From an uncultured Thermomicrobiales bacterium (GTDB taxonomy: Bacteria; Chloroflexota; Chloroflexia; Thermomicrobiales; UBA6265): a DNA stretch of 64,000 nucleotides. Positions 1 through 64,000 of the stretch are shown piece by piece; position 1 is the first letter of the stretch; each line of letters begins with the position of its first letter. A model generated the notes under the pieces. It had not been told where the DNA came from and searched no databases. It worked only from the letters and a program-made list of their open reading frames with translations. A program made the position numbers and the translations under genes. The stretch lies in contig CADCWG010000156.1 in NCBI GenBank assembly GCA_902806335.1, positions 1 through 64,000 on the forward strand, given 5' to 3'.

Positions 1-1269
1 TCCGAGGCCTTCCCGCCGGAGGAGCGCGGCCGCGCGCTCGGGATCTGGTCGGCGATCTCGGTCTCCGGCCTGGCGCTCGGCCCGGTCGTCGGCGGCCTGC
101 TCGTCGAGTACGCCAGCTGGCACTGGATCTTCCTCGTCAACGTCCCGATCGGCATCGCGGCGTTCCTCGTCACCCTGGCGGTGGTGCCGGAGTCGCGGGA
201 CACCTCGGGCACGGTGGCCACCGACATCCCGGGCACGGTGGTCATCACCGGCGCGGTCGGCGGGCTGACCTACGGCCTGATCACCGCCGGCGAGCGGGGC
301 TGGACCGACGGCAGGGTGCTCACCGCCTTCGCGGTGGCGGCGGTGCTCTTCCCGCTCTTCGTCCTGATCGAGGCGCGGACCGCCAAGCCGATGGTGCCGC
401 TGCGCTTCTTCCGCTCCTCCACCTTCACCGGCGCCAACCTCGACGCCTTCGCGGTCAGCTTCCTGATCGCGGGTGTGGCGTTCGCCTTCACGCTCTACCT
501 GCAGAACGTGCTCGGCTTCTCCGCGGTGCGGGCCGGGTCGGCGATCCTGCCGCTGGTCGCCGTGATGATGGTCGGCGCCCCGATCACCGGCGCGCTGGTC
601 AACCGGGTCGGCGCCCGGATCCTGATCTCGATCGGGATGATCATCTCGGGCGCGGGGATGCTGCTCTTCCTGCGGGCACGGGCCGACGGCAGCTACTGGG
701 ACATCCTGCCCGCCTACCTGGTGCTCGGCTTCGGCAACTCGATGATCTTCGCCCCGATGACCACCGCGGTCCTCAACAGCGTCGAGTCCGCGAAGAGCGG
801 CGTCGCCTCGGCCGTCAACGGGGCGATCCGAGAGATCGGCAACTCGTTCGGGATCGCGCTGCTCGGCACGCTGATGAACCGGGCGTACCGCGAGGAGTTC
901 AACGCCAACGGCTCCGTCGACGCGCTTCGCGACAGCGCCGACCCGGCGCTCGCCCCGCTGCGGCCGCTCATCGGCCAGGCCGGGGAGGGGGTCAACTACG
1001 CCGGGGAGGCGGTCTACGAGCTCTTCCGCCGCGCCGGGCTCGACCCGTCCGCGCCCGGACTGGCCCCGGTCGCGGACGGTCTACGGCGGGCGAGCGGCCA
1101 GTCCTTCATGGCCGGGATGGACCTCGCGGTCATCGTCTCGGCGGTCGGGATCATGACGGCCAGCGTCGTCTCCTTCTTCCTCATCAAGGACCGGGTCGCC
1201 CTGACGGAGGGCGTGGCCGACCCGGCGACCGGGGGCGACGGTGTCCTCGCCTCGGGTCCAGCCGCCTGA
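1..1269 (+). CDS. MFS transporter, DHA2/EmrB-QacA-like (5' truncated by window edge)
   Basis: Frame 1 is open from base 1 (SEAFPPEERGRALGIWSAISVSGLALGPVVGGLLVEYASWHWIFLVNVPIGIAAF...) upstream of the listed ORF at 181; typical DHA2 motif and many TM segments. Confidence 0.88.
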   Translation, partial: SEAFPPEERGRALGIWSAISVSGLALGPVVGGLLVEYASWHWIFLVNVPIGIAAFLVTLAVVPESRDTSGTVATDIPGTVVITGAVGGLTYGLITAGERGWTDGRVLTAFAVAAVLFPLFVLIEARTAKPMVPLRFFRSSTFTGANLDAFAVSFLIAGVAFAFTLYLQNVLGFSAVRAGSAILPLVAVMMVGAPITGALVNRVGARILISIGMIISGAGMLLFLRARADGSYWDILPAYLVLGFGNSMIFAPMTTAVLNSVESAKSGVASAVNGAIREIGNSFGIALLGTLMNRAYREEFNANGSVDALRDSADPALAPLRPLIGQAGEGVNYAGEAVYELFRRAGLDPSAPGLAPVADGLRRASGQSFMAGMDLAVIVSAVGIMTASVVSFFLIKDRVALTEGVADPATGGDGVLASGPAA

Positions 1270-1391
1270 CCGACGACCTGGTGCGGTGACGGTCGCGCGG
1301 CCGCACCGTTCTCCGCCGCGGCCGGTCCTGTTCGACGGGCCACGGCGGCTGTCTCGCCGTCGCCTATGCCGCCCAGCAGGAGGATGACGCG

Positions 1392-1853
1392 ATGTCCACG
1401 CTTCCCTCGTCACGGCGCGAACGCACGGCCCCGCTCGTGGGCGCGAACGACGAGCGCGTCGATCGACGACGGATCCTGCCGGTCGGGCTGGCCGCGATCG
1501 CGATCACGGTGGTGGCAAACGTCCTGGTGCGGGCGGTGGGCCAGGCGATCTTCGAGATCGACGACGCGTTTGACCCGCTGGCGACGGTGTTCCCGACCGT
1601 GATGGCGAGCGTGGTCTACATGCTGCTCGCGGTCGGCGTCTTCGCGGTGCTGGTCCGGTACGTGGCGCGGCCACTTCGCTTCTTCCGGCTGGTCGCCGTT
1701 GTCGCGCTGGTGCTGTCGTACTTGCCGCTGCTGGCGCAGTGGTCCGCCGAGGGGGCGAGCGCCGGCGCGATCACCACGCTGGGGGCGATGCACCTCGTCG
1801 GTTTCGCGGCCGCCGTCGGCCTCCTCACCACCCGCACGCGGGCCGCCGCGTAA
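1392..1853 (+). CDS. Small four-TM membrane protein, DUF6069-like
   Basis: 153 aa, four hydrophobic segments; composition resembles DUF6069 proteins. Confidence 0.6.
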   Translation: MSTLPSSRRERTAPLVGANDERVDRRRILPVGLAAIAITVVANVLVRAVGQAIFEIDDAFDPLATVFPTVMASVVYMLLAVGVFAVLVRYVARPLRFFRLVAVVALVLSYLPLLAQWSAEGASAGAITTLGAMHLVGFAAAVGLLTTRTRAAA

Positions 1854-1954
1854 CCCCCACGCTCCCAGGCGACGCGCGTGCCCTCGCGGCGCCCTGCCGT
1901 CCGATCGCTCGGTGTGTCTCGTCGCCGCCCGAGCCCATTCCCCAGGAGACGACG

Positions 1955-2368
1955 ATGCTCGACCTGTCGACCGAGAAGGACGCCCATGTCGCTCAGCGCC
2001 TGGGCGAGGACCCGATCGCCTGGCTGGGGACCGTGCGCCCCGACGGGCGGCCGCACCTCGTGCCCGTCTGGTTCTTCTACGACGGGGAGTCGGTCCTCGT
2101 CTACTCGGAGCCCGACAACCAGAAGGTGCGGAACCTTCGCGCCAACCCCCGGGTGACCCTGGCAATCGACGACACCCGCGGCGGCGGGGACGTGGTGATG
2201 GTGGAGGGCGAGGCGACCCTCGACGACGCACCGGCCACCGAGGCGCCGCCGGCGTACCTGGAGAAGTACCGGAACGGCATCGTCCAGATTGGCCACACCC
2301 CCGAGTCGCTGCTGGCGACCTTCTCCCAGGCCATCCGGATCACGCCGAAGCGGATCATCCATTGGTAA
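1955..2368 (+). CDS. PPOX-class (probably F420-dependent) oxidoreductase
   Basis: MLDLSTEKDAHVAQRLGEDPIAWLGTVRPDGRPHLVPVWFFYDGESVLVYSEPDNQKVRNLRANPRVTLAID; classic split-barrel PPOX motif; ATG at 1955 inside the longer listed ORF. Confidence 0.85.
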   Translation: MLDLSTEKDAHVAQRLGEDPIAWLGTVRPDGRPHLVPVWFFYDGESVLVYSEPDNQKVRNLRANPRVTLAIDDTRGGGDVVMVEGEATLDDAPATEAPPAYLEKYRNGIVQIGHTPESLLATFSQAIRITPKRIIHW

Positions 2369-2845
2369 GACGGCGGCAACCGTGACCGCCGGACCGTGTC
2401 CTACCGCCACCCGGGTATTGAGACCGAATCCGGCTGATCAGCGGTGGTGTCGGGGGTGACGGGACGGCGCGAGCGCCCGGGGCTGAGCCCCACGGTCAGA
2501 GGCTCGGGGAGGAACCCGGCTGGAGCCGGCCGCGATCCCGCCGGGCGAAGCGGCGGCGACCACCCGGATCCGGTATGCGATCCGGTGAACAGTCGACGAC
2601 TCGGCGACGCGAGCATCGCGGAGGCCGCCCGCGGCCGATCGCCGGGATCACTGGAGTAGGGACGAAGCCGGCTGGTGGCGGCCGGGGTCTGCGGGCGCGG
2701 CGGCCACCGTGGCCAACCGGAGTCCTTAGCGCAGCGGCGGGCCACGCGGCCACTGCCCGCGCGGCCCGCCGGTCGTCGCGGACGTCCCCGGGCGCCAGGG
2801 CCCGCGCCCGTTCGTCCTACGGCCCTCCCGAGGTGGGCCGTTCGC

Positions 2846-5365
2846 TTAGAGCGGGACGTCCGGGGAGGCGCGGAGCCAGAAGGCCTGGAGCCGCGCCTTG
2901 AGCGGCAGGTGGTCCACCTCGGCGAGGTCGGGATCGAGGGCGAGCAGGTCCTCCGCGGCCTGCCGGGCCTCATCGAGGAGGCGGGTGTCGAAGCCTCCGT
3001 CGAGCCAGGCCAGTTCCGGCAGGCCGCTCTGACGGGTCCCGATCACGTCGCCAGGGCCGCGGAGCTCGAGGTCCTTCTGGGCGAGCACGAAGCCGTCGGT
3101 GGTGTCGACCATCGTCTGCAGCCGCTCTTCCCCGACCGGGGTCGCTTCGTCGGCGAGGAGCAGGCAGTACGACCGCGCGCCGCCGCGGCCGACCCGGCCG
3201 CGGAACTGGTGGAGCTGGGAGAGCCCGAAGCGGTCCGCGCCCTCGATCAGCATCACCGTGGCGTTCGGAACGTCGATGCCGACCTCGATCACCGAGGTCG
3301 AGACGAGCACGTCGTGGGCGCGGTCCCGGAAGGCGGTCATCACCGCGTCCTTGTCCCGCCCCGCCATCCGGCCGTGGAGGAGGGCCACCCGCAGCTCGGG
3401 GAAGACCTCCTGCTGGAGCCGCTCGGCCTCGGCGACGGCGGCCTTCGCTTCGATCGCCTCCGACTCCTCGACCAGCGGGCAGATCACGAAGACCTGGTGC
3501 CCGAGGTCGACCTGCTCGCGGACCAGGTCGTAGGCGGCCTCCCGCTCGTCGCCGAAGTAGCGGCGGGTCTCGATCGGGACGCGCCCGGGCGGCAGCTCGC
3601 CGATCACCGACACGTCCAGGTCGCCGTTGAGCACCAGGTTGAGGGTGCGCGGGATGGGGGTCGCCGTCATCGCCAGGGCGTGGGGCACGGCGCCGGCGCC
3701 CTTGCCCGGGAGGTCGGCCCGCTGCCGGACGCCGAACCGGTGCTGCTCGTCGACCACGGCGAGGCCGAGGCGGGCGAACTCGACCGTGCCCTGGATCAGG
3801 GCGTGGGTGCCGACGAGGACGTCGACCTCGCCCGCCGCCGCGGCCCCGAGGGCGGCCCGGCGCTCGGCGGCCCGGGTGCTCCCGGTCAGCAGGGCGACCG
3901 TCGGCCGCTCCTCCTCCGCGAGGCCGGCGTAGAGCCCCCGGAAGTTGTGGAAGTGCTGCTCGGCGAGGATCTCCGTCGGCGCCATCACCGCCGCCTGGCA
4001 CCCGCTCTCGACCGCGGCGAGGGCGGCGGTCGCCGCGACGACGGTCTTGCCGGAGCCGACGTCACCCTGGAGGAGGCGGCTCATCGGCCGTGGTTGCTCG
4101 AGGTCGGTCAGGATCTCGCCGAGGGCGCGGGTCTGGGCTCCGGTGAGGCGGAAGGGCAGCCCGGCGTGGAAGCGGGCGATCCGGTCGGGGTCGACCTGGA
4201 AGGGGATGCCGTCGTGGGCGCGCCGCTCGCGGCGACGCTGGACGTGGCCGAGCTGGAGCAGGAACAGGTCGTCGAATGCCAGGCGCCGCACGGCCCGGGC
4301 GCGGTCCTCGTCGGTGTCGGGGTAGTGGACCGCCTCGTAGGCCTCCGCCAGCCCCAGCAGGCCGAGCCGGTCGCGGACGGCGGCGGGCAGGAAGTCCTCG
4401 ACCGTGGTCCGCGTGGCGTCCAGCGCCGCCCGCGTGAGCGATCGCATCGACTTCTGGTGCAGCCCCTTGGTGAGGGGGTAGACGGGAGTCAGGCGGCCGG
4501 TCGAGAGCCCGTCGGCGCCGATCCGCTCCCACTCGGGGTTGGTGAAGCTGAGCGGGCCGAAGTCCCCCTTGACCTCTCCGCTGACCGCCAGCTCGTCGCC
4601 GACGCTGATCTGCTTGGCGACGAAGGTGCTGAACCAGGTGATCCGCATCCAGCCGGTGCCGTCGGAGAGCTTGGCGACCACGCGGGGCGGGCCGCCGCCG
4701 TGGGCCTCCCGGAGCTCGGTGATCTCGCCGCGGACGGTCACCTCGCTGCCCGGTGCCGCCCGCAGTGCCGCCCCGATCGGCTCCGTCCGGGAGTAGTCGA
4801 TGTGTCGCACCGGCGCGAGGCGGAGGAGGTCCTCGACGGTGCGGATCTCGGCCCGGTGGCCTTCCAGCTTCTTGGCGACGGCGGCACCGACGCGAGGCAG
4901 GGCGGTGACCGGGGCGTCGGATCGGACGGACTTCACGGCCGGCGGCGCCCCGTCGTCCCGCGGCTTGGCGGCCCGGGAGCTCGACCGTCGGGGGGCGACC
5001 GCGCTCGGCAGCGTCCCGAACGGCGTCGGCGCCGTCGGGGTCTGGAGATGCGGGCGCAGGGCCTCGAGCGCGCCGGCGATCCGCTTGAGCGCCTCGCCGC
5101 GCTCGGCCACCGGCAGCGACTGGTAGGCCTGGAACTGCCGACCGATATCGTTGAGGAGGGCGCTGCCCTGCTGGCTGGGCAGGCTCTGGCGGAGCCGCCG
5201 CAGGGTGCCGTCGGCCCGGGCGATCGCCATCCGATCCGTGAACCCCGCGCGCCAGACCCCGCGCAGCGCTTCCACGGCCTCGTCGAGCGGGCGCGCGGGA
5301 GCCGCCGACCGGGGGTCGGAAACGGCCGACGGCGTGGCCACCCGGTGGCGACGGGGGAGGTCCAA
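2846..5365 (-). CDS. recG: ATP-dependent DNA helicase RecG
   Basis: 839 aa; LLQGDVGSGKTVVA, VDEQHRFGVRQR, MTATPIPRTL, VSTSVIEVGIDVPNATVMLIEGADRFGLSQLHQFRGRVGR. Confidence 0.96.
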   Translation of the reverse strand: MDLPRRHRVATPSAVSDPRSAAPARPLDEAVEALRGVWRAGFTDRMAIARADGTLRRLRQSLPSQQGSALLNDIGRQFQAYQSLPVAERGEALKRIAGALEALRPHLQTPTAPTPFGTLPSAVAPRRSSSRAAKPRDDGAPPAVKSVRSDAPVTALPRVGAAVAKKLEGHRAEIRTVEDLLRLAPVRHIDYSRTEPIGAALRAAPGSEVTVRGEITELREAHGGGPPRVVAKLSDGTGWMRITWFSTFVAKQISVGDELAVSGEVKGDFGPLSFTNPEWERIGADGLSTGRLTPVYPLTKGLHQKSMRSLTRAALDATRTTVEDFLPAAVRDRLGLLGLAEAYEAVHYPDTDEDRARAVRRLAFDDLFLLQLGHVQRRRERRAHDGIPFQVDPDRIARFHAGLPFRLTGAQTRALGEILTDLEQPRPMSRLLQGDVGSGKTVVAATAALAAVESGCQAAVMAPTEILAEQHFHNFRGLYAGLAEEERPTVALLTGSTRAAERRAALGAAAAGEVDVLVGTHALIQGTVEFARLGLAVVDEQHRFGVRQRADLPGKGAGAVPHALAMTATPIPRTLNLVLNGDLDVSVIGELPPGRVPIETRRYFGDEREAAYDLVREQVDLGHQVFVICPLVEESEAIEAKAAVAEAERLQQEVFPELRVALLHGRMAGRDKDAVMTAFRDRAHDVLVSTSVIEVGIDVPNATVMLIEGADRFGLSQLHQFRGRVGRGGARSYCLLLADEATPVGEERLQTMVDTTDGFVLAQKDLELRGPGDVIGTRQSGLPELAWLDGGFDTRLLDEARQAAEDLLALDPDLAEVDHLPLKARLQAFWLRASPDVPL

Positions 5366-5507
5366 GGGGGTTCTCGGTCTCGCTCAGCGTGCGGGGCAAC
5401 GGCTGAATTGTACCCCGACCTCCCGCCCCAACGGACGGCGAGCGGGAACCAACCGCGGTCGCGGCGGCGGTCGCCGCCGCCGTCGGGGAACGGAGGGACT
5501 TCGCTCC

Positions 5508-6407
5508 TCAGCCCGCCAGCAGCGGGGCCACGCCGACGCAGCCGGGGCCGGCGTAGGTGGCGACCACCGGGCCGAGCTCGTTGACGACGACGGTACCGTC
5601 CGGAGTCAGGTGGGCCAGGCGGTCGGCCAGCGCCCGGGCGTCGCGCTCGTTGCCGACGTGCATCACGGCCAGGCCGTCGAGGGGCGCCTCGTCCTCGGCC
5701 AGGGCGGCGAGGCGGTCGATCGCCTTTCGCCAGGTGCGAACCCGCTCCACCGGGTGGACGGCGCCGCTGTGGATGCCAAGGATCGGCTTGATGCTGAGCA
5801 TCGAACCGATCATCTGCGAGGCGCGCCCGATCCGGCCGCCCTTCTGGAGGTACTCCAGCGTCTCGAGCACCGCGAACACGCGGCAGCGGGGGATGGCCGC
5901 GTCGGCGGCGGCGGTGGCCTCGGCGAGCGTCGCGCCGCTCCGGGCGGCGCGGGCGGCGGTGACCGCCACCCAGCCCGCCCCCATCGAGACGGTGCCCGTC
6001 TCGACCACCCGGATCCGTTCGGGCGCGACCGCCTCCGCGGCGAGCCGGGCGGCATTGGCGGTGCCCGACAGCCCCGCCGCGATCGTCACGCAGAGGACGT
6101 CCCGCCCCCCGTCGATCGCCCGCCGGAAGGCGTCCTCGAAGCTGGTCGTCGGCGGCTGGGACGTGGTCGGGAGCGCGGCGGCGGAGGTCAGCCGGGCCAG
6201 GAACGCGGCCTGGTCGAGATCGACCCCGTCCCGAAACGACTCTTCCCCGAACTGGACCGTCAGCGGCACGACGACCATCCCGAGGGACTCCCGCAGCGCA
6301 AGCGGGATATCGCTGGTCGAGTCGACGACCACGGTCACGGGACGCGCGGGACCGCCACCCGTCCCGCCCGCGCCGCCGAGAGGTCGCGCCGTCGTCGCTG
6401 CCGTCAC
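5508..6407 (-). CDS. DegV family (FakB-like fatty-acid-binding) protein, copy 2
   Basis: VTVVVDSTSDIPLALRESLGMVVVPLTVQFGEESFRDGVDLDQAAFLARL; LPTTSQP motif; GTG start. Confidence 0.9.
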   Translation of the reverse strand: MTAATTARPLGGAGGTGGGPARPVTVVVDSTSDIPLALRESLGMVVVPLTVQFGEESFRDGVDLDQAAFLARLTSAAALPTTSQPPTTSFEDAFRRAIDGGRDVLCVTIAAGLSGTANAARLAAEAVAPERIRVVETGTVSMGAGWVAVTAARAARSGATLAEATAAADAAIPRCRVFAVLETLEYLQKGGRIGRASQMIGSMLSIKPILGIHSGAVHPVERVRTWRKAIDRLAALAEDEAPLDGLAVMHVGNERDARALADRLAHLTPDGTVVVNELGPVVATYAGPGCVGVAPLLAG

Positions 6408-7256
6408 CTAAGGCTCCATTCGTTCGGCGACCGCGACGCCCATCGCGCCCGGACCAACGTGGGTATCGATCACCGGTCCCATCTCCGCGATCAGCACTTC
6501 GTCGCGGGGGACGATCAGTCTGAACTCGTCGGCGAGCTCCCGCGCCTCGTCCGGGGTCGAATTGTGGAGGACGGCCAGCCGGGCGACAGTGGGTAGACCG
6601 CGGACGAAGCCGACCAGGCTCCGCCGTGCCCGGACCCTCGTCCGGGTCCGCTCGAGGGGGACGATCACGCCGTCCTCGACGCGCAGGATCGGCTTCAGGT
6701 CGAGGATCGATCCCAGCAACGCCCGCGCCGCGCCGATCCTGCCGCCGCGGCGCAGGTACTCGAGGGTGTCGACGAAGAAGACCATGTGGTGTCCGGGCGC
6801 TTCGGCCCGGAGTCGGGCGGCGATCGCGGACCCGTCGAGACCTTCCTCGGCGAGCGCCGCGCCACGGAGGGCAAGCAGGCCGAGCGCCATCGAGGCGGTC
6901 GCCGAGTCGACCACCTCGACCGCGACCTCGGAGGCGACGTCGTCCCGGGCGATGGTCGCGGCGCCGACGGTGCCGCTCAGCTTGCCGGAGATGTGGACCG
7001 ACACGATCGCGTCGTGGTCCGTCGCGAGCCGGCGATACGTCTCCGTGAAGAGACCGGCCGAGGGCTGCGAGGTGGTCGGTAGGCGGTCCGAACTCCCGAG
7101 GCGGCGCAGGAAATCGCCGGTCGTCAGGTCGACGCCATCGCGGAAGACCTCGTCGCCGAAGTGGACGTTAAGGGGCACGACCGTGATCCCCGCGCGCCGG
7201 GCGATCTCGGGTGGTAGGTCGGCGGTGCTGTCGGTCACGATCGCGACGCGCGCCAT
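6408..7256 (-). CDS. DegV family (FakB-like fatty-acid-binding) protein, copy 1
   Basis: MARVAIVTDSTADLPPEIARRAGITVVPLNVHFGDEVFRDGVDL; ATG at 7256 preferred over ORF start 7364. Confidence 0.9.
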   Translation of the reverse strand: MARVAIVTDSTADLPPEIARRAGITVVPLNVHFGDEVFRDGVDLTTGDFLRRLGSSDRLPTTSQPSAGLFTETYRRLATDHDAIVSVHISGKLSGTVGAATIARDDVASEVAVEVVDSATASMALGLLALRGAALAEEGLDGSAIAARLRAEAPGHHMVFFVDTLEYLRRGGRIGAARALLGSILDLKPILRVEDGVIVPLERTRTRVRARRSLVGFVRGLPTVARLAVLHNSTPDEARELADEFRLIVPRDEVLIAEMGPVIDTHVGPGAMGVAVAERMEP

Positions 7257-7383
7257 GGAGCCCCCTTGCGTGTCGGGTCCGGCGGCCGCGTCCCGCCCTT
7301 CGGGTGGCGGCGCTGACGGGACGCGGCCACCGTGCCCCGGCGGAGACCCGCCGGAGGGGTACAAACCGCTGGCCAGGCTGGAC

Positions 7384-9273
7384 TCACTCCACCGCGATCA
7401 CGTACCGGTAGTGCGGCTGGCCGCCGGCATAGACCTCGACCTCCACCCCGGGGTGGTCCGCCGCGATGGTAGCCCGGAGGGTCTCCGCCTGCTCGGGCGC
7501 GATGCCCTCGCCGGTGAAGACGGTCACCAGTTCGGCGTCGTCCAGGCCCGCCTCGGCGAGCGCCGCGCCGGTCACCGCGTCGTCGTCGTCCCCGCTGGCG
7601 ACGAGCACGTCGTCGAGCAGGCCGATCGCCTGCCCGGCCCTCACCGCGACGCCGTTGATCGTCGCGTCCCGGACGGCGCGGGTCAACTCGACGGTGCGGA
7701 CCGAGGCCAGGGCGGCGACCATCGCCGCCGCGTTGGCGTCGAGGTCGCCGTCGGACTGGTGCGCCGCCAGCGCGGCGAGGCCCTGCGGGACGGACCGGCT
7801 CGGAACCACGCGAACCCGCTTGGAGGTGAGCTCGGGAACGTGGTTCGCGGTGAGGACGATGTTGGGGTTGTTCGGCAGCAGGATGACCTCGTCCTGCTCG
7901 GCCACGGTCACGGCGTCGAGGAGCTCTTCGATGCTGGGGTTCATCGTCTGCCCGCCGCGGATGATCCCGCTCGCGCCCATCGAGCGGAGCGCCTCCCCCA
8001 GGCCGTCGCCGGCGGCGACCGCGAGGATCGCCTGGCGGCCGAGCGGCGCGACGGCTGCCGTGTCGCTCGCGGCGGCGACGGCGGGGACCGGCCGGCCGGC
8101 AGACGTCTGCTGGGCGGCCTCGTGCCGCTGCTCGTGCCGCTGCTCGTGCTGCTGCTCCCGCCGCTCCCCGCGCTGGTCGGAGAGGGCGCGGGTCTGCGCC
8201 TGCATGTTGTCGATCTTGATCTGACCGAGCTCGCCGAGGCGCAGCGCGTAGTCGAGCACCATGCCCGGGTTGAGGACGTGGATGTGGACCTTGAGGACGG
8301 TGTCGTCGCCGACGATCACGGCCGACTCGCCCATCGCCGCCAGCTCGGCGCGGCTCCGTTCGAAGTCGATCCGCTCCCCAAAGACCATGAAGTTCGTGCA
8401 GTAGCCGAAGATATCCTCGCCGTGGAGCTCCTCGACCTTGTCGAGGAAGGCCATCTCCGCCCCGACCGCCGCCGGGTCGGTGGTCCCGGTCGCGTCCGCC
8501 GGCACCGACGCCTCGCCGCGCGCGTACCGGGCCATCCCGGCGAGGATGTGGACGACGCCCTGGCCGCCGGCGTCGACCACGCCGGCCTGGCGCAGGATAT
8601 CGAGCAGGTCGGGGGTGGTGGCGAGGGCCGCCTCCGCGCCCTCGGTCGCGGCGCCGATCACCCCGACCAGCGACGGGTCGACGGCGGCGCGGGCGGCGGC
8701 CCGCTCGGCCGCGCCACGGATGACGGTCAGCATCGTCCCCTCGACCGGGCGCATGACCGCCTTGTAGGCCATCTCCCGCGCCTGGACCAGGGCCGCGGCG
8801 AGGGCGGGACCGTCGATCGCGTCCTCGTCGGCGACGGCCCGCGCGAACCCGCGAAAGATCTGGGAGAGGATCACGCCCGAGTTGCCGCGGGCACCCATCA
8901 GGGCACCGTAGGCGACCTTGGCGGCGACCTCGCCGGCCCGAGCGGCGGCCGGACCGCGCAGCGCCGCGGCCTCGTCCAGGGCCGCCCGCATCGTGAGTCC
9001 CATGTTCGTGCCCGTGTCGCCGTCGGGGACCGGGAAGACGTTGAGGGCGTTGATGCGGTCGCGGTTCGCGGTCAGGGCGTCGGTGGCGGCGGTCACCGCC
9101 GCGAGAAGCGCGGGGCCGTCCCAGGGCGCGGTGGCCGCCGCCGTCCCGGGATCGTCCCGCGGGTCGGGCGGGCCCTCACGGTGGGCGGTGCCGCCGTTCG
9201 TGGCGAGCGGGGCGACGGCGGGGCTGGGCTCGGTCGCCGTGAGCGCGTCCTTCGCGTGTCCGCGGCGGCTCAT
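7384..9273 (-). CDS. DAK2/DhaL-domain kinase, FakA/YloV-like
   Basis: DALTANRDRINALNVFPVPDGDTGTNMGLTM; ARGNSGVILSQIFRGFA; C-terminal VILLPNNPNIVLTANHV; His/Gln/Glu-rich linker EQQHEQRHEQRHE. Confidence 0.9.
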   Translation of the reverse strand: MSRRGHAKDALTATEPSPAVAPLATNGGTAHREGPPDPRDDPGTAAATAPWDGPALLAAVTAATDALTANRDRINALNVFPVPDGDTGTNMGLTMRAALDEAAALRGPAAARAGEVAAKVAYGALMGARGNSGVILSQIFRGFARAVADEDAIDGPALAAALVQAREMAYKAVMRPVEGTMLTVIRGAAERAAARAAVDPSLVGVIGAATEGAEAALATTPDLLDILRQAGVVDAGGQGVVHILAGMARYARGEASVPADATGTTDPAAVGAEMAFLDKVEELHGEDIFGYCTNFMVFGERIDFERSRAELAAMGESAVIVGDDTVLKVHIHVLNPGMVLDYALRLGELGQIKIDNMQAQTRALSDQRGERREQQHEQRHEQRHEAAQQTSAGRPVPAVAAASDTAAVAPLGRQAILAVAAGDGLGEALRSMGASGIIRGGQTMNPSIEELLDAVTVAEQDEVILLPNNPNIVLTANHVPELTSKRVRVVPSRSVPQGLAALAAHQSDGDLDANAAAMVAALASVRTVELTRAVRDATINGVAVRAGQAIGLLDDVLVASGDDDDAVTGAALAEAGLDDAELVTVFTGEGIAPEQAETLRATIAADHPGVEVEVYAGGQPHYRYVIAVE

Positions 9274-9722
9274 GCCCGGTGCCTGCCGGGCGTGGGCGTG
9301 CTCACGCGGAGGCCCTGGACGTTGACGTCGACCCGCTCGACGGGCATGCCCAGCGAGCGCTCGACCTGGAACTTAACGGTCTGCATCACGTTCTTGGCCA
9401 CCGTGAAGATCGGGGTGCCGTACTCCATGACGACCGACAGCTCCACGCGGACGCGCCCATCGTCGACGTTGACCGCGATCCCGCGGCCCGGGTCGGACCG
9501 CCCCAGCCGCTTCCCGATCGCCGAACCGAACGAGCGCGGCGCCATGTCGACGATCCCGTAGCAGGAGAGCACGGCGGCGTGGACGATCTGGGCGATCGCC
9601 GTCGTCGCCACCTCGACCCGCCCATCGGGGTCGCCCGTCGGCGCCTCCGTCGTCGCGGACCGCTCTGGTCTGGCAGCCGTCGGGGCGAGTTCGACCTCGG
9701 CCCCCGCGCCCGCGCTTCCCAC
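9270..9722 (-). CDS. Asp23/Gls24 family envelope stress protein
   Basis: GRVEVATTAIAQIVHAAVLSCYGIVDMA...; overlaps fakA-like start by 4 bp. Confidence 0.85.
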   Translation of the reverse strand: MGSAGAGAEVELAPTAARPERSATTEAPTGDPDGRVEVATTAIAQIVHAAVLSCYGIVDMAPRSFGSAIGKRLGRSDPGRGIAVNVDDGRVRVELSVVMEYGTPIFTVAKNVMQTVKFQVERSLGMPVERVDVNVQGLRVSTPTPGRHRA

Positions 9723-9789
9723 TGACCTTGCCTCCCCAGGCTCCCCCCCCGACTTGGCGGGGGAGCCTCAGCGAGCCGGCCGGGCATGT

Positions 9790-9818
9790 TTGCCCCGTCC
9801 GAACGGCCGTGCTAGGAT
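9790..9818 (+). promoter_or_regulatory. Putative sigma70-type promoter for rpmB (TTGCCC-17 bp-TAGGAT)
   Basis: -35 at 9790-9795, -10 at 9813-9818, in the divergent asp23/rpmB gap. Confidence 0.45.
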
Positions 9819-9967
9819 AGGTGGTCGCTGTGGTGTCGTCCACCCGACGGCGCGGTGCGCTTGCCCAAGCGGCGGCGCGACGGCGAGGCCCGCGGAACCC
9901 CCCGGCCGATCCCGTCCCAGCACCCACTGAACGAAGCGACCTGTAACGACGGGAAGGGAGACCCGCG

Positions 9968-10162
9968 ATGGCCGGGAAGTGTGAGGTCTGCGGCAAGCAC
10001 AAGACGTTCGGGCACAACGTCAGCTTCTCCAAGCGCCGCACCAACCGCGACTGGAAGCCGAACACCCACAAGAAGCACCTGGTGATCGGGGGCACGATGG
10101 TGCGCCTGAACATCTGCACCCGCTGCCAGCGCACCCTCAGCAAGCCGGCCCGGATGGCCTAG
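9968..10162 (+). CDS. rpmB: 50S ribosomal protein L28 (zinc-type, two CxxC pairs)
   Basis: MAGKCEVCGKHKTFGHNVSFSKRRTNRDWKPNTHKKHLVIGGTMVRLNICTRCQRTLSKPARMA. Confidence 0.96.
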   Translation: MAGKCEVCGKHKTFGHNVSFSKRRTNRDWKPNTHKKHLVIGGTMVRLNICTRCQRTLSKPARMA

Positions 10163-10390
10163 GGCCCAGCGCCCCGCCATCGGCCGAAACGAAGGTCGCC
10201 CCAACCCGCATCGAGCACCAAGGACAGGAGGCGCGCCCGTGAGGGCCGCCTCCCCCTTGTGCCCTGCCGTCTCCCTGTGCTGAACCGCGTGGGCCGCCGC
10301 TTGCCTACGCCGATGCCGCACCCGCCGACCGCCCTGCCGCCTGAGGGTGGCCAGTCACTTTGCCGTGTCTGAGCCGAAGGGGGAGCCGCC

Positions 10391-12247
10391 GTGGACGCCG
10401 CGCAGCAGTCGGCCGTCGCCGACCCTGGTGGCGACTAGGGGGACACCCGGCGCGAGTTTCGGGTCGCCGGCGCCCATGCCTACGACCAGCGGAGCGCACC
10501 GCGGTGGGTGGTCTCTCACCTCGCGCGCTACCCCCGTCACCTCACCGTTCTGGCCCTGGGGACTCTCGTCGCCAACGCCCGTAACGCGGGGCTCGCGCTC
10601 CTCACGGGCGTCGCCTTTGACGAGGTCCTGCGCGGCGAGCCCGACCGCGGGCGGCTGCTGACCATCGCGTTCGGACTGCTGGCGACGGTCCTGATCGCCA
10701 ACGGCGCCGACCTCGCCGGTCAGTTCTCGGCCGAGGTGCTCGGTAAGAGGCTCGAGCGCGACGCCCGCGAGGAGCTCTATGCCTCCCTGCTCGGCAAGAG
10801 CCAGACCTTCCACAACCGGCAGCGGGTCGGCGACATCATGGCCCGGGCGACGAACGACGTCCGTCAGATCAACTCGATGGTCGTGCCCGGCCTGGCGCTG
10901 ATCGCCGACTCGATCGTCACGGTCGCGGCGACCCTCGCCGCCGTCGCCCTGGTCGACGCGCGGCTCCTGCTCGCGCCCGGTCTCTTCGTCGCCGCCTTCC
11001 TGGTCGCGCTTCGGGCCTACTCCCGCGAGTTGGCGCCCGTCGCCGGGGCGATGCGCGAGCAGTTCGGCGCCACCAACGCCGGGCTGGCCGAGGTGGTCGG
11101 CGGGATCGAGGTGGTCAAGTCCGCGGCGCAGGAGACGCAAGAGGAGCGGAAGTTCGCCACCAACGCGCGGCGCTTCCGCGACCTTGCCGTGAAGAACGGC
11201 CGGATCCAGGCCCGCTACCTGCCCCTGCTGCTCCTCGCGGTCGCGGCGGCCGGCGCCTTCCTCCACGGCGCCTGGTTGCTGGAACGCGGTGGGATCAGCG
11301 TCGGTGACCTCACCGCCTACGTCGGGCTGATGGGGGCGCTGCGGGTGCCGGCCGGGCTCTCGATCTGGACCGTCAACCTGGTCCAGATGGGCCTCGCCGC
11401 GAGCCGGCGGATCCTCGCGCTGCTGGCAGAGGAGACCGAGCTCGACGAGACCGCCGCTGGCCACCGGGCGCCGATCCGCGGCGAGATCGCCTTCGAGCAC
11501 GTCACGTTCGGCTACGGCGGCGAGCCGATCCTGCGCGACGTCTCCTTCCACGTCCCGGCCGGCGCGACGGTGGCGATCGTCGGGCAGACGGGGGCCGGCA
11601 AGAGCAGCCTAACCAAGCTCGTCAACCGGACCTACGACGTCAGTGCCGGGCGGGTGCTCGTCGACGGGGTCGACGTCCCGGAGTGGAGCCTCGACGCTCT
11701 CCGCTCCCAGGTCGCGACCATCGAGCAGGACGTCTTCCTCTTCTCGCGCTCGGTGGCGGCCAACATCGCCTTCGCGGGCGACGAGACGTCCCCCGGAGCG
11801 ATCGAGCGGGCGGCCAGGGACGCGCAGGCCGACGGGTTCATCCGCGGGTTTAAGGACGGCTACGCGACGGAGATCGGCGAGCGCGGCGTGACGCTCTCCG
11901 GCGGCCAGCGGCAGCGGCTGGCGATCGCCCGGGCGCTGCTCACGGACCCGCCGATCCTGATCCTCGACGACGCCACCAGCGCGGTCGACAGCGCCACCGA
12001 GGACAAGATCCAACTGGCGATCCGGCGAATCCAGGAGGGTCGCACTACGCTCCTGATCACCCACCGCCTGTCCCAGATCCGCTGGGCCGACATGGTGCTC
12101 GTACTCCACCAGGGCGCGCTGCTCGACCAGGGCACGCACGAGGAGTTGCTCGGCCGCTGCGACCTCTACCGTCGCATCTTCAGCCGCTACGAGCCGGCGC
12201 TGCCGGTCGCCGCCGCCGAGCGGCCGGAGCCGGTTGCCGCCGGCTGA
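10391..12247 (+). CDS. ABC exporter (fused TM+NBD), first partner; contains in-frame TAG at 10436-10438 if started at the GTG with good SD
   Basis: Walker A GQTGAGKSS, signature LSGGQRQRLAIARALL, Walker B ILILDDATSAVD; GTG at 10391 preceded by AAGGGGGAG; ORF caller starts after the TAG at 10508. Confidence 0.8.
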
Positions 12248-12281
12248 CGCCGACGCGCGGGCGCCGGGCGAGGTGAGTGCC

Positions 12282-14162
12282 GTGGCCTTCTTCATGAACG
12301 GGCTCGACCCGGAAGGGTACGACCGGACCTACGACGATCGGGTCCTCGTCCGCCGGGTGCTGGCGTACTTCCGCCCCTTCCGGTGGGCGATGATCGGCGT
12401 CGCGGCGATGGTCGCGATCGCGGCCTCGCTCGAGGTCGCCCTGCCGCTCCTCGTCGCGCGGGGGATCGATCGGCTGGCCGACGACCGCTCGGGCGCTCGC
12501 GTCGGCTGGCTCGCGGCGGGGATCCTCGGCGCCGGGGTCCTCGCCTGGGCGTTCAGCTTCGTCCGCTAGTGGGTCTCCGCCCAGGTCGTCGCCGATGTCG
12601 TGCTCCGGCTCCGGCTCGACGCGTTCCGGGCGGTGATGGCCCGCGACATGAGTTTCTACGACGAGTACCCCTCGAGCAAGATCGTCAGTCGCGTCACCAG
12701 CGACACCGAAGAGTTCGCGACCGTGGTCACGCTGACGCTCGACATCGCGAGCCAGGTGCTACTGCTGGTGCTCCTGGCGGCGCTCCTCCTGGCGACCGAC
12801 GCCCAGCTCGGGCTGGTCGCGCTGCTGATCGCGCCGCTGGTGGTGGCGGCGGCGCTGGGGTTTCGGAAGGTGGCGCGGGAGGCCCTCCAGCGGTCACAGC
12901 GCTCCAACGCCCGCGTCAACAGCAGCGTCTAGGAGGCGATGAGCGGGATCTCGGTCGCCAAGAGCTTCCGCCGCGAGGCGGCGATCTACGACGAGTTCCG
13001 CGAGGTCAACGCCCGGGCCTACGCCGTCAACCTCCGGCTCGGGTTCCTCTTCAGCGCGATCTTCCCGATCCTGCTCACGATCGCCGGTCTGGGCACCACG
13101 CTGATGGTCTACCTCGGCGCGATGCGCGTACTCGACGGGGCGATCTCGGCGGGGCAGTGGTTCCTCTTCATCCAGGCGGTCGGGCTGTTCTGGTTCCCCC
13201 TGACCAGCGTGGCGTCGTTCTGGAGCCTGTTCCAGCAGGGGCTCGCCGCCAGCGAGCGGGTCTTCGCCCTCGTCGACGCCGAGCCGCGGGTGGTCCAGAC
13301 CTCCGCCGACGAGCCGGGCCGGATCCGGGGCCGGATCGAGTTTCGGGGCCTCGACTTCCGCTACACCGACCAGGAGACGGTCCTCTCGGGCTTCGACCTG
13401 ACCATCCCGGCGGGGCAGACGGTGGCCCTGGTCGGCCACACCGGCGCCGGCAAGTCGAGTCTCGGCAAGCTGATCGCTCGGTTCTACGAGTTCCAGGGTG
13501 GGCAGCTGCTGATCGACGGGCGCGACATCCGGTCGTTCGACCTCGCCGCGTACCGGCGGCAGCTTGGCGTCGTGCCCCAGGTGCCCTTCCTGTTCAACGG
13601 CACGGACGCCGACAACATTCGCTACCCGCGCCCGGAGGCCACCGACGCGGAGGTCGAGGCGGTGGCGCGGCGCGTCGGCCGGGGAGACTGGGTCGAGGGT
13701 CGGCCCGACGGGCTCGCCACCGCCGTTGGGGAGCAGGGCCGGGGCCTCTCCCTGGGCCAGCTGCACTTGGTCGCGCTGGCGCGGCTGCTGCTCCAGGACC
13801 CGGCGATCGTCGTCCTCGACGAGGCGACGGCGAGCGTCGACCCCCTGACCGAGGCCCAAATCCAGGAGGGCCTGGACGCGGTGCTGCGCGACCGGACGGC
13901 GATCGTGATCGCCCACCGCCTCTCGACGATCCGGCACACCGACCGGATGGTCGTCCTGGAGCGGGGGCGGGTGGTCGAGGAGGGAACCCACGAGGAGCTG
14001 GTCGCCCGGGGTGGCCACTACGCCCACCTCTACAACACCTACTTCCGCCACCAGTCGCCGGACTATCAGCCCGGCGAGGGGTTCGTCCAGGAGGCCGGTG
14101 TCAGGGCGCGCCGGCCCGTGGCGACCCACGGGACGGGGGTGCCGGTACCCGTCCTCCCGTAG
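12282..14162 (+). CDS. ABC exporter (fused TM+NBD), second partner; single frame interrupted by TAG at 12567-12569 and 12930-12932
   Basis: Listed ORFs 12234, 12600 and 12939 are all in the same frame and form one ABC protein: FVR*WVSAQVVADVVLRLRLDAFRAVMARDMSFYDE ... NSSV*EAMSGISVAKSF ... GHTGAGKSSLGKL ... IVVLDEATASVD. Confidence 0.75.
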
Positions 14163-14521
14163 TTCCGCCTCGCGCGGGCGACATCCGACACCCCTCAGCA
14201 CCCCTCGGCGCCCCGATATCCCGTGCTCGACTGGCCTCGCCGCCTGAGCAACGTTCGCTGCCCATCTGCGGAGTCGTCACGCGTGATAGGCACAGGGAGC
14301 GGATTTGTCGCGGACCGGACGCCGTTCCGCCGGTCGCCTGCCCCAGGACGGCGCCACGCGCCTCGGACGGCGCGCCGGTCCAAGCGGAGCGAGGCCATTG
14401 GTGCGATGCTGCCGGCTCCCGGGGAGCCGCGCCGCCGACTTGGGCGACCCGGCCGCCGCCGGCCGCAGAGCCATGCCGCGACCACGCGTCGCGGCCGTGA
14501 CCACGCAGGGAGAACACGACC

Positions 14522-15076
14522 GTGCCGTTCGACGTCAAGAGACGCGGCAAGCTGACCTACTACTCCCGGGGTGAGCGGCCCGTCCTCTCGGCCCTGGTAA
14601 CGGAGGAGCAGGCCGACGGCGACCTGAAGATCCACTTCGCCGGGCTGACCGGTGGCTACTCCGCGAAGAGCGTGCTTGGCCTCGACGACCTGGTGACGAT
14701 GGACCCGGCGCGGGAGGTGCCGCTGGTCTTCCGCTGCTGGGAGCACTGGCTGCGGGAGGCGGGCATCTGCTCCTCGCTCCGCGATGTCGACTTCCTGGAA
14801 GTCCACGCCTTCGGCTGCCAGCCGAAGAGCCCCAACCCGGCCGTGGACCCCGCCGGCTACGCCGTCGAGCAGGCGCGGCTGCGGGCGGCGTACGCCGAGG
14901 CCTACGCCATCTTCTTCGCCGAGGAACTGCCCGACAACGGCGTGCCGTGCCGGTTCACGGTCCACGTCGTCGACGTGCCGGACACCGCCGCGTCGTACGA
15001 GTTCTACGGTGTGGCCTTGCTGCAGCGCGCCCTGCAACGCAGTGGGCAGGGCAGCCCGCAGGGCGGGGAGGGTTAG
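14522..15076 (+). CDS. Conserved-looking hypothetical protein
   Basis: 184 aa ORF, GTG start, seven bases upstream of the amidohydrolase gene; no family recognised. Confidence 0.65.
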   Translation: MPFDVKRRGKLTYYSRGERPVLSALVTEEQADGDLKIHFAGLTGGYSAKSVLGLDDLVTMDPAREVPLVFRCWEHWLREAGICSSLRDVDFLEVHAFGCQPKSPNPAVDPAGYAVEQARLRAAYAEAYAIFFAEELPDNGVPCRFTVHVVDVPDTAASYEFYGVALLQRALQRSGQGSPQGGEG

Positions 15077-15082
15077 GACGCC

Positions 15083-16309
15083 GTGGCCGCAACGAGCCAG
15101 ACGACCCCGCCCGACCTGCTCCTCCGGGGTGGGCACGTGATCGACCCCGGGAACGGGATCGACGGTACGGCCGACGTGTTGCTCGCCGAGGGGCGCGTCG
15201 CGGCGGTCGGGCCAGACCTGCCGGCCCGAGGCGTGGATCGGGTGCTCGACGTCGCCGGGCACTACGTGACGCCCGGGATCATCGACATGCACGCCCACGT
15301 GTTCCACACGCATCGCCGGTCGCGGCTCTCGCTCGACCCCCACGTGCAGACGTTCTCCGCCGGCGTGACCACCGTCGTCGACGCCGGGACGTCGGGGTGG
15401 CGCGACCTGGCCGACTTCAAGGCTGAGGTGATCGACAGGGCCAGGATCCGGGTTCTGGCCTACGTCAACATCGTCGGCTCGGGGATGCTCGGTCCCTGGG
15501 AGCACGACGTCCGCGAGATGCGGCCGAGGCTCGCCGCGGCCGCGGCCGAGGACTTCGGCGACGTCGTGGTCGGGATCAAGACCGCCCACTACTGGGACTT
15601 CCGAGCGGGGCTCCCGTTCGACGCGGAGCACCCGCCGTGGGCGGCGGTCGACGCGGCGCTCGAGGCCGGCGACCGCTGCGGGCTCCCGGTGATGGTCGAT
15701 TTCTGGCCGATCCTGCCCGAGCGCCCCTACCCGGAGTTGATCCTCGAGAAGCTCCGTCCCGGAGACATCCACACCCACGTCTTTGCCCAGCAGTTCCCGG
15801 TGAACGATGCCGACGGCAAGGTCGAGGAGCACCTCTGGCGGGCGCGGGAGCGCGGGGTGATCTTCGACCTCGGCCACGGGGCGGCGAGCTTCTGGTTCCG
15901 GAACGCGGCGCCGGCGATCGCGCAGGGGTTCGTGCCGGACTCGATCAGCACCGACCTCCACACCGGCAACGTGAACGGGCCGGTCTTCGACATGCTGACG
16001 ACGATGAACAAGGTCATCAACCTCGGCGTCCCGCTCGCCGACGTGGTTGCCCGCTCGACCGTTGCCCCGGCCCGGGAGATCAATCGCCCGGAGCTGGGCA
16101 CACTCAGCCCGGGGGCCGAGGCCGACGTGGCGGTCATGGCGCTCGACACGGGGACGTTCGGGTTCGTCGACTGCGGGGGTGTCCGCGTCGACGGCAGCGA
16201 GCGGCTGCGGTGCGTGCTGACGGTCCGGGCGGGCGAGATCGTCTACAACCCTGACGGACTGGGGTTGCCGCTTGCGGGCCGATCGGTGGCCGGTCGTCGC
16301 GGGGAGTAG
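15083..16309 (+). CDS. Amidohydrolase/deacetylase-family metallohydrolase
   Basis: LLLRGGHVIDPGNGIDGTADVLLAEGRVAAVG; GIIDMHAHVF; STDLHTGN; LGTLSPGAEADVAVM. Confidence 0.87.
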   Translation: MAATSQTTPPDLLLRGGHVIDPGNGIDGTADVLLAEGRVAAVGPDLPARGVDRVLDVAGHYVTPGIIDMHAHVFHTHRRSRLSLDPHVQTFSAGVTTVVDAGTSGWRDLADFKAEVIDRARIRVLAYVNIVGSGMLGPWEHDVREMRPRLAAAAAEDFGDVVVGIKTAHYWDFRAGLPFDAEHPPWAAVDAALEAGDRCGLPVMVDFWPILPERPYPELILEKLRPGDIHTHVFAQQFPVNDADGKVEEHLWRARERGVIFDLGHGAASFWFRNAAPAIAQGFVPDSISTDLHTGNVNGPVFDMLTTMNKVINLGVPLADVVARSTVAPAREINRPELGTLSPGAEADVAVMALDTGTFGFVDCGGVRVDGSERLRCVLTVRAGEIVYNPDGLGLPLAGRSVAGRRGE

Positions 16310-16359
16310 AGACCGCGGCTCGCGACGCGCGCGGAGCCGAGGTCTGGCGTCAGGGTGGC

Positions 16360-17015
16360 TTACCGGGGCGTGGCGAGCGGGGAACTCGGCGGCGGGAAGA
16401 AGCGGACGCCGGTGATCCGATCCTCGGCCAGGGCGCCGCGCGGCCGGCGACGCGTCAGCGCCGCACACCAGAGGTCGCCGCCGCAGCCGCCCAGGTGGGC
16501 GCCGAGCGGGACCACGAGCCATCCGCCCACCGGCAGGAGGGCGACGGCGAGGGCGCCCAGCGGTGACTGCACCGTGACAGGGGCGAGCGCCACGGCGACG
16601 AACTGGGACCGGGTGAAGCGGAAGCCCTGCGACGTGCAGAAGAAGAAGGGGAGGAAACGGTGCAGCACCCCGACGCCGTAGGACGGCGTCGCGCCGAAGC
16701 CGCGCATCACCGCCCGTGGATCAGCTCGTGGGCCACCATCAGCCCCGCGGTGATGAGCAGCGTCACGCCGAGGGCGGCACCGAGCGCCGCCCCCTCCGCC
16801 GCGACGGACCCGCCGCCGTTCGTCTCGGTGTAGACCGCCGCGTAGGCGACGATCCCGGCGAACGAGAGCCCGAGCCCGAGCACGTTCCAGGCGAGGGTCG
16901 TCCAGGCACCGGGCAGCCATTCCTCAGCACCGGTGGCTTCGTGCTCGGGGAACGCGCCCGGGGGACCGACGACCGGAGCCGTCCCTTCGACGCTGCGCCG
17001 CGGTGCCGCACCCAA
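16360..17015 (-). pseudogene. DUF3267-like membrane zinc peptidase, frameshifted at the HEXXH motif
   Basis: One frame ends ...GLMVAHELIHGR*; the next frame continues VMRGFGATPSYGVGVLHRFLPFFFCTSQGFRFTRSQFVAVALAPV...; adding one G near 16710 restores HELIHGAVMRGFGA. Confidence 0.6.
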
Positions 17016-17037
17016 TCGCCCCTCCGTCCGCCGACGT

Positions 17038-18225
17038 TCATTCCGCAGCGAGCGCCGCGGCGATCTCGTGGCGTACGGTCGGGTCGGGGTCGGAGGCGTA
17101 GCAAGCGTCAAGGGACGTCCGGGCCGTCGCCCCGCCGAGCCGCCCGAGCGCCCAGGCGGCGTGGCCCCGGACCAGCGGCTCGTCGTGGCCGGCGAGGGCG
17201 GTGGCCAGGAACGGGACGTCGTCTTCACCCCCGATGTTGCCGAGGGCGACGGCGGCGTTGCGGGCCAGGCCGCGCCGCTTGGCACGCAGGACCGGGGTGC
17301 CGCGGTAAATCTCGCGGAACTCGGCCTCCGTCATCGCCAGCAGCCAGCGCAGCGACGGGTGGGCGTTAGCCACCGAGCGCGGCTGGAACGCCGGATCGGG
17401 CACTCCCCTGGCCGCCCTGGTGTAGGGGCACACCTCCTGGCAGACGTCGCACCCAAACACCCAGGCGCCGAGCGCGGGTCGCAGCACGGGCGGGATCGCG
17501 CCGCGCTGCTCGATGGTCTGGAAGGAGAGGCAGCGCGGCGTCTCAATGGTGTACGGGGCGACGATCGCGCCGGTGGGGCAGTTGTCGAGGCAGATGGTGC
17601 ATCGGCCGCAGTCCTTCCGCAGCGGGGCGTCCGGCTCGAGGTCGAGGTCGAGGAGGAGCTCGCCGAGGACGACGCCGGGCCCGAAGCCGGGCACGATCAG
17701 GCAGGCGTGCTTGCCGTACCAGCCGAGGCCGGCCCTGGCCGCCACGGCCCGGTCGACGATCCGGGCGGTGTCGGCGAGGTGCCGCGCCTCGACGGGGCGA
17801 CCGACCTCCCCCTCGATGGCACCGTGCAGCGCCTTGAGGCGGGTCTTGAGGAGCGCGTGGTAGTCAAGGCCGCGGGCGTAGCGGGCGATCACGCCCCGTG
17901 GTTCGCCATCGCGCGGGGGCGGCGTCTCGGCCCAGTACGCCAGGGCGACGGCGAGGATCGACCGGGCCGAGGGCTGGAGGTTTCGCGGGGCGGTCGAGAA
18001 GCGCGCCCGCTCGGGCGTGAACCAGTCGAGGCCGGCGACCCGGCCAGCGGCGATGTGCTTCTCGAGCAGCGGGGCAAGCTCCGGGAAGTCGGCCGCGCTC
18101 GTGACGGCGGACACCGACAGGCCGTGCTCGGCCGCGAGGCGCTTGACCCGGGCGGTCAGCGTGGCGCGGGACGAGGGCGTCGGCGAGAGGGTCAGCGGCG
18201 CGCCTGCGCCGAGGTCGGGTCTCAT
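17038..18225 (-). CDS. queG: Epoxyqueuosine reductase QueG
   Basis: GLGWYGKHACLI; CGRCTICLDNCPTGAI; FGCDVCQEVCPYTR; C-terminal HEAT repeats. Confidence 0.94.
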   Translation of the reverse strand: MRPDLGAGAPLTLSPTPSSRATLTARVKRLAAEHGLSVSAVTSAADFPELAPLLEKHIAAGRVAGLDWFTPERARFSTAPRNLQPSARSILAVALAYWAETPPPRDGEPRGVIARYARGLDYHALLKTRLKALHGAIEGEVGRPVEARHLADTARIVDRAVAARAGLGWYGKHACLIVPGFGPGVVLGELLLDLDLEPDAPLRKDCGRCTICLDNCPTGAIVAPYTIETPRCLSFQTIEQRGAIPPVLRPALGAWVFGCDVCQEVCPYTRAARGVPDPAFQPRSVANAHPSLRWLLAMTEAEFREIYRGTPVLRAKRRGLARNAAVALGNIGGEDDVPFLATALAGHDEPLVRGHAAWALGRLGGATARTSLDACYASDPDPTVRHEIAAALAAE

Positions 18226-18570
18226 AGGGGAAGTCTAGTTGCCGCGCGGTCGACGCCGGGCCTGGTCGGTCAACGGTCGTGCCGGGCGTGGTCCGGTCTG
18301 GGACTCGAGTCGGGATGGAGTCGCGTCCTCGACGAAACCTCGATCGTCACCCGTTACGCCGAGACACGGGGCAGTCGCCGTCGCGTGCAGGGGAGCGTGT
18401 CCGAGGGAACCCGCTGGGGCCGCCCCGCTCGGGCGTGTTCTCAAGCGTTCCTCTGGGCCCTCCGAGGGCCGTGAACCGGCCTCCAGCTGGAACCATCTGC
18501 CCCCCGGGCGGCGCTCACGGGGCCGCGGGAGGCAGCCCAAAGCCAGCGATGCCCCGTTTGCAGACACGAC

Positions 18571-19635
18571 CTAGCCGAACACGACCTCCTCGGGAGCGCC
18601 GAGCAGCGCCGCGACCTCCTGGCGGTCGGGAAGGGCCGTCTGCCCGCCGAGCGCACGGGTCGCCAGGGCACCGAGGGCGTTGGCGAGGCGCGCCGTCCGG
18701 TTCCAGTCCCACCGCCGGGCCATGCCGTAGGCGATCCCGGCGGCAAAGGCGTCGCCGGCGCCGGTCGTGTCGACCGCGTTCACTGGGAAGCCGGGGACGT
18801 CCACAGTTTCACCGCCGGTGCAGACACGGCACCCCTCCCGACCGCGCGAGACGATCAGGGTCCGCAGGTTCGCGCCCCGCATCGCGGCGACGACCGCGGC
18901 GCCGGCCGCGTCCAGGTCCCGCTCGCCTGTCAGCGCCTGGACTTCCCGCGCGTTTCCGACCAGGGCGTCGAAGCGCAGGGCGACCTCGAGCGCGTCGGGC
19001 TCGGCGGTGTCGACGAGATAGGTCATCGTCCCGAGCAGCCGGGTGCGGGGCGCGAAGTGGGCCGGGAGGTCGGTGACCCAGCGCCGCAGCGGCGCGTCAG
19101 CGACGTCGAGCAGCGTCAGGTCGTGGTCGAAGATGGCGGTCAGGTCCAGCCGGTCGCGCCGGACGAGCGCGGCGCCCTGGTGCCAGTAGATGGTGCGATC
19201 GGCCGGGTCGGCGGAGACGACGATGGTCGAGGCGTCGGTACGGGTCTCCGGCCGGGTCGCGAGCCACGCCGTGTCGATCCCCGGCTCGGCCGCCATGGCG
19301 GCGCGGAGGGACCGCCCCTCGGCGTCGTCACCGAGCATCGCCGCCAGGGAGACACGGGCGCCGATCCGGGCCAGGGCGACGGCGGTGTTGGTGGTCGTGC
19401 CGCCGGGCAGCGACGCCTCCTCGGCGACGACGGCGTACTCCCCGGCGGACGGGTAGTGACCGACGACCAGGAAGCGATCCCAGCTCGCGAGGCCGACCGC
19501 GGCGATGCGCGGGCCCGGGGCTGGGGAGGACTCACCTCGTTGAGATGGCTCCGCTCGCTCGACGCCTGACAATGCGGGTGTCCTCCTCGTGGTGGCGGCA
19601 GTGCCAGGCGCGCCAGGTCGCGGCGACTCGCCCAT
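18571..19635 (-). CDS. PfkB-family carbohydrate kinase
   Basis: PGGTTTNTAVALARIGARVSLAAMLGDDAEG; VDTTGAGDAFAAGIAYGMA; exact start uncertain. Confidence 0.85.
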   Translation of the reverse strand: MGESPRPGAPGTAATTRRTPALSGVERAEPSQRGESSPAPGPRIAAVGLASWDRFLVVGHYPSAGEYAVVAEEASLPGGTTTNTAVALARIGARVSLAAMLGDDAEGRSLRAAMAAEPGIDTAWLATRPETRTDASTIVVSADPADRTIYWHQGAALVRRDRLDLTAIFDHDLTLLDVADAPLRRWVTDLPAHFAPRTRLLGTMTYLVDTAEPDALEVALRFDALVGNAREVQALTGERDLDAAGAAVVAAMRGANLRTLIVSRGREGCRVCTGGETVDVPGFPVNAVDTTGAGDAFAAGIAYGMARRWDWNRTARLANALGALATRALGGQTALPDRQEVAALLGAPEEVVFG

Positions 19636-20006
19636 GCGACGGGCCGCCAACGCGGAGCGAGATGGTCCGACCACGCTGCTCCAGGGCGGGCACCGTCATC
19701 GGACGGGCGTCGTCGTCGTCCTGCCCCGTCCATCCGCCGGTTCGGCCGGCGCGCCGAGCCGTGGCGTGCGGGCTGTCAGCCGGTATCAGAGTTTCCTCAA
19801 TGCACCGGCGTCGGGGACGTCGGCGGAGCCAACCCACGTGGCGCCGCTCGGCACGCTCGCCGCGGGGCTAGAGCGCGGGCCGCGCGGACCGAACGGTAGG
19901 CGACCGGAGGGGACGACCGGCGCCCTCCCCATTGTCGAGCGTGCGGACCGCGGCAGATCGCGGCGCACCGCGTCGGCTTGGGTCTGCCCGCGCCGGCCGA
20001 GTCCCG

Positions 20007-21602
20007 TCACGCCTCGTACACGGTCTCGCCGCCGATGATGGTCGCCAGGACCGGGATAGCCCCGATCGCTCCCGGATCGACGGTCGCCGGGTCGCGGCCG
20101 AGGACCGCGAGGTCGGCGAGCTTGCCGACGGTGAGGCTGCCCTTCGAGCGCTCCTCGAACGACGCCCTGGCTCCGGCCTCGGTGTAGCAGCGCAGGGCCT
20201 CGTGGGCGGTCGGGGCCTCCTGGGGCGCGTAGGGGACGCCGGACCCCGTGACTTCGGCGACGGCGGCCTGGACGCCGAGCAGCGGCTGGTAGGCGGAGAC
20301 GGGGCAGTCCGAGGAGAAGACCAGCGACACCCCGGCGTCGAGCAGCGACCGGAACGGATAGGTGAGGGCGCAGCGCTCCGGACCGAGGTGGCGCAGGAAG
20401 CCATCGCCGTACTCAGCGATGAAGATCGGCTGGGAGACGGCCAGGTAGCCAGCGCGGGCGATCCGGGCGATCAGGTCGGGGCGGCAGATGCCGCAGTGCT
20501 CGATCCGATGGCGGTGGTCCGGGCGCGGGAGGGCCATCAGCGCCCGGTCGTAGGCGTCGAGCACCATCTCGATCGCGCGGTCCCCGATGGCATGGGTCGC
20601 GACCTGAAACCCGGCGGTGTGGGCCCGCAGCACCCATCCGTCGAGCTCCTCCTGGGGCATCATCGGCAGGCCGAGGTTGTCCGGCCGCGGGTCCTCCAGG
20701 AAGGGCACGGTGACCGCGGCGGTGCGGCCGATCAGCGAGCCGTCGCTGAAGAACTTGGCCGGGCCGATCCGCAGCCGGTCGTCGCCGAGCCCGGTCCGCA
20801 GGCCGATCTCGATCGCTCCGGGCAGCAGCCGCGCGCCGATCATCGCGTGCGTGCGAAGCGGCAGGACACCGTCGTCGGCGGCGCGCTGGTGGGCGCGGAG
20901 CTCGTCGGCGCTGTTGAGGCCCGCCGTGTGGCTGCTGGTGATCCCGGCGGCGACGTACCGCTCGCCGCATCGCCGCAGCGCTGCGACCAGGTCGTCGACG
21001 GTCGGCGGCGGGATCAGGCGGCGGACCAGCTCCTGCGCCGTCTCCTGGAGCAGGCCGGTCGGCTCTCCGTCCTCGCCGAGGACGATGTGGCCCCCCTGCG
21101 GCGCGACCGTCGAGCTGGTCACGCCCGCCATCCGGAGGGCGAGCGAGTTGGCGACCGCCATGTGACCGGAGCCGTTGACGACGAACACAGGGTGCGCCGG
21201 CGCGGCGGCGTCGAGGTCCTGCCGCGAGGGGTGCCGCCGCTCGGCGAGCTTGTTGTCGTCGTAGCCGCGGGCGATCACCCAGTCGCCCGCCGGGGTGTCC
21301 GCCGCGCGGGCGCGGACGGCCGCCGCCAGGTCCGCGATCGAGCCGACGGCGGGATGGCGGGCATCGACCTCGGCGAGCGCGAGGCCGTACCCGAGCATGT
21401 GGTTGTGGGCCTCGATCAGACCCGGCACCACGAAGGCGCCGCCGAGGTCGATCTCCTCGGCGCCGGTATGGGCCCAGGCGCGGGCGCCGGCGAGGTCACC
21501 GACGTAGGCGATCCGCTCTCCGACGGCGACCAGGGCGGATGCACGGGGCAGGTACGGGTCCATCGTCAGGAAATCGCCGTTGAGGAGGACCCGTTCGCGC
21601 AT
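20007..21602 (-). CDS. Amidohydrolase family protein (YtcJ-like)
   Basis: MRERVLLNGDFLTMDP...; VPGLIEAHNHMLGYG; ATHAIGDRAIEMVLDAY; FSSDCPVSAYQPLLGVQAAV. Confidence 0.9.
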   Translation of the reverse strand: MRERVLLNGDFLTMDPYLPRASALVAVGERIAYVGDLAGARAWAHTGAEEIDLGGAFVVPGLIEAHNHMLGYGLALAEVDARHPAVGSIADLAAAVRARAADTPAGDWVIARGYDDNKLAERRHPSRQDLDAAAPAHPVFVVNGSGHMAVANSLALRMAGVTSSTVAPQGGHIVLGEDGEPTGLLQETAQELVRRLIPPPTVDDLVAALRRCGERYVAAGITSSHTAGLNSADELRAHQRAADDGVLPLRTHAMIGARLLPGAIEIGLRTGLGDDRLRIGPAKFFSDGSLIGRTAAVTVPFLEDPRPDNLGLPMMPQEELDGWVLRAHTAGFQVATHAIGDRAIEMVLDAYDRALMALPRPDHRHRIEHCGICRPDLIARIARAGYLAVSQPIFIAEYGDGFLRHLGPERCALTYPFRSLLDAGVSLVFSSDCPVSAYQPLLGVQAAVAEVTGSGVPYAPQEAPTAHEALRCYTEAGARASFEERSKGSLTVGKLADLAVLGRDPATVDPGAIGAIPVLATIIGGETVYEA

Positions 21603-21711
21603 CCGTCCAACCACCCCGCTGCTCGCGCCGACCGACCTGCGGGTGATCCTGCCATCGACCGTGCGACCGGGCAAGGCCCGCCGCATCCTCGCGGTGGTTG
21701 CCAGGCCGCCG

Positions 21712-21741
21712 TTGACGACCTTCGAGGTGTTCGGATATCCT
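21712..21741 (+). promoter_or_regulatory. Putative promoter of the TetR gene (TTGACG-18 bp-TATCCT)
   Basis: -35 21712-21717, -10 21736-21741, overlapping the palindrome at 21739. Confidence 0.4.
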
Positions 21742-21753
21742 AACAATGTTAGG
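21739..21753. promoter_or_regulatory. Perfect palindrome CCTAACA-A-TGTTAGG, candidate TetR operator
   Basis: 7-bp arms, 1-nt centre, between divergent amidohydrolase and TetR genes. Confidence 0.65.
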
Positions 21754-21780
21754 CGATTGATCCAGTGGCGCGGAGGACGG

Positions 21781-22452
21781 ATGGTCGAGCGGGGGCAGGG
21801 CGGGCCGGGGCGCGGCGCCGCGACCCAACGCCGGGAACGGGTTCGCGCCCTGATGCGCGAGGACATCGTCGCGGCCGCCAGGCGATTGCTCGACGAGCAC
21901 GGCGCCAAGGGCCTCGCGATGCGGACGCTCGGCAAGGAGGTCGGGGTCACCGCGCCGACCCTCTACGAGTACTTTCCGTCGAAGGATGCGGTGCTCGACG
22001 CGCTCTTCGCCGAGGGCGTCGATCGCCTGACCGCCGCGTTCGCGGACCTGCCCGAGGGCGACACCCCGGGAGCGGAACGGTTGCTCGCGCTGGGACACGC
22101 GTACCGGGCCTTCGGGCTGGCGAACCATGACCTCTACCTGCTTATCTTTGGCCGCATGGACTCCACCTATCGACCCAGCCACGACCTCAAGCTTCGGATC
22201 AAGGAGCTGTTCGAGACCGTCAAGCGGGAGATGGCGAGGGCCACCGACGGAGATCCCGAAGGCGAGGAGGTCGTCACCGTGGCCCAGGGACTGTGGGCGA
22301 TGGCGCACGGCTTCGTCACGCTGGAGATCAGCGGCCTGATGGAGGACTGCTCCCCGGGTGTGCGGGATCACCTCTACGAAACCAACCTCCGCCGGCTGCT
22401 CGGCCCAGACGTGTTGATGCCGTTGGGCGCCCCTCCGCTCGCCGCCGACTGA
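21781..22452 (+). CDS. TetR/AcrR family transcriptional regulator
   Basis: REDIVAAARRLLDEHGAKGLAMRTLGKEVGVTAPTLYEYFPSKDAVLDALF. Confidence 0.92.
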   Translation: MVERGQGGPGRGAATQRRERVRALMREDIVAAARRLLDEHGAKGLAMRTLGKEVGVTAPTLYEYFPSKDAVLDALFAEGVDRLTAAFADLPEGDTPGAERLLALGHAYRAFGLANHDLYLLIFGRMDSTYRPSHDLKLRIKELFETVKREMARATDGDPEGEEVVTVAQGLWAMAHGFVTLEISGLMEDCSPGVRDHLYETNLRRLLGPDVLMPLGAPPLAAD

Positions 22453-22598
22453 GCACGCCGCGGCGAGAGGCCGTCGTCACCGCCAAGGCAAGTGTTGCGT
22501 CGGATAGGGCGGGGTATGATGGGCCGAGGTCCAGAGTCGCACTGCACCTGGGTCATTCCGACGTTCCGTTGACCCGCCCGCGCCGACGAGGTATCCCG

Positions 22599-23195
22599 AT
22601 GGCCGCCCCCGCCGCCAGGATCACGACGACCGCTCCAACGCGCACCGGACAGCCGAATCGCGTCGGGAAGGCGCCTCGGGAGGAGCGGAAGACGGTCGCA
22701 CCGACCCGGCTCGGGTCCTGGATCAAGGCGACCCGGTCGAGCCAGGGCGTCAGCCAGCGCTCGCTCGCCGACCGGTCGGGGGTCAGCCGTTCCTACCTCT
22801 GCGACATCGAGCGCGGGCGGGGCGCGCAGCCGAGCGTGGCGACGCTGGACAAGCTCGCCGCCGCGCTCGGGGCGTCACGGGCCGACCTGCTACGGGCGGC
22901 AGGGCTGCTCGAGGCTCCCGGCCGGCGGGCCGACGCTGGGGAACTCCGGCTGCTCGGTCTCTACCGCGATCTCAGCCCCGACGCGCGGGCCCAGGTCGAG
23001 CGGTTCGTCCGCTTCCTCCACCACGAGGAACACCACCGGGTCCAGACCGCGCTTCCCGACCACGCCGCGGAGCCGCAGATCCTCCCGCTCGTCTCCTCTG
23101 GCGCCGTCGCGGCGGGGCCGACGCTGTTCGACCTTGAGTACCGGGACGCGACCGGCGACGCCGACGGGGACCACCGCCGCGCGACCGCCGACTAG
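22599..23195 (+). CDS. XRE-family helix-turn-helix regulator
   Basis: LGSWIKATRSSQGVSQRSLADRSGVSRSYLCDIERGRGAQPSVATLDKLAAALGAS. Confidence 0.88.
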   Translation: MAAPAARITTTAPTRTGQPNRVGKAPREERKTVAPTRLGSWIKATRSSQGVSQRSLADRSGVSRSYLCDIERGRGAQPSVATLDKLAAALGASRADLLRAAGLLEAPGRRADAGELRLLGLYRDLSPDARAQVERFVRFLHHEEHHRVQTALPDHAAEPQILPLVSSGAVAAGPTLFDLEYRDATGDADGDHRRATAD

Positions 23196-23448
23196 CGTGC
23201 CCGGGCGCCCTCGCCGCGCCGGCGGCGTCCGGGGTCGTGTCTGGCGCGGTCCGGCTTGAGCGACGGATCCTGCGGGAGCGGGGGAGTCGAGGGCCGAGCA
23301 CGATCGCCCTTGCGGCTCAGCCCCATGGGGTCGGCGCGGGACCGCCGGAGGAACGTCCGGACCGCGACGGCTCGACGGTCGAGCGCGTCGGTCGGCCGGC
23401 GTGCCCCGGAGGCAGGTCGTGCCGTCGGTGCCGGTCAGACAGCGCCGG

Positions 23449-23802
23449 TCAGACGGCGCGGGCGTGGTAGACGACCATCGTCGTGATGAGCCCGGCGGCG
23501 TCGAACTCGACCACGTGGACCCCGCGGACGTCCGCGTCGAGGGGCTGGATGTGCCACTCGACCACGGCGTGGCTCGCCGCCGACGTCACCCGGTCGATCA
23601 CCATCCGCTCGCCGTGCTCGCGGAGGTCGGCGGCGAGGAGCGCGATCCGCGCCTGGACGGCCTCGGCGCCGACCGCGGCGGCGCCGACCATCGCGTTGTC
23701 GTAGCGCCCGTCCGGCGACCATGTGGCGAAGATGGTCGCGATGTCGCCGTCGGCGAGCGCGTCGAAGTTCCGGCGGAGGGTGGCCTCGAAGTCCACGGGC
23801 AT
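23449..23802 (-). CDS. SnoaL-like / nuclear transport factor 2 family protein
   Basis: MPVDFEATLRRNFDALADGDIATIFATWSPDGRYDN...VVEWHIQPLDADVRGVHVVEFDAAGLIT. Confidence 0.75.
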   Translation of the reverse strand: MPVDFEATLRRNFDALADGDIATIFATWSPDGRYDNAMVGAAAVGAEAVQARIALLAADLREHGERMVIDRVTSAASHAVVEWHIQPLDADVRGVHVVEFDAAGLITTMVVYHARAV

Positions 23803-23853
23803 CCTGGCGATCCCTCTCCTCAAGCGGACGCGGCGACTGGACGGCCGGACAGC

Positions 23854-23883
23854 ACGGTGGGCGCCCCGAGAGGCGCCCACCGT
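23854..23883 (-). terminator. 12-bp perfect hairpin downstream of rpmE
   Basis: ACGGTGGGCGCC-CCGAGA-GGCGCCCACCGT. Confidence 0.6.
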
Positions 23884-23940
23884 CACTTCGGCTTCGGTTG
23901 AGGTGATCCGGCCGGTGCCGGACCGGGGCAGCGACGAGCC

Positions 23941-24297
23941 CTAGACGGCCGAACCGGTCGCGGCGGGCGCGGCCACGTCCTCGTCCTCGGCCGAGGTGGC
24001 CGCGGCGGCCTGCCGGACGCGCTCGGTCTCGGCACGGAGCGTCTCGGCGCGGGCGTTCAGCCGCTGCTGGCGCTTCGATGTCCGCGGTCCCGCGGCGGCC
24101 GCGCTCTCCATCCGCTTGATGAAGCGCTCCACCTGGCCCGCCGAGTCGACGATGCGCTGCTCACCCGTGTAGAAGGGGTGGCACACGGAGCAGAGATCGG
24201 TCCGGATCGACGTCCGGGTCGACCGGGTGGTGAAGGTGTTGCCGCAGGCGCAGCTGACGGTCGCTTCGACGTACTTGGGGTGGATCGCGGTCTTCAT
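23941..24297 (-). CDS. rpmE: 50S ribosomal protein L31 (zinc-type) with C-terminal extension
   Basis: [59 protein letters not shown]. Confidence 0.95.
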
Positions 24298-24431
24298 GGG
24301 AAACGGTTCTCCGTCTGGGATCTACGACGGGCTGATCTCTCCAGCCCGCACAGGCGCCCCGGCTCGCCGGCGCGAGAAATAAGTATATCGCATCCGCCGG
24401 TACCCCGGGAGGGTACCCTTGGATGCCCCGA

Positions 24432-24770
24432 CTAGTCCGCCGCCGAGGCGACCGGCTCCGGCGCGGGGCCGAAGCGCGACGACAGCAGCGCCTTCGCGCC
24501 GCCGACGGGGTAGATCTCGGGCGGGTAGACGCTGATCTTGCGCTTCGTGCGGGTGACCGGCTCGAACCGGACGACGCCGTCGATCTTGGCGAAGATCGTG
24601 TGGTCCTTGCCGATCCCGACGTTGTTGCCGACCCAGAACTCGGTGCCCCGCTGGCGGACGACGATCGTGCCGGCGCGGACGAGCTGGCCATCGGACCGCT
24701 TCACGCCCAGCCGCTGCGACGCGCTGTCACGGCCGTTACGGGAACTGCCGACGCCCTTCTTGTGAGCCAT
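24432..24770 (-). CDS. rpmA: 50S ribosomal protein L27
   Basis: [62 protein letters not shown]. Confidence 0.96.
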
Positions 24771-24815
24771 GGTGTCATCTCCCGTGGCACCGGCCGACTC
24801 GGCCGGCACCCAGCG

Positions 24816-25418
24816 TTAGCCGGTGATCGCCGTGATCGCCAGGCGGGTCAGCGACTGCCGGTGGCCGGTCCGGCGGCGGTAGCCCTTCTTGGCCTTGTAC
24901 TTGAAGATCACGATCTTCTCGCCGCGGTACTGCTCCTCGACCGTCGCCTGGACCGCCGCGCCGGCGACGGTGGGCGTGCCGACCCGCGTCGAACCGTCGC
25001 CGCCGAGGAGTAGCACCCGGTCGATGGTGATGGTGCCGCCGGCATCGACCGGCAGCTTCTCGACCGAGATCCGGTCACCGACGCTGACGCGGTACTGCTT
25101 GCCGCCGGTCTCGATCACCGCGTAGGGGGGGAGCGGCTTCGTCAGCGGCGACGGCTTGGGGCCGCGCGGGCGCTTGAACGCCCCACGCGCGGCAGCCACC
25201 ACCGCGGAGGCCGGCACCGCCGCCGACGCCGCCGGTGGCACGTCGCCCTCGGTGGGCAGCAGCGGGGCGACTTCCGCCGTCGCACCTTCGACCGGCTCGT
25301 CGTCCTGCGCCGCCGCGGGCTCCTCGACGACCACGTCGGGGGAAGCGGCATCGTCCGGATGTCGCTCGGGGTTCTGCTCGAGGTCGTCCGCGACCTGGCG
25401 CTCGTTGGGATCAGTCAT
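24816..25418 (-). CDS. rplU: 50S ribosomal protein L21 with ~95-aa N-terminal extension
   Basis: C-terminal L21 domain YAVIETGGKQYRVSVGDRISVEKLPVDAGG...; ATG at 25418 gives MTDPNERQVADDLEQNPERHPDDA... Confidence 0.92.
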   Translation of the reverse strand: MTDPNERQVADDLEQNPERHPDDAASPDVVVEEPAAAQDDEPVEGATAEVAPLLPTEGDVPPAASAAVPASAVVAAARGAFKRPRGPKPSPLTKPLPPYAVIETGGKQYRVSVGDRISVEKLPVDAGGTITIDRVLLLGGDGSTRVGTPTVAGAAVQATVEEQYRGEKIVIFKYKAKKGYRRRTGHRQSLTRLAITAITG

Positions 25419-25547
25419 CGCGCAAGCACGTCCTAGGCTGTGAGGCGGTCGCACAGACTCGGGGCGCCCAGGAGCCGTCACACGAGGGACCGACCATCGC
25501 GGGGCATGCACACCAAGTCGGGGTGCCGAGAGCACCCACGAGGGGCG

Positions 25548-25556
25548 AGTGTACCA
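25548..25556 (-). promoter_or_regulatory. Possible extended -10 promoter (TGG-TACACT) upstream of rplU
   Basis: Reverse complement reads TGTGGTACACTCGCC, ~130 bp upstream of the rplU ATG. Confidence 0.3.
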
Positions 25557-25854
25557 CAGGCGCGCTCGCCCCTCAGGGCTGAACCGGGTCAAAGAGTGGG
25601 TAAAAGGGCGGGCCGAGACGCGTCGTCCCTCCGTCCCGTCGCGCTCCGTCCGGACCGGGCGGCATCCGTAACCGGGGGCCGCCCGTCGACCGCCGCTCCT
25701 CATCGTCGCAACGGAGGTCAACGGTGCCTCGCGGGCCGTCGACTCACGGCCGGTTCGTCGCCCGTGGAGCACCGCGCTGTGTAGCCTCGGGCCCTTGCCG
25801 GTCCGCCGGGACGCGCCCCGGACGGGCAGCGGTGCCACGCCGCCGCCGTCTTGG

Positions 25855-25884
25855 TTGACGCTCCCCGGAAGGGCTGCCTATCAT
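25855..25884 (+). promoter_or_regulatory. Putative promoter of the heme operon (TTGACG-18 bp-TATCAT)
   Basis: -35 25855-25860, -10 25879-25884, 41 bp upstream of the hemC-hemD ORF. Confidence 0.5.
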
Positions 25885-25924
25885 CGGGTATGTGCAGCGT
25901 TTTGCCTAGAATTGAGACGGATCG

Positions 25925-27946
25925 ATGGGGGCGAGCGGGGGCCTCCCAGCGGCGCTCGCCGCGCGGCTCTCCGGTTGGGTCCCAGCGATGACGGCGCTGC
26001 GAGCCGCGGATTTCTCGCTTCGCGCGGTACGGCTGGGGACGCGGGGGAGCGCGCTCGCGCTCGCCCAGGCCGACCTCGTCATCGGCCGTTGCGCCGGGAC
26101 CGGCGCGCCGCGTCCGGTGGATCGGGTCGTCGTGAATACCGTCGGCGACGTCGACAAGACGTCGCCGCTGACCGTGATCGGCGGACGGGGCGTCTTCACG
26201 TCCGCCCTCCAGGACGCCCTGGTCGCGGACCGGATCGACGGCGCCGTGCACTCGGCCAAGGACCTGCCTTCCGAGCAGCACACCGCCCTCACCTTCGCCG
26301 CCTTCCTGGCCCGGGAGGACCCGCGCGACGTGCTCGTCTCCCGGCACGGTCTGCCGCTCGCCGCGCTCCCCGCCGACCCGGTGGTGGGCACGTCGTCGCG
26401 TCGCCGGGCGGCGCAGGTGCGGGCGCTCCGCCCGGACGCCCGGATCGTCGAGCTGCGCGGGAACATCGACACCCGGCTGCGAAAGGCGCTCGAGACGGAC
26501 CTCGACGCGATCGTCCTCGCGGCGGCCGGCGTCGGGCGGATGGGCTGGGACCACCTCGTTACCGAGCGGCTGCCGCTGGAGCACTTCGTGCCGTCGCCCG
26601 GGCAGGCGGCGCTGGCGGTCGAGATCCGCGCGGGCGACGCGGCGACGCTCGCGGTGCTCGGTCCGCTCGACGAGCCAGACGTCGCGACGGCGGTGCGCGC
26701 CGAGCGAGCGTTTCTGCGGGCGATCGGCGGCGGCTGCACCACGCCGGTCGGCGCCCACGCCCGGCTGGACGGCGGGCACGTCTCACTTCGGGCGATGCTC
26801 GCCAGCGAGGACGGCGCGCGCGTCGAATGGGTGGACGGCCGCTTCGCCGCCGGGGAGGCGGAGGCCGGGGCGGCGGCACTAGCGCGGCACCTCGTGCGGA
26901 CGGTCGAGCCGGACCATGCCCGACGATCGCGCCGGCCAGGCGGGGTGCCCGCACAGGGTACGGGCGCGAGGGCTCTCGGTGGGGCCGGCGTCCGACCGCC
27001 GTTACATGAAGCGCCAGCGTCTCCCCTCGCTGGCCGGACCGTTCTGGTCACCCGTGCCGCGGAGCAGGCGTCGGGCCTCGCGGCGGCGCTGGCGGCGGCG
27101 GGGGCCGTGCCCGTGGTGGCGCCCGCGATCCAGATCCTGCCGGCCGCCGACCGGGGCCCGCTCGACGGAGCCCTGCACGACCTGGCGGCCGGGCGGTACG
27201 CCTGGGTCGCGTTCACGAGCGCCAACGCCGTGTCCCGCGTCGTCGAGCGGGTGGGCGCGGGACAGGGCGGACCGGGCGTCATCGGCGGCGCGCGTGTCGC
27301 CGCGGTCGGCGGCGCCACGGCCGAGGCGCTCGCCCGGGCGGGGTGGGCGGTGGACCTCGTTTCCGCCACCACGACGGCCGAGGGCCTGGCGGCGGCACTC
27401 GCGCGGCGCGGCGTCGACGGCCAGCGGGTGCTGCTGCCGCAGGGGAACCTGGCGCGGGACGGCCTCGCCGAGGGCCTCCGGGCCGCTGGCGCGACGGTCG
27501 ACGCGGTCGAGGTCTACCGGACCGCGCCGCCGGAGCACCTGCCGCCGGATGCTCGGGACGTGATCCTGCGCGGAGCGGTGGAGGCGGTGACGTTCGCCTC
27601 GCCGTCGGCCGTCCGCAACCTGGCCGCGCTGCTCGGATCGCCGCCCGCCACCCGCCCGGGCACGGGGGGCGTCGCTGCCGGCATTGCGGCTCTAGCGGAC
27701 GCCGTCGTCGTCTGCGTCGGTCCGACCACGGCCGAGGCCGCGCGGGCGGCCGGGCTCGACGTCACCGTGGTCGCGGACGATCCGTCCGACGCGGGCCTCG
27801 TAGCGGCCCTCGTCGCCTACTACTCCGGGCGACCCGGGGACTCGGCACGCGGGGGTGACGCGACCCCACGCGACGGCGGCGACGCCGGGGTGATCGGCGC
27901 GTCGGATCTGGACGACGACGAGACCGGCGTGGGGGCTGGCGCATGA
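25925..27946 (+). CDS. hemC-hemD: Fused hydroxymethylbilane synthase / uroporphyrinogen-III synthase
   Basis: Hem[61 protein letters not shown]; Hem[44 protein letters not shown]. Confidence 0.93.
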
Positions 27947-29025
27947 GCGACGCGACGCTGAGCGACGGGCACGATGGCCGCCGTGGGGACCCGGAGCTCC
28001 CGCCTTTCCGGCGGACCCGGCGCCTGCGGCGAACGGCGGCCGTGCGGCGGCTGGTGCGCGAGACGGCCCTTGCGGCCGACGACTTTATCTACCCGCTGTT
28101 CGTCGCCGAGGGGCACGGCGTCCGGCGCGAGATCGGCTCGATGCCGGGCCAGTTCCAGCTCTCGGCGGATCAGCTGCCGGCGGAGCTGGATGAGCTGGCC
28201 GAGCTGGGCATCGGCGCGGTCCTGCTCTTCGGGCTGCCGGACGAGAAGGACCCGCTCGGCGGCCAGGCCCACGTTCCCGATGGCGTCGTGCAAAACGCGG
28301 TACGGGTCATCAAGCGCCACGACCCAGGGATGCTTGTCGTCACCGACGTCTGCGCCTGTGAGTACACCGACCACGGCCACTGCGGGATTCTCGTCGGCGG
28401 CGAGGTCGACAACGACGCCACGCTCGGGCTGCTGGCGCGGACCGCGGTCAGCCATGCCGACGCGGGGGCCGACATCGTCGCCCCGTCGGACATGATGGAC
28501 GGCCGGGTCGCCGCGATCCGGGCGGCCCTCGACGCCGCCGGTCACCTCCAGACCCCGATCATGGCCTATGCGGCCAAGTACGCCTCCGCCTTCTACGGGC
28601 CGTTCCGGGACGCCGCCGGGAGCGCGCCGGCGTTCGGCGATCGCCGGTCGCACCAGATGGACCCCGGGAACGCGCGTGAAGCGCTCGTCGAGATCGCGAT
28701 CGACCTGGACGAGGGGGCGGACCTGGTGATCGTCAAGCCGGCCCTGGCCTACCTCGACGTGATCCGGCAGGCGCGTGACCGCTTCGACGTGCCGCTGGTG
28801 GCCTACAACGTCTCGGGCGAGTACGCGATGGTCAAGGCGGCCGACCGCCTGGGCTGGGTCGATGGGCGGCGGGTCGCGATGGAGACGCTGCTCTCGATCA
28901 AGCGGGCGGGAGCGGGGCGGATCATCACCTATCACGCGAAGGAGGCTGCCCGCTGGCTGCGGGAGGACGCCGCCGCGGTGGCGTCCTCCCGGCCGGTTCT
29001 GGCCGGGGAGGGGAGCCGACCGTGA
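27943..29025 (+). CDS. hemB: Delta-aminolevulinic acid dehydratase
   Basis: [61 protein letters not shown] overlap with hemCD. Confidence 0.96.
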
Positions 29026-29387
29026 TCACCGTGACGACGCTGGACGCGGAGTTCACGCGGCTGGCCAAGTTCTGGTCGTCCAGCGTGGTCGGGCGGGCGA
29101 ACGACCAGTACATCAAGGTCGCCAAGCTCCGCGGCGAGTTCGTCTGGCACGCTCACGCCGACGAGGACGAACTCTTCCACGTGGTGCGGGGCCGGCTGGT
29201 GATTCGGTTTGAGGACGGCGAGGTCACGCTCAACCCGGGTGACGTCTGCGTCGTTCCGAAGGGCAAACGCCACCTCCCGGTGGCCGACGAGGAGTGCTGG
29301 GTCGTCCTGGTCGAACCGGTGACGACGGCGCACACGGGCGACGTCGTGGATCCCAGGACGAGGTCGATCGAGGAGCAGCTGGCGTAG
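29022..29387 (+). CDS. Cupin-domain protein embedded in the heme operon
   Basis: [49 protein letters not shown]; start overlaps hemB stop by 4 bp. Confidence 0.88.
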
Positions 29388-29428
29388 CCACGTCGCCCAC
29401 GTCGCGGCGAGGAAAGGAACAGGCGGAG

Positions 29429-30154
29429 ATGGAGACGCAGCCCGGTCGGCGGCAGTACGTCAAGTTCACCTTCTTCAAGGTCGCGCCGGAGTGGCGGCGG
29501 CTCGATGTCGGCACCCGCGACCGCCAGAAGGCCGAGTTCGCCGAGGTCGTGGAGACCTGGCGCGAGCGGAACCTGGTCCGGACCTACTCGACGATCGGCA
29601 CCCGGGGTGACACCGACTTCCTGGTCTGGCAGGTCAGTTACGAGCTCGACGACATCCAGCGGATGCAGGGCGAGTTGCTCGGCACCGAACTCGCCGGGTG
29701 GCTGTCCACCCCGTACAGCTACCTCTCGATGACCAAGCACTCGGTCTACGTCGAGAAGTACTCGGGGCCGGGGCGCGACAAGTTCACCCGCCTCAGCCTG
29801 GCGCCCGGCGACCACAAGTACCTCTTCGTCTACCCGCTCACCAAGACCCGGGAGTGGTACGGCCTCGACAGGGCCGACCGCCAAGAAGCCATGAACCAGC
29901 ACATGGCGATCGGCCACACCTACTCGTCGGTGAAGCTGAACACGACCTACTCCTTTGGCCTCGACGACCAGGAGTTCGTGCTCGCGTTCGAGACCGACGA
30001 GCCGGGCGACTTCCTCGACCTCGTCCAGGAGCTGCGGCCGTCGATGTCGAGCGCGTACACGCTGACGGACGTGCCGATCTTCACCTGCGTGGCGACCACG
30101 ACCGCCGGGATGCTCGACGTTCTGGCGCTCAGCCGCACGGCGGTGCCGGCCTAA
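29429..30154 (+). CDS. hemQ: Chlorite-dismutase-fold coproheme decarboxylase HemQ
   Basis: KFTFFKVAPEWRRLD; YSTIGTRGDTDFLVWQ; YVEKYSGPGRDKFTRLSLAPGDHKYLFVYPLTKTREWY; MNQHMAIGHTYSSVKLNTTYSFGLDDQEFVLAFETD. Confidence 0.94.
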   Translation: METQPGRRQYVKFTFFKVAPEWRRLDVGTRDRQKAEFAEVVETWRERNLVRTYSTIGTRGDTDFLVWQVSYELDDIQRMQGELLGTELAGWLSTPYSYLSMTKHSVYVEKYSGPGRDKFTRLSLAPGDHKYLFVYPLTKTREWYGLDRADRQEAMNQHMAIGHTYSSVKLNTTYSFGLDDQEFVLAFETDEPGDFLDLVQELRPSMSSAYTLTDVPIFTCVATTTAGMLDVLALSRTAVPA

Positions 30155-30250
30155 GCCCGCGCGGGGCACGGCGGGCCGCGGCCAGCCGACACCGACGCCG
30201 GGGAGGCGACCCCGCGCTACCGGACCGGGACACCGAAGGGACACACGGCC

Positions 30251-31393
30251 ATGAGCACCGTCGCACCCGTAGACGCGGACGCCGCCGCCGTCCCGCAGCC
30301 CCCGGTTGTCCCGGGGCTGACGATGACCGGCCGCGCGCGGATGATCGCGGCGGCGCGACGGGAGGCGGTCGATGCCACGCCCGTCTGGTTCATGCGGCAG
30401 GCGGGTCGCTGCCTGCCGGAGTACAGGGCGCTGCGGCGGCGGCACGACTTCCTGACCGTCGCCAGGACGCCGGAGCTGGCGGCGGAGGCCACGCTGATGC
30501 CCGTCGACCGCTTCGGGGTCGACGGGGCGGTCCTCTTCGCGGACATCATGCTCCCGCTCGACGGGATGGGCGTCCCCTTCCGGATCGAGCCGAGCGTGGG
30601 ACCCGTGATCGACGCGCCGCTGCGGACGGCGGCCGACGTCGACGCGCTGACGGTGGCCGACGCCGAGGAGGCCACCGGGTACGTGATGGACGCCCTGCGA
30701 CTGCTGAAGGGCGAGCTCGGGGAGCGGGCGGCGCTGCTGGGGTTCTCGGGGGCGCCGTTCACCCTCGCTTGCTACCTCGTCGAGGGGCGGTCGTCGCGGG
30801 AGTATCCGAAGGCCAAGGCGCTGATGTACGGGCAGCCGGAGGTCTGGCACCGGCTGATGGCGACCCTGGCCGAGGTCGTCACCCGCTACCTGCGGGCTCA
30901 GATCGCGGCCGGCGCCGACGCCGTCCAGCTCTTCGATTCCTGGCTCGGTCTGCTCGGGCCGCGGGAGTACGCCGCCTACGTCGCCCCCTACACCGCGCGG
31001 ATCTTTGAGAGCCTGCGCGGGTCGGCGCCCACGATCCACTTCAGCACGGGCACGGTCTCGCTCCTCGACCAGATCGCCGCGACGGGACCGGACGTCGTCA
31101 GCGTCGACTGGCGGCTGCCGCTCGACGCGGCGTGGGCGCGCATCGATCCCGACGCCCGCGGGATCCAGGGGAACCTCGACTCGTCCCTGGTGCTCGCGCC
31201 CTGGGACGCGGTCGAGGCAGGGGCGCGCGACGTGCTGGAGCGGGCCGGCGGCCGCCCGGGCCACATCTTCAACCTCGGCCATGGGATCCTCCCTGAGACG
31301 CCGCCCGAGACCCTCACTCGGCTCGTCGCGCTGGTCCACGAGGCGTCCCGTCGCGAGACGTCTGGGGTCGATTCTGGCGTCAGGATGGCGTGA
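30251..31393 (+). CDS. hemE: Uroporphyrinogen decarboxylase
   Basis: TPVWFMRQAGRCLPEYRALRRRHDFL; ALLGFSGAPFTLACYLVEG; GHIFNLGHGILPETP. Confidence 0.95.
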   Translation: MSTVAPVDADAAAVPQPPVVPGLTMTGRARMIAAARREAVDATPVWFMRQAGRCLPEYRALRRRHDFLTVARTPELAAEATLMPVDRFGVDGAVLFADIMLPLDGMGVPFRIEPSVGPVIDAPLRTAADVDALTVADAEEATGYVMDALRLLKGELGERAALLGFSGAPFTLACYLVEGRSSREYPKAKALMYGQPEVWHRLMATLAEVVTRYLRAQIAAGADAVQLFDSWLGLLGPREYAAYVAPYTARIFESLRGSAPTIHFSTGTVSLLDQIAATGPDVVSVDWRLPLDAAWARIDPDARGIQGNLDSSLVLAPWDAVEAGARDVLERAGGRPGHIFNLGHGILPETPPETLTRLVALVHEASRRETSGVDSGVRMA

Positions 31394-31481
31394 TCCGGTC
31401 CTGGCACGGTCCCTGCCAATAGCGGTGCTGAGCGGGGGCGAGGTTGCTGTCGCTCGGTACCCCACAATGGAGGAACATCCC

Positions 31482-32048
31482 ATGGACTCGATGCTCAGCG
31501 GCCTCTTCGGCGGCCAGGACGACGACGACGACGACCGTCGGCGATCCCGCGCCCAGGACTTCGTCAGCCGGTACGAGCAGGGTTCCCCCTACGAGGGGTT
31601 CTCCGACCAGGAGGCCATCCACAACTACCAGCAGGTAGCAGGCAGGATGTCGCCGCAGGATTTTGAAGAGTCGGCCGCCGAGGCGTTCCAGCGGATGGAT
31701 CCGCAGGAGCGGATGCAGTACGCCCAGATGATGCAGCAGCAGGGCGGGATGCAGTTCAGCGGTGGGCAGATGGACGACCCGCGTCAGTTGGCACGGATGA
31801 CCTCCCAGTTCCACCAGCAGAGCCCTGACGGCCTCACCGGCCTCTTCGGTGGCGGCGGTGGCGGGGGCGGACTCGGCGCGATGCTCGGCGGCGGCGGCGG
31901 TGGGGCGATGGGCTCCCTGCTCGGCGGCGCGATGGGCGGCGGCAACCGGGGCGGCGGCGGGGGCGACATGCTCAACAACCCGCTCGCGAAGGCCGCGCTC
32001 GGCGGCATCGCCGCGATGGCGATGAAGCGGATGATGGGCGGCCGCTAG
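31482..32048 (+). CDS. Hypothetical protein with acidic N-terminus and Gly/Met-rich C-terminus
   Basis: MDSMLSGLFGGQDDDDDDRRRSRAQDFVSRYEQG...FGGGGGGGGLGAMLGGGGGGAMGSLLGGAMGGGNRGGGGGDMLNNPLAKAALGGIAAMAMKRMMGGR; SD GGAGG before ATG 31482. Confidence 0.8.
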   Translation: MDSMLSGLFGGQDDDDDDRRRSRAQDFVSRYEQGSPYEGFSDQEAIHNYQQVAGRMSPQDFEESAAEAFQRMDPQERMQYAQMMQQQGGMQFSGGQMDDPRQLARMTSQFHQQSPDGLTGLFGGGGGGGGLGAMLGGGGGGAMGSLLGGAMGGGNRGGGGGDMLNNPLAKAALGGIAAMAMKRMMGGR

Positions 32049-32080
32049 CCGGTCGACAGTCTGAATCGGCCGGTCCTGGG

Positions 32081-32115
32081 CGAGGCCCGCGCTCCCTCTG
32101 GGGAGGCGGGCCTCG
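32081..32115 (+). terminator. 10-bp stem hairpin after the Gly-rich gene
   Basis: CGAGGCCCGC ... GCGGGCCTCG. Confidence 0.55.
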
Positions 32116-32576
32116 TCGCGTCCGACGAGCCCTCTGTGGCTCCCAGGAGTGATGCCGCCGACACCGCAAGGTTCCCCTGGCGGATTCCGGTTCCGCTGGT
32201 GGAGACTCGTTGGCTCCCGACTGGTGTCATCTCGTGCCGCATCCGGACGTTCGTGGTGGTATCGGACGCACGGCGACGGCCGAGCCTGCCCGGAGCGAGC
32301 CCCTGGCTGAGGCACGATGCGGGTCGATGCTTCCGGTGATCAACCGGATCGCGACGTGATGTCGTCGGGAGAGATCCGCACGGAACGGGGAGACGGGCGG
32401 GCGAGTCCGGCCTCGAGGTCTCGCGGCCCGGTTGCGCCTCGCCGCCCGCGTGTCCCCGCGGGCGGGGGACGGTGACAGCATCGACGCGCGGTCCGGCGAG
32501 TGACATCTCACACCAGGGCCCCCTTCGGATGCAGGGGGCCCGGGCGTTCGGTCCGGCGGTGGTGGAGGTCGTGGTG

Positions 32577-33089
32577 TCAACCCGGCGTGGGCAAGTCCCC
32601 ATCCCCGGGAGGGCGGGGCTCCTGGCGCAGCTTGGTCGTCTCGTCGATGGTCAGCGCGTTGGCGCGGGTGATGAAGTCGGCCAGGAGCGCGAGTTCCTCG
32701 TCGCGGTACTCGGCGCAGAGGGCGACCATCGCTCGCGCCATCGAGGCGAACAGCGGCGCGATCGCCTGCTCGCCCGCCTGCCCGTCGGCCCGGATATAGA
32801 CGCGACGCCGGTCGACCGGATCCCGCTCCCGCCGCGCGAATCCCGCCCGCTCGAGCCGGTCGACCATCCCGGTGATGGCGCCGGTGGTCAGCCCCGTCGC
32901 CTCGGCCAGCGTCCCGGCGGTGACCGGACCAGTGCGGTGCAGCAGCTCGAGCGCCTCAAGGTCCGCCGGGTTGATCCCGAGTCGGCTCGCCACGGCCTGG
33001 CTCAGCATCACGGACGCGGTGCTGCTCTGGCGAAGACCGTCCATCAGCGCCGCGACGACTTCCGCCCGATTTCGTTCGCCCCTTGACAC
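32577..33089 (-). CDS. MarR family transcriptional regulator
   Basis: LEALELLHRTGPVTAGTLAEATGLTTGAITGMVDRLERAGFARRERDPVDRRRVYIRA; GTG start with SD AGGTGGAGG. Confidence 0.92.
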   Translation of the reverse strand: MSRGERNRAEVVAALMDGLRQSSTASVMLSQAVASRLGINPADLEALELLHRTGPVTAGTLAEATGLTTGAITGMVDRLERAGFARRERDPVDRRRVYIRADGQAGEQAIAPLFASMARAMVALCAEYRDEELALLADFITRANALTIDETTKLRQEPRPPGDGDLPTPG

Positions 33090-33111
33090 CCGCCTCCACC
33101 TCGCTTAGCAT
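33083..33111 (+). promoter_or_regulatory. Promoter TTGACA-17 bp-TAGCAT toward the MMPL gene
   Basis: -35 33083-33088, -10 33106-33111. Confidence 0.6.
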
Positions 33112-33117
33112 GTCATC

Positions 33118-33134
33118 ATCTTAGCGTCTAAGAT
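33118..33134. promoter_or_regulatory. Perfect palindrome ATCTTAG-CGT-CTAAGAT, candidate MarR operator
   Basis: 7-bp arms; overlaps expected +1 of the rightward promoter and a leftward TTGCTC-17-TAAGAT promoter. Confidence 0.65.
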
Positions 33135-33511
33135 AATCGTGAGCAAAGATGACGATGCGCTGAACGAGTATAGCGCCTGGCCAGGATGCGCTGTGACGCG
33201 GGGATCGCATGGGTCGTGGAGGGCAGGGGGCCGTCGGTAGATGGTCTGGTGGAGGTAGGCGAGGCCCTGTGCTGGGCCCGTTCGGCCCGGCCCGGCTCCG
33301 CCGTCAACGCGCCGTGAGCAACGGCCCGCAAGGGGGCGATCCCATAGCACCGTGATGGCGCCGGACAGCCGGAGCGTCGCCGATGCGACCGGCGCGCGCC
33401 GCGTGGGGTCAAGAGTTGCCGACGACCGAGCCGATGCCGCGCGCGACCGGGACGGGTGTCGCCCCGACGACTGGACCGACAAGTACGCTCTGAACCGGAG
33501 GTCGCCGCCCG

Positions 33512-35848
33512 ATGCTCTCCACGCTGACCGACTTCGCCTCCTCGCGGCGCGGCAAGTGGATCGTGATCGCCGTCTGGTTCCTGGTCGCGGCGGTGATCGT
33601 GCCGCTCGCGCCGCAGCTGGCCGAGGTCGTCGAGAACGAGCAGACGAGCTTTCTGCCCGAGGACGCGGAGTCGACCCGGGCGGTCGAGCTGGTCCAGCAG
33701 CGGTTCCCGAGCAGCACCACGCCGGCGATCGTCGTCTTCCGCAACCCCAACGGCCTGACCGACGCCGACCTCGCCGAGGAGCGGCGGATCGCCGCCGCCG
33801 TCACCGACCCCGAGGCACCGGAGAACATCGAGAGCGTTGTCTCCGTCTCGACCCAGCCCCAGGCCCGCGGGTCGCTCGTCTCCCCCGACGGGACGACGAT
33901 GACGATGCTGGTCAACATCAGCGGCGAGGCCGCCGAGGAGCCGTACCTCGAGACGGTGGACTTCGTCCGGGAGCAGGCCAACGACACCGAGGCGCTGGCG
34001 GTCAAGGTTAGCGGCCCGGGCGGTCTGCTCAAGGACCTGATCGCCGTCTTCGAGCAGATCGACGGCTTCCTGATCCTGGTCACCGCGGCGCTGGTGCTGG
34101 TGCTGCTGGTGGTGATCTACCGCTCGCCGGTGGTCGCGCTGGTGCCGCTGGTCTCGGTCGGGTGGGTCTTCGCGCTGGCCGGTGCGCTCGGGGCACTCGG
34201 CGCGGAGCGGTTCGGTCTGCCGGTCAACGGGCAGTCGCAGGGCATCATGACGGTGCTGCTCTTCGGCGCCGGCACGGACTACTGCCTCTTCGTCTCCTCG
34301 CGGTTCCGCGAGGAACTGGTCCACACCGAGGACAAGCACGAGGCGATGCGCCGGGCGATGCGCGGCGTGGGCGAGGCGATCGCGTCCTCCGCGGGCACCG
34401 TGCTGGTCGCCACGCTGGCGCTCCTCTTTGCCACCCTCCGCTCCAACCAGAGCCTCGGACCGCTGCTCGCGGTCGCGATCGCGACCATGCTCGTCGCCGC
34501 GCTGACGCTGGTCCCGGCGCTCCTGACCGTGCTCGGGCGCAACGCCTTCTGGCCGCTCCGGCCGAAGTACGACCCGGCGCGTGTCGCGGTCGCGGCCGAC
34601 GACGAGGCGCACGGCGTCTGGTCGTGGGTGGCGACCCAGGTCGGCCGGCGGCCGGTGGCGTTCCTGGCGACGACGGCGGCGGTCTTCGTCGCGCTCTCGT
34701 TCGGAACCCTCCGGCTCGAGCAGACCTTCGACAGCATCACCGCGCTGCCGGCGGGGACGGAGTCGCGCGAGGGGTTCGAGTTGCTGCGGACGTCGTTCCC
34801 GGCAGGAGAGCTCGCGCCGACCGAGGCGTACCTCGCGCTCCCAGCCGGCGGCCAGGTGCTGGACCCGGCGACGCTGAGCCAGGTCGACCAGTTGAGCCAG
34901 CGGCTCGCCACGTACCCGGGCGTCGCGGCGGTGTCGGGTCCGAGCCGACCGTTCGGCGTCGCGGCGCCGGTCGGCCCGGCGGAGGTGCTGGCCGCCGCGC
35001 AGGCGGTCGGCGCGGGCGCCGCCGGTCCCGAGCAGCAGGCGCTGTTTGGGCAGGCGACGCGCGCCGTCTCGCCCGACGGTGGTGTCGCCCGGATCACGGT
35101 CAGCCTGACCGAGAACCCGTACAGCCTCGCGGCGCTGGACGAGATCGAGGGGCTGCGGGCGTTCGCCCGCCAGAGTGCCGCCGAGGCTGGCCTGGGCACC
35201 GCGGAGGTCCTGATCGGGGGCGACACCGCGACCGCCCACGACACCCAGGTCGCCAACGACCGCGACATCCGGGTGGTGCTGCCGATCATCCTGCTGGCGA
35301 TCGGGGTGATCCTCGGGCTGCTGCTCCGCTCCCTCGTCGCGCCGATCTACCTGCTCGCGACGATCGTGCTCTCGTACGCCGCCACCCTAGGCCTCTCGAC
35401 GCTGGTCTTTCAAGACCTCCTCGGCCAGGACGGGGTCGGGGCCGGCGTGCCGTTCTTTCTGTTCGTCTTCCTGGTGGCGCTGGGGGTCGACTACAACATC
35501 TTCCTGATGGCCAGGATCCGGGAGGAGACCCGCCACCACGGCCTGCGGTCGGGGACCCGGCGGGCCCTCGGCCGGACCGGCGGCGTGATCACCTCGGCGG
35601 GGATCATCCTCGCCGGGACCTTCGGCGCACTGATGACGCTGCCGCTCCAGGACCTCTTCCAGACGGGCTTCAGCGTCGCCGTCGGCGTGCTGATCGACAC
35701 CTTCATCGTCCGCTCTCTGATGGTCCCGGCGATCGTGCTGCTGCTCGGCCGCTGGAACTGGTGGCCGAGCCGGGACCTGGCCGCTGCACCCGGCCTGGGG
35801 ACCGCCGCGTCTCGGGCGGGGGATCTGGCGCCGGGCCGCGGCGACTGA
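33512..35848 (+). CDS. MMPL-family RND transporter
   Basis: LFGAGTDYCLFVSSRFREEL; FLVALGVDYNIFLMARIREE; GVITSAGIILAGTFGALM. Confidence 0.92.
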   Translation: MLSTLTDFASSRRGKWIVIAVWFLVAAVIVPLAPQLAEVVENEQTSFLPEDAESTRAVELVQQRFPSSTTPAIVVFRNPNGLTDADLAEERRIAAAVTDPEAPENIESVVSVSTQPQARGSLVSPDGTTMTMLVNISGEAAEEPYLETVDFVREQANDTEALAVKVSGPGGLLKDLIAVFEQIDGFLILVTAALVLVLLVVIYRSPVVALVPLVSVGWVFALAGALGALGAERFGLPVNGQSQGIMTVLLFGAGTDYCLFVSSRFREELVHTEDKHEAMRRAMRGVGEAIASSAGTVLVATLALLFATLRSNQSLGPLLAVAIATMLVAALTLVPALLTVLGRNAFWPLRPKYDPARVAVAADDEAHGVWSWVATQVGRRPVAFLATTAAVFVALSFGTLRLEQTFDSITALPAGTESREGFELLRTSFPAGELAPTEAYLALPAGGQVLDPATLSQVDQLSQRLATYPGVAAVSGPSRPFGVAAPVGPAEVLAAAQAVGAGAAGPEQQALFGQATRAVSPDGGVARITVSLTENPYSLAALDEIEGLRAFARQSAAEAGLGTAEVLIGGDTATAHDTQVANDRDIRVVLPIILLAIGVILGLLLRSLVAPIYLLATIVLSYAATLGLSTLVFQDLLGQDGVGAGVPFFLFVFLVALGVDYNIFLMARIREETRHHGLRSGTRRALGRTGGVITSAGIILAGTFGALMTLPLQDLFQTGFSVAVGVLIDTFIVRSLMVPAIVLLLGRWNWWPSRDLAAAPGLGTAASRAGDLAPGRGD

Positions 35849-36194
35849 TGCCCGGTCCGGCCAACGTACGGTGAGGCGCGGCCCCTGTGGGCCGCCCGGC
35901 CACCTTGGGCGCCGCGCTCCTGGTGGGACGGGGACGCGTCGGCACGGACAAGGAAGTGGCGGGGGCCCGGCGTCGATCTCGGCCCGCGTCGGAGCATCGG
36001 TTCGGGCAGGGGGCGGGCGCCGAGCATCTCGCCCGGCGCCGATCGCCCACCTGTGAGCTGGCGGTAGCGCCCCGGCCCGCCTGGCGCGCCCCGGCGCGCC
36101 GTCAACGGGCTATGAGCCGCCCTTGTTCCGGGCGGGTTGCCACTAGCCGTCGCGCGTCCGGAGGGGGGCGGCGGTCCCGACCCTGAGCGTCGGA

Positions 36195-38901
<2,707 letters not shown>

Positions 38902-39096
38902 GCGGTCCTGGTCCTCCTGACGACGTGGCCGCGCGACGGCCCGCGGACAGACTCCCGGCCGATACCCATCCCGCCGCAGCCAGAGTGCCGGGACGGAGTC
39001 TCGCTGCAGCGTGCGCGACGCCGAGACGTCGCGACGCGCACCGGCGCGGTCGTCGCGCCGACACCGGCCGATAACGTCCGGGCGGCGGGGAGAGCG

Positions 39097-39450
39097 TTAA
39101 GCGTCGGTGCCTGGCGCGGCCCACTCCTCCGGGCGCGGCCCGGGGTCGCCCATGTCCGGGTTGTCGCGCAGCCGGTTGATCACCCGGACGGAGAGGTCGG
39201 CGCGGACCTGGATCTGGCACGAGAGGCGCGTGTTCGGGGCGAGTTCATCCTCGCGCGCGAGGCGGGTCCGCTCGGCGTCGTTCATCGGGCCCGGGTCGCC
39301 GGCGAGCACTTCGACCCGGCAGGTCGTGCAGCGGGCGTTGCCGCCGCAGCGGTGGAGGATGTCGACCCCCGCGTCCTCGATGCAGAGCACCAGGCGGCGC
39401 CCGTCGCCGCAGGTCGTCTCGCCGATCCCCGCCATCGTGATCGTCGCCAT
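39097..39450 (-). CDS. 2Fe-2S ferredoxin
   Basis: HRCGGNARCTTCRVEVLAG...TRLSCQIQV Cys pattern. Confidence 0.9.
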   Translation of the reverse strand: MATITMAGIGETTCGDGRRLVLCIEDAGVDILHRCGGNARCTTCRVEVLAGDPGPMNDAERTRLAREDELAPNTRLSCQIQVRADLSVRVINRLRDNPDMGDPGPRPEEWAAPGTDA

Positions 39451-39900
39451 GGTGCTCAGCCGCTCCTGTTCTCTCCGGCGGGAGGTGCCCGTGCATGCCT
39501 CCCTGTTTGACCGACGTCCGCGCCACTATACCGACCCGGCGGTCGGTCCACGGTGGACCCGTTCCGGTGGTGGCTACGGCGGCCAGTGACGGGACCACCC
39601 GAGCCGTGACCGACGTCTCCCCCACCATTGGTCGCCCCGCGCGCGGTGGCGTAGCCGAGGCGAGGACCCGACCGTCGGCTCCTCCAGAGCCACTGCGGGT
39701 GGGCTGACCCGACGGCGAGGGATGGCGGCTGGCGGAGGCAACAAACGTTCGACAACCGGAGAGGCCGCCAGCGCACTGCCTGGGAGCCGTCGCCGACCCG
39801 CGTTGACCGCATCCCAAAGGTTTGCGAAGCTACCACGACGATCGGGCGAGGGGCGGTCGCATCGGGGCGATCGCGCCGAGGCCGCGAGAAGGAGAGGGAA

Positions 39901-41034
39901 ATGCGACGCTCGGTTGGGGTGCTCTTGTCCGTGCTTCTGCTCCCCGTGCTGCTCGTGCTCCCGGGGCTGCGGCTCGCCGCCTGGGCTGCCCAGGAGGCGA
40001 CGCCGTCGACGACCGTTGACGACTCGCTGCCGGCGATCCTCCAGGACGTGGACGGGCTGACCGTGGCGGTAGCGCTGGTGGCGAGCCGGGACGACGGCCA
40101 GGTCAGTGTTGGCGTCACGGCCGTGAACCTCGCCCCCGGCGCGCACGGCATCCACGTTCACGAGACGGGCGTCTGCGACCCCGCGGGCGAGCAGGCGTTT
40201 GCCTCCGCCGGCGGCCACTACAACCCGACGGACGAGGAGCACGGCGACCACGCCGGCGACCTGGGCAACATCGAGGCGGAAGAGGACGGCGGCGCCCTCT
40301 TCCTGGAGACCACCGACGCGTTCGACCTCGACGAGCTTCGCGACGAGGACGGCTCGGCGATCATCATCCACGCCGAGGAGGACGAGAACGATCCCGAGGG
40401 CGAGAGCTACGGGGCCCGGATCGCCTGCGGCGTCCTCGCCGCCCCGATCCCGGTGGAGCCCGCCGCCACGCCGGTCGCGCCGGTCGCCTCGCCCGTCGTT
40501 CCGGTCGCCTCGCCGGCCGCGACGGCGACGGTCGTCCCGGTGGCGGAGCCGACCGCCACCACGGTCGCTGAGGCACCGGACACCGACGCCGACGGCCTGT
40601 CCGACGCCGCCGAGGCCGAGAACGGCACCGACCCGACCAACCCGGACTCCGACGGTGACGGGCTGCTCGACGGCGCCGAGTTCGAGACGCAGACAGATCC
40701 GCTCGCCTTCGACTCCGACGGGGACGGCTTCGGCGACAACCAGGAGGTCGTCAACGGCACCGACCCCAACGACCCCGCCAGCGTTCCCGCGGGAGATCCC
40801 AGCGTCGACACGGACGGTGATCTCCTGACCGACGTCCAGGAGGCCGACTTCGGCACCGATCCGGAGGTCGCCGACACTGACGGCGACGGCCTGAGCGACT
40901 TCGCCGAGGTCGGGTTCGAGCCGGGTTCGGCGACGGGCACCGACCCGCTGGACGACGACACCGACGACGACGGCGTGACCGACGGCGCGGAGATTGAGGC
41001 AGAGACGGACCCGCTGGACCCCGAGAGCCTTTAG
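39901..41034 (+). CDS. Secreted Cu/Zn superoxide dismutase domain fused to thrombospondin type-3-like Ca-binding repeats
   Basis: Signal peptide; HGIHVHETGVC, GGHYNP, HAGDLGNIE, AIIIHAEED, GARIACGVL; then DTDADGLSD, DSDGDGLLDGAE, DSDGDGFGDNQE, DTDGDLLTDVQE, DTDGDGLSDFAE, DTDDDGVTDGAE. Confidence 0.85.
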   Translation: MRRSVGVLLSVLLLPVLLVLPGLRLAAWAAQEATPSTTVDDSLPAILQDVDGLTVAVALVASRDDGQVSVGVTAVNLAPGAHGIHVHETGVCDPAGEQAFASAGGHYNPTDEEHGDHAGDLGNIEAEEDGGALFLETTDAFDLDELRDEDGSAIIIHAEEDENDPEGESYGARIACGVLAAPIPVEPAATPVAPVASPVVPVASPAATATVVPVAEPTATTVAEAPDTDADGLSDAAEAENGTDPTNPDSDGDGLLDGAEFETQTDPLAFDSDGDGFGDNQEVVNGTDPNDPASVPAGDPSVDTDGDLLTDVQEADFGTDPEVADTDGDGLSDFAEVGFEPGSATGTDPLDDDTDDDGVTDGAEIEAETDPLDPESL

Positions 41035-41122
41035 CTCTACACACGAGTTGGCGGGGTCCCAGCCGGAATTGCCTGGGGCGCCACCGGATCAGGGCGTTCG
41101 GGCCGCCACGACGAGGGGCTCG

Positions 41123-41165
41123 CGGGAGACGGGGGCCGGAGCGTCGCTCCGGCCCCCGTCTCCCG
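41123..41165. terminator. Perfect 20-bp stem, 3-nt loop hairpin between convergent units
   Basis: CGGGAGACGGGGGCCGGAGC-GTC-GCTCCGGCCCCCGTCTCCCG. Confidence 0.75.
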
Positions 41166-41210
41166 CTGTGCACTCCGTTCTCGGGCGACCCTATGGCGGT
41201 CGGCGCCGCG

Positions 41211-42190
41211 TCAGGACGGGCGCCGTGGCACCACGCGGGATTCCGGTCCGTCCGGGAGTGCTCCCAGCACGACCACAAGGTGGTGGGCACGGGTGAGCCC
41301 CACGTGGAGCAGCGCATCGCGGCTGGACTCGTGCGCCCGCTCCGCCTCGGCGAGGATGACGACCGGACTCTCGAGACCCTTGGAGCCGTGGGATGAGCCG
41401 CAGCGGAGCGCGTGCGGGCCGCCCTCGCCCCAGCCGAGCACGACGTTCCCGACTCTGGAGCCGTCGGCGAGCCGGGTGGTGTTCGGGCCGCGCGTCGAGA
41501 GCAGCACGATGTCGCTCAGGGACAGCCCTTCCACCGTGAGGAGGTCGTGGAGCACCCGCCCAAGGGTCTGCACCTCATCACCCGGCGTCACCGCCAGTTC
41601 CGCGGGTGGACGGCCCTCCGGTCCGATACTGAGGGAGCGGAGACGGTCGCTCAGGTAGGCGGTGGCAGCCCTGTGGATGCCCTGGGTGGTGCGGCAGTTC
41701 TGGGTGAGTTCGAAGTGTGGCCGGAGGATCGGCCAGCATTGCCTCCAGCGTCACCCGCCAGATGTCGGCGAAGTCCCGCCCCTCGTCGACGACGATCGCG
41801 TCGAATCGGTCCGGCAGGATCGCCAGCGCGTCGAGCAGGTGCTGCGGCAGATCCTCCTCGAAGGATCAATTGGCGTTCGGCCCGGCAAGGACGTCCTGGT
41901 GCGACGGCACGGCGATGCCCGCGCGTCGGGCGAGGTCGGTGGCGGTATCGTGGTAGTTGTCGACGGTCACCCGCGCCATGTCGGGGCCGAGTTCTCGGTC
42001 CGGCCCGTCGCGCGCCTAACTGCCAGGGGACCGGTCGTCGCAGATGAAGAGGACCCGGAGCCCCTGCCTGGCCAGCCGACGGACCCGTTCCATGGCCAGG
42101 TCCGTCTCGCGTGACAAGCTGGCGCGCTCGAACGCCGCTCGATTCTCGCCCTCCTGGGCTCCCACCAGTGCTCCGAGGGATGCGCTGGAT
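41211..42190 (-). pseudogene. Remnant of a UvrD/Rep-like superfamily I helicase
   Basis: Readable pieces: RETDLAMERVRRLARQGLRVLFICDDRSPGS*, MARVTVDNYHDTATDLARRAGI, N*SFEEDLPQHLLDALAILPDRFDAIVVDEGRDFADIW, FELTQNCRTTQGIHRAA, HGSKGLESPVVILAEAE...LLHVGLTRA; TAG, TGA and a frameshift. Confidence 0.75.
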
Positions 42191-42304
42191 GGGGACAGGG
42201 CGGGTGTATCCCGGTGCCAAGGGTGGCTGCCCGGTCAGACCACGTCGGGCCGCGAGCGAGTCGCTGCCGCATGCTCAGGGTCGGTGCTGGCCGTGGCAGC
42301 GAGC

Positions 42305-42979
42305 CTACCCCCGCGACGGGTTCTCTTCACCGCCGGTCAGCAGGTCCTTGACCTTGCCGACCGCCTGCTGCCCGAGCGTGGCCGCGCCAACGACGCGCTC
42401 GTCCCTGTCCTCGGTTCCACCTTCGGGCACGGCGAACCGGAGTCCCTCGGCGTATGGCGCCGGGCGGCCCATCGCGTAGGCCACCGTCTCCTCCCCGAAC
42501 TTCCTGCGCGCGTCGTCGACGGTCGAACTGCCCGTCACGATCTCGTGCATCAGGTTGAGGGCGATGGTGTTCGACGCTTCGGTGTCGCAACGCGCGGCCA
42601 CCTCACCGGCGGTCCGGTCCACGAGGCAACTGCCGTCGAAGCGGGCGATGTCCTCGAGCCGCTCGGGCGGGACCTGGTAGTCGATGACCTGAGTCAGGAA
42701 GTCGCTGTGCGGAGCCGGGAAGTTGTGGGTCACGACGTCGCGCGTGGCGACGATCCGCTTCCACGGGCCGCGGCGATACCAGAACAGCTTGGTCGGCGTG
42801 GCCTCGTTCGGCGGTCCGTACTGCCCCAGCATCTGCCGGGCCCCTCGCCGTGGGGCGTCCGGCCAATCGGCGATGTACCCCTCGACGGTCGCCAGATCGG
42901 CGGTCAGGCTGGCACCGGCTTCGGTCTCGTGCTCGCCGCGGACCTGGTGTCCCAGCGCGTCCACCGTGGCGCTGGTCAT
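42305..42979 (-). CDS. Hypothetical protein (start could be further upstream)
   Basis: MTSATVDALGHQVRGEHETEAGASLTADLATVEGYIADWPDAPRRGARQMLGQYGPPNEATPTKLFWYRRGPWKRI...; no family recognised. Confidence 0.65.
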   Translation of the reverse strand: MTSATVDALGHQVRGEHETEAGASLTADLATVEGYIADWPDAPRRGARQMLGQYGPPNEATPTKLFWYRRGPWKRIVATRDVVTHNFPAPHSDFLTQVIDYQVPPERLEDIARFDGSCLVDRTAGEVAARCDTEASNTIALNLMHEIVTGSSTVDDARRKFGEETVAYAMGRPAPYAEGLRFAVPEGGTEDRDERVVGAATLGQQAVGKVKDLLTGGEENPSRG

Positions 42980-43208
42980 GGTCGCTATCCGCTCGTCGGT
43001 GCCCGGGTCCTTCGACCCCTGCTCGTGTTCGGTCACGTCGTTCCCCCGCGCCCGCTCGTCGCGTCCGTGTGGGCCCGACCCGCGGGCACCAGACAACGCG
43101 CGCCGCGCAAGCGACGATCCAGCGGCGCGAGTAGGCGAGCGACCGCGCCGGACGTGGCCGTCGGCGAGTGTTGGACACCCGTACCGATCGGTCTCGCCGT
43201 CCGTGACA

Positions 43209-43244
43209 AGAACGCTTGTTCTACACACGATCCGCTGGTAGGAT
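43209..43244 (+). promoter_or_regulatory. Promoter TTGTTC-17 bp-TAGGAT overlapped by palindrome AGAAC-GCTT-GTTCT (LexA/SOS-box-like)
   Basis: Palindrome 43209-43222; -35 43216-43221; -10 43239-43244. Confidence 0.5.
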
Positions 43245-43503
43245 GCGGACGACAGGCGAAGACGCTCTCAGGAGCGGCGTTGTCTCCGGTGCCCGGCATC
43301 CTCGAGCTGACCGCCTAGGTGCCCGCCCTCCTGAGAGGGGATACGGCAACGTCGGGGGCCTCTGTGCCGCGCCTCAGCGCCGAACGGATCGTACTGCCGC
43401 CTTCGGCCCTCCTCTCCTTGCGTCACCTTCGGCTGTCTCCGACCCCATCCTGGCCTTTGGCGGTGCGCCGATGCGGCGTGCCATACACGAGGAGGACCGG
43501 GCG

Positions 43504-44241
43504 ATGTCGACGACGAGCGACGGTTCGCACGAACTGGAGGAGGACGACCGCCTGGCGTCCGACGACACGCCGATCAACGCCGTAGAGTGCCCCGTCTGCC
43601 AGGGGGAAGGCGTCAGCGAGGACCAGGAGGATGACGAGGACTGCCGCCACTGCGACGGCAAGGGATACCTACGTGCGCCCTGGGACGTGTTCGTTGGCCG
43701 CGAGGGTGTCGATCGGTACCTCTGCCCGGAATGCGGGGGCGGGAGCGGCGGCGGGGGTATGTTGTGGGTGCAGTGTCCCGGGTGCGCGGACTTCGGCGTG
43801 GTCAGCAAGAGGCGGGCCGACGAGATAGCATCACGGCACTATCTGCTGGCGTTTAGAAGCCCCGAAGACGCGCGCGAAGCTCAGGATGACAACGACCTTA
43901 CGTTCGTCGATCTCGCCCTGTGGGACCTGCGCGAGCTCTATTTCCCAGGGGCAAGGATGAGGGACAAGGACCTCTCCGGGCGGGACCTCACGGGGGCCGA
44001 GTTGGACGGTGCCGACCTCCAAGGTGCCGACCTTCGTGGTGCCGTGCTGCGCGATGCCGGCCTCGTCGAGACCGCATGGGCAGGGACCAGGTTGGACGGC
44101 GCCGACCTCACCGGTGCCTACCTCAAAGGCTCTGACCTCCACAACGCGGAGAGCATGTCTGGCGCACTCCTGGTAAACACGGACGGTCTGACCGACGAGC
44201 AGCGGGCGGTGTGCCGGGCCAAGGGTGCCGTCTTCGGGTGA
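43504..44241 (+). CDS. DnaJ-type Cys-rich (CxxCxGxG-like) domain plus pentapeptide-repeat protein
   Basis: CPVCQGEG...CRHCDGKG...CPECGGGSG...CPGCADFG; then DLSGRDLTGAELDGADLQGADLRGAVLRDAGL...LDGADLTGAYLKGSDL; SD GAGGAGG before ATG 43504. Confidence 0.82.
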   Translation: MSTTSDGSHELEEDDRLASDDTPINAVECPVCQGEGVSEDQEDDEDCRHCDGKGYLRAPWDVFVGREGVDRYLCPECGGGSGGGGMLWVQCPGCADFGVVSKRRADEIASRHYLLAFRSPEDAREAQDDNDLTFVDLALWDLRELYFPGARMRDKDLSGRDLTGAELDGADLQGADLRGAVLRDAGLVETAWAGTRLDGADLTGAYLKGSDLHNAESMSGALLVNTDGLTDEQRAVCRAKGAVFG

Positions 44242-44521
44242 CCGACCTCGGAGATCCTGAGCCCGAGGGGAGGCAACGTTCGCGGCGTCTCGTCCCCCTG
44301 CTGACACCGGAAGACGTCAAAGGGACGGACCATCTGCCGCGGACCTCGAGCTGGTCATCGCCGAGATGGTAGCCGCGGGGCTCTCGCCCCTACCTCCCGA
44401 TGGTCGTCGGCGGGGCTCCACAGCGCCGTTGGATCGGGACGTGGTCGCCGGGGCGTTTGAGATGGCCCTATTCAGCGACCTCCCGGAGGCCGGGTGACCG
44501 ACCAGTGGCCCCGGACGCGGA

Positions 44522-44551
44522 ACGGCCGGCGGGGTCTCCCCCGCCGGCCGT
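44522..44551 (-). terminator. 13-bp perfect hairpin, 32 bp downstream of tRNA-Lys
   Basis: ACGGCCGGCGGGG-TCTC-CCCCGCCGGCCGT. Confidence 0.55.
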
Positions 44552-44583
44552 CGTGTGGGGCTCCATCGAGCCCGCTCGCTGGG

Positions 44584-44656
<73 letters not shown>

Positions 44657-44734
44657 AGCACCGCGAAGTCTAGCGCGGGGTCGGGAGGGGCGTCAAATCG
44701 GCGCCGCGCTCGGACAGGCTCCGCCGGCTGTCAC

Positions 44735-46248
<1,514 letters not shown>

Positions 46249-46252
<4 letters not shown>

Positions 46253-46566
46253 GGTGCCTCCTCCTCGGCGTCGGGACCGCCGGTAAGCACGGCGTGGACC
46301 TCGAAGAAGCCGTCCGCCTGGCGCGGGGCGTTCGCCAGCGCCTCGTCGCGGGAGAGGGACGGCCGCGGCGCGTCCTCCCGGAGGACATTGATCAGCGGCA
46401 GCACCTGGGCCGTCGGCGGGATGGCGGCGGTGTCGAGGCGGTCGAGCACCTCGATGTGGCCAAGGATGGTCGAGAGTTGGTCGCGCAGCCTCGCCCGCTC
46501 CTCGGCCGAGAGGCCAAGGCGGGCCAGGCTGGCGACGTGGTCGACGTCGGCGTCGGTCAGGGCCAC
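46249..46566 (-). CDS. gatC: Asp-tRNA(Asn)/Glu-tRNA(Gln) amidotransferase subunit C
   Basis: [49 protein letters not shown] start; overlaps gatA by 4 bp. Confidence 0.92.
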
Positions 46567-47111
46567 TGGGCGCGCCTCTCCCGTGGGGGGGCAGCCCCCC
46601 GCGTTCCCCGGGCACCGGACCGACGCTGGCGGTCGCCCACCGAGCCCGATCGTGGTCCCCAACGTTCCTCGCGGACGGCGAGTCTAGCACAGGCCCCTGG
46701 CGGCTCCGACTCCCGCGAGAGCTTGCACACCGTGACGACGGCAGTGAGCAGGCGCGGCTCCGTCGACGCCACGATCGGGACTTGTGCCTCGTCAGCGCCC
46801 GCCCCGCGCACACGTCGGATGGTCCGTGTGGTGCCCCCGCCTGGCGACCCGATCCAGCGAGAACCTGCTATGTCCCCGTGATCGAGTCCTGCCCCGCGGA
46901 TCCGGCCGTCCCCGGGCAGCCGTTCCCTTACCGATCATTCGTGTCCGGTAGCCGGCGCTGTGATGCCGCGCCTGGACGTCCGTGCCCGAACACCGGCCAT
47001 CCCGATTCGTCGGGGAACCGACCCGCTCCGTGGCTCCCGCGCGAGGGGCCATCCGGCGGTAGAGCGGTCGGTTGGTCGGCTCGGGCGTCGGTCGCGGTCG
47101 GTGCGGCGGTC

Positions 47112-48119
47112 TTATCGGGGCGCGTCAACCGGCGCCGGGATCCCGGCGACCGCCTGGTCCACGGCGCGGATCGCCTCGTCGGCGTTCTGGCCAAGGAAGA
47201 CCCCCGCCACCTTCTCCCGCAGGTCCGGGTCGCTGAGGAAGATGTGGCCGCCGAAGCCGACCACCGTCTGGCCCGAGAGCCCGTCGCGGGAGACGCGGGC
47301 GTCGATCTCGCGCGACGCGGCGATGAGCTGCTGGGCCCCCTGCCAGGTCGAGGTCGAGAGGAGCACCATGGCCGGCCGGATCCGCTCGACGGTGTCGAGC
47401 AGGTCCGCCAGCGGCAGGTTCGCTCCCAGATAGACGATCCGGTACCCGCGCCGTGAGAGGAAGAGGCAGGTCAGGAGCAGGCCGACCTCGTGCAGCTCGC
47501 CCTCCGGACAGGCGGCGACCAGCGGCCCCCGGCCCGACTCGGGCTGGGAGAGGTTGAAGAGCGTGCCGATCTTGCGCATCACGAAGTGGCTGGCGTAGTG
47601 CTCCGAGCTGATGCCGACCTCGCCGCGCACCCAACGCTCGCCGATCTCGACCAGCACCGCCTGGAGGACATGGAGGCAGACGTCCTCCACCGGGAGGAGG
47701 GCGATCGCCTCCTCCACCGCCCGGTCGGCGCGGGCCGCGTCGAAGCCCACCAGGGCCTCGACGACCTCGTCGCGAAAGGCGGCGAGCCGCTCTCCCGCGA
47801 CGGGCGGCGAGACCCGGCCGCCCCGGACCGCGTCCAGCGCCTCCGAGATCGAGGGCGGAACGCCGGGCTCCTCCTCCGAGCGGAAGAGGGCGACCGCCTG
47901 GCTGATCGTCAGCCCCTCCCTGGTCCGGTCGCGGAGCCAGCCGATCGTGGCGACGTCTCGCTCGGAGTAGAGGCGCTGGTTGCCGGCGGTCCGCATCGGG
48001 CGGGGCACGCCATACCGACGCTCCCAGGCGCGGAAGGTGTCGGCCGGCACCCCCGTCCGCTGCACCACCGCCCGCGTGTTATAAACGGGATCGGATTTCA
48101 AGCGGTCGAAGTGCACCAA
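47112..48119 (-). CDS. MerR-type HTH plus cobalamin-binding regulator (CarH/LitR-like)
   Basis: VYNTRAVVQRTGVPADTFRAWERRYGVPRPMRTAGNQRLYSERDV; W-VRGEVGISS-EH (W-x9-EH); ACPEGELHEVG; YLGANLPLADLLDTV. Confidence 0.9.
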   Translation of the reverse strand: MVHFDRLKSDPVYNTRAVVQRTGVPADTFRAWERRYGVPRPMRTAGNQRLYSERDVATIGWLRDRTREGLTISQAVALFRSEEEPGVPPSISEALDAVRGGRVSPPVAGERLAAFRDEVVEALVGFDAARADRAVEEAIALLPVEDVCLHVLQAVLVEIGERWVRGEVGISSEHYASHFVMRKIGTLFNLSQPESGRGPLVAACPEGELHEVGLLLTCLFLSRRGYRIVYLGANLPLADLLDTVERIRPAMVLLSTSTWQGAQQLIAASREIDARVSRDGLSGQTVVGFGGHIFLSDPDLREKVAGVFLGQNADEAIRAVDQAVAGIPAPVDAPR

Positions 48120-48392
48120 GACCCCACCTCCACAGGCCGCACTTTAGGTGGCTGTCCAGCGAATCGCAATGCTTTGCACAACCTTTCTCGGGCCGTGCTC
48201 GACTCGCCGGCGGGGGGCCGACCGATCGCAGCGCCAGTCTCGTCCTTGCCAATAGCCTATCCCACGCGCTCGTCGCGCCGTGTGCGCTCGCCACACGCGG
48301 CCCTCCGGCGCGCGCTCACCGTTGGTGCCGCTGGCGCGGGCGGTGAGGGCCGTCCACAACTCTCCTCGCCGCGCTGGCCCCGCCATCGCCGT

Positions 48393-49766
48393 GTGCCGGG
48401 CGCGACCGGTGCCCTGGCGGTGGTCTTCGCGCTGTTGCTCGCCGGCTGCGGCGGGGAGGCGTCGCCGCCCGACGAGCGGCGCTTCGCGAACGAGGAGCCC
48501 CCCACGGTCGACCCGAGCCTCCAACCGACCGCTACCGCAACGCGCCCACCGGCAACGTCCCCGGCCGGCGTGGCGGCCGCGCCGGCGGTCTCGCCGGAGG
48601 CCCTGCTGGTGGCCCGGGGGGCGCCGCGACGGCTCTACTTTCTCCAGGGGCAGGACCTCTGGACGGCGGCACCCGACGGCACCGATGCCCGCCGCCTGCT
48701 GAGCGGCGGCGGCGAGGGGACCGCGGTCCGCGCTTTTGCCGCCGCGCCCAACGGCGCGCGGGTCGCCGCCCTGGTCGTGGGACCGGCGGAGGGCGACGCC
48801 CCCGAGAAGGGCGAGGCCGCGACCCTGGTGGTCCTCGAGGCGAGTGGCAACGAGGTCCGGCGCGTCGAAGACATCCAGGCGGCGACCGGCGTCGCGTCCG
48901 CGCGGGCCGTGTCGCTCGACTGGTCACCGCAGGGCGACCATCTCCTGGTCACCTTCGCCGGTGGCGGCCTGGTCGACGTCCCGTCCGACGGTGCGCCTCG
49001 CCTGCTGGTGGATGCCGCTCGGGCGCCGCTGCCGGAAGACGCGGCCTGGTCCCCGGCGGGCGACGCCGTCGCCTACACCTCCCGTGGGGACCCAGCGGCC
49101 GCCCTGACGCTCTTCGTGGCGCCGGCCGGCGGGGGAGAACCGGTCGCGGTCGCGCCGGGCGACGACCGCCCGGGTCGCGCGGTCGCCTCCTTCGCCTGGC
49201 TCCCGGACGGCAGCGGGCTGCTCTACGTCGGAGGGCCGGCCGGCGAGCCGAGCCGAGCGAGCGAGCTGTACCGGGTGGCGACGGACGGCACCGGGCGGTC
49301 GCTCGTCGCCACCGCCCAGGAGGCCGCTCCGGTCGCGGGGATCTCGGAGATGGTGCCCTCGCCCGACGGTCGGGCGGTGGCCTTCGCCGTGGTCCGACCC
49401 GGCGACCAGGGTCCGGTGTTCGACGGGGTCTGGGTCCAGCCGCTGGCCGGCGGGCGCGCCGCCGAGCTCCCGCTCCCGGGCGGCGCGTCGGCATCCGACC
49501 TGGTCTGGACGTCGCTGGGCCTGGTCTGGCGGTCCACCCCGGACTCCGGCGGGACGCCGGTCGCGGCCGAGGACGATGCGCCGTTCGCGCTGCTGCGGAT
49601 TGACACGGCGGGGCTGCCGATCGAGATCTATCGGGGCGTGCCCGCCGCCGCCGGCACGCCCGGCGCCTCCCCCGCCGCGGGGTCGGGCGGAACGCCCTCG
49701 CCGGTCGCCTCCCCCGACTCATCGACGCCGCCGGCTCCGCCGGAACCCTCGGCGCCCCAGGGGTGA
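48393..49766 (+). CDS. Lipoprotein with WD40/TolB-like beta-propeller
   Basis: Signal with lipobox VVFALLLAGCGG; repeated blades YFLQGQDLWTAAPDGTDARRLL, LDWSPQGDHLLV, AAWSPAGDAVAYTS, FAWLPDGSGLLYVG; start approximate. Confidence 0.78.
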   Translation: MPGATGALAVVFALLLAGCGGEASPPDERRFANEEPPTVDPSLQPTATATRPPATSPAGVAAAPAVSPEALLVARGAPRRLYFLQGQDLWTAAPDGTDARRLLSGGGEGTAVRAFAAAPNGARVAALVVGPAEGDAPEKGEAATLVVLEASGNEVRRVEDIQAATGVASARAVSLDWSPQGDHLLVTFAGGGLVDVPSDGAPRLLVDAARAPLPEDAAWSPAGDAVAYTSRGDPAAALTLFVAPAGGGEPVAVAPGDDRPGRAVASFAWLPDGSGLLYVGGPAGEPSRASELYRVATDGTGRSLVATAQEAAPVAGISEMVPSPDGRAVAFAVVRPGDQGPVFDGVWVQPLAGGRAAELPLPGGASASDLVWTSLGLVWRSTPDSGGTPVAAEDDAPFALLRIDTAGLPIEIYRGVPAAAGTPGASPAAGSGGTPSPVASPDSSTPPAPPEPSAPQG

Positions 49767-50124
49767 CCAGATGACCGTCCGGTGCCGGTTCGGGATCCTG
49801 GGGCGGCTGGATGCCGCGGAGCCGGTACGGAGTCGCCACCGGCGGCGGATCAACTTGGGGAATGGCCCGGGGATCGCCTCGGGCTCCGGCGATCCCGTGG
49901 CCAAGCGCCTTGGGCCAGAGTGACTGCAGGCGTCGTACTCCTTGGCCGGCGTGCAGGCGATCTTGGCCACGGCCGACGTCCACAACCGGGTGGGGGTGGG
50001 AGCGACCACCGTCGTTCTCGATCTTGCCGCGGGGCCCGGCGCGCGGCGGCCCAACGCGGCTTGCCTGATGTCGGGGCTCCCGGCCGCTGGGGCAGCCGCG
50101 GTCTAAGGCGCGCCCACAAGGCTA

Positions 50125-50265
50125 CCGCCAGCGCATGCTGGCGGCGGTGCCGACGGGTGCATCGCGGTCGGCGAGTTGGTCGTTTCGAGTGGCGACAGGA
50201 CCGAAGCGCTCGACCCGGTTGGTGAGGCCCTCGACCCAGCATTGCTGGTGGCGGCACATCTCAGT
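50125..50265 (-). mobile_element. C-terminal remnant of an IS5-family-like transposase
   Basis: CWVEGLTNRVERFGPVATRNDQLADRDAPVGTAASMRWR* resembles the VER..NRLK.FR.IATRYDKLA... tail of IS5-type DDE transposases; no start, DDE core or terminal repeats found. Confidence 0.45.
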
Positions 50266-50442
50266 CCAACGCGATGAGCGGGCGGCCAACGTGAGAGCGG
50301 CGCAGTCCGTTGTCCGAGTGCTGCTTCGGCTCCTCGGGCAGTCGTCGCCACCGGAGGGAGGGCAGTATTGATCGGATGCCCGACGAGGACGCGGCGCGGG
50401 TGAGCGGTGACGGTCTGCCGCCGTCGAGAACGGAGAGCGACC

Positions 50443-50991
50443 GTGAACGCCGCGGACGTCAGGTACCTCTTTGACTACAACTACTGGGCGAACGCGCGCG
50501 TCCTCTCCGCCGCGGCGCGGATTGGTGCCGAGCAGTTCATCCACCCGGCGCCGGTGACGACCCGCAACCTTCGAGGCACGCTGGTGCACCAGCTCGACGT
50601 CGAATGGAGCTGGCGCTGGCGTTGGCAGGGGCTGGCCGAGGGCGAGGCGTTGCGGGACGAGGACTTCCCGACGATGGCGGCGCTGGCGGCGCGCTGGCGC
50701 GAGGACGAGCGGGAGATGCGGGGCTACCTGACGGGCCTCGGCAACGATGACCCGACCCGCCCCTTTCAGCTCGGCGGGTCCCGCCCGCTGCTCTGGCACT
50801 TGATGCTGCACGTGGTCAACCACGGGACGCAGCAGCGGGGGGACGCCGCGGTGCTGCTGACTCGCTACGGTTGTTCGCCGGGTGGGCTCGACGTAGCCGA
50901 CTTCGCCCGCGAAGGGACCGCCGCCGTCGTCGTCGGTCCGTCGATCCCCGCGGCCGGGAACGCCGCGTCGACGTCTGAGGACGCACCCTAG
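50443..50991 (+). CDS. DinB family protein
   Basis: VNAADVRYLFDYNYWANARVLSAA; LVHQLDVEWSW; LMLHVVNHGTQQRGDAAVLL metal-binding His pattern. Confidence 0.88.
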   Translation: MNAADVRYLFDYNYWANARVLSAAARIGAEQFIHPAPVTTRNLRGTLVHQLDVEWSWRWRWQGLAEGEALRDEDFPTMAALAARWREDEREMRGYLTGLGNDDPTRPFQLGGSRPLLWHLMLHVVNHGTQQRGDAAVLLTRYGCSPGGLDVADFAREGTAAVVVGPSIPAAGNAASTSEDAP

Positions 50992-51553
50992 CGGCCACAC
51001 CCGAGGCCGGTGCGGGACCGGCCAGCGAATCCGGTCCAACGATGCGTGGCCGAGCTGGGGAGGCGATGCGCCCGTTCCCCGGCCCCGTTGCTGGTCGGTT
51101 GCCCCTACCACAGGCGACCGCCGGCCCATTGCCAGGCCGCAAGGACGATCGGCGGGCGTAAGCATGTGGCGGCAAGCCCGGTCGAGAGCGCGGCGCCGGA
51201 GCATGACGAGGTCCGTGCGGGTGAAGAGGGTCGCCTCCGAGCCGTGGAAAGCGTTGCCCCGCCTAGGTACGGCGGAGCCGGCGAACACCTAGTCGCCGTC
51301 GAGCCGGTCGAGCGCATCGTTAGCGACAACCCTGGGTCCGCCAGGGTCGAGCGCGATCGGATGTCTTCTCGTGTCTCCTCATGTTGGGCCGTGAGCAGCC
51401 CGTGGCTGTCGAGTGGGACCCGCTGCACGGGGACATCTTCGGCGGGCTTGCAGTCGCGGCGCGATCCCGCCAACGCGCTCAGGGGGCACCCGCACGGCCC
51501 CGTGGGACCACGGGTCCGGCGCGACGCCTACGAGACACCCCCGGGATACGGGA

Positions 51554-53743
51554 TTAGCCTCGGATCTCTTCGGCGTCGAAGATGTTCTTGGCCGCCTGCA
51601 GGACCCGGGCGTCGTCCTCCGGCGACGGGCCTCCCACGTCGCGACCGTTGTCGGGTATGTCGGCATCCGGTTCGCTCACGGGGGGCTGCGCCGTCCGGGC
51701 AACTGCGACGGGGGCAGCGCCGGCTGGACGCGACTCCGGTACCGCCGGTGCTGGCGTGCTCGCCGATGGCGCGCCCGCCGGGACGACCTCGCCGCGGAGA
51801 ACGCAGGAGACGTGGACGGGACGCCCCACCAGGCGGCCGATCACGTCTTCGACCACGCCCCGCATGTCGTCCTCGCTGAGGCGCTTGCGGTGGAAGTCGT
51901 AGGCGGCGGCCAGGGTGATCCTGCTCCCGTCGGGGGAGAGCGCGACCGGGTCGACCGACGTCAGCAGCGCCTCCGCCCGCCGGTTGATCGCCTTCACGTC
52001 CTGGCGGATGCGTGGCCAGAGGTCGGCGATCGCGTCGACGGTCAGCCCGGACCCGTCGGTGCCCTGCGCCGCGCCTGCGGACGGACCCTCGGCGGCTTGC
52101 GGGACAGCGGGTCGGTCCGTCGGGGCGACCGGCCTCGGCGCGGCCGGCGACCTGTCGGCATGCTCCGAAGGCATCGGCCGCCTCGCCGAAGCCGGGGACC
52201 CCGGCGTGCCTGGGACGGCGTCGCCGGTCTGCGACGGGGCGCTGCCCAGACCCATGCCCGGGTTGCGGACGCGCTCGCGCAGGGACGGCCCGCTGGGGCG
52301 CGCCGGCGGCGGCTCGGCGGCGACATCGTCGCTCAGTGGCGGCTCGGCCATCACCGCGCCACGCGGGTCACGGCCTGACGGGGCGGGTTCGTCGCCGGTC
52401 GCCGCCGGTCGACCGTCGAAGCGAGGCCGTGTCGGGGCCGACGGCCGGTCCTCGTGGAGCCCACCATGGCGCCCATCGGCACCGCCCGCCGCAGGGGCAC
52501 CGTCCGCCACCGGCCGAGGCGACTCCTCGCGGCGGCCCCCGGACTCCGCGGGCGATCCCCGGCGGAGGATGCCATCGACCAGCGCGACCTCGAGGGGGAG
52601 CTGAGCGAAGGCGGCGTGGCGGATCTTGTAGTCGATCTCCCCGAAGCGCCGCGCCAGGTCGGCGAGCTCGAGCAGGTCGAAGCGGGCGGCGAGGTCCCGT
52701 GCCCGGTCGTCCGCGTCGGGCGAGCCGCCCGCCCGCTCGTGGAGCAGGATGCGGAGGTAGGCGACCAGCTGCCGGTTCAGCCCGCGGGGGTCTTCGCCCG
52801 CTTCGACCGCGGCGTTGACCGTGCCGAGGGCCGCCCCGGGGTCGCGGTCGGCGAGCGCCGCGACGAGGGACTCGACCCGGTCGTTGAGGCTCAGGCCGAG
52901 TAGCGCCCGCACCGCCGCCGCGTCGATCCGCCGCCCCTCCGTCGCCTGGTCGTCGGCGCGCTCCTGGTAGACCGAAAGCTGGTCGAGCAGCCCGAGGGCG
53001 TCGCGGGCGCTGCCGGTGGCGGCCCGGGCGATGGTCGCCAGCGCGTCGTCGGCGGCGACGATGCCTTCCTTGCCGGCCACGGTCCGCAGCCGTTCGACGA
53101 GGGCCTCGACGCCGATCCGCCGGAAGTCGAACCGCTGGCAGCGAGAGACGATCGTCGGCAGCAGTTCCTCGGGGTCGGTGGTGGCGAGGACGAACTTGGT
53201 GTGCCCGGGCGGCTCTTCGAGCGTCTTGAGGAAGGCATTCGCCGCCGCGCCGGTGATCTGGTGGGCCTCGTCGACGATGTAGAACTTGGTCCGCAGTTGG
53301 GTCGGTGCGTACTTGACCCGCTCCCGGAGATCGCGGATATCGTCGATGCCGCGGTTGCTGGCGGCGTCGATCTCGATCACGTCGGTGGCCGCGCCGCTGT
53401 TGATTGCCAGGCAGCTGGCGCACCGGTTGCACGGCCGCGCCCGCGGATCCGGGTCGAGGCAGTTGACCGCCTTCGCAAGCAGGCGGGCGGTGGTCGTCTT
53501 GCCGGTGCCTCGCGGCCCGCAGAAGAGGTAGGCGTGGGCGACCCGGCCCAGGGCGATCGCGTTGCGGAGCGTCTGGACGACGTGCTCCTGCCCGACCAGA
53601 TCGTCGTGGTCGAACGTCTGGGGCCGGTACTTGCGGTAGAGCGACTGGGTCTGGGCAACGCCAGCGGTAGCCCCAGCGTCCGCCGTCCGGGCGGCAGTCG
53701 GCGAGGCGGTGATCGGGGCGAAGAGCGACGGGGCGTCCATCAC
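51554..53743 (-). CDS. dnaX: DNA polymerase III subunit gamma/tau
   Basis: YRKYRPQTFDHDDLVGQEHVVQTLRNAI; FCGPRGTGKTTTARLLAKAVNC; CNRCASC; VDEAHQITGAAANAFLKTLEEPPGHTKFVLATTDPEEL. Confidence 0.95.
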   Translation of the reverse strand: MMDAPSLFAPITASPTAARTADAGATAGVAQTQSLYRKYRPQTFDHDDLVGQEHVVQTLRNAIALGRVAHAYLFCGPRGTGKTTTARLLAKAVNCLDPDPRARPCNRCASCLAINSGAATDVIEIDAASNRGIDDIRDLRERVKYAPTQLRTKFYIVDEAHQITGAAANAFLKTLEEPPGHTKFVLATTDPEELLPTIVSRCQRFDFRRIGVEALVERLRTVAGKEGIVAADDALATIARAATGSARDALGLLDQLSVYQERADDQATEGRRIDAAAVRALLGLSLNDRVESLVAALADRDPGAALGTVNAAVEAGEDPRGLNRQLVAYLRILLHERAGGSPDADDRARDLAARFDLLELADLARRFGEIDYKIRHAAFAQLPLEVALVDGILRRGSPAESGGRREESPRPVADGAPAAGGADGRHGGLHEDRPSAPTRPRFDGRPAATGDEPAPSGRDPRGAVMAEPPLSDDVAAEPPPARPSGPSLRERVRNPGMGLGSAPSQTGDAVPGTPGSPASARRPMPSEHADRSPAAPRPVAPTDRPAVPQAAEGPSAGAAQGTDGSGLTVDAIADLWPRIRQDVKAINRRAEALLTSVDPVALSPDGSRITLAAAYDFHRKRLSEDDMRGVVEDVIGRLVGRPVHVSCVLRGEVVPAGAPSASTPAPAVPESRPAGAAPVAVARTAQPPVSEPDADIPDNGRDVGGPSPEDDARVLQAAKNIFDAEEIRG

Positions 53744-53792
53744 GTTGGGGGCTCCCGAGGGGCGGGCAGGGCAGTCCGGGGCCGGGACGGTG

Positions 53793-53806
53793 ACTGTCCG
53801 TACAGT
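53793..53806. promoter_or_regulatory. Palindrome ACTGT-CCGT-ACAGT in the divergent dnaX/rsmI gap
   Basis: 5-bp arms, 4-bp spacer; a TATACT-like -10 reads leftward just beside it. Confidence 0.35.
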
Positions 53807-53862
53807 TCACCTGAGTATAGCCGATCCTCCTACGCCTGCTTCGGCCGAGAGCCCGGAGACCG

Positions 53863-54720
53863 ATGGGCACGCTCTACCTCGTCGCCACCCCGATCGGTAA
53901 CCGCGAGGACATCACGTCCCGGGCAGTCCGCGTGCTGCGCGAGGTCGCCCTCGTCGCCGCCGAGGACACCCGGCACACCGGGCGCCTGCTCGCCCACCTC
54001 GGCGTCGAGACGCCCCTGATCAGCTACCACGCCCACAACGAGCGGGCCAGACGCGACCGCCTGCTCGCGGCGCTCGCCGAGGGCGACGTGGCGCTCGTCA
54101 GCGACGCCGGCAGTCCCGGCATCTCCGACCCCGGGCACGACATGGTCGTCGCGGCCTTGGCGGCGGGTCACACCGTCTCGCCGGTGCCCGGACCCTCCTC
54201 GCTCGTCGCCGCCGCGACCGCGTCCGGGCTGATCGCGGGGCCGTTCGTGGCGCTGGGTTTCCTGCCCCGCAAGGGCGACGAGCGGCGGGCGATCATCGGC
54301 AGGGCCGCCGCAACCGGGTTCCCGATCGTCCTCTTCGAGGCACCGTCGAGGCTCGCGGTGACCCTCGCCGAGCTGGCCGCGGTGCTCGGCGACCGTCAGG
54401 CCGCGGTGGCGCGCGAACTGACGAAACTGCACGAGGAGATCCGGCGCGACGCGCTGTCGGCCCTGGCGGCGTTCTACGCCGACGCGCGGGTGCTCGGCGA
54501 GGTCGTACTTGTCGTCGGTGGGCCGCCGGCGGATGAAGAAACCGAGACGGTCGGCGGGGTCGAGGCCGTGCTCCGCTCGCTGCTGGCGGCGGGGCTGGGT
54601 CCGAGTCAGGCGGCGCGGGAGGCGGCCGCGGCGACGGGACGGCCTCGGTCGGAGCTCTACGCGCTGGCGAGGACGCTCGGCGCCGAGCATCCCGCCGAGC
54701 GGTCGTCCGCCCCGTCCTGA
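53863..54720 (+). CDS. rsmI: 16S rRNA (cytidine(1402)-2'-O)-methyltransferase
   Basis: MGTLYLVATPIGNREDITSRAVRVLREVALVAAEDTRHTGRLLAHL; LVSDAGSPGISDPG; PGPSSLVAA. Confidence 0.95.
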   Translation: MGTLYLVATPIGNREDITSRAVRVLREVALVAAEDTRHTGRLLAHLGVETPLISYHAHNERARRDRLLAALAEGDVALVSDAGSPGISDPGHDMVVAALAAGHTVSPVPGPSSLVAAATASGLIAGPFVALGFLPRKGDERRAIIGRAAATGFPIVLFEAPSRLAVTLAELAAVLGDRQAAVARELTKLHEEIRRDALSALAAFYADARVLGEVVLVVGGPPADEETETVGGVEAVLRSLLAAGLGPSQAAREAAAATGRPRSELYALARTLGAEHPAERSSAPS

Positions 54721-55024
54721 CGCGCCCCGGTGGTCCGCCACACCCCCACCGTGGGCGCGTGGAGTACCGTGCCTCTGTCGGCGGAGCACCGTTGACAGCT
54801 CACCGGAGCTGATCCGAACACGAGGCTGGTCCGGCGAGGGGCCGGGGACGGCGCCCTCGGGACGCCGCGATAATGCGGCGTCTGGCGAGCGTTCCTTCGC
54901 GCCGCCGGCACTCAGGCGGTGCTCCTACCCACCCATTGGGTGGACTGCCATCGGAACGAAGCACGGGCCATGCGGCGTCGCAGTGCTGCCCAGGGAGCGC
55001 GTAGGGAGGGGTTCCGCCGTGTGG

Positions 55025-55306
55025 ATGACCGAGAGCTTCGCGTCGGTCGAGCTGCTGGTCGCGTTCCTGAACGACCGCGGGCTGACCGGGGACGACTTCA
55101 AGCTGGCCGTGGCCCACGACGCGGCCGGAGCCGAGGTGTTCCACCTGCTCTACCGGCTGGCGCCCGGGGGAGGAGCGACGCTGGTCGCGGTCGCCGAGGT
55201 CGAGAGCCCGGCGCTGGAGGAGGCGCTGGCCGACGCGGTCGCCGGCGCCCTCGACGCCGCCGAGGCGATCATCCACGACCACGACCCCCGGCGGGAGACG
55301 ACCTAG
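55025..55306 (+). CDS. Small hypothetical protein
   Basis: MTESFASVELLVAFLNDRGLTGDDFKLAVAHDAAGAEVFHLLYRLAPGG...; 93 aa within a longer listed ORF. Confidence 0.55.
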   Translation: MTESFASVELLVAFLNDRGLTGDDFKLAVAHDAAGAEVFHLLYRLAPGGGATLVAVAEVESPALEEALADAVAGALDAAEAIIHDHDPRRETT

Positions 55307-55462
55307 CAGATCGTCAGTAGGATGCCGCCGGTCGGGGTACGACATGCCGTGCCCCCACGGGCAACTGGGCACCCGAGGCGTCGCCGCGGCCGGGGCAGGA
55401 GCCCGAAGACGCCGTTGATTCCCGAGGTCGCGTCCCGGGACCGGTCTTAGCCGACGGCCGGA

Positions 55463-56638
55463 TCAGTGGGGCTGGAAGGCCAGCTTGCGGCGGTGCATCA
55501 GGACGCTCTGGAGGATGCCCTCGGCCATCAGGAAAGCCCAGAGTGAGGTCGCGCCCTCGCTGATGAACGGGAGGGTGATCCCGGTCACGGGCAGGAGCCC
55601 GACGTTCATCCCGATGTTCACGAAGGCCTGGAAGAAGAGCATCCCGGTGATGCCTATCGCCAGGTACTGGCCGAAGTCGTCGCGCGCGACCTCGACCACG
55701 CGCAGGCAGCGCCAGATCAGGATGATGAACGACGCGAAGAGCGCCAGCATCCCGACGAAGCCGAACATGCCGCTGACGTGGGCGAAGATGAAGTCCGACT
55801 CCCGCACCGACAGGAGTTGCAACTGGCTCTGCGTGCCACCGGCCAGACCGTCGCCGAACCAGCCGCCGGCGCCGATGCTGATCCGCCCCTGGATGATGTT
55901 GTACCCCTTGTCGAGCGGGTCGAGGTCGGGGTTGTAGGACACGAGCAGGCGGACCTTCTGGTAGTCGTGGAAGAGATACTTCCAGGCGAAGGCGAAGGCG
56001 GGGGCGGCGAGGAGCGCCAGGGCGACGAAGTAGGCCCGCCGGGTCCGGGAGAGCAGCATCACGGCGAGCCAGATCGCGCCGTAGACCAGCGTCGAGCCGA
56101 GGTCGGGCTCGGAGAAGACGAGCGCCATCGGCGGCAGCATGATGAAGATCGAGACCAGGAAGTTGCCGAGTTCGGCCATCTCCGGGCCGCGGTTGGCGAC
56201 GAACGCGGAGAGCGCCACCAGCGTCGCGATCTTGCCGAACTCCGACGGCTGGAACGAGAGCGGTCCGATGTAGATCCAGCGCTGCGCGCCGCCGTCGGTC
56301 GTGCCGATCCCCGGGACGTGGACGGCCACCATCAGGAGCAGGCCGAGCCCGTAGCCGAACCAGGCAAAGGTCGACAGGAAGCGGTAGTCGATGTTGGCGA
56401 GGACCACCATCAGGAGCAGCCCGAAGGCACCGAAGACGGCCTGCATGACACCGTCGTTGGCCACAGGAGGGGAGAGCGGCGCCATCCCCTTCGCGCTCCA
56501 GATCGCGACGACCCCGAACGCCATCAGGACCAGGGTGGTCATGAGCAGGAACGGGTCGAAGTCGCGCCAGCGGTGCCCGATCGCCGGTGCCCGGGTGCCG
56601 GTGCTCGCCGCCCGCCAGCGGTACGTCTGGGTCGCCAA
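55463..56638 (-). CDS. rodA: FtsW/RodA/SpoVE-family cell-cycle protein, probably RodA
   Basis: FQPSEFGKIATLVALSAFVANRG; FSEPDLGSTLVYGAIWLAVML; QAFVNIGMNVGLLPVTGITLPFISEGATSL. Confidence 0.92.
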   Translation of the reverse strand: MATQTYRWRAASTGTRAPAIGHRWRDFDPFLLMTTLVLMAFGVVAIWSAKGMAPLSPPVANDGVMQAVFGAFGLLLMVVLANIDYRFLSTFAWFGYGLGLLLMVAVHVPGIGTTDGGAQRWIYIGPLSFQPSEFGKIATLVALSAFVANRGPEMAELGNFLVSIFIMLPPMALVFSEPDLGSTLVYGAIWLAVMLLSRTRRAYFVALALLAAPAFAFAWKYLFHDYQKVRLLVSYNPDLDPLDKGYNIIQGRISIGAGGWFGDGLAGGTQSQLQLLSVRESDFIFAHVSGMFGFVGMLALFASFIILIWRCLRVVEVARDDFGQYLAIGITGMLFFQAFVNIGMNVGLLPVTGITLPFISEGATSLWAFLMAEGILQSVLMHRRKLAFQPH

Positions 56639-56728
56639 CGGTCGCCCTCCCGATCCTTGTGCCTAGATGGGCGCGGTCTCGGACCCCGCCCCGTCTCCGT
56701 CTGCGTGTCCAACGCGCCGAGGTGCGCG

Positions 56729-57664
56729 CTAGAGCACCACCACCTCGTTGATGCTGATGTGGAACGCGCACCCGAGCAGGGTGGCGGCGTGCCGGCTCAT
56801 CAGCATCCGGGGCAGGAAGATCTCGAAGTACTCCATCACCGGCGCCATCTGCGTGTCGATGGTCAGCTCGAGCGTGACGGTCTTCGCCGCCGCGTCGACC
56901 CGCAGGAACGAGGACGTCGCCGCGAAGTTGACGCGGTCGTGCTGGTCGAAGGTGGTCGGGTCGGTGTTGCGGACGCGGGAGCGGTGGACGTCCGACTTGT
57001 CGGCCAGGATCAGGGCCGCCGAGACGGGGTGGACCGGCTCACCCAGACGCGCCCCGTCGTCGCCGTGCGAGCCGATCGCGCCGATCACGACAACGACATC
57101 TTCGGGGGCCATCCCCAGCCGGTTGAGGATGGGGTGCGACAGCACCGCGCCCGTCCCGGCGTGCCCGTGGCGGCTGACGCAATTGCCGATGTCGTGGAGG
57201 TAGCCGGCGATCGCCGCCAGCTCCTGCTGTCGCCCGTCGTAGCTCAGCAGCCGGAGCACGTTGCGGGCGATGTTGGCGACCAGGCCGACGTGGCGGAAGC
57301 CGTGCTCGGTGAACCCGAGCACGCCCAGGTTCTTGTTCGCCTGACGGATGAAGGCCTGGACCTCGGGGTCGGCACGGACGACGTCGAGGGTAAGGCTGGG
57401 CTCGGTGCGGGCCGCGGCGGCGGCCGTCTCCGGCGCGTCCGCGGTCTTGCGGTACTTCGGCTCGGCGCCGAGCGGTAGCACCGTCGGCGTGCCGTTCCCG
57501 CCGGGAGCGTCGCCGATCACCGGGCCGGCGTCATCGGGCCTCGCCGCGACGGCTCCGTCGGACGAGATGGTGGCGGCGGGGAGCAGGACGCCCGATCCGT
57601 TCTCGGCGACGGACGGGTCGTCGGGGGACGCGGCGGGACGATCCTCGGCGTGGGTGTTCGCCAT
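56729..57664 (-). CDS. HD-domain phosphohydrolase
   Basis: FRHVGLVANIARNVL; AAIAGYLHDIGNCVSRHGHAGTGAVLSHPIL; ALILADKSDVHRSRV. Confidence 0.88.
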   Translation of the reverse strand: MANTHAEDRPAASPDDPSVAENGSGVLLPAATISSDGAVAARPDDAGPVIGDAPGGNGTPTVLPLGAEPKYRKTADAPETAAAAARTEPSLTLDVVRADPEVQAFIRQANKNLGVLGFTEHGFRHVGLVANIARNVLRLLSYDGRQQELAAIAGYLHDIGNCVSRHGHAGTGAVLSHPILNRLGMAPEDVVVVIGAIGSHGDDGARLGEPVHPVSAALILADKSDVHRSRVRNTDPTTFDQHDRVNFAATSSFLRVDAAAKTVTLELTIDTQMAPVMEYFEIFLPRMLMSRHAATLLGCAFHISINEVVVL

Positions 57665-57919
57665 GGGGCGCGTACTCTCCTCATGCGGGACGCGAACCAC
57701 CAGTATAGGGGCCGTCCTGAGGAGGTCACAACCGGCGGCACCCGACGACGCCCGTCCGGCCCGATCCTCCCGGTCGGGCCACCCGCGCATGCCTCCACCA
57801 GGGGTAGCGATAGGCAGTGGTAAGATCGAGAGGAACGTTCAGAACGAAGCCGACGGTGACGGGTGGGTGCGTCCGCGGCGGGTGCGGGTCCCAGTCGCCA
57901 TCGTGTCGGGAGGGCGATC

Positions 57920-58600
57920 ATGCCGGTCGTCGCCGACGCCCTTGACCTGATCTTCCTGGTCGCCTTCCTCACCGGGCTGCTGCTCACCGTCCTCGGCGGG
58001 TTGGGTGGCCACGGCCACGGTGCCTGGCACCTCCCGGTTCCGCACCCCCACGGCGCGGCCGGCGCTCACGGCCACGTCCTCGGCGCTCACGCGGGAGACG
58101 GGAACGCGGTCGGTCCGCTCAACGTCCTCAGTCTGTTCGCGGGGGGCGCCTGGTTCGGCGGCGTTGGCTTTCTCAGCCGCAACGCGTTCGGGGCTCCGGC
58201 CGTGGTCAGCGTTGCCCTCGGTGTGGTCGCCGGGCTGCTCATCGGATCGCTCGTCTACTGGTTCCTGGCCCGGGTCCTGGTACCGGCCGGTAGGGTCCTC
58301 GACCCCGAGGACTACCGGATCCCGGGGACCGTCGCGCGGGTGAGCGCCCCGATCTCTCCCGGCCGGGTCGGGGAGATCGTCTACGAGCGGGACGGCACGC
58401 GGTGCGGGCTGCCGGCTCGCGGGGTCGGCGAGCGGGCGATCCCCCGTGGGGACGAGGTGGTCGTGCTCCGGGTAGAGCGGGGCATCGCGTCGGTCGAGAG
58501 CTGGGCCGCGCTCCTGAACGAGGAGCGTGACGCCGGCGGCGAGGTCCGCACCACGGGCGCTCCAAGCGTCGGCTCCTCCGCCGCCCCCGCGTCGGTGTAA
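57920..58600 (+). CDS. NfeD-like membrane protein with His-rich loop
   Basis: TM segments; GGHGHGAWHLPVPHPHGAAGAHGHVLGAHAG; C-terminal OB-like VARVSAPISPGRVGEIVYERDG. Confidence 0.75.
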   Translation: MPVVADALDLIFLVAFLTGLLLTVLGGLGGHGHGAWHLPVPHPHGAAGAHGHVLGAHAGDGNAVGPLNVLSLFAGGAWFGGVGFLSRNAFGAPAVVSVALGVVAGLLIGSLVYWFLARVLVPAGRVLDPEDYRIPGTVARVSAPISPGRVGEIVYERDGTRCGLPARGVGERAIPRGDEVVVLRVERGIASVESWAALLNEERDAGGEVRTTGAPSVGSSAAPASV

Positions 58601-58704
58601 GCCGGTCGACGCCGGCCACCCGGGCGCGGTCGATCCCATGCTGGCCCGCGGCTCGCGGTCGACCCCGACCGCGCCCGGGCCGCCCTGACGGAGGCAGGCC
58701 GGCC

Positions 58705-59325
58705 ATGCTGGTCGTCAACGACGCGCTCGACGGGTTGCTCCTCGGCTGCTTCTTCTTCGGGCTCCTCTTCGCGGTTGGGTCGGTCCTCCTCGCCGGGCTC
58801 GACCTCGGCGGCGACGGCGCCGAGTCGGGCGGCGACGGCGACGGCGACATCGGGCCGGTCAACCTGAGTACCCTGCTCGCCTTCGTCGCCTGGTTCGGCG
58901 GGGTCGGCTACCTCGCCCGCAACGGGCTCGGCTGGGTCGCCCCGCTCAGCCTTCTGGTCGCGGTGGCCGGCGGTCTGGTCGGCGGCTACCTCGTCTACCA
59001 GTTCCTGGTCCGGGTGGTGGCTCCCTCCGACCGCGCGCTCGACCCCGCCGACTACGAACTCCCGGGAACCCTGGCCCGTGTCTCGTCGTCTATCCGAGAA
59101 GGCGGCACCGGCGAGATCGTCTACGAGCAGCAGGGGGCGCGGCAGGTCGCGGCCGCCCGCTCCACGGCCGGGCTGGCGATCGGGCGCGGGACCGAGGTCG
59201 TGATCCTCGAGACCCGGGCCGGGATCGCGCTCGTCGAGCCGTGGGAGAGCCTCGTCAACGACGGCCGGACAGCCGAGATCGGCGTTCCCGAGCTGGCATC
59301 CAAGGAACCGATCCGAGGCGGCTAG
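58705..59325 (+). CDS. NfeD-like membrane protein (paralog of the preceding gene)
   Basis: NLSTLLAFVAWFGGVGYLARNGLG...; LARVSSSIREGGTGEIVYEQQGARQVAAARS. Confidence 0.78.
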   Translation: MLVVNDALDGLLLGCFFFGLLFAVGSVLLAGLDLGGDGAESGGDGDGDIGPVNLSTLLAFVAWFGGVGYLARNGLGWVAPLSLLVAVAGGLVGGYLVYQFLVRVVAPSDRALDPADYELPGTLARVSSSIREGGTGEIVYEQQGARQVAAARSTAGLAIGRGTEVVILETRAGIALVEPWESLVNDGRTAEIGVPELASKEPIRGG

Positions 59326-59395
59326 GCCGAAACCCCGTTCCAGAGCTGGAGACCACACGACCGAGCGACGCGCATGGACGTGAAGGGAGAGACGG

Positions 59396-61030
59396 GTGGA
59401 CTTACTGGGGATCCTGATCATCGTCGGCGGTCTGGTGGCGGTGATCCTGGCGATCATCTTCATCAGCGCCACGCTCTTCCGGAAGGTCGGGCCGAACGAG
59501 GCGCTCGTCGTCTACGGCTTCGGCGGCACCAAGGTCGTCAAGGGCAGCGGCAAGGTCGTCTGGCCGATGGTCCAGCAGGCCCGCGGGCTCTCGCTCGAGC
59601 TGATGAGCTTTGACGTCGCGCCGACTCAGGACCTCTACACGAACCAGGGCGTCGCGGTGAACGTCGAGGCCGTCGCCCAGATCAAGGTCAAGAGCGACCC
59701 GGTCAGCATCCTCACCGCCGCCGAGCAGTTCCTGAACAAGGGCGCGCCCGAGCGGCAGGACCTGATCCGCCTGGTGATGGAGGGCCACCTCCGCGGCATC
59801 ACCGGCCAGTTGACGGTCGAGTCGATCGTCAAGGAGCCGGAGATGGTCGCCGACCGGATGCGCGCCAACGTCGCCGAGGACATGAACAAGATGGGGTTGG
59901 AGGTGGTCTCCTTCACCATCCGCGAGGTCCGCGACAAGAACGAGTACATCCTGAACATGGGCAAGCCGGACATCGCCCTGGTCCGGCGGCAGGCCGACAT
60001 CGCCACCGCCGAGGCGGATCGCGACACGGCGATCAAGCGCGCCAACGCGACCCGCGAAGCGCGGATCGCGGAGGCGATCGCCCAGCAGGACGAGGTCATC
60101 GCCCAGACGGCCAGCCAGACCAAGCAGGCCGAGGCGACGCGCGACCTGAACTTGAAGCAGGCCGAGTACAACGCCACGGTCCAGGCGCAGCAGGCCGCGG
60201 CCGACAAGGCCTACGAGATCCAGAGCAACGTCCAGCAGCAGCGCGTGATCGAGGAACAGGTGCGGATCGAGCAGGTCCGCAAGCACGGCGAGATCGCGGT
60301 CCAGGAGGCCGAGATCCAGCGCCGCGAGAAGGAGTTGATCGCCACCGTCCTGAAGGCCGCCGAGGTCGAGCGGCAGCGGATCCAGACGCTCGCCGAGGCC
60401 GAGCGCCAGCGGCAGGTCCTCCAGGCCTCCGGCCAGGCCGAGGCGGTCCGCCTCGACGGCCAGGCGAAGGCGGAGATCGTCCGGCTGCAGGGCCTCGCTG
60501 AGGCCGAGATCATCCAGGCCAAGGGCGCCGCCGAAGCCAACGCGATGGGCGTGAAGGCCGAGGCGTTCCAGGACTACAACCAGGCCGCGGTGATCGACAA
60601 GCTGCTCACGAACATGCCGGACGTGATCCGCGCCATGTCGGAGCCGCTGGCCAAGGTCGACAAGATCACCATCGTCTCCACCGGGAACGACGGCGGCGGG
60701 GCCGGGGTGAACCGGGTGACGTCGGACATGACGCAGATGGTGGCGCAGGTGCCGGCGCTGCTCGAGTCGCTGACCGGCGTCCGGATGGAGGACCTGATGC
60801 GCCAGGTGCCGCGGATCGGTGCCGGCGAGGGTGCCGACGGCGCGGCGTCGGGAGCCTCGGCGGGGAACGGGGGTGTACCGGTCGACGGGGTTGCCCGTTC
60901 GTCGGTCCCCGCCGCGCCGCCCTCCGTTCGCCGGTCATCGGCCGGGACCGAGCGAGCGCGCCCGGGGAACGGCAAGCCGGCCGGCGGCGAGACGGTGGTG
61001 ACGCTGCCCGCGGACCCGACCATCGGCTGA
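59396..61030 (+). CDS. Flotillin family protein
   Basis: RKVGPNEALVVYGFGGTKVVKGSGKVVWPMVQQARGLSLELMSFDV; long Ala/Glu-rich coiled coil QAEAVRLDGQAKAEIVRLQGLAEAE. Confidence 0.93.
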   Translation: MDLLGILIIVGGLVAVILAIIFISATLFRKVGPNEALVVYGFGGTKVVKGSGKVVWPMVQQARGLSLELMSFDVAPTQDLYTNQGVAVNVEAVAQIKVKSDPVSILTAAEQFLNKGAPERQDLIRLVMEGHLRGITGQLTVESIVKEPEMVADRMRANVAEDMNKMGLEVVSFTIREVRDKNEYILNMGKPDIALVRRQADIATAEADRDTAIKRANATREARIAEAIAQQDEVIAQTASQTKQAEATRDLNLKQAEYNATVQAQQAAADKAYEIQSNVQQQRVIEEQVRIEQVRKHGEIAVQEAEIQRREKELIATVLKAAEVERQRIQTLAEAERQRQVLQASGQAEAVRLDGQAKAEIVRLQGLAEAEIIQAKGAAEANAMGVKAEAFQDYNQAAVIDKLLTNMPDVIRAMSEPLAKVDKITIVSTGNDGGGAGVNRVTSDMTQMVAQVPALLESLTGVRMEDLMRQVPRIGAGEGADGAASGASAGNGGVPVDGVARSSVPAAPPSVRRSSAGTERARPGNGKPAGGETVVTLPADPTIG

Positions 61031-61087
61031 CGGTCGCGGGCGGTCGGCACGGCTCGACACGGGCGCCGCGCGCTCCCGACGACACCG

Positions 61088-61124
61088 AGCACGGCCCCGC
61101 CGGGACCCCCGGCGGGGCCGTGCT
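61088..61124 (+). terminator. Perfect 17-bp stem hairpin after flotillin
   Basis: AGCACGGCCCCGCCGGG-ACC-CCCGGCGGGGCCGTGCT. Confidence 0.7.
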
Positions 61125-61225
61125 ACCCTTAAGCGACGGTCGCCGACCAGGCGGTCATGTGGGCGATCCCGCGTCGATTCTGGACTGCTCGCCCACGGGT
61201 CCACAGGGAAGAGGGAACTGAGCAG

Positions 61226-61792
61226 ATGGCCGGCGACCCGTTCGAGGCGCTCTCCAACGCCGATCTTGACGCACAGCGCCTTCGTGTCGAAGCAGTGGGC
61301 GAACCCGGGCAGCGGCGCTTCCGCCTGATGGCGATCATCGACGGCGAGACGAGCATCGTCTGGATGGAGAAGCAGCAGCTCCAGGCGCTGGGACTGGCGC
61401 TCGACCAGATGCTCGACCAGCTGCCGGAGCGGGGCCCGGACCTCGGCGCGGCCGACGTTCCGCTCGACTTCGACACCGACACCCGCCGCCAGTTCCGGGT
61501 CGGCAAGATGGAGCTGGGCTACGACGAGCGCCGGGACCGCCTGGTGATCGTCGCCCACGACCTCAACGCCGACGACGAGGACGACGCGCCGTCCAGCCGC
61601 CTCAGCTGCCGGCTGACCCGGTCCCAGGCGCGGGAACTGAGCGTCGACGCGGCCCAGGTGGTCGCGGCCGGGCGACCGCGCTGCACCATGTGCGGCGCGC
61701 CGATGGGCCCGGGGCGCCACGTCTGCCCGCAGCAGAACGGCCACCTCCCGCAGGCGCTGGTCGAGCTCGAATCGGAGATCGAGGAAGAATAG
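61226..61792 (+). CDS. DUF3090 family protein
   Basis: RLMAIIDGETSIVWMEKQQLQALGLALDQML; C-terminal CTMCGAPMGPGRHVCPQQNGH. Confidence 0.82.
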   Translation: MAGDPFEALSNADLDAQRLRVEAVGEPGQRRFRLMAIIDGETSIVWMEKQQLQALGLALDQMLDQLPERGPDLGAADVPLDFDTDTRRQFRVGKMELGYDERRDRLVIVAHDLNADDEDDAPSSRLSCRLTRSQARELSVDAAQVVAAGRPRCTMCGAPMGPGRHVCPQQNGHLPQALVELESEIEEE

Positions 61793-61838
61793 CGTCGGCC
61801 CATCCAGGGTTGGGCCGCCACGAAGGATCTGGCGCGGC

Positions 61839-61863
61839 GGGGACGGGGCATTGCCCCGTCCCC
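61839..61863 (+). terminator. 12-bp inverted repeat after DUF3090 gene
   Basis: GGGGACGGGGCA-T-TGCCCCGTCCCC. Confidence 0.55.
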
Positions 61864-62410
61864 GCGGTCGTGTTCGGGGCGCCACTCCGCGCGTCACCGG
61901 GCGGCGAGCGTCGCCGACGGTGTGCCCGGCGCCGCTGCGGCGGACGTCCTGGAACAGACGAGTCCGTGCCGCCCTGGGGACGCCCAGTCGCCCGGGCGAT
62001 CCATCGCCGAGGCGGACGAGCCGGCTCCCCTGGCCCCGGCCCAGCCAAGCCGAGCCTTCCGGTTGGCGGGAGCCGCGTCGTTCGGCGGCTCCCACCCCAC
62101 GTAGACCACCAAGTCCAGCGCACGGCTCTGGGACTGACGTCCTGCGCGCTCCCGGTCCGACGGTCGTGACCGTGGCCCACCGACCAGCACTGAATCCGGC
62201 GGTTGCCTACCTGGGGAGGCCGCGATGCCCGGGCTGACCGACTGTTGCCCCGGCAGAGATACCGGCTGGCTCCCCACCACTACCTAGTGCCGTCCGGATA
62301 CCTACGCATCCCGAATACACCGATCTACCGATGGCGCACCGCGCGGGGGGGCCTAGATTAGGACCCAATGACGGCAGATCTGGACAGACCCTGGTACCGA
62401 GGAGACGCCG

Positions 62411-63769
62411 ATGCGTCGTTCTCGGTTCCCATTCGGAGCGGTGCGGGCGGTGGCCACGGTGACGGTGGGTGAGACGGGCGACACGATGAGCGGCCAGGGT
62501 GGACCCGAGATGGCGGCGATGGAGGACACGGTCGGGCCCGGTCCGGCGCGGACCGGGCCGTCCGCCGGCTCCCGCCTGGGTCTGGCGGTGCGGGTGGGAC
62601 TCCTGATCGCCTCCCTCGCGGTCCTGCTCGCCTGGGTCGGCCGGCCGCGGTCGTCGGCGGGGTCGGAGCCGGAGGACGGGTTGGAGCACCTGATCCGGTC
62701 CTCGGTCTTCCTGCTGGCCGGGAGCGATTGCCGCTATCCGGTTGTAGAGGCCCCGGAGGGTGCGCCCGCGGAGGTGCCGAGCTACGCGGCGATGTTCTCC
62801 ACCTGCGGCGGCGGCTGGACGGGGTCCGGCACGATCGTCGACGATGCCGGCACCATCCTCACCAACGCCCACGTGGCGCTCGAGGGCGACGGGGTCGCGG
62901 CGCGGCCGGCGTGGGTGCTCGTCTACCTCACCGTCGATGCCCGGCAGGCGCCACGGCCAGCCTTCTACGCCCGGGCCCAGGTCTTCGACCCGGCACTCGA
63001 CCTGGCGCTGCTTCGCCCCGAGTATGACCTGGACGGGCGCGCCGTCGACCTCGCCGCGCACGACCTCCGGCCGCTCCCGATCGCCGAGTCCGAGGTCGCC
63101 TTCGGCGAGGAGATCCGGAACATCGGCTATCCCGGGATCGGTGGCGACCTGATCACCCTGACCAGCGGCCGCGTCGCCGGGTTCGAGGCCGACCCGGCGA
63201 ACGCCAGCCTCGGCAGCGACGGCTGGGTGAAGACCGACGCCACGCTCGGCGGGGGCGTCTCCGGCGGCACGTCGATCAACGCGAAGGGCGAGCTCGTCGG
63301 GATCCCGACCGAGATCGGGGGGGTCGAGAGCCGCCCGCTCGGGGAGGCCGGCGTGGATGTGGCGGTCGGTCAGATCAATCACCTCCGGCCCGCCGCGGCC
63401 GGTCTGCGGGAGCTCTACGGACGCGCGGTCGCGAGCGGGCAGATCGCGCACGAGGACGTCCCGGCCCGGTGGCGGTCGGACACCCCCGTTCTGCCAGCGA
63501 CGCCCTCCTCGCAGGACGAGGTCAGCCCGACCGCGACGGTGGCCGAGGGCGGAGAGACCATGCCCGTCAGCGAGGTCGGCGGCGATGCTGGCACTAGGGT
63601 GTTCCCCAGGCGGGTGAGCGGCGTCGTGCCGGCCGCCACGGTCGCCGCCCTCGGGAGCGATCCCGCGTACCGGATCTCCGGCGAGGTCGGCGGTCCCGGG
63701 GCGCCAGGCGTCCACGGCAGGCTGAGCGATCCGTTCGCCCACGCCCCCCCCGATCTCTCGGCGGCGTAA
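62411..63769 (+). CDS. Membrane-anchored trypsin-like serine protease
   Basis: One N-terminal TM; WTGSGTIVDDAGTILTNAHVAL (His), DLALLRP (Asp), TLGGGVSGGTSIN (Ser region). Confidence 0.82.
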   Translation: MRRSRFPFGAVRAVATVTVGETGDTMSGQGGPEMAAMEDTVGPGPARTGPSAGSRLGLAVRVGLLIASLAVLLAWVGRPRSSAGSEPEDGLEHLIRSSVFLLAGSDCRYPVVEAPEGAPAEVPSYAAMFSTCGGGWTGSGTIVDDAGTILTNAHVALEGDGVAARPAWVLVYLTVDARQAPRPAFYARAQVFDPALDLALLRPEYDLDGRAVDLAAHDLRPLPIAESEVAFGEEIRNIGYPGIGGDLITLTSGRVAGFEADPANASLGSDGWVKTDATLGGGVSGGTSINAKGELVGIPTEIGGVESRPLGEAGVDVAVGQINHLRPAAAGLRELYGRAVASGQIAHEDVPARWRSDTPVLPATPSSQDEVSPTATVAEGGETMPVSEVGGDAGTRVFPRRVSGVVPAATVAALGSDPAYRISGEVGGPGAPGVHGRLSDPFAHAPPDLSAA

Positions 63770-63929
63770 TCCCGCGCTCCGTCGTGGCGTCGGAGCGGTC
63801 CGGTGGGCTGGCCAATCGCCGGGGACCGGTACGCTGTCGCTTGACACCCATGGCATCGGCTGCGTAGGATGGGAAGGTCGAGGGCGGGCAAGCGGGCCGG
63901 CCCCAGCGCGAACAGGGGAGGACGCCGCC

Positions 63930-64000
63930 ATGAACGCGACCGACCGCCACCTCGCGCTCGTCGGCCTCGTACTTACCACGCTCCCGATTATCGGGAGCGT
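63930..64000 (+). CDS. Start of a further gene (truncated at window end)
   Basis: ATG preceded by GGGGAGG; MNATDRHLALVGLVLTTLPIIGS. Confidence 0.5.
   Translation, partial: MNATDRHLALVGLVLTTLPIIGS

Follow-up and report, generated by a model that had tools for sequence, protein, structure and literature searches.

Three in-frame TAG codons in a heterodimeric-type ABC exporter operon of a Thermomicrobiales genome, probably marking recent inactivation

Heterodimeric type IV ABC exporters such as TmrAB and TM287/288 pair two adjacent half-transporters, each with a transmembrane and a nucleotide-binding domain (TMD-NBD), and usually hold a Walker B Asp in one half and the catalytic Glu in the other. 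Interruption of such coding sequences by TAG can be set beside two described kinds of recoding or retention: TAG recoded to Gln has been shown in phages (PMC9523058), and seemingly maintained in-frame stops, including a TAG/CAG example, have been reported across bacteria (Belinky et al. 2021, PMC7918605). In the passages found in a large alternative-code screen, Chloroflexi are mentioned only for contaminated assemblies (PMC8629427). The operon studied here lies in a 64-kb stretch of DNA (the window) on contig C156 of a draft genome of 4.82 Mb in 332 contigs, estimated as 92.6% complete with 2.2% contamination. The named orthologs among its relatives put this genome near Thermomicrobiales (Chloroflexota). 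Gene A (10391..12247, + strand) opened with a GTG start after a Shine-Dalgarno-like AGGGGGAG, and its partner, gene B (12282..14162, + strand), probably started at GTG 12282 and ended with a TAG at 14160-14162. Both proteins matched the Pfam profiles ABC_membrane and ABC_tran almost from end to end when each internal TAG was read as one residue, in agreement with the original prediction that the transmembrane and nucleotide-binding domains were complete in both genes. As read from the sequence, Walker B was LILDDATS in gene A, with the non-catalytic Asp, and VVLDEATA in gene B, with the catalytic Glu, giving one degenerate and one consensus ATP site, and in both the paired half-transporters and this asymmetry the locus resembled TmrAB and TM287/288. 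PDB matches included 6raf chain A and TM_0288 (3qf4) for gene B, and TM_0288 for gene A. Neither exporter gene was an uninterrupted ORF.

The TAG codons at 10436, 12567 and 12930 lay in frame, as had been predicted, and the ORFs at 12234, 12600 and 12939 did share one frame; over 3.8 kb, both exporter frames were free of TAA, TGA, indels and further disruption. The first TAG (10436..10438, + strand) was the sixteenth codon of gene A and lay in an N-terminal tail that is not conserved, six codons upstream of a conserved EF.V motif. Most gene A orthologs had a candidate start 3-27 residues upstream of this motif and did not share the tail. No ATG, GTG or TTG separates the TAG from the motif, so the N-terminus of gene A would be lost unless translation begins elsewhere; the next canonical start, GTG 10508, would remove the motif. 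The second and third TAGs (12567..12569 and 12930..12932, both + strand) fell in gene B at positions where 68/89 orthologs (FVR-Q-W) and 87/90 orthologs (VNSSV-Q-EAM), respectively, had Gln, counts that leave out the window's own sequence and include some genomes twice. The motifs given in the original prediction were thus borne out, and its proposal that TAG arose from CAG was supported at these two sites; for the first site, orthologs offer no conserved equivalent. Orthologs from the same family, the same order and beyond (55-67% identical) lacked stops at these sites, and the exporter reading frame was disrupted relative to these intact relatives, as in a pseudogene. The base directly after TAG was G, T and G at the three sites, none of them a known leaky context.

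That all three interruptions were TAG had been taken to set the exporter apart from a decayed gene, and this argument did not hold. Codon content alone makes 77% of single-step nonsense mutations over both exporter genes TAG, a share that transition bias hardly alters; an all-TAG outcome in three hits (p about 0.47) is therefore not informative. In this 73% GC genome, CAG occurred at 25.5 and CAA at 1.5 per 1000 codons. The decayed gene of the original comparison, a helicase at 41.2-42.2 kb (minus strand), was real and carried several stops and a frameshift.

TAG was also an ordinary terminator in this genome. In the 2.03 Mb (of 4.82 Mb) scanned by codon usage, genes ended with TAG 510 times, with TGA 471 times and with TAA 74 times, making TAG the commonest (510/1055), and RF1 (prfA) was present, scoring 502 bits where the cut-off was 423. 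Together these ruled out a global reassignment of TAG; internal TAGs were few, and the combination of a TAG rare or absent at gene ends and frequent inside genes, which marks a code 15 type of reassignment, was not seen. Both the reality of TAG as a stop and the lack of a global change had been correctly anticipated. ARAGORN and Rfam found 44 tRNAs and one tmRNA; no pyrrolysine or suppressor tRNA was among the 44 (0/44 with a CTA anticodon), a set in which tRNAs for Trp, Cys and Ile were missing too, so that a CTA tRNA may have escaped detection. Within the 64-kb window, Rfam returned no recoding element, tRNA-Lys being its only match.

Against this background, we consider it probable that the exporter operon was recently inactivated in its lineage, which makes it at present a young pseudogene or one in the making; a local artefact, amber readthrough and a split gene follow in that order. 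This reading is favored by the lack of a CTA tRNA among those found, the presence of RF1 and the substitutions at near-invariant sites of gene B. Gene B would have been struck by two or more nonsense mutations, for which the simplest origin is a change from CAG to TAG where Gln is conserved; before or after these it would have lost constraint at some conserved positions. Gene A would have gained one early nonsense change and otherwise stayed intact. With TAG ending translation, gene B would give only short fragments and no exporter would be made. In this account, the CAG ancestry, the sequence in which the changes came and the functional loss itself are all inferred. Other ABC exporters encoded in the same genome, at 34-38% identity, could stand in for the broken pair. 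Among the options originally offered, recent inactivation is therefore the favored one, reassignment is excluded and readthrough is weakened.

Constraint was compared at near-invariant columns, defined as those conserved in at least 97% of orthologs, across 82 sequences (gene B and 81 orthologs). Gene B deviated at 10/183 such columns, the most of any sequence (next highest 7, mean 1.5), an excess that is only modest because several stop-free Thermomicrobiales orthologs deviated at 4-7. It also had five private changes at columns invariant in all others, the joint maximum of the 82, and three of these, R495L, Q496H and Q317L, went beyond simple aliphatic swaps. The first two follow the signature LSLGQ, where gene B reads L-H and 81/81 orthologs read R-Q. 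In a relative-rate test, gene B ranked mid-field and showed no overall acceleration over gene A, so the excess change is confined to conserved columns. Also against inactivation, gene A had lost no constraint (0/133 near-invariant columns changed) and no indel had accumulated in the 3.8 kb. Three nonsense hits with 6-10 conserved missense hits fitted a neutral-decay model (P 0.06-0.34), and with only 4 conserved hits the excess of nonsense over missense became borderline (P 0.03-0.08). The stops and the constraint data fit recent decay and do not prove it.

The closest competitor, unlikely although of appreciable weight, is a draft consensus that is locally wrong through low coverage or mixed strains, the living genes having sense codons at the three sites. 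The assembly's fragmentation, incompleteness and contamination, with a run of N in at least one contig, would allow for this, as would the full conservation of gene A and the occurrence of lone stops in otherwise intact genes elsewhere. One of these genes was a DppB-like permease (L262:8434-9375, - strand; contig C314), with a TAG at 8931 ('LLGI*MPAFW') and no other damage. Another was dnaE (L069:5241-8732, + strand; contig C86), the only match in the genome to a polymerase III alpha query at E <1e-100 and 80% identical to its nearest relative. Its in-frame TAG at 8322 was residue 1028, 136 codons upstream of the gene end, and 216/216 invariant columns were intact. DnaE is normally essential and a truncated form should be harmful, which makes the dnaE TAG probably either a sequence error or subject to (weak) readthrough. 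It thereby raises both alternatives for the exporter, and another cause may operate genome-wide.

The distribution of interruptions weighs on the other side. A coding-continuity scan covered 2.03 Mb; its strict setting had a sensitivity of 39%, and a looser one added a few interruptions (dnaE, the DppB-like permease, a GNAT gene and the helicase of the window). When 181 kb were compared by filtered homology search, the exporter TAGs, the dnaE TAG and one possible TGA were all that came up, two further stops at alignment gaps or gene ends being left uncounted. In the part of the genome covered, interruptions were few, with TAG and TGA both occurring. An in-frame TGA was seen in the GNAT acetyltransferase-like gene (L080:13223, - strand), so these rare interruptions are not TAG-specific. 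A possible in-frame TGA was also noted at L280:17341 (- strand), where the gene shares 50% identity with a foreign ORF. Four other candidates were normal gene junctions, at rplO/secY, between an uppS-like gene and its neighbor, at the ychF end and at an ABC ATPase start. Genome-wide domain searches found 81 ABC_tran, 31/31 adh_short_C2 and 130/131 BPD_transp domains stop-free, the remaining BPD_transp domain carrying a TAG. Genome-wide C-to-T damage or error was rejected, the rest of the scanned genome being too clean. At the background rate implied by the genome's other interruptions, three hits in 3.8 kb would have a probability between about 3e-4 and 1e-3 if errors fell uniformly, with 534 blocks allowed for. 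The exporter cluster is not explained by uniform random error; local decay explains it, and local misassembly could. The additional changes at conserved sites of gene B also count against an artefact.

Less probable again is amber readthrough, weak or regulated, in which a near-cognate tRNA-Gln(CUG) or an unseen suppressor would allow low levels of full-length exporter and DnaE. It would account for two TAGs at conserved Gln codons and for a TAG in the only DnaE-type gene found, and in-frame stops kept under purifying selection have been described in bacteria (PMC7918605). The incomplete tRNA set leaves room for a suppressor, and tRNA-Gln(CTG), present as two genes of identical sequence whose surroundings differ (L069:1806-1879, - strand, and L074:310-383, + strand), also counts in favor. 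Yet TAG is the main terminator, RF1 is present and no CTA tRNA was seen. The dnaE site is also no conserved Gln, as relatives had T, D, G, A or E there, and gene B would have to be read through twice, which would make its product very scarce. The TGA in the GNAT gene, too, is foreign to a TAG-specific mechanism. We therefore regard readthrough as weakened, and keep it as an option because dnaE also carries one TAG. Its wider form, a Thermomicrobiales lineage that tolerates low-level amber readthrough with TAG still its main stop and with a few genes, dnaE included, working despite an internal TAG, is more doubtful still. If the exporter and dnaE stops are real and read through, the organism would be one that partly suppresses amber codons and nonetheless has TAG as its commonest stop. 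Least credible of all is a split gene B whose fragments, made by termination and re-initiation at GTG 12600 and ATG 12939 (10 and 2 codons past the TAGs), reassemble in the membrane. The possible restart ORF at 12939..14162 (+ strand) codes for the last transmembrane segments and the NBD and follows TAGGAGGCG, with a Shine-Dalgarno-like AGGAGG just upstream of the ATG. However, this motif would be there with a Gln codon too and sits very close to the ATG, none of the orthologs examined is split and the breaks would fall inside the transmembrane domain.

If recent inactivation makes the exporter an ordinary case, then in GC-rich genomes an all-TAG set of interruptions does not speak for recoding, since codon content alone would make about three in four nonsense mutations TAG there. 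Compared with the phages that use genetic code 15 (TAG = Gln), the exporter is alike in having TAG at Gln sites; it differs in that its genome ends genes with TAG more often than with any other stop, encodes RF1 and yielded no CTA tRNA, and in that internal stops are rare, whereas in those phages they are spread over all genes. The retained in-frame stops of bacteria (PMC7918605) are similar in showing TAG where relatives have Gln (CAG) within otherwise coding-like sequence, but no second genome shares the exporter stops. Unlike TmrAB and TM287/288, the operon has an interrupted gene B without the R-Q pair that follows the signature in its orthologs. From the nonsense-interrupted genes and young pseudogenes of bacteria it differs in having three stops of the same kind, no indel and a fully conserved partner gene; like them, it has an otherwise intact frame, C-to-T type nonsense changes at Gln codons and, in gene B, signs of relaxed constraint.
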